Below are positions 1 through 24,310 of a stretch of DNA of 24,310 bases, piece by piece. Numbering within the stretch: the stretch's first letter is position 1; every line of letters begins with the position of its first letter. Below the pieces are notes generated by a model. The model made no database searches, was not told the DNA's origin, and saw only the letters and a program-made list of their open reading frames with translations. A program made the translations under genes and the position numbers. This DNA comes from a virus: IMG/VR virus record IMGVR_UViG_3300009785_000091, positions 1-24,310 of that record; one strand, given 5' to 3'.

Positions 1-3000
1 AAATTCATGTATCGCTTTAGCGGAATTCGCTGGTCTTGCGGTTAAAACAAATATGTCTTTGTTTGTGTACTTGCCTTCCTTTTTTTGTGCTTCGCTAAAC
101 AATGGCCCTAGCTCACCTTTCATTACTTTACTAAACTCGCTAAAGTCAAACTCAGCGCCTTGGTCCAGCATTGTTTCTGATCTAGCGGCAAATTGAGCAG
201 CGGTTAGCTTACCCTTTGTACCATCAGGCATAACGTATAGCACATTACTTTTCGTGCGGGCCAGCGTGTCGTCAAAGTCAAATACGCTAATACCCTTAGG
301 CGTTTGAGAGTATTTAATGCTCGCTGTGTTATCTATAGCAGTCTGCTTCGTTATAGACAATTTGGTGTTAAGTATTTTGTCTATAGTAGCAATAGCGGAT
401 TCTTCATTAAACATATTAGAAGAACTTTTATCACCTAATGCGTTGGCACTTATGTTCGTAACTTGTAGCTCAGCTACCATGTTTAGGGTAACAAATTTAC
501 CCTCTCCGGAATAATTTGATCTAGCTTTGATCCTAACCTCTGCGTCTCCCTTTAATTCTGGTAACCCCGTTCCCAAGTAATCGGGCCCCATAACAAAATT
601 GCCTAGGTCAGCAAAAGTTATGTAATTTACGTCTTTAGAATTATACAACGTTGAGGCAATATCAAGCCCCCCTTCGACAACAAACTTTTGTTCAGCTCCA
701 AGAAGCAAAGGCTGTATTATCTCATGATAATACCAAGAAGGCATTTTATATCCTAAATTTTCTCCTTCGTCTTTTATTATACGATCTTTAGGATCTAGTT
801 TTTTAGTATTACCATTCTTGTCTACGTACGTGTTAGTTTCAAATGATTTTTTTATTATATCTACAATTTTTTTTAATTCTTTATTTTCTTTTATTTTTTC
901 AACCAGTGTGTTTCCAAAATCAGATGGGACTGCGCTTCTGCCCACGTATGTTTTAGCAGTATCAAACCATTTAGATATATAAACAGTGGCTATTCTAGCG
1001 GTTTTCCCCCCTTTTATTTCCCAGTTTACGTTTTCCCCGTCTACCTGAAAGGCTAAGTCCGGCTTAAAAGAATCTTTTTGTACTCCTTTTTGTATTATAG
1101 AAAGTCCAGGCATTGCTCCTGCCAACTTATTAATTAAGTCCACAACAATTTTTTCTTTGCTTTGCCAATCCTTTTTTATATACTTACTTATTGCAAGATT
1201 GATAGGCGTAACAAGGTTTTCGTTAGCCCACACTTTTTCTTCTTGGTTTAATTTGCTAAGAAAATCGGATTGAAAATTTTTACGGGCTGTTGCGGTTCCA
1301 AAACCAGTAGACCCACGGAATTGTATAGCTAGCTCCCGTCCTCTTTGTGGCGTGACCCCTTTAGAAAACTTAATGTTTCCCCTGTCAATATCTCTTTCTA
1401 TTTTTTCTATAAAGTTTTCAGCAATCACCGCTTCTTGTCTTTCTTGATTGTTTTCAAACGCTTCACTTATATCACTAGCGGGATCTGCTAAATCAGCAGA
1501 AAATATTTCAAATGAAATTTCTTCACCCATAGCCTTGGCCAACGCTTCTTTTCTACCTCTTATAGGGTTACCAGTTTCGTCTAGAAATTGAGCTAAATAG
1601 GTGTCGTTATCAATAATTTCGTCTACATTTTTGTAATTAACTATGTTTGGATGTCTCCTTACAAGCAAAGCTCCTGACGTTCTACCCGCATCATCGGTGC
1701 TTGTTTTCTCCCTAGCTATTTCTTTGCCGACCCAAGCCGGATAAGAAACCCACTTACCATTTTCTTTAAGTTGCTTTTGTATCGCTTGCGGTATTCCGCC
1801 TTGACCATCTTTACCCATTAACCAGGTCGTGGTCATGTTTTGTAACGTTGCCTTTTTAGTCCTAAGTAAAAACTTTTTAAGCTTGCCATCTTTCTTGCCA
1901 CCCATAGCTGTTTTAAGATCTATATCGGCTTGCTTACCCATTTCAAATTGTATCTCAGCTATAAGGGGAGTTACTGTGCGGTTATTAGATATAGGAGCGT
2001 CTAGACGGGTTTTTAAAGTACGTAAGGTTGATTTTAACTTAGCTCGTATCGCGTCAATAACTTCACCTCCTACAACACCTGCCTCTATAAGCTTTCTGTA
2101 CTTAGGCTTTTCTTTTACTTCATTCGAACTATCCTCTGCTATAATACCTTTGGCTGCTGTTACGTCTTCCGTGAAGGTGTTTTCAGTCACTCTACCAGTC
2201 TTTAACGCACCTCTCATTCTATTACCTAGCTGAGCCATTGTATAGCCGAATAAGGAGTCGTTTTTAGCTGGGTCAAACTTCTTTATATAAGGTATAAGAC
2301 TAGCTATAGTTTCACTAACCATGTTGTCCATTTCAAACCCTGGAAGATTTGTAAGATTAACTATGTTGTTACCTGCTGTTTTAAATGCCTTTACTTTAGA
2401 ACGGATCATGCCCGCTAAAACTTCATATATAGCCCCCTCATTAGGGTTAAAGCCATCTGGATTGTTACCTATGGCGTCTAGTTTCTTTTTAGACTTTGCA
2501 GTAACATCACTTAGGCTTTGCTCATCTTTTTTAGATGCTTGCGGCGCATCAATATCAAGTTCTTTTTTAGCTTTAGGTTTAGGCTTCGGCTTGGCTGCCG
2601 CTGTTTTAGGAGGATTTTCAATGTTTTCTAATTCCTCTTCTAGCTTATCTATTTTTCTGTCATGAGTGTCCTGATCTATAAAGCCCTGCATTAGATCATC
2701 GCTTATCTCATCGATTTCTGCGTCAATAGCCTCCATTCTGTTTTCCTCCGCCTCAGTAAGCTTTCTTGACCTAGATAGTTTATCTCTGGTCCCGTCCGTA
2801 ACATCTGCATTAGCTTCAAAAGAAATTGCCGCGGGCTTTGGTTTTTTATTGTATTTTTGTCCAAAGTGAGCTGCTTTATTAAAATCTCTTACGAAAAAGT
2901 ATGCTTCTTTGCCGGTTTTAAAGTATTCGGTATCCTTGCCATTGGCTCCTGATAAAAATGCATTTACAAAAGCTTTTATTCTTATGAGCAAAGGCGGGGT

Positions 3001-6000
3001 AGGTTTAAAGCCGTCAGCAAAAATGTCAGACATAGCGTTCATTGCTTCTTCATAATAATTTTCTGATCCTTCGTAACTTTCGTCTAGCCTAAATTTAATT
3101 TTAGCGTATAGATTTTTGTCTGTTTTTTGTATAAAATCTAAAAGATCTTTTCCTGCTTTATCCACCGCAGCCTGCACATCAGTGCTGTTATTGTAATTTT
3201 CTAATGCATACTTATGTAAAACCTCATGGGCGTAAATGCCCGAGCGACCGTTTTCAGCTGCTTTATTTATATCTATTATAATCTTATTAGTGCCGCTTAC
3301 CGCCATACCCTCAACAACACCGCTTTCTATAGCTTGTCTTAGGGTTTGAGTACCTCCTTTTTCAGCGGGTTGGTCTAGCCTGTCCCCTTCCCCTATTTTT
3401 TCAAAAGCAGCAATAATATCTTCTTTAGATTCAACAGTTATTATGTCTACGTCTAACCCCATTTCTTCTGCAAAAGCAATCGCGTTTGCTTTACCCGCTT
3501 CTATTTTAGCGCGGAATTCAGCGGTTTGAAATTTTTGAGCAGCTAACGCTTTTACATCGGCATCTGTAAACTTTTTATCTAAGGCTTTTAGTTCAGCCCT
3601 AGCTTCATCATAACCTTTTTGCTTATCCTTACTGTTTAATTCTGCATATTTCTGAGCAATTTGCTCTAGTGATGAGCCAACTAACATCTGAGTCCTGTAT
3701 GCGTTGTAACCTTGGGTAAGATCAAAAGATAGCTTGTTTTTGGCAGCTCTTCCTTTTAATTGAGGTCCTAACAGAGTTTCTCTTTGCTTATCCAGCTTAT
3801 CAAAATCGGATTTTAATTGATCTTTATATGCTGTAAGTTTCGATGCGCTTAATCCCTGGTAAGCAGCTTGCGTTAATTTCTTAGATATAAGCCTTTTTTT
3901 TCTATTTATCTCCCCTAATTCAAGAATTTGTTCTGTAGACAATCCTCCTTTAAAAGCATCCAGTATATCTTGCTCTATCTCAACGCCTTCTTTTACAAGT
4001 TTATCTATTTCTTTCTGCACGTTAGCAGGCAATTCTAAATTAAGTTCACTTAGGTTGTTTATATTTTGAATATCAACACCCGTTAATTTAGATATTTTAT
4101 TAACTATATCTCGCATTGCGGCCTGCTGCTTTTGAGTAGCTACTTCTGACTGCAAACCAGCCGCCACTGCTTTGATAGAATTCAAAGATGTCATACCTCC
4201 ACCCATGAAACCTCCTTGTGCAAATGACTCTAGTCCACCTTTAAATAAGCCCTCGCGATCTGTAATGGCGTCAAAAAAGTTCTTATCTTCATCCATTAAG
4301 TATATTTCACCAAAGTTTTGCACAATAGTGGTGGCTAATTCCGAGCCGCCTTCTCTAAATGAGCCTTTAACAAGCCCTTTGCTCCCGGTGTATATACCTT
4401 GGAGAAGAGTCTCGGTCGGCAATTGCTTTACGCCTTTGCCTAGGTTCTTAAGGATAGTCATTGTGCCTACTCTTTCAAAAAACACTTCAGCCGCCCCTGT
4501 CAAAGCAGCGTTGGTCAATACCCTCCAGTCAGCGATATTAAGCGCTTTAGAGTCCTTATCCATTTCCGATTGCCTAATAGCTATTTCCAGGGGGTCTGCA
4601 TCAGGATTACTGTCTAGCCATTTTTTATTAAGTAACATTCTGCTAGCGGCTTCCTTTTTAGTTATTGCGCTGCCCTCTAGTACTCCCCCTGCTCCACTTG
4701 CAAAAAACAGCGGTAAAGCTAAAGGCCCCGTTGCGGCCATAGATAAAGAAGGCGCTAAGTTGATTGTGGAATTCATTAGCCAGCTTCCTACGTCTGTTGC
4801 ATTTCTTATTTCGTCAACGTCTATAGCGGTTTGATTATTAGCTGTTTTTGCGGCTAGACTCTGAGATAACGAAGTGGAACCTATTTCTGCGTCTAGTTGT
4901 TCGTTTATTTCCGTTAGTGAGACGTAGTCCACGCCTGGTAAAATAGCATACTGATTTTGCCCTACGTAACTAGATAAAGTCAGTGCTGCAAAACTAATGG
5001 TCTGCCCTAAAGAACTAAACCCTAAATTCAGCTGAGTCATTCTATTGTAGTTCTTTTTAAGGTCAGCTATAGCTAATGGAATGGTCTCTGCCCTGTCTAG
5101 CAAACCTATCTTTTCAGCTTTGTCTTGCATTGATTGTACTCTACCCTGTTTGTCTAATAATTCAAGCTGCTGATTTTGTAAGCTAACATATTCTTCTTGC
5201 GTAGGATTAGCTTTGTATTTTTCAATAGCAATATCAAACGTGTCTACGTCATTTGTAAAATTATTTATAGTTGTGCTAAGATTAGCTATTGCTCTGCTTT
5301 CGTCAAACGCTAAAGCTGTATAATCTAGCCTTTCTTCTGGGGTAAGATTAGAAATATATTGTCCAGACTTTTTATTTACTTCTTTTTGTTTTCGGTTTAT
5401 ATTCCAGGCTGCAAGTGTAGAATCATCTACTTCCGGTATTACGCCACCCGCTTTCCAGATTTTATACTTTTCAAACTCTTTTTTATTAGCGAAGTCATTT
5501 ATTGTAGCAGGAGTTACGCCATAGTTAGCATCAAATGTATTGATCTCTATACCCTCGAACTTGTCTACAAGATCTTCCATGTACCCGCTTTTTTGTTTGT
5601 CTTCAGATAGATCCTCTGCTTTAGTAGCTTCTACATAGTCGTTAGCAAACCCTACTCCTACATTTTCTCTAGCCTTTTTGATGTAATTAAGGTCCGCATT
5701 TTGGAATATAAAATTATTAAGTTTTTGTATATTTAATTTTAATTGCTCATCTGTAACATCCTCGCCTACTGCAGCTATATTATCGCCGCCAAAAAACTCA
5801 TCAAAGTCCATGCCCCTAAGGGGTATTTTTCTAGCTGCTCTAGCTCTTGTAAATGGGTTTGGGCTTAAAAGTAAATCATCAAGGCCTAAGTCCTCTTCCG
5901 CTCCTTTTGTTAATTGGATAGCATCAAGATCATTATAAGTGCTAGTGGCATCTACCGTTAAGCCAACAGAGGCTAAACGATCATACATTTTAGCAACTAA

Positions 6001-6483
6001 TTCGTCTTCAGTTAGCCCTTTTGATTCTTCAAAGGTAAAATAATATGGTGTAAAAGGCTCCTCAGCTACTTTTTGTTCTTCTAGTGCCTGCGTATAATCT
6101 TTAGTGTCTTCAATTACTTCTTCAACTGGCTTTGGCGTTTCGGGAACAACACGGAAGTTTTGTTTTACGCGGGTATTGTCTTGGGCTCTCCGCCCAGCCC
6201 TTGGATCAATACTGGTTTTTCCTGTATACCTACTTGCCCTATTTGATGACGACTCCGAAGAAGTATCTTCCAATACGTAATCCCCACTCGATGCTGATTC
6301 TACTTGGGGAGTTACAGACGCATCGGTCTCCGCATCTCCGTTCTGAAAATTTTCAGTAGGGGGTGTTTCGCTAATAAGCTCAGCATTTGGGTATTTTTTT
6401 ATAAGATACGGTACTAATAACTCATCTACTTCCTTTGTTACAAAGTTACCGTCTATATTTATTTTATATTTATATTTTGGCAT
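1..6483 (-). CDS. Giant multidomain (polyvalent) virion protein, C-terminus off the left edge
   Basis: Reading from ATG at 6483, the frame stays open for 2161 codons to the window edge, so the stop is missing. In order I see: an N-terminal segment followed by an acidic, Ser/Thr-rich stretch; hydrophobic Gly/Ala-rich segments at about 482-605 that could enter a membrane; Lys/Gln-rich helices at about 780-1030; an HEVLH metallopeptidase motif at 1086-1090 with a Glu pair at 1145-1146; a Lys/Pro/Ala linker near 1290-1325; a segment like sigma-70 region 2 at about 1350-1430; a PD-(D/E)XK-like signature (D1809, E1822, K1824); and a HAD motif DFDDT at 2069-2073 with a possible motif II Thr at 2148. 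It lies 17 bases after an internal-protein gene in the late block. Phages are known to package large polyvalent proteins and eject them with DNA. I infer that role here. The function of each domain is unproven. Confidence 0.85.
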   Translation of the reverse strand, partial: MPKYKYKINIDGNFVTKEVDELLVPYLIKKYPNAELISETPPTENFQNGDAETDASVTPQVESASSGDYVLEDTSSESSSNRASRYTGKTSIDPRAGRRAQDNTRVKQNFRVVPETPKPVEEVIEDTKDYTQALEEQKVAEEPFTPYYFTFEESKGLTEDELVAKMYDRLASVGLTVDATSTYNDLDAIQLTKGAEEDLGLDDLLLSPNPFTRARAARKIPLRGMDFDEFFGGDNIAAVGEDVTDEQLKLNIQKLNNFIFQNADLNYIKKARENVGVGFANDYVEATKAEDLSEDKQKSGYMEDLVDKFEGIEINTFDANYGVTPATINDFANKKEFEKYKIWKAGGVIPEVDDSTLAAWNINRKQKEVNKKSGQYISNLTPEERLDYTALAFDESRAIANLSTTINNFTNDVDTFDIAIEKYKANPTQEEYVSLQNQQLELLDKQGRVQSMQDKAEKIGLLDRAETIPLAIADLKKNYNRMTQLNLGFSSLGQTISFAALTLSSYVGQNQYAILPGVDYVSLTEINEQLDAEIGSTSLSQSLAAKTANNQTAIDVDEIRNATDVGSWLMNSTINLAPSLSMAATGPLALPLFFASGAGGVLEGSAITKKEAASRMLLNKKWLDSNPDADPLEIAIRQSEMDKDSKALNIADWRVLTNAALTGAAEVFFERVGTMTILKNLGKGVKQLPTETLLQGIYTGSKGLVKGSFREGGSELATTIVQNFGEIYLMDEDKNFFDAITDREGLFKGGLESFAQGGFMGGGMTSLNSIKAVAAGLQSEVATQKQQAAMRDIVNKISKLTGVDIQNINNLSELNLELPANVQKEIDKLVKEGVEIEQDILDAFKGGLSTEQILELGEINRKKRLISKKLTQAAYQGLSASKLTAYKDQLKSDFDKLDKQRETLLGPQLKGRAAKNKLSFDLTQGYNAYRTQMLVGSSLEQIAQKYAELNSKDKQKGYDEARAELKALDKKFTDADVKALAAQKFQTAEFRAKIEAGKANAIAFAEEMGLDVDIITVESKEDIIAAFEKIGEGDRLDQPAEKGGTQTLRQAIESGVVEGMAVSGTNKIIIDINKAAENGRSGIYAHEVLHKYALENYNNSTDVQAAVDKAGKDLLDFIQKTDKNLYAKIKFRLDESYEGSENYYEEAMNAMSDIFADGFKPTPPLLIRIKAFVNAFLSGANGKDTEYFKTGKEAYFFVRDFNKAAHFGQKYNKKPKPAAISFEANADVTDGTRDKLSRSRKLTEAEENRMEAIDAEIDEISDDLMQGFIDQDTHDRKIDKLEEELENIENPPKTAAAKPKPKPKAKKELDIDAPQASKKDEQSLSDVTAKSKKKLDAIGNNPDGFNPNEGAIYEVLAGMIRSKVKAFKTAGNNIVNLTNLPGFEMDNMVSETIASLIPYIKKFDPAKNDSLFGYTMAQLGNRMRGALKTGRVTENTFTEDVTAAKGIIAEDSSNEVKEKPKYRKLIEAGVVGGEVIDAIRAKLKSTLRTLKTRLDAPISNNRTVTPLIAEIQFEMGKQADIDLKTAMGGKKDGKLKKFLLRTKKATLQNMTTTWLMGKDGQGGIPQAIQKQLKENGKWVSYPAWVGKEIAREKTSTDDAGRTSGALLVRRHPNIVNYKNVDEIIDNDTYLAQFLDETGNPIRGRKEALAKAMGEEISFEIFSADLADPASDISEAFENNQERQEAVIAENFIEKIERDIDRGNIKFSKGVTPQRGRELAIQFRGSTGFGTATARKNFQSDFLSKLNQEEKVWANENLVTPINLAISKYIKKDWQSKEKIVVDLINKLAGAMPGLSIIQKGVQKDSFKPDLAFQVDGENVNWEIKGGKTARIATVYISKWFDTAKTYVGRSAVPSDFGNTLVEKIKENKELKKIVDIIKKSFETNTYVDKNGNTKKLDPKDRIIKDEGENLGYKMPSWYYHEIIQPLLLGAEQKFVVEGGLDIASTLYNSKDVNYITFADLGNFVMGPDYLGTGLPELKGDAEVRIKARSNYSGEGKFVTLNMVAELQVTNISANALGDKSSSNMFNEESAIATIDKILNTKLSITKQTAIDNTASIKYSQTPKGISVFDFDDTLARTKSNVLYVMPDGTKGKLTAAQFAARSETMLDQGAEFDFSEFSKVMKGELGPLFSEAQKKEGKYTNKDIFVLTARPANSAKAIHEF

Positions 6484-6500
6484 ATTATATTTTTATTTAA

Positions 6501-7592
6501 TTACGCGTTTTCTAAAAAGTAATCGGAATATCTATTATATTCTGCTTCGTTCTTTACAGGAAACAAAGTGCCGTCTTTTCTTTTAATATAGTATATCCCA
6601 TTAATAATGCCGCCTAAAGTGTCAGGCTTGCTTTTGTTTGGGCTATTATCCTTGCTTTGCTTTTCGTTATAACCTTTGTTTGATACCTCAACCCTGGCTT
6701 CAACTAGCCTGTTTATTAAATCTTCTTTAATGCTATTAATTTCATCAAGAGAGTTTTCGCTCTCATCCCATCTTGTTGCTAAATCTTGTGTAGTCACAAT
6801 AGAATCAAAATCATATACCATAGACATCAAAGCATCGCGACTTTCAAAGTCTTCCTCAAGTTGTTGTCTATACAGTTTTTGGGAAGTGCCACTCATTCTT
6901 GCTTTAGCTTTGTAAGCCGATTCATTACCCGTTAATAATTTATTACTTAGCACATAGTCTTTCATAATAGCTGGTCTACGGGTGTTGTAGTCAACCATGC
7001 GGCCATCTATATCAAATCCTATGTTACCACCTGCTTGAATGCTAAAAGGTGAATCTGTGGGCTTGTCATTTACCCCGTCTCCGTCCTCGTCAATAAAGCC
7101 ATACATGACCATTGATTCTTTTGTGTTTTGAGTAGGATTTCCTCTGGATATTGTCCCATCTAACATGTCTTTTGCAAATGTCGCCTTGCCTTCTTTGTAA
7201 GATTTTATCTGTGCAGCTAGATTCGTAAAGCTATTATTAACTCCATTCATTACGTCGACTTGAGCCATGTACTCCTGGGAAGTAGTATCTGTCATGCCAG
7301 CTAATTGTTTAGCGGCACTCGCGTATTTTCCCCGCTCCCCTACTAAGAAATTACGCATAGAGGAAGTTTCTTTGGCGGAAAACGAAGTAAAGTCCATATC
7401 GGTTTTCATTCTCCCCATCAAAGTGTTTACCTTGCTTTCGTATTCTTTGTTTTTTAAAGCAGTTTTTGAGGGCCCTAACAATCCTCTTGCTGTAACGCCA
7501 GAGCGCGCAAGCCCTTTAGTTATTTCTGCTCCTGCATTTACAAACTTTTTAGCTGCTTTACCTGCCCCTAGTATTAATTGATTATTTGCCAT
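6501..7592 (-). CDS. Putative internal virion / cargo protein, 363 aa
   Basis: I do not recognise a named family. The N-terminus (about 1-40) is Gly/Ala/Lys-rich and basic. The middle is mainly polar helix with few aromatics. At residues 168-176 there is a DEDGDGVND loop whose acidic spacing (DxDxDGxxD) matches calcium-binding loops. The C-terminal third is Glu/Asn/Lys-rich, and the last 40 residues contain a short Gly-Ile-Tyr-Tyr-rich segment that may be a small folded domain. It sits between an Ala/Gly-rich ejection-type protein, 11 bases away, and the giant polyvalent gene, 17 bases away, in the place where podoviruses encode internal core or cargo proteins. The ATG at 7592 is preceded by an A/T-rich leader (AATAAAATAAACT). 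An internal or ejected protein is the best guess. A tail-associated protein is possible. Confidence 0.7.
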   Translation of the reverse strand: MANNQLILGAGKAAKKFVNAGAEITKGLARSGVTARGLLGPSKTALKNKEYESKVNTLMGRMKTDMDFTSFSAKETSSMRNFLVGERGKYASAAKQLAGMTDTTSQEYMAQVDVMNGVNNSFTNLAAQIKSYKEGKATFAKDMLDGTISRGNPTQNTKESMVMYGFIDEDGDGVNDKPTDSPFSIQAGGNIGFDIDGRMVDYNTRRPAIMKDYVLSNKLLTGNESAYKAKARMSGTSQKLYRQQLEEDFESRDALMSMVYDFDSIVTTQDLATRWDESENSLDEINSIKEDLINRLVEARVEVSNKGYNEKQSKDNSPNKSKPDTLGGIINGIYYIKRKDGTLFPVKNEAEYNRYSDYFLENA

Positions 7593-7603
7593 AGTTTATT
7601 TTA

Positions 7604-8242
7604 TTAAGCACCTAGTATGCCTCCTAACGGAGTATCTGTTACACTCGGCAGCCCGCTAACTATCCCAGCTGCACCGCCTATCGCGCTACCAACACCTCCT
7701 ACTATAGCTGCGGTTGCCGCGTCTCTTGCTTCATTTGCAGCGCCTAGCCTTTGCTGAGACATACCAAGCATTGTGTCCACCTTATCTTTTTCTGCCGCCC
7801 TAGAAGCGTATTCCCCTTGTATTTCTTGTTGTTGCAGCTGTCCAGCCATTTGCCTTTCTGCTTTTTGATTGCCAGCTTCTTGTCTACCTATATCTGCAGA
7901 TGCTGCCTGGGCCGCATTGCTTTGTGCCCCTGCCATTGATTGAGCTAAAGCCGCAATACCGGATCCTCCAGCTGCTCCTGATAAATTATCCATTGTGTTA
8001 GCAAACCCGCCAGCTTGTTGCTGAGCTTGAAATTCGGCTGCTTGAGTATTGACCGTAAGGTCTTCCATGGTGTTTTCCATGTTTTTGTTAAGGTTAGAGG
8101 TATCCGCCCCTTCCATTCTTGCTTTATTTCTGTTAAACTCTGCTTGCGCGGCCTTTTGTTCTGCTTTTCTGCCTTTACTGCCAATTATACCGGAAGCAAT
8201 TCCAGTAAGTCCTGACACAACGCCTCCTATGGCTCCTATCAT
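7604..8242 (-). CDS. Internal virion / DNA ejection-type protein, Ala/Gly/Gln-rich, 212 aa
   Basis: The protein begins with a Gly/Ile/Val-rich hydrophobic helix (about residues 1-22), followed by a basic stretch, GRKAEQKAAQAE. A long Ala/Gln/Asn/Glu-rich helical middle (about 25-165) follows, and a second Gly/Ala-rich hydrophobic segment, AAIVGGVGSAIGGAAGIVSG, lies near 178-197. Two glycine-zipper-like membrane-active ends around a coiled, Ala-rich centre are typical of small podoviral internal proteins that form a channel in the host envelope, such as T7 gp14-like proteins. This is a comparison of architecture, not a demonstrated homology. It lies 11 bases upstream of the 363 aa gene and is followed further downstream by the giant protein, so the three may form one internal or ejection cassette. 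Confidence 0.72.
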   Translation of the reverse strand: MIGAIGGVVSGLTGIASGIIGSKGRKAEQKAAQAEFNRNKARMEGADTSNLNKNMENTMEDLTVNTQAAEFQAQQQAGGFANTMDNLSGAAGGSGIAALAQSMAGAQSNAAQAASADIGRQEAGNQKAERQMAGQLQQQEIQGEYASRAAEKDKVDTMLGMSQQRLGAANEARDAATAAIVGGVGSAIGGAAGIVSGLPSVTDTPLGGILGA

Positions 8243-8280
8243 ATCTTTGTATTTTATTATTATACTTTTATTATTACGTG

Positions 8281-8628
8281 TTATTTGCTGCTTTCAAATA
8301 TCTCAGATCCTACTAAGAATAGTTCAGCATAGTCTGTTGAATCATTTTTAAACTGGGCTTCAGCATAATAGCCTTTTAGTCCGCTAGTGTTCACCAATGC
8401 TGTTTTGCTAAATAGTATGAAACTGCTTAGAGTTAACTCTGTGTTAACTGTACCTACTAGTAAAGGTTCTACGTCCACGGTTATTTTATTCAGAGATCTA
8501 AGGATTCCTTCTATAATGCCTAGCCGTATTAAGTTTGTTCCGTTTGGATCATTAGTGTAGTAAGCGGTATCGCCAACTTGAACGGAATCGTTTAATGGGA
8601 ATGGGAATTGTAAAGTTATTGTTGACAT
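8281..8628 (-). CDS. Small structural-module protein, 115 aa
   Basis: This short protein is predicted to be mostly beta. The first half has a VQVGDTAYYTND turn-like segment and a Leu/Ile-rich strand region. The second half ends in GYYAEAQFKNDSTDYAELFL followed by VGSEIFESSK. To my memory, the combination of a VGD-x-YY start and a Gly-Tyr-Tyr-Ala-Glu-x-x-Phe-x-Asn end recurs in small proteins of marine phage structural modules, but I cannot name a solved function. There is no signal peptide or membrane segment. It is 15 bases downstream of the Ig-like surface protein and 38 bases upstream of the ejection-type protein, so a minor tail or decoration subunit is plausible. The ATG at 8628 has an A/T-rich leader without a Shine-Dalgarno sequence. 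Confidence 0.72.
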   Translation of the reverse strand: MSTITLQFPFPLNDSVQVGDTAYYTNDPNGTNLIRLGIIEGILRSLNKITVDVEPLLVGTVNTELTLSSFILFSKTALVNTSGLKGYYAEAQFKNDSTDYAELFLVGSEIFESSK

Positions 8629-8643
8629 AATTATTGATTTTGG

Positions 8644-10254
8644 TTATTGATCGCCCGCTAAACAAATTGTACAAGTAGAAAACGTGCTTACCTGATTTTG
8701 GAATCCTTCGTCTATATAGTATGTAGGCGTTTCCCCACTTGCAAAAGAATTTAGTGTAACACAAAGTTTTGCGCCTGTAGCCGTATCTTTTATTTGCACT
8801 ATATCATTAGAAGCATACGGCACATTAACTAAATCGCCCAGCTGACTTTGGCCTGTACCACCAGACCACCCTTGAGCGTCATTAACATAATACTGAGTTC
8901 CGCTATTACACAAGGTAGCAAGCCACGCACCGCCATTAGAAACATGGGGGTCTAAATCTAAAACGCTGGAGCTATTAGAAGTACCCGCAGCATTTACATT
9001 AACTACAAGATCAGCTGTTATAAGAGTAGGTACAGTTGAATTATCAACAGTAAAATTAAAGCTAGTAATAGTAAAGTTCCAATTGATTGGCCCTGAAACT
9101 CCTTGATTTGTCCAGTTTGATATTACAGGAATAGAATCAATTGTAAGTATGCTAGTCGAGCTGCCTGTAACTGTAACATTAAAAGGACTTGGTTGACTAG
9201 ACCCAGCCAAAAGCGTAATAGTAGAAGCGGCATCTGGGGTTATATTAGAATTTGTACTTGTAAAAGCAAAGCTTAAAGTTGAATTAACATATTGATATAA
9301 TGTAAACACGGAAGGTTGACCAGTAGAGCAGGGAACATACGGGGCAACTGTACAAAAAGTACTTGCTAGATCACCTGTCAAAGTAACTGTGTATGTTGTG
9401 TTAACAGTAACTGCTGGAAATGTTACCGGAAAAGAAAAAGTTCCAGTGCTGTCTATAGTGCCGGAAACATTTACTGGAGAAAATAAGCCAGAGGAAATCA
9501 TATTAAACGCCCAGTTAGCTCCCTCTACCCCGTTTACAGTAAAGTTTGTAGTTTGCCCATTAGTCCCTACAGCTTCCCCTGTTATAAAAGAATAAGATGT
9601 TATTTTTACCGGGGGATTGTATATTTGAACGGCATTAGCAGTTAAGCATATTTTATCACCGGTAACATCGTTCAATGGAAAAGTATATGTTACGTTAAAT
9701 AACACACCTATTATATTACCAGAGGCATCGTAGCTCTTTACATCAGTAATAGTATAATTGCTGGGGTTACCTATAACAACAGCCAAAGTTGGAGCTGTTG
9801 GGTAATAGTACGTAGTCTCTGCGGTAACTTGATACGAGGCCACCACTGTGCTAGTGCTGCCAATAGTGCCGCATGCACTATAAGGAACATCCGCTGCGCC
9901 GGCTAAAGGTAATTTAGTGTCGCTTACATCACACTGAGATACCACACCCGCAACACATATCTGTCTTTCTATAGCAATCCCCTGAATACAAAGTTCTATA
10001 AGCACATTTGCGCTAGGCATTATACTTGGCGCAATGTAAGTTATAACGCAATCTATATTAGCTCCATTTTGAGTGAAAACAACACTATTAACATAGGTAG
10101 GTAAAGGCGTTATTGGTGAAAAATTAGCCGCAGTTACAGTATACCCTGTATTAGGTGTTATTAGCAAAGAGACAGATGGGTGCGCTATTGTCCAGTCAAC
10201 ACCCGCTGTTTCGCTAAAGCTTACTACGCTTACTGTGAAGTTATTAAATGCCAT
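8644..10254 (-). CDS. Ig-like, Cys-containing virion surface / tail adhesion protein, 536 aa
   Basis: The composition is extreme: Thr, Ser, Val, Asn and Ile dominate, Lys and Arg are rare, and no long helix is expected. This suggests a chain of beta-sandwich domains. At least two loosely similar units can be seen: one near residues 30-105, ending in an ELCIQ strand, and one near 140-210, ending in a KICLTA strand. About a dozen cysteines are spread along the chain, and the last ten residues hold a CTIC pair. The C-terminal 100 residues contain Gly/Trp/Asn-rich loops (NDAQGWSGGTGQ) and look like a separate tip domain. Ig-like and BACON-type domains are common on phages of Bacteroidota and are thought to bind surface glycans. 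It follows the stabilisation protein by 9 bases, so a fibre or tail-surface adhesin is likely. I did not find a clear BACON signature. Confidence 0.72.
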   Translation of the reverse strand: MAFNNFTVSVVSFSETAGVDWTIAHPSVSLLITPNTGYTVTAANFSPITPLPTYVNSVVFTQNGANIDCVITYIAPSIMPSANVLIELCIQGIAIERQICVAGVVSQCDVSDTKLPLAGAADVPYSACGTIGSTSTVVASYQVTAETTYYYPTAPTLAVVIGNPSNYTITDVKSYDASGNIIGVLFNVTYTFPLNDVTGDKICLTANAVQIYNPPVKITSYSFITGEAVGTNGQTTNFTVNGVEGANWAFNMISSGLFSPVNVSGTIDSTGTFSFPVTFPAVTVNTTYTVTLTGDLASTFCTVAPYVPCSTGQPSVFTLYQYVNSTLSFAFTSTNSNITPDAASTITLLAGSSQPSPFNVTVTGSSTSILTIDSIPVISNWTNQGVSGPINWNFTITSFNFTVDNSTVPTLITADLVVNVNAAGTSNSSSVLDLDPHVSNGGAWLATLCNSGTQYYVNDAQGWSGGTGQSQLGDLVNVPYASNDIVQIKDTATGAKLCVTLNSFASGETPTYYIDEGFQNQVSTFSTCTICLAGDQ

Positions 10255-10263
10255 AATGTTTGT

Positions 10264-13200
10264 TTAAATAATTTTTAATGAGATAGCCTGAACAACACTG
10301 CCGAGGTCTCCACAAAATGCTCTTACACTAAATGCCCCTAAATTTCCTGTGGCTCCAGTAGCAGGATTATAAGTAAAAGCGCCGGTGCTTAAGTTTAGGT
10401 TTAATGAAGATGGATTAGGCAGCCCGTTACTTTCCAGCGTGAAATACACGGCAGATGCACATGTGTTTGAGTACAAAGCTATAGTTTCGTTAAATTGCGT
10501 ATTTATAGGGCCGGTGAAGGTTTGCTTTACTAAACCGGGAGCCTCTGTAGCTGTTGAGCAATCTGGATCCGCTTGGTTTCTTACTGTAAACACTGTCTGC
10601 GGAGGAACTACTATAACGGAAGGATTACCTATACCCTGCACATTGAATTCCTTGGTATCTACATTTGTATTACAAGAGGTTACGTAAAAAGTATCCATAC
10701 CTCTTATATAATTAAATTTCTTACCCTCTTTATCTAAAAATTCTTTTATTTGGCCTTCCTGCAGATCTGTTACTATAGAACTAACATACCACCCTTTTGT
10801 TTCCGTGGAAATATTAGGCGTTAAACCTTCGGCCTCTATCTGGGCTAATGTATAAAGTCTTTCGCTGCCGGTTAGTTTATATAAAAATTCTTTAGCATCA
10901 GTGCCGCTATAGTTTAAAGTTTTATAGCCCTTTACCACTGCTGGATTTTCATTAAGAATGGTGTTAAAAGAACTTTCATAATATGGGCCTACCAAAGCCG
11001 TATCGGGCCCTACACCGTAAAAAGTATTATACGCGGCATTTAATCCATGCTCCCATATTCTACCACTTTTAAATGTGTAGTATGTATTGTTAAGGTAAGC
11101 ACCCGCTTCCGGCATATAAACTTTTCTAGAAGTAAAGCCATTAACTCGCTCTTTAAAAGAAATTGTTGTAGTAGTTGTGGGTAATGTGTTTACAAACTGA
11201 CTGCAAGCAGGGTCTCTATTCAGTCTATCGAATTCGCCGGCCCCTAATGTTTGTTGCCAGTAAGGAGTCAAAGCCTCCAGCGTTATGTTGTAGTTTCTTT
11301 TTCCAACATCCCACGTCCCTATTATTTTATTATTAACCGATAAATTGTCTGAAAAAAACGAGTGCATGCCGTAGTCTGATAAATCGGTAAGTCCGTCCCC
11401 AGAAAGCCTAAGCACCGCTCCTTTATTTGCGTCGGTATAATACATTCTAAAGCCAAATTCAGCAAATGATTCGGGGTTAGTGGCTATGCCAAATTCCCCT
11501 TGGAATGTTACTGTTTGCCCCAACACTGCGGAATTAGAAGTTAAGTTAGTGCTGCCGTCAGCATTAAACAAAATATCTTTTTTAGCCATGATTTTCATTG
11601 ACTTGTTCTCGCACAAGGTGATTAAATCTGTATCTCTTGTATGCAGTTTTTGTATACTACCATACTCCGGATTTACATCTTTGGTAATGCTTTCCGCTTG
11701 TATAAATTGATTAAGATTATTTGTGCTCGATGCGGAATTAAATATTTGAGAAAATATAAGCCCAGTTGCTCTTCTTTCTTCCTCGTATGGTTCATCTAAT
11801 GTAGCGGATGCTTTCACTCCATCTCCTATTACAGGCTGGTTAAAATCATCTCTAATGCGATCTGACTCAACCCCGTTCCCGAACGAGTAACAATTAAACC
11901 AACTTAGTTCTTGCAGTTGACCAAATCTACTTATAGGATAAAGGTCTGGGGTTTCAAAGTATATATCTAACTCAGCCGCTTCTTTAGGCTCTGTTTCAAA
12001 TACAGCGGGAGTATTACTAGAAAAAGTATTATCATTTGGGTCTTGAGCTAAAAACTCTATACCTACATAAGACAAATTATTCATTCCATCATTACCTATG
12101 GGGCCTATAAAGTTAACTAAGTTACTGGTAGGATCCCAAACAAGAGTATTGGAGCCTCCTTCTAGCTGCTCATATTCCAGCGTCCATCTAGCATATTGAT
12201 TTGATAGCTCCCCCCAATCATCACCCCAGCAAACCCAACACCCGTTTTGGGAACAATCATACAATGTACCTAACGCCAAAGTCGAGTTTTTTACAACATA
12301 TACAGTTCCGGTAGGATCAAATATACCGTTATTATTAAATTCTACAAACCTAAACATAGCGCCATCTGTATTTAGTTGCTCCAGTAATCGGGGATTTCTT
12401 TCTACTATACCCGCTGCATGGCCATTGGTTGTGTTAGTTCTAGCTGCTCCATATCCAGTGGCATCGGATATAACAATTTTACCCGCAACAGTTGTCCCTA
12501 GTCCCCGCGCTTCGCAAGTTGAGTTTCGGTCAATAAATATACGCCCCTTGTTGCCTAGTATATCGCTTTCCCACTCATCACCATAAAAATCTTTATTGAA
12601 ATGGCTGCCGTTATTCATCAACCATAAAGGGGCTATAGCTTTTCTAATAAATGTATTTCTATTATTTCTGGCTGCCTGTATTTTTTGCCTTAATATATTA
12701 TCTGAGTTTACTTTAACAAAAAACCTTCCTGTAAATTCAGCTTTTTTAACGTCAGTTAAATCATATAGCGTTAATCCCGTACCCTCTGGAACATTAGACC
12801 CATTGTCAGTAGTAGCGAAATCTACGTCTGGGCCAAACGCGGGCGAAACTACTATTCTAACGAAAACTTGAGTTTGATCTATAGAAAAAGTAGATATTTT
12901 GTAATAATCGCTTACCTGGCCGGCGGTGCCTGTTATTCTTAATTGTAAGCCGGATTCAGTACGGGTTTCTGCCCCAAAAGCTGCATCAAAAATACTTTTT
13001 GGAATTTGCAATTCGTTCCCGCCTTCAGTAGGGGTAGCCCCTTGTCCACCACCAAAATTTGTTATAAGATTTCCTTTACCTAGTCTTTGTTGCGTTAAAA
13101 AATTAGGAGCTTCATTTTCTATGGCTATTACTTTATACCTGCTTTTTTGAAAAACAGGTAAATTATTATCATGCTCTTTTTTGAGTATTAAAAAAGTTTC

Positions 13201-15084
13201 ATCATCTACTTTATTTCTTTCTGCAGACGGAAATGAAAGCCATACGTTGCCGTCTTCAGCATCATAAAATCTATCCAACGCTAGGTTGTAGTATTCTCTT
13301 GACGTTTCTTTTATATAATATTTGTAATGGGTAAAATCAGCAAACCCGGTTAAAGTCTTATATTTAGGCGGGCCGCCCTTTAGTGTTACTCTTATTTTGT
13401 TAGCGGAGGCAGATGATGCTTTTTCCACAACTAACGAAGCGCTATTGCTGGTAAACACAGGCGTGTTTCTTCCAAACTCATCCATATAAACTACGCCTAC
13501 TTGATAAGTGCGCAATGTTTTAATTGAAGGGAAAACAGCATTCCCGTCCATACTAACACTGCCTGCAACGGTAGCATCAACGGATATTGGTTTCGAGAAT
13601 AACCCCACAGACATATCTGTTTTGTAAGGTATTTTTGTGAAAGGCGAGCTTAAAGTGAAGTTTTGTACATAGTTGCCGTATATTAATCTATTAGCGGTTA
13701 CTTCCTGCGCTAAAGTTCTACGAGGTACATTGTCATAAGGCCTCAGTAACTGATTGCTTCTTATAACAGAAGTTATTATTTCGGTTTTTATTTCAAAGGT
13801 ATTGTTTTGCCAAGCTGTGTCAGTTGGTTTAAAGCTATCAACAACATATACATTAGGATTATTAGTTGCTTTATAAAGCACCTCAATCTCGTTTACATCA
13901 GGCGGCAACGTGCTAGGCACGAAGTCAGATATTGTTAATTGCCTGGTATTATTAGTCATACCTAAATTATAGCCTTCCTTAGGAGAGTAATTAAATTTAC
14001 CGGGTAAAAAAGCGGTATTTGAAAAAGAAGAGTAAGCAGATACTTGATTATTATTGTATTTCCATCTAGTAGCAAATCTAGCAAACTTAAATTCAAATAA
14101 AGGCTCTTGCTGCTCCAATATTACGTTATAAGTTACAGCGTTAGTATTAGCACCTCCCGTGGTGCTTGGCCCAACACTTAGCACTATAACATCAGCACCT
14201 GTTTGGGAGGCTCCCTCAGCAGGCGGTATTATACCACCTATAGAACATCTTATTTCAGCTAATTCAGATCCTGTTTCTACCTCAACATCTGGTGTTAATA
14301 TAAGAGTATCCCCTTCCCTATAAAAAGGTAATGTTTGTCCTTGATTCCAAGTTAATGTTTTTGCGGTACCCGTGGGAACTGGAATAGCATTATTATTGGA
14401 ATCCAGAGTCATAAAAGTGGCAGTGGTCTTGGCAGTAATATCAACAGTGTTTCCCGCGTCGTCTTCTCTAGCAACCGAAGACATGGATATTGTAGGAGGG
14501 CTTAATGGATGCTTTCTTATTACCGTAATGTCTTGCTCAATAAAAGCCCTGCTGTAAACCTGGGAGTGCGTTAAAAAATCTGGAGTAGATCCTATCCAAT
14601 CTTTTACGGTTATACTTTTTGGCTCAGTCTGGTTGTCTGTCCATATTAGTATACCTTCTAATATGTTTACCCCAGTTATTAAGTAATCTTTGCTAAAGTT
14701 TAGTATACTATTAGCGTCAACTATTAACGGGGCTACAACCTTTGTAACGTCATTATAGTAAGCAATAGCGCTAACTTCATCGCTAGATATAAACCAATAT
14801 ATATTATCTGTATTCCTATCAACAACGGATCCTATGCAGATAGCGTTAGTCAGGTTAGATATATAAGCACTACTCCAGGATGTTCTAACTCCCGTAACGG
14901 GGTTATATGTTTTGTACGCTAATTCTAGGTTGCCTTTTATGTTTTGAAAAGTACCAACTTGAGAAGTATCTGAAGATGCTAACTCTAAATTTAAGGCATC
15001 TCTATATTCTCCGTTAGGAACAAGTCTTTCGTCAAGATCTTTGTTCATTTTACCCGATGTAAACGTGTGTATTAACTCTGCCAT
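10264..15084 (-). CDS. Large tail stabilisation / muzzle-like protein with C-terminal Ig-like domain, 1606 aa
   Basis: The N-terminus carries the motif SGKMNKDLDERLVPNGEYRD (residues 10-29), then Ala-Leu-Asn-Leu-Glu, and about 18 residues further on FQNIKGN. In my recollection this opening marks the large 'stabilization' or muzzle-type tail proteins of crAss-like and related marine podoviruses, which build the distal tail below the connector rings. The body is beta-rich, with many Asn/Thr/Gly loops and a fibronectin- or Ig-like region near 200-330. The last 90 residues look like a putative-Ig domain with a GLPNPSSLNLNLSTGAFTYN segment, as in He_PIG or cadherin-like repeats. Its length and position, right after two connector-like genes and before an Ig-like surface protein, support a tail-nozzle role. 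Assignment to muzzle rather than P22 gp10-like needle-plug protein is inferred. Confidence 0.82.
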   Translation of the reverse strand: MAELIHTFTSGKMNKDLDERLVPNGEYRDALNLELASSDTSQVGTFQNIKGNLELAYKTYNPVTGVRTSWSSAYISNLTNAICIGSVVDRNTDNIYWFISSDEVSAIAYYNDVTKVVAPLIVDANSILNFSKDYLITGVNILEGILIWTDNQTEPKSITVKDWIGSTPDFLTHSQVYSRAFIEQDITVIRKHPLSPPTISMSSVAREDDAGNTVDITAKTTATFMTLDSNNNAIPVPTGTAKTLTWNQGQTLPFYREGDTLILTPDVEVETGSELAEIRCSIGGIIPPAEGASQTGADVIVLSVGPSTTGGANTNAVTYNVILEQQEPLFEFKFARFATRWKYNNNQVSAYSSFSNTAFLPGKFNYSPKEGYNLGMTNNTRQLTISDFVPSTLPPDVNEIEVLYKATNNPNVYVVDSFKPTDTAWQNNTFEIKTEIITSVIRSNQLLRPYDNVPRRTLAQEVTANRLIYGNYVQNFTLSSPFTKIPYKTDMSVGLFSKPISVDATVAGSVSMDGNAVFPSIKTLRTYQVGVVYMDEFGRNTPVFTSNSASLVVEKASSASANKIRVTLKGGPPKYKTLTGFADFTHYKYYIKETSREYYNLALDRFYDAEDGNVWLSFPSAERNKVDDETFLILKKEHDNNLPVFQKSRYKVIAIENEAPNFLTQQRLGKGNLITNFGGGQGATPTEGGNELQIPKSIFDAAFGAETRTESGLQLRITGTAGQVSDYYKISTFSIDQTQVFVRIVVSPAFGPDVDFATTDNGSNVPEGTGLTLYDLTDVKKAEFTGRFFVKVNSDNILRQKIQAARNNRNTFIRKAIAPLWLMNNGSHFNKDFYGDEWESDILGNKGRIFIDRNSTCEARGLGTTVAGKIVISDATGYGAARTNTTNGHAAGIVERNPRLLEQLNTDGAMFRFVEFNNNGIFDPTGTVYVVKNSTLALGTLYDCSQNGCWVCWGDDWGELSNQYARWTLEYEQLEGGSNTLVWDPTSNLVNFIGPIGNDGMNNLSYVGIEFLAQDPNDNTFSSNTPAVFETEPKEAAELDIYFETPDLYPISRFGQLQELSWFNCYSFGNGVESDRIRDDFNQPVIGDGVKASATLDEPYEEERRATGLIFSQIFNSASSTNNLNQFIQAESITKDVNPEYGSIQKLHTRDTDLITLCENKSMKIMAKKDILFNADGSTNLTSNSAVLGQTVTFQGEFGIATNPESFAEFGFRMYYTDANKGAVLRLSGDGLTDLSDYGMHSFFSDNLSVNNKIIGTWDVGKRNYNITLEALTPYWQQTLGAGEFDRLNRDPACSQFVNTLPTTTTTISFKERVNGFTSRKVYMPEAGAYLNNTYYTFKSGRIWEHGLNAAYNTFYGVGPDTALVGPYYESSFNTILNENPAVVKGYKTLNYSGTDAKEFLYKLTGSERLYTLAQIEAEGLTPNISTETKGWYVSSIVTDLQEGQIKEFLDKEGKKFNYIRGMDTFYVTSCNTNVDTKEFNVQGIGNPSVIVVPPQTVFTVRNQADPDCSTATEAPGLVKQTFTGPINTQFNETIALYSNTCASAVYFTLESNGLPNPSSLNLNLSTGAFTYNPATGATGNLGAFSVRAFCGDLGSVVQAISLKII

Positions 15085-15090
15085 TTAATT

Positions 15091-16029
15091 TTAGTGTTTA
15101 ATCCATTTTGATTGATTTCTAAATACTTGAGACATTAAGTCCGCTTTTAATTCAGATAACCTTATCTTAGCATTTCTTCTAGCAGCTGAAGCCATTTTTT
15201 TAAATCTAGCAACTATGTACTCCTGCACGTTTGATCTTGTAGACAATATAGAATACGCTATGTGCTTTACTACCGCGTCCATTGCAAACTTATGCACAGT
15301 CATATCCTCTAGGGATCCTAGCCCATCGCTTATATATTTTAGTGTAACTATCCTGCCTCTTATATCTGAGCTAAATCGTATCATGCCATTTACTCTGTCA
15401 ATATAAAAAGTTCCATTTGCTTGAGCATTTTCGGGGTCTATACCATATCTGCCTCCGTAAGCATATAATGCAAGTAAATCAGGATTGTTGGTTAAATCCC
15501 AGTTGCCTCCTCCGGGTCCACCTAAAGGAAAATTACTTCTGGCATTCCATCTTGTCAGAGTTTCTGACTGAGCATTCGTAATTAACTCCCCAGGGTTTGT
15601 TGCGAAACCCGTTGTGAAAGTGTACTCGCCTGCTGCGTTTTGAGTAGGGGCTTCGGGATTACTACTTAAATCCGTTCTGTATATTATTCTTTCTATACCC
15701 GCACCATCTGTCCAAGATAGCTTGGTGTAATTTACATAGTCTTGGGGCAATACCATATAAAGCCCCGGAGGCACTTCAATCTCTATAGATTTGTCTTGAG
15801 GCAGCACGTCGAAACTAAATTCTTGTATTGCTCTTTGAGCCCAATAAGCAACATCTGTTCTTCTTACTTTTGGTATAAGTTTATCTTGGCCAACGTGTGA
15901 AATCATAAAATTATTTATAATATCAGCTATGCTAACAAATTGATAGTCTCCATAATTTTCATCTCCACTATCCCATACGCCGTCTGGTCCTAAGTAGTAT
16001 TCTTCCGATGTTTGATTTATCAATGCCAT
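15091..16029 (-). CDS. Head-tail connector / tail ring protein, 312 aa
   Basis: The protein starts MALINQTSEEYYLGPDGVWD and continues with SIADIINNFMISHVGQDKLI at about 33-52. It is followed by a helix with AYWAQRAIQEFSFDVLP near 62-78 and a beta-strand run ending in PPGLYMVLPQDYVNYTKLSW. The C-terminal helical region (about 238-312) is rich in Arg/Lys and Ala. An N-terminal helical bundle, a central beta section and a long C-terminal helix fit ring or tubular-A type connector proteins that dock under the portal, such as the P22 gp4 / T7 gp11 class and crAss-like ring proteins. It is 3 bases downstream of the 248 aa connector-like gene and 6 bases upstream of the muzzle-like gene, so the three are likely translated together. 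The connector role is fairly secure, but the exact ring position is not. Confidence 0.78.
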   Translation of the reverse strand: MALINQTSEEYYLGPDGVWDSGDENYGDYQFVSIADIINNFMISHVGQDKLIPKVRRTDVAYWAQRAIQEFSFDVLPQDKSIEIEVPPGLYMVLPQDYVNYTKLSWTDGAGIERIIYRTDLSSNPEAPTQNAAGEYTFTTGFATNPGELITNAQSETLTRWNARSNFPLGGPGGGNWDLTNNPDLLALYAYGGRYGIDPENAQANGTFYIDRVNGMIRFSSDIRGRIVTLKYISDGLGSLEDMTVHKFAMDAVVKHIAYSILSTRSNVQEYIVARFKKMASAARRNAKIRLSELKADLMSQVFRNQSKWIKH

Positions 16030-16032
16030 ATA

Positions 16033-16779
16033 TTACGCTTTTTCTTGTTGATTATTTTGTGCATTCATTTGACTTGCTATTCCGTAAATACTAAGATCCT
16101 TTACCACTAGCCCCGCAAATTCTAGTATTTTTATTACTAATTCTGTTTCTTCAGAAGGATGCAACTCGAAGTTGGTAGATTCATTTGCGTTGTATAGCGC
16201 TTCTCCAAATACCATTTGATAGGCCCACGCTACTTGCGAAGGGTTTTTTATATAATTGCACCTTACTCCGGTAACTAAAGGAGCATCTCCATATACTTGG
16301 TAACCTGAAGCAGAGGCTACAAATACGGGTCTTGAGTTTGTTGGTTTTGCAAGAGAAGATTGATCAATGTATAAGAATTCATTGTAATTTATTCTTTCTG
16401 CTTCAACTTGAGTAGTTGTGGTTACCACAGTATTAGGAACCGGGTATAAAGACTTACTGGTTGTGACATTTCCATATACTATAGTACCTAACCTGTATAA
16501 GTTAGCAGGTGTAGACCAATACGTTCCGCCATAAGTCATAGCGGCGTTTGTTTCAAATATATTTATTTTTTCATTAAGGATGTTAAGCATGTCGGAAAAC
16601 TCCGTGTCATTACCCGGTATTCTTCCAAACTGATTAATATCGTAAAAGTATTGCTCAAATATATCTAGCTGCGCCTGGTTAGCGAACAGATTAAATTCCT
16701 GGGGTGTTACGTACCCCCTTTGCTCTTTATTAAGTATTGCTAATACTCTCTGATAAACAGTATCTACGCTTACAGCCAT
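16033..16779 (-). CDS. Connector / ring protein (adaptor class), 248 aa
   Basis: The N-terminal 45 residues include TVYQRVLAILNKEQRGYVTP followed by QEFNLFANQAQLDIFEQYFY. I recognise this helix pair from the head-completion or adaptor position of many marine podoviruses. A beta-rich middle follows, and the C-terminal 60 residues form acidic and amphipathic helices, ending in a Gln/Asn-rich tail. No signal peptide or membrane span is visible. In this family the protein usually forms a dodecameric ring between portal and tail; that oligomeric state is family knowledge, not seen here. The gene starts a three-gene run with the 312 aa connector and the 1606 aa tail protein. Its start at 16779 lies about 43 bases downstream of the repeated AGCCTATTACTAT-type element. 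Confidence 0.78.
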   Translation of the reverse strand: MAVSVDTVYQRVLAILNKEQRGYVTPQEFNLFANQAQLDIFEQYFYDINQFGRIPGNDTEFSDMLNILNEKINIFETNAAMTYGGTYWSTPANLYRLGTIVYGNVTTSKSLYPVPNTVVTTTTQVEAERINYNEFLYIDQSSLAKPTNSRPVFVASASGYQVYGDAPLVTGVRCNYIKNPSQVAWAYQMVFGEALYNANESTNFELHPSEETELVIKILEFAGLVVKDLSIYGIASQMNAQNNQQEKA

Positions 16780-16802
16780 AATTTGTTTTTTATTTTATAT
16801 AG

Positions 16803-16845
16803 TTATAGGCCACCTTTCAGCAGCCTATTACTATAAAGGTGACTA
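16803..16845 (-). promoter_or_regulatory. Two mutually exclusive RNA hairpins after the 281 aa gene
   Basis: In the minus-strand transcript CACCUUU (16841-16835) can pair with AAAGGUG (16817-16811). Adding a U-G and a G-C pair extends this to 9 bp, starting at the last base of the TAG stop. Between these arms AUAGGC (16828-16823) can pair with GCCUAU (16810-16805). The arms interleave, and the strands AAAGGUG and GCCUAU touch with no linker, so both stems cannot form fully at once. No run of U follows, so it is not a clear terminator. It lies ahead of the 248 aa connector gene and could set RNA processing, partial termination or translation. Confidence 0.45.
16822..16834 (-). repeat. 13-base repeat, copy 1 (ATAGTAATAGGCT)
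   Basis: The minus-strand sequence ATAGTAATAGGCT occurs here and again at 17739-17727 as ATAGTAACAGGCT, matching at 12 of 13 positions. This copy is 43 bases upstream of the ATG of the 248 aa gene. Its partner is 39 bases upstream of the 281 aa gene. Similar spacing ahead of two start codons suggests a shared regulatory site or the remnant of a duplication. This copy overlaps one arm of the hairpin pair. Confidence 0.5.
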
Positions 16846-17688
16846 ATTTAGTCTTTTTTCTATTGCCTTGTATATTTCCATACCTTCGTCTGTTCTAAAG
16901 AATGCAGACAAAGCAAAGTAAGGGTGCTCGTCAAATGGCACTGTCATTACTTTTCTACCGGTATTTCCGTATGTAAAGGTTCTTTGATCTTGTGATAAAC
17001 TTAATATACCCATTTCAACAGCCTTTGCTCCGAAACTTCTTAATTGTGTATTTTCATCTGTAGCTAATTGCAAGAATAAATTCGGATTCTTTTTAGCAAA
17101 AATCAATACGTCTCTTTTAATTTCAGAAGATGAAAGCTCTGTTACTGCGGCTCCCATTTCAACGCGTAAGATAGCCTCTGCTTCGTCAACAGATAAACTC
17201 TTAGCTAAATTCAATGATTGTAATTCAAATTCAATCCAGTCAACTTCATTGCTTGCTTGCTGTGCTGGTTTGTATTCTTCGTATATGTAAGATTTTAAAG
17301 CTGGATGATACAAAGACAAAAGCTTTTGCAATGCAACGTTTTCTTTTGGAACATTAAGTTTGCCATCTCTGAATACGATGCGCCCCATAACTACCTGTCC
17401 TTGTTGTTCGTCTACAAAACAAGATCGTTGGTTAGTAGCGTATCTTAATTCTCTTTGGTATCCTAGCTTTTCGTCAAAATACAATAAACTTTTTTTCCCA
17501 CTATGTGATGTAGGTAATGTGAAAACAAGGGGTTTTGTTCTTGTTAGTTCGTATAAACGATCCTTAACTACCCACTCATCTTTTTTTGGTGCCTCTTTTT
17601 TAGGCGTTTCTACTTTAGGTTGTACTATTGTTTCAACCACTTCCTGAGGAGCAACCTCAACTTTTTTTGCTGTAGCTTTTTTAGCCAT
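16843..17688 (-). CDS. Unrecognised structural-module protein, 281 aa
   Basis: I do not recognise this protein. The first 45 residues are low complexity, rich in Lys, Ala, Pro, Glu and Val (KKEAPKKDEWVVKD near 31-44), and look disordered. The rest is a mixed alpha/beta domain: a KPLVFTLPTSHSGKKSLLYF segment near 53-72, a beta region with RELRYATNQRSCFV, a helical middle with Leu/Glu repeats (about 155-215), and a compact end with PFDEHPYFALSAFFRTDEGM near 252-271. There is no membrane span. The gene is set apart from its neighbours: a strong terminator and a 133-base gap lie upstream, and a hairpin pair and a 63-base gap lie downstream. It ends in TAG, as the capsid gene does. The position after the capsid gene suggests a head decoration, auxiliary or head-closure protein, but nothing in the sequence proves this. 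Confidence 0.75.
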   Translation of the reverse strand: MAKKATAKKVEVAPQEVVETIVQPKVETPKKEAPKKDEWVVKDRLYELTRTKPLVFTLPTSHSGKKSLLYFDEKLGYQRELRYATNQRSCFVDEQQGQVVMGRIVFRDGKLNVPKENVALQKLLSLYHPALKSYIYEEYKPAQQASNEVDWIEFELQSLNLAKSLSVDEAEAILRVEMGAAVTELSSSEIKRDVLIFAKKNPNLFLQLATDENTQLRSFGAKAVEMGILSLSQDQRTFTYGNTGRKVMTVPFDEHPYFALSAFFRTDEGMEIYKAIEKRLN

Positions 17689-17726
17689 AATATAATATAA
17701 TATAAATGTTAATAATCTATGACGAT

Positions 17727-17739
17727 AGCCTGTTACTAT
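17727..17739 (-). repeat. 13-base repeat, copy 2 (ATAGTAACAGGCT)
   Basis: This is the second copy of the element at 16834-16822, with 12 of 13 bases identical on the minus strand. It lies 39 bases upstream of the 281 aa gene, between the capsid terminator and that gene. The core AATAGTAACA (17740-17731) is found exactly once more in the gaps I read, at 20467-20458, upstream of the scaffold-like gene. A phage promoter or regulator site is possible. Confidence 0.5.
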
Positions 17740-17763
17740 TTAATATAACTACCTACTGTCACT

Positions 17764-17811
17764 AATAAAAGTAATAACTACCCCCGTAGATTCAACGAGG
17801 GTAATCATTAC
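17764..17811 (-). terminator. Strong intrinsic terminator after the capsid gene
   Basis: In the minus-strand RNA GUAAUGAUUACCCUCG (17811-17796) pairs along its whole length with CGGGGGUAGUUAUUAC (17786-17771). This gives a 16-bp stem with three G-U wobbles and a 9-base loop, followed directly by UUUUAUU. It starts 11 bases after the capsid TAG stop. The wobbles pair only in the minus-strand RNA, so the structure is directional. It probably separates abundant capsid mRNA from the downstream genes. Confidence 0.88.
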
Positions 17812-17821
17812 AATAAACTTA

Positions 17822-19276
17822 CTAGATTGTATTTTTTAGTAATACAAAATTGTTAGCTGCTTGAGTACATAAAGTTCTTTCCGATAGGAAGTGAACATTC
17901 ATTGCATCTTCATCACTGGTGTAGTTTCCTCCAACTGATCCAGTTACCCAAGATTTCAAACGTCTGTCATCAGCTTCTGAAGCTCTATAACGGATGTGTA
18001 AGAAAGGTCGTGAGATATTCTGTCCTAATTGTTGGTCGTATACAGTAGATGTTCCAGCAGGAACAATTACTCCAGATATATCCGAAATAAGTCCACGAGT
18101 TGTAGAATCATTTAAGTATTTCCAGTCAGTTTTGTAGAAATCGTAAGATCCTCTACGGAATCCTGAGAATCCTAAGTTGAGTGCCATTTCTTCTGAATTT
18201 TCGAATACACCATAAGATGTTCCTCCAGCTCCATAAGAATTTTGTTGCGCTAGCATATTGTCAATCTCCAAAGAAGTAGAGCGATCTAAGAACATCATGT
18301 TCTCTTCGATAGCCCCTTGCTTATCTAGTTCTTGCAATATAGTATCAAACGCTCCAAGTCCTGCTGTAGGAGAAGTTGGCCCGTCAAAGTTAGCATCGTT
18401 GAATACTAATCCTCTTGTTTCTAGTGCGTCAAATAAACCTTGCATACCAGTAATAGTTGCTGTAGACGCGTCGGTAATAGTACCTTGAGCATCAGTGGCT
18501 TCAACCATAGACATTTCTAAGTAATCCTCAAAACGAATACGAGACTCGTGTTCAGACTTTAGATACCATAAGTATCCTCCAGTTCCAATTTCAGTAGTAA
18601 CTTCAACCCATCCAATTTGAGCAACATCTGATCCGTTAACGGCATACTTGTCTCTTAAAATGATTGGCTTGTTACTGAAAGTAGTAAAAGAAGCGTCAAC
18701 TGAATTACCAGCTAAACTAGATCCTTTTCCATACTCAGAACCATATACAAATAAGCTAACACCTGTTTGCGAAAATAGACCAGTTGGTAATTGTCCAGTG
18801 GTAGTATCGTATACTACAATGTTATACACTTGGTTACCCGCTACAATAGCACCTAAAGATACTACAAAAGCTTTTGCTGTTATATTGCCTTTAGATATCA
18901 CAATTGTCATATTAGGTCCTAGTAAAGGAGCTTTTATAATTGGTGGGCCAGCTGCTGCTGCTGGTAATGAAATTGTTTTTTCTGCTGCTGCTCCAGTGAT
19001 TGCAGTGTCATAAGCAATGTGTAATCTTCCTTGTTCTGACCAAACTACTTGATCCGACGCCATAGGCATCTCAGCTCCGACCATACGTAAAAATCCTGTG
19101 ATTGTTCTGTTTCCATAACGCTCGATTTCTTTTTCGTATACCTCAGGTAAAAATTGTTGTGTAAAATCCATGTCCGCTAAAGATAGGTAGTTGTCTCCAA
19201 ACAAACCTTTTATTGGACGTGGTGTTAAATGCGCTAAATTGGCTAATGTAGCCGGCGCGGTTGCAAATCCTGCCAT
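17822..19276 (-). CDS. Major capsid protein, 484 aa
   Basis: This forms the icosahedral shell. It sits after the portal and a scaffold-like gene, the usual place for the capsid gene. At 484 residues it is in the size range of large HK97-fold capsid proteins of crAss-like and related podoviruses. The N-terminus has HLTPRPIKGLFGDNYLSLAD (about 16-35), then a helix with FLPEVYEKEIERYGNRTITG (about 42-61), an N-arm and long-helix pattern I associate with these capsids. The centre (about 90-220) is beta-rich with Gly/Thr loops. A helical region near 250-330 holds QELDKQGAIEENMMFLDRST, followed by a Gly-rich turn. There is no visible protease prosequence. The codons and composition are more regular than in the neighbours, as expected for a highly expressed gene. 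The ATG at 19276 follows an A-rich leader (AACAAAAATT), and a terminator follows the TAG stop. Confidence 0.88.
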   Translation of the reverse strand: MAGFATAPATLANLAHLTPRPIKGLFGDNYLSLADMDFTQQFLPEVYEKEIERYGNRTITGFLRMVGAEMPMASDQVVWSEQGRLHIAYDTAITGAAAEKTISLPAAAAGPPIIKAPLLGPNMTIVISKGNITAKAFVVSLGAIVAGNQVYNIVVYDTTTGQLPTGLFSQTGVSLFVYGSEYGKGSSLAGNSVDASFTTFSNKPIILRDKYAVNGSDVAQIGWVEVTTEIGTGGYLWYLKSEHESRIRFEDYLEMSMVEATDAQGTITDASTATITGMQGLFDALETRGLVFNDANFDGPTSPTAGLGAFDTILQELDKQGAIEENMMFLDRSTSLEIDNMLAQQNSYGAGGTSYGVFENSEEMALNLGFSGFRRGSYDFYKTDWKYLNDSTTRGLISDISGVIVPAGTSTVYDQQLGQNISRPFLHIRYRASEADDRRLKSWVTGSVGGNYTSDEDAMNVHFLSERTLCTQAANNFVLLKNTI

Positions 19277-19284
19277 AATTTTTG

Positions 19285-20436
19285 TTATTTAATGTGTTTA
19301 AATGTTTTAATTTTCAATTTTGAATCACTTCCCCCAGAATCAACAGATCTTACTGCCCATCCATTCGATGTTTTAACGTCTTCGTGAACACCCCTAGCGC
19401 CCATTTGTACGTTTTTCGAATTAGACATACTTGTTTTCATTGCATCGGCTTTGCCTTGCTCATAAAAATGATTTGCAATAGAATCTGCATTCATAGCTGT
19501 AAACAGTCCCTTGTGGTACCCCGCTGCGTCTGACATTTGATTATCTTTATCCAAGAACTTCTTGACAAAATTATTAATGTCGCTTTGGGTTTCCTTAATA
19601 GTAGGAGCGTCTTTAACTTTAAAACGGAATTTCTTGTCGCCAACTTGATAATCAAAACCTTTGAAATCATTATTGAAAACACCTTCTGTTTTATTTAAAA
19701 ACGTTTGTGATTGTTTTTCAGCTAATTGAGTTGCTGCTTCGTTTTCTTTTGTATAGCGATTGAAAAACTCTACCGCTTTCTTTTGTTCAGGCGCTAATCT
19801 AGCACCTCCACGAATTTCTTCGTAATATTTATCTTTTAATCCAGTGAGATGATTTCTAGCTTTTGCTAACTCTTCTCTCCTGGCTAATTTTTTTCTTTTT
19901 ATATCTCGTTCCTCATCTATATCTTCATCATAAAGAAAGTTATCTTCCATTAAGAACTCAATGTCCTCTTGATCCAAATGAGGCTTTGTATCTGCGTAAT
20001 ATTCTTTAAGCAATTGCTCAGGATTAAGCTCTTCGTAATTTTGATTAAGCTTAACGTAATCCTCTAGTGACCCGCTGGTTTCATTCATAAAGTCTACAAC
20101 CTTTTGAATATTCTCAGGTAATTCAACACCCAAGTCCGCTTTAACTATAGCTTGTTCAACTTGTTCGGTAAGCTCTTCTACTTGCTCTATAACCTCTTCT
20201 TCTGTTATTTCTTCTAGGATAGTCTCTTCAACAACTGCTTCCGGAGCAGGCTCTAGGGGTGTCTCCACATTAGGTTGTTCTATAACAGGTTGCTCTGCAG
20301 GAGCTTCGGCCTCGGCTGCCGCAAACTTGCCCATATCTAATTTTATTGTGCCGTCGTCACTAACTGACATTGGGCTCGTATCCTCAACCGCAACTTCCGC
20401 TGCTGTCTGTTCTACAATTTCTTGATTTTCTTCCAT
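19285..20436 (-). CDS. Putative scaffolding protein, 383 aa
   Basis: The first 115 residues are strongly acidic and low complexity (Glu, Val, Ala, Pro; for example LEEITEEEVIEQVEELTEQV near 73-92). The middle (about 120-330) is charged and mostly helical, with clusters such as DEERDIKRKKLARREELAKA that look like coiled coil. The end is basic (SKLKIKTFKHIK). An acidic, helical protein with a basic C-terminal tail, encoded 8 bases before the capsid gene and after the portal, is the classic profile of a phage scaffold, whose basic tail binds the inner capsid surface. That is inference from composition and position, because scaffold sequences diverge quickly. An inner head protein is the main alternative. 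The ATG at 20436 follows an A/T-only leader (AATATTTTATC). Confidence 0.8.
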   Translation of the reverse strand: MEENQEIVEQTAAEVAVEDTSPMSVSDDGTIKLDMGKFAAAEAEAPAEQPVIEQPNVETPLEPAPEAVVEETILEEITEEEVIEQVEELTEQVEQAIVKADLGVELPENIQKVVDFMNETSGSLEDYVKLNQNYEELNPEQLLKEYYADTKPHLDQEDIEFLMEDNFLYDEDIDEERDIKRKKLARREELAKARNHLTGLKDKYYEEIRGGARLAPEQKKAVEFFNRYTKENEAATQLAEKQSQTFLNKTEGVFNNDFKGFDYQVGDKKFRFKVKDAPTIKETQSDINNFVKKFLDKDNQMSDAAGYHKGLFTAMNADSIANHFYEQGKADAMKTSMSNSKNVQMGARGVHEDVKTSNGWAVRSVDSGGSDSKLKIKTFKHIK

Positions 20437-20474
20437 GATAAAATATTATATAATTATTGTTACTATTATTATTA
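20437..20474 (-). other. A/T-only gap with a run of in-frame stop codons after the portal
   Basis: Directly after the portal TAA (20477-20475) the same frame reads TAA TAA TAA TAG TAA, formed by a short TAA repeat. The gap also contains AATAGTAACA (20467-20458), which is identical to the core of the repeated element at 17740-17731. The rest is A/T only and serves as leader for the scaffold-like gene. No hairpin terminator is present. Confidence 0.55.
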
Positions 20475-22907
20475 TTACCTAGGATCGAACGCACCTAAGC
20501 CAAATCCACCGCCCATTACGTCATTTCCTGCAGATTCAAAGTTTTTAGGCGGTAAATCGTTTTTTCTTTGATTAATCATTTCACTTTGTTGCGTTCCTTG
20601 TATCCTAGTTCTTTGGTCTTTGCGATCCTCAACTTCTTTTTCTTTGGATTTAGCTCCATCTACTTCCACTCCTTTAAGCTGCATGTTGTATTGGAATTCT
20701 AATCCCATTAGCTCTTTTTTAGCGGCTACTTCGGTCGCCATTTCCTGTTGCCTTAATTGCCCTTTAAGCTGCTCTAATTGAGATTTAGTCTGGAATAAGG
20801 CTTGGTCTTTCTGTATTTCTGCTTGGGCAGCAACTTGTTGTGCTTGAGCATTTGCTTGAGCCTGAGCCTGTATGTTGGCTTGTTGTTCTGCTTGCAGTCT
20901 CTCTTGTCTTTTCTTTTGTTTAACCTTAAGCAATTGATTAGCTAGCTTTATATTCCTAACCTCTCTTATATCTATCGCGTCAGAAAGATCTATACTTCCT
21001 TGTTGCAAAGCAACCTGTATGTTGTTTTCTAGTAAAGATTTTTGCTCTTCGTCGGGCATTAGCTCTAAGCTTATACCAAAGTCGTGCATGTATAAGTCCG
21101 ACATTTCCTCTAAAAGCCCTACGTTAAATCTACCTATTTTGGTTATAAAGGCTTCTTTGGCTGGGTGGTATTCTATTATATCTGATATTCTAAGCGATAA
21201 GCATTCGCAAAGTTCTTTTGTTAAATATAACCCAGAGTCAAGTATATGTCTAGTTGCGGTATTTGAATTCGCCGCAGCTAGCTTTTGAACACCTACTAAT
21301 GCCCTAGAGTCAGGTGTAGAGCCATCTCTTGCCTCGTTTAGTCCAGTTACATCTCTTATCATTTGCAGATAATAGTTATAAGTAGCTATTAAAGTTTGTA
21401 GCTTTTGACCACCACTTCCAGTAGGCACTTCTTGTATAGGCACTTTACCAGGATTCATATCTCCGTCCTGCGTAAACGATCTACCTATTATAGAACCCGT
21501 TTGAAAAAACATATTCAATGCTTCTTGTGGATTGTAGTTTGTGCCATTACCTAAATCAACCTCGTTTATTCCGTCAGCGTCAAGATAAACACCGTCAGGT
21601 ATCATTCTTTGTAGTACTTGCTGTAATTTCAGGTGAGTTAACTGTACCATATCAGCAAACCCCGTGCACTTGCTTACTAGTGATTCTATTCTACCCTTAT
21701 ACATTCTAGGAGCCGTAATAGCGTAATTCATTTTAACCTTAGATACATCGCTTTTAGGGCGCATCATGTTTTTTGCCATTTCCCATTTAAGCATAATATC
21801 AGTACCTACAATCATTACTCCTTCGTAAAGCACTTCAAGTGATCTTGACATTTTGCCAAATTGCTCCTCAAGCATTTCTACTGGCGGATCAAACTGATCA
21901 TCTCTTACTATTATCTTAGTTGCCCCTGTTGCGGTTTCTTTAACTTTATAAACCTCATTCATATAGGTTTTATAATTAAAGTACAAAACCTGTATAACGT
22001 TTGAGTCTCTATTGTTATTGTATCCGTTCCCTACATTGGTATCAAAAACACCGTAATTTTGTGTTCCTTGTTGTTGAATTCTTTCTAATTGATCCTGCGT
22101 TAAATTAGGAAATTGTTTTTTAATTTCGTTTATTGGCACAAATTTAACTTCTCCTGCATAATATATGTCTTGAAAATAAGGGTCTTCTGTGTAAGAATAT
22201 ACTAAATAAGCTGGGTCAACATAATCAATTGTAACTCCTTCTGATTCTGAAAAGTTGTTTTTAACAGCCCCTATGCCTAATGTAGCTAAATCTAAATAAG
22301 TTCTTCTTTTTGTTAAATCGTATCTATTTTCATCAAGAAGCGTATTAAGCGCGGTTTCTTCTGCTATCTCTATGCCTTGTTTGTAAGTCAGCTGCATGTG
22401 TATGTCAAGCTCTTCCTGGGAGTCCGGCAAACTTTCAGGCGGATTTTCAAAAAGATTAATACCAAAATTTTCTTGAGCAAAGTTGTTTAGCTCTTCTGTT
22501 TGCTTGTCTCTTATAATAGACTCCATATAAGCAGTTCTTTTGCTTACGCCATAAGGGTCTTGCGAATAAGTAGTAATATCAAAAGACCTATCAGCAATAC
22601 CATTCACAACTATATCTACAAACTTTGATAATATGGGAACAGGCTTCCAGTCTAAATTCAAATAAGATAAATCCCCGTTAATAGAAAGCTCATCTTTATA
22701 TTTTTGAACTGGTTGTTCGCCTCTTGCATACAACCTTAAATTATGAAAAGTGGTTTGATTACTTCTAAAGCGAGTTGATCCCGAGTTACTAGAAAACCAT
22801 TCGTTTTGAATCGCTCTACCAACTTGTAATCCGTAATCTTGAGAAACTTTTTCCTGATCACTTACTACCTGGCTAGGGAAAAAACTATTTACTGCATTTA
22901 TCGCCAT
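20475..22907 (-). CDS. Portal protein, 810 aa
   Basis: This forms the dodecameric channel at the capsid vertex through which the terminase pumps DNA. Recognisable parts are an N-terminal wing region, the stem/clip region near 400-500, and a conserved-looking segment RDVTGLNEARDGSTPDSRAL near 517-536, followed by a helix with QKLAAANSNTATRHI. That segment is the part I associate with crAss-like and marine podovirus portals. From about 660 to 770 there is a long Gln/Ala/Lys-rich coiled coil, which would form the internal barrel, and then a Gly/Phe-rich tail. At 810 residues it is long for a portal, due to this C-terminal extension. It starts one base after the terminase stop, which suggests coupled translation. 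The ATG at 22907 has a poly-A/T leader (AATAAAAAAATAAT). Confidence 0.9.
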   Translation of the reverse strand: MAINAVNSFFPSQVVSDQEKVSQDYGLQVGRAIQNEWFSSNSGSTRFRSNQTTFHNLRLYARGEQPVQKYKDELSINGDLSYLNLDWKPVPILSKFVDIVVNGIADRSFDITTYSQDPYGVSKRTAYMESIIRDKQTEELNNFAQENFGINLFENPPESLPDSQEELDIHMQLTYKQGIEIAEETALNTLLDENRYDLTKRRTYLDLATLGIGAVKNNFSESEGVTIDYVDPAYLVYSYTEDPYFQDIYYAGEVKFVPINEIKKQFPNLTQDQLERIQQQGTQNYGVFDTNVGNGYNNNRDSNVIQVLYFNYKTYMNEVYKVKETATGATKIIVRDDQFDPPVEMLEEQFGKMSRSLEVLYEGVMIVGTDIMLKWEMAKNMMRPKSDVSKVKMNYAITAPRMYKGRIESLVSKCTGFADMVQLTHLKLQQVLQRMIPDGVYLDADGINEVDLGNGTNYNPQEALNMFFQTGSIIGRSFTQDGDMNPGKVPIQEVPTGSGGQKLQTLIATYNYYLQMIRDVTGLNEARDGSTPDSRALVGVQKLAAANSNTATRHILDSGLYLTKELCECLSLRISDIIEYHPAKEAFITKIGRFNVGLLEEMSDLYMHDFGISLELMPDEEQKSLLENNIQVALQQGSIDLSDAIDIREVRNIKLANQLLKVKQKKRQERLQAEQQANIQAQAQANAQAQQVAAQAEIQKDQALFQTKSQLEQLKGQLRQQEMATEVAAKKELMGLEFQYNMQLKGVEVDGAKSKEKEVEDRKDQRTRIQGTQQSEMINQRKNDLPPKNFESAGNDVMGGGFGLGAFDPR

Positions 22908-22908
22908 A

Positions 22909-24310
22909 TTATTTTTTTATTATTTTTGATGCGTTCCCTTCATGGGTATATTTCGCAAATCTTAAATTAACAACTTGCTTCTGCCTAACATTACTAGGCC
23001 TATATAGATCTTTATTGCAAGCCATTATGGCAAGCCCAGAGCTAATAGCTGCATCAAACTTTGTCCTGTTATTTATATCAAACTTAGACCAATCGCTTAA
23101 CGTTTCATTAAAGTACATTGTACCGTATTCTCCTTCGTCACTTAAACCAACGTGCCTGTCTATGTACATTTCAATAGCAGCCGCGTGAGCTTGTTTTATA
23201 TCTTCACTTGAATTTGGTATTCCGCCAATTTCTTTTTCAGTTACTGATAATTTGTTCCATAGTTTATCTGGTCTATTCATAGAGTAGCCTCTATAACCTC
23301 TTCTTTTAAAGTAATATAAAAGCCTCGGCTTGTTATTTTCACACAACAAAGGCATTCCGTAAAACACGCATGCCATAAGCACATCTTCAAAAAACATCTC
23401 AGCGGTTTGAGGTCTTGCTACATACTCTAAAAAGAAAGTACTTGGCGGAGCATCCTCCATACTAAACTTGGTTAAACCGTGTAAAGCCCCTTTCGATCCT
23501 CTTCCGTCAGTTGTGCCGGATATGTCGTAACTATCACAACCAAAAGCACCCATGTGCTCATTGCCAGGATGTTTAACGCCATTCTTGGTTATTTGCCTGT
23601 TTTGTATATTATACGCAGGTGTCCAAGAAATTAAAAATCTCCCCTGAGGATTTGGCGTAAATATTACCTTGGTATCTTTAACCCCGTTTTCCCAATGAAA
23701 ACTACCTTTAGTTAATACATTGCTGTTCCTTAGATCTTCGTTGTAATCTATTTGCTCGTATATTTTTGCTAAATTAAATATACTATTTTTTGTTTCATCT
23801 CTAAAAGCGTGCTCTTCTGTTCTAGGGAATTGTCGGTAAAACTCATTTAGAGCGTCCTGGTCGCCTTTTAATCCGTCAACCTCATTATTCCAGTGCTCTA
23901 TTACCCCGACGTCTATAACATCTCCGTGTGGGTCCACGGTGCTTTCTGATGGCGTATTAAATACAGCGTGCCCGTATTCATCTATAAAGCCTTCGTAATT
24001 CCATTCCATAGGAATAAACAAAGAGTACAATCCAGATCTAGTTTGACCGTTGGCATTTCTTTTAGTTACATCTGAGCTATTATATAGCTTTTTAAAATTC
24101 TCTCCTCCTTTATCTAATGCGTTTGATGTTGATCCCATCATGCACTTACCAATAATACGACTACCTAATCTTAATGTTGTTTTCGTAACCCTCCAGTTGT
24201 TGAGGATGTTGTTCGGCCTTTCCCATTTACCGCTCTCATCGTGGACGAGGAGTTTAAGTTTCTCCCCATCGTACGCGTTGTCCCCTGTGTTCTTCCAGTC
24301 AATGGTGGTA
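22909..24310 (-). CDS. terL: Terminase large subunit, N-terminus off the right edge
   Basis: This is the ATP-driven packaging motor and nuclease. The frame is open through the right edge, so the visible part lacks the start and the Walker A motif. The ATG at 24141 is internal: the codons before it continue the motor domain, including LKLLVHDESGKWERP at about 24259-24215. There the hydrophobic run followed by Asp-Glu is a Walker B with catalytic Glu. The next part, GKCMMGSTSN, fits the coupling motif. Further on, the RNase H-like nuclease domain shows AFGCDSYDISG (about 23544-23514), whose first Asp should be one of the metal ligands. The visible part is about 467 residues, against 600 to 750 for full proteins. 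It ends one base before the portal gene. I did not see a small terminase subunit in the window. Confidence 0.9.
   Translation of the reverse strand, partial: TTIDWKNTGDNAYDGEKLKLLVHDESGKWERPNNILNNWRVTKTTLRLGSRIIGKCMMGSTSNALDKGGENFKKLYNSSDVTKRNANGQTRSGLYSLFIPMEWNYEGFIDEYGHAVFNTPSESTVDPHGDVIDVGVIEHWNNEVDGLKGDQDALNEFYRQFPRTEEHAFRDETKNSIFNLAKIYEQIDYNEDLRNSNVLTKGSFHWENGVKDTKVIFTPNPQGRFLISWTPAYNIQNRQITKNGVKHPGNEHMGAFGCDSYDISGTTDGRGSKGALHGLTKFSMEDAPPSTFFLEYVARPQTAEMFFEDVLMACVFYGMPLLCENNKPRLLYYFKRRGYRGYSMNRPDKLWNKLSVTEKEIGGIPNSSEDIKQAHAAAIEMYIDRHVGLSDEGEYGTMYFNETLSDWSKFDINNRTKFDAAISSGLAIMACNKDLYRPSNVRQKQVVNLRFAKYTHEGNASKIIKK

Follow-up and report, generated by a model that had tools for sequence, protein, structure and literature searches.

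A terminator-like hairpin behind the capsid gene of an uncultured marine phage family, with its neighbouring leader and palindrome

A strong hairpin that lies directly behind a capsid gene, within a block of genes read from one strand, raises the question of whether the capsid message ends there and how the gene behind it is then expressed. The window analysed here is a whole virus record of 24,310 bases with one minus-strand gene block, in the order terminase large subunit, portal, 383-aa gene, capsid gene, 281-aa gene and further virion structural proteins. The phage family to which it belongs is uncultured and marine, and the phage collection searched contains no cultured member. The closest named phages are ctfjg026, Maribacter phage Panino, the Flavobacterium 'elemo' phages, and the Cellulophaga phages of the Pervagoviridae and Pachyviridae, all of them with less than 60% identity in the capsid protein; in the isolate Cellulophaga phage Calle_1, the capsid homologue is annotated as structural protein / major capsid protein. 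A fold search with the 281-aa protein (model mean pLDDT 74) gave no PDB match at E ≤ 0.001. The features around the hairpin are as follows.

19285–20436, minus strand: 383-aa gene, which opens the capsid unit; scaffold-like by position only, with no family match
17822–19276, minus strand: capsid gene, 484 aa (phrog_13704, head and packaging)
17771–17811, minus strand: hairpin 1, with a 17-bp stem and a 7-nt loop; proposed intrinsic terminator and 3' end of the capsid unit (folding and conservation)
17761–17770, minus strand: U-rich tail UUUUAUUAGU of hairpin 1, the last base of which overlaps the palindrome described below
16843–17688, minus strand: 281-aa gene, downstream of the hairpin (phrog_34748)

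The minus-strand RNA from 17811 to 17771 forms a single hairpin, the stem of which contains 6 G-C, 8 A-U and 3 G-U pairs, and the minimum free energy for positions 17755–17820 (66 nt) is −24.2 kcal/mol. This fold is far better than expected from composition (z = −5.0, with 0 of 200 shuffles equally good) and ranks first in stability among 16,176 segments of 46 nt taken from both strands, so that the hairpin of the original prediction is real, with a stem of 17 bp instead of the 16 bp first given. The plus-strand RNA across the same site reaches only −12.5 kcal/mol (z = −2.9), in agreement with the earlier claim that the three G-U wobbles make the stem strand-specific. Between 8000 and 24310, no other terminator-like site on the minus strand has more than 6 pairs; hairpin 1 begins 10 nt past the capsid stop codon (17822–17824) and is separated from the ATG of the 281-aa gene by 82 nt. 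An Rfam search of the window gave zero matches. AT-rich sequence yields some hairpins by itself, as illustrated by 15 terminator-like sites compared with 10.7 in shuffles; however, a chance structure is a vanishingly improbable account of hairpin 1 in view of the shuffles and the rank, and conservation in relatives already refutes it.

Such conservation had been proposed as a check, and it is found in every set of genomes compared. The first set comprises the best 80 of at least 600 capsid candidates from viral contigs; one of these, L069, ends before the gap and is dropped, so that script counts of 80 denote 79 relatives and the window. With a threshold of −10 kcal/mol or lower and a distance of at most 85 nt from the capsid stop, 79 of these 80 pass, and the script erred on the exception, L030, which does have a strong stem. 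All 79 relatives whose sequence extends into the gap have a post-capsid hairpin, 78 of them recognised by the script and L030 by eye, and the hairpins on the script's list comprise 62 distinct sequences. In 74 of the 80, window included, folding favours the coding strand by a margin of at least 2 kcal/mol; it favours the opposite strand in one. The second set comprises 73 distinct gaps: 43 come from palindrome-bearing loci, and the other 30 from records that a palindrome search followed by a capsid search had turned up. Here a hairpin follows the capsid gene in 66; the coding strand gives the better fold in 56 and the opposite strand in 2. In six of the seven exceptions, a gene of 91–139 aa lies directly after the capsid gene and the hairpin is situated behind that gene, and therefore what the hairpin delimits is the capsid unit and not the capsid gene as such; in the seventh, L266, the contig ends inside this extra gene. 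The extra gene between capsid gene and hairpin (L107, L173, L180, L183, L265 and L277) possibly encodes a decoration protein. Among isolates, the post-capsid hairpin exists in 8/8 records, several of them near-identical, with different GC-rich stems and long U-runs.

Most relatives possess one dominant stem type, CCCUCG...CGGGGG, which varies modestly across 31 distinct 41-nt stems. Covariation inside this class is weak: 93% of cells are paired compared with 90% in column shuffles, and 3 of the 17 pairs are changed on both sides. Wholly unrelated stems occupy the same place in L022, L041, L055, L072, L077 and L079–L081. This wholesale replacement is stronger evidence than the covariation that the structure is kept rather than the sequence.

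The tail of hairpin 1, UUUUAUUA, contains 6 U in its first 8 nt. Across the family, the tails average 4.99 U in 8 nt, whereas the leader lying beyond them averages 2.58; at least 5 of the 8 are U in 55 of 79 tails. The U run that had been noted behind the stem is thus present, but interrupted: the family U-tract is moderate and broken by A or C, whereas the isolates carry strong, long U-runs. Hairpin 1 combines the features of an intrinsic terminator, namely a G+C-containing stem-loop on the coding strand, a U-rich tract and a conserved position behind the stop codon; the long U-runs at the homologous place in isolates make termination the likely shared role. We therefore consider it reasonably probable that hairpin 1 is an intrinsic terminator, probably an incomplete one, which closes the message of the 383-aa and capsid genes, and that the 281-aa gene starts from its own leader. 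RNA polymerase would halt at hairpin 1 in a factor-independent manner, with some of it reading through, and the hairpin would set the 3' end of the message carrying both genes; the expression of the 281-aa gene would begin afresh at a short AT-rich leader, the same one that opens the capsid unit, and this leader may act as a promoter, possibly one that the phage-encoded sigma factor recognises. We infer all of these functional steps, from the polymerase stop and the read-through to the promoter, and the capsid shell protein is probably transcribed as a separate unit. Against this explanation stand the interrupted, moderate U-tract of the window's clade and the weak covariation of the stem.

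The hairpin itself is ordinary because terminators after capsid genes are already known. In Elemovirus, Callevirus, Maribacter phage Panino, ctfjg026 and Pachyviridae isolates, a hairpin with a U-run is situated at the same position behind a homologous capsid gene; these isolates differ from the window's family in the length of the U-runs and in the host-type TAnnTTTG boxes within the gaps of this region. In T7, Tphi is the only terminator for T7 polymerase and is located right after gene 10 and, like hairpin 1, it directly follows the capsid gene, splits the late block and would favour capsid mRNA (PMC5592923, available text). Hairpin 1 may thus be a close functional analogue of Tphi, but there are differences between the two systems. 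T7 utilizes a single-subunit RNA polymerase, whereas PF00940 was found in 0 of 16 records here, in a search whose control also matched 0 of 14 genomes, so that it does not establish absence. Furthermore, T7 genes 11 and 12 depend on read-through according to the same available text, whereas a leader of its own precedes the 281-aa gene.

The original view of a continuous late block split after the capsid gene agrees with the position of hairpin 1, but must be extended by a second hairpin behind the 281-aa gene.

16798–16835, minus strand: hairpin 2, after the 281-aa gene; conserved, with an A-rich tail and no U-run

Hairpin 2 is kept in 65/65 sequences, window included, and is directional on the coding strand in 63 of them, with an A-rich tail containing a median of 2 U in 8. 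It is equally directional without a U-run, and therefore the wobbles need not serve the directionality of termination; another effect of the G-U wobbles would be to prevent a long perfect palindrome in the DNA. The lack of a U-run at hairpin 2 suggests that the family keeps hairpins for something besides U-run termination. A corresponding alternative is that hairpin 1 is an mRNA 3'-stabilising or processing structure, in which case a long late transcript would be cut or trimmed at both hairpins and the 281-aa message isolated. The two hairpins do flank this one gene, hairpin 2 is as strong and directional as hairpin 1 in spite of its A-rich tail, and the tail of hairpin 1 is only moderate. However, the tail of hairpin 1 is U-rich, isolates carry U-run terminators after the capsid gene, and three of them (L082, L084 and L085) also have one at the place of hairpin 2; in addition, the 281-aa gene is preceded by a leader of its own. 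We regard processing as unlikely and retain the incomplete terminator as the preferred reading.

How the 281-aa gene is started then depends on this leader, which emerged from a comparison of the aligned starts of seven block genes in relatives.

20434–20449, minus strand: leader motif WTWWTATYWTATYATG, copy 1, ending in the ATG of the 383-aa gene (start alignment and pattern scan)
17686–17701, minus strand: leader motif, copy 2, ending in the ATG of the 281-aa gene; proposed start signal after hairpin 1 (start alignment and pattern scan)

A strongly conserved non-coding leader exists at only two of the seven starts, those of the 383-aa and 281-aa genes, with the ATG-anchored consensus WTWWTATYWTATY-ATG; the portal, capsid and 248-aa genes have A-rich leaders instead. 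A weight-matrix scan of all pieces of G010, of part of G009 and of the window returns only these two starts in each. Of 26 records, window included, 23 contain exactly two copies of the 16-nt leader with its ATG, while its reversed pattern, the control, occurs in none of the 26; the exceptions are G002, a double-length record with four copies, G003 with one copy and G012 with none. By coordinate comparison, the pairs lie on either side of the capsid gene. Among the isolates, a single leader match was found across 8 records. Furthermore, the leader carries an A at −3, and in F. johnsoniae an A at −3 favours initiation (PMC6847099, available text).

Of the separate promoter originally proposed for the 281-aa gene, the dedicated start signal is confirmed in the form of this ATG-anchored leader, which, judged by sequence, may be a promoter or a translation signal. 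For the controlled antitermination named as its alternative, the analysis turned up no evidence, and none against it. The TAnnTTTG box, the Bacteroidetes housekeeping promoter, is absent upstream of the 281-aa gene in the window gap. In the gaps of this region it occurs 15 times in the isolates compared with 1.8 in shuffled sequence; in the family genomes, the counts are 5 compared with 1.7 for G010, and 2 compared with 1.9 for G009. Three isolates (L082, L084 and L088) have the box between the post-capsid hairpin and the next ATG. An arrangement as in T7, with a leaky terminator, expression of the 281-aa gene solely by read-through and the shared leader as a translation-initiation signal, appears rather unlikely to us. 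It is consistent with T7 genes 11 and 12, which rely wholly on read-through of Tphi (PMC5592923, available text), with the fixed position of the leader relative to the ATG, as expected of a translation signal, and with the rarity of 5' UTRs shorter than 10 nt in Bacteroides, about 3.7% (PMC7366714, available text). Nevertheless, the leader is confined to the 383-aa and 281-aa starts and does not occur at the five other block starts compared, and the TAnnTTTG box is situated at this very place in the three isolate records.

Under the preferred reading, with the leader as a promoter, a phage-encoded sigma factor becomes relevant. T4-like phages read their late promoters with a phage sigma factor, and these promoters consist of a short AT-rich element without a conserved upstream hexamer. 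The family leader is likewise short and AT-rich with no conserved upstream hexamer, and a sigma factor is encoded; unlike the late promoters of T4-like phages, it abuts the ATG and has only two copies in each genome. The sigma gene is located beside a gene for a helix-turn-helix (HTH) protein.

L244:948–1706 and L244:1738–2367, minus strand: sigma-70-like gene adjoining the HTH gene; the ATG of the HTH gene lies inside a palindrome copy

The sigma-70-like protein has 253 aa with Pfam regions 2 and 4. Its gene is present in 21 of 25 family records, a set outside which the 24-kb window lies, the four misses being records of 43–57 kb; the HTH gene is likewise present in 21 of 25. In tblastn searches, neither protein has a relative in Flavobacterium and Cellulophaga phages, and the sigma protein gives only two matches, both in Acinetobacter phage records, at 24% identity. 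The presence of the sigma gene and its restricted relatives fit a promoter read by a phage sigma factor, although they do not prove it; in G012, the sigma and HTH genes are present and the leader match is absent. The HTH protein has 206–211 aa and matches PF08279 at its cut-off, and a fold search with the 210-aa protein (model mean pLDDT 65) gave no PDB match at E ≤ 0.001.

The remaining element of the gap is situated between the U-tract and the leader.

17720–17761, strand not assigned: 42-bp imperfect palindrome TGACnnTAG...CTAnnGTCA, a family-specific dispersed element and proposed regulator site (pattern searches)

The palindrome follows the capsid gene in 10 of 80 loci chosen by capsid similarity, in two orientations. 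The strict pattern occurs in at least 120 stretches of viral contigs compared with only 4 in genome_contigs, which argues against an ordinary bacterial repeat. A looser pattern gives 1–6 copies in 15 of 16 records, with none for the reversed control; since most of the 16 were picked as carriers of the strict pattern, this fraction is not a frequency, and the two that were not so picked, L071 and L022, have 1 and 0 sites. The consensus letters TGAC, TAG and TTACTA were set in advance by the pattern of the initial search. Of 49 records that bear the element, 40 contain a terminase related to that of the window (73–94% identical). On a capsid tree of 153 rows, a set enriched in carriers, the post-capsid palindrome requires 12 changes, at least 9 of them by well-supported branches. 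In the isolates, the pattern has 2 matches, one sequence common to two elemo records and unlike the element.

Other copies (L091, L110, L132, L160 and L244–L254) were also observed. Copies elsewhere are situated in a divergent control region just before a rightward operon, or across the start codon of the 206–211-aa HTH gene adjoining the sigma gene. Among 12 HTH proteins, 11 starts are inside the palindrome and one is 15 nt beyond; by eye, however, the palindrome lies at the HTH start in only 7 of the 15 records that have both. The palindrome may be a regulator site, possibly of the HTH protein.

Several other roles were considered for the palindrome and rejected. A T7-like RNA polymerase as its reader finds no counterpart in the PF00940 search given above, the control of which was silent. 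For a tyrosine recombinase site, PF00589 was found in 0/16 records, with the control matched in 14/14. Against an RNA hairpin or terminator, the folding energies of 12 copies are moderate whichever strand is taken (−4 to −17 kcal/mol). For an insertion with target duplication, a flanking TTATTA repeat is seen by eye in the window but not in L054.

Joining these parts, we put forward tentatively, as a possible reading only, a late-control system in which the capsid unit is closed by a terminator and flanked by two near-identical promoters that abut the starts and are read by the sigma factor to give nearly leaderless messages, and the HTH protein binds the palindrome. The palindrome would then overlap the HTH start codon in part of the genomes and occupy the divergent control region; certain lineages would also have it between the capsid terminator and the gene that follows, a place where it would have been repeatedly gained or lost in either orientation. 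Two features of this locus go beyond the ordinary: the leader that two genes share and that is found twice in each genome, and the palindrome peculiar to the family. The hairpin leads to a compact, family-wide regulatory set, in which terminator, leader and palindrome are joined by an HTH protein paired with a sigma factor, and late-gene control is therefore directly testable by reporters. In the open-access literature, a limited keyword search over titles and the beginnings of abstracts returned nothing on the palindrome, the leader or the family, which does not prove their absence from it.

Further observations concern the capsid genes and the rightward operon. Capsid matches in L282, L284 and G029:C1:9756–11201 contain one in-frame stop codon, TAA or TAG. 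In L244, L245, L248 and L252, a conserved GTAATCATAC is followed by GTATG over the start codon of the first rightward ORF, and by eye this GTAATCATAC-GTATG element is located approximately 40 nt past the palindrome. The rightward operon behind the palindrome differs between phages in its first long gene, which encodes a GroEL-like chaperonin in one record (L249:2089–3654) and a collagen-like tail fibre in another (L245:2947–4059).
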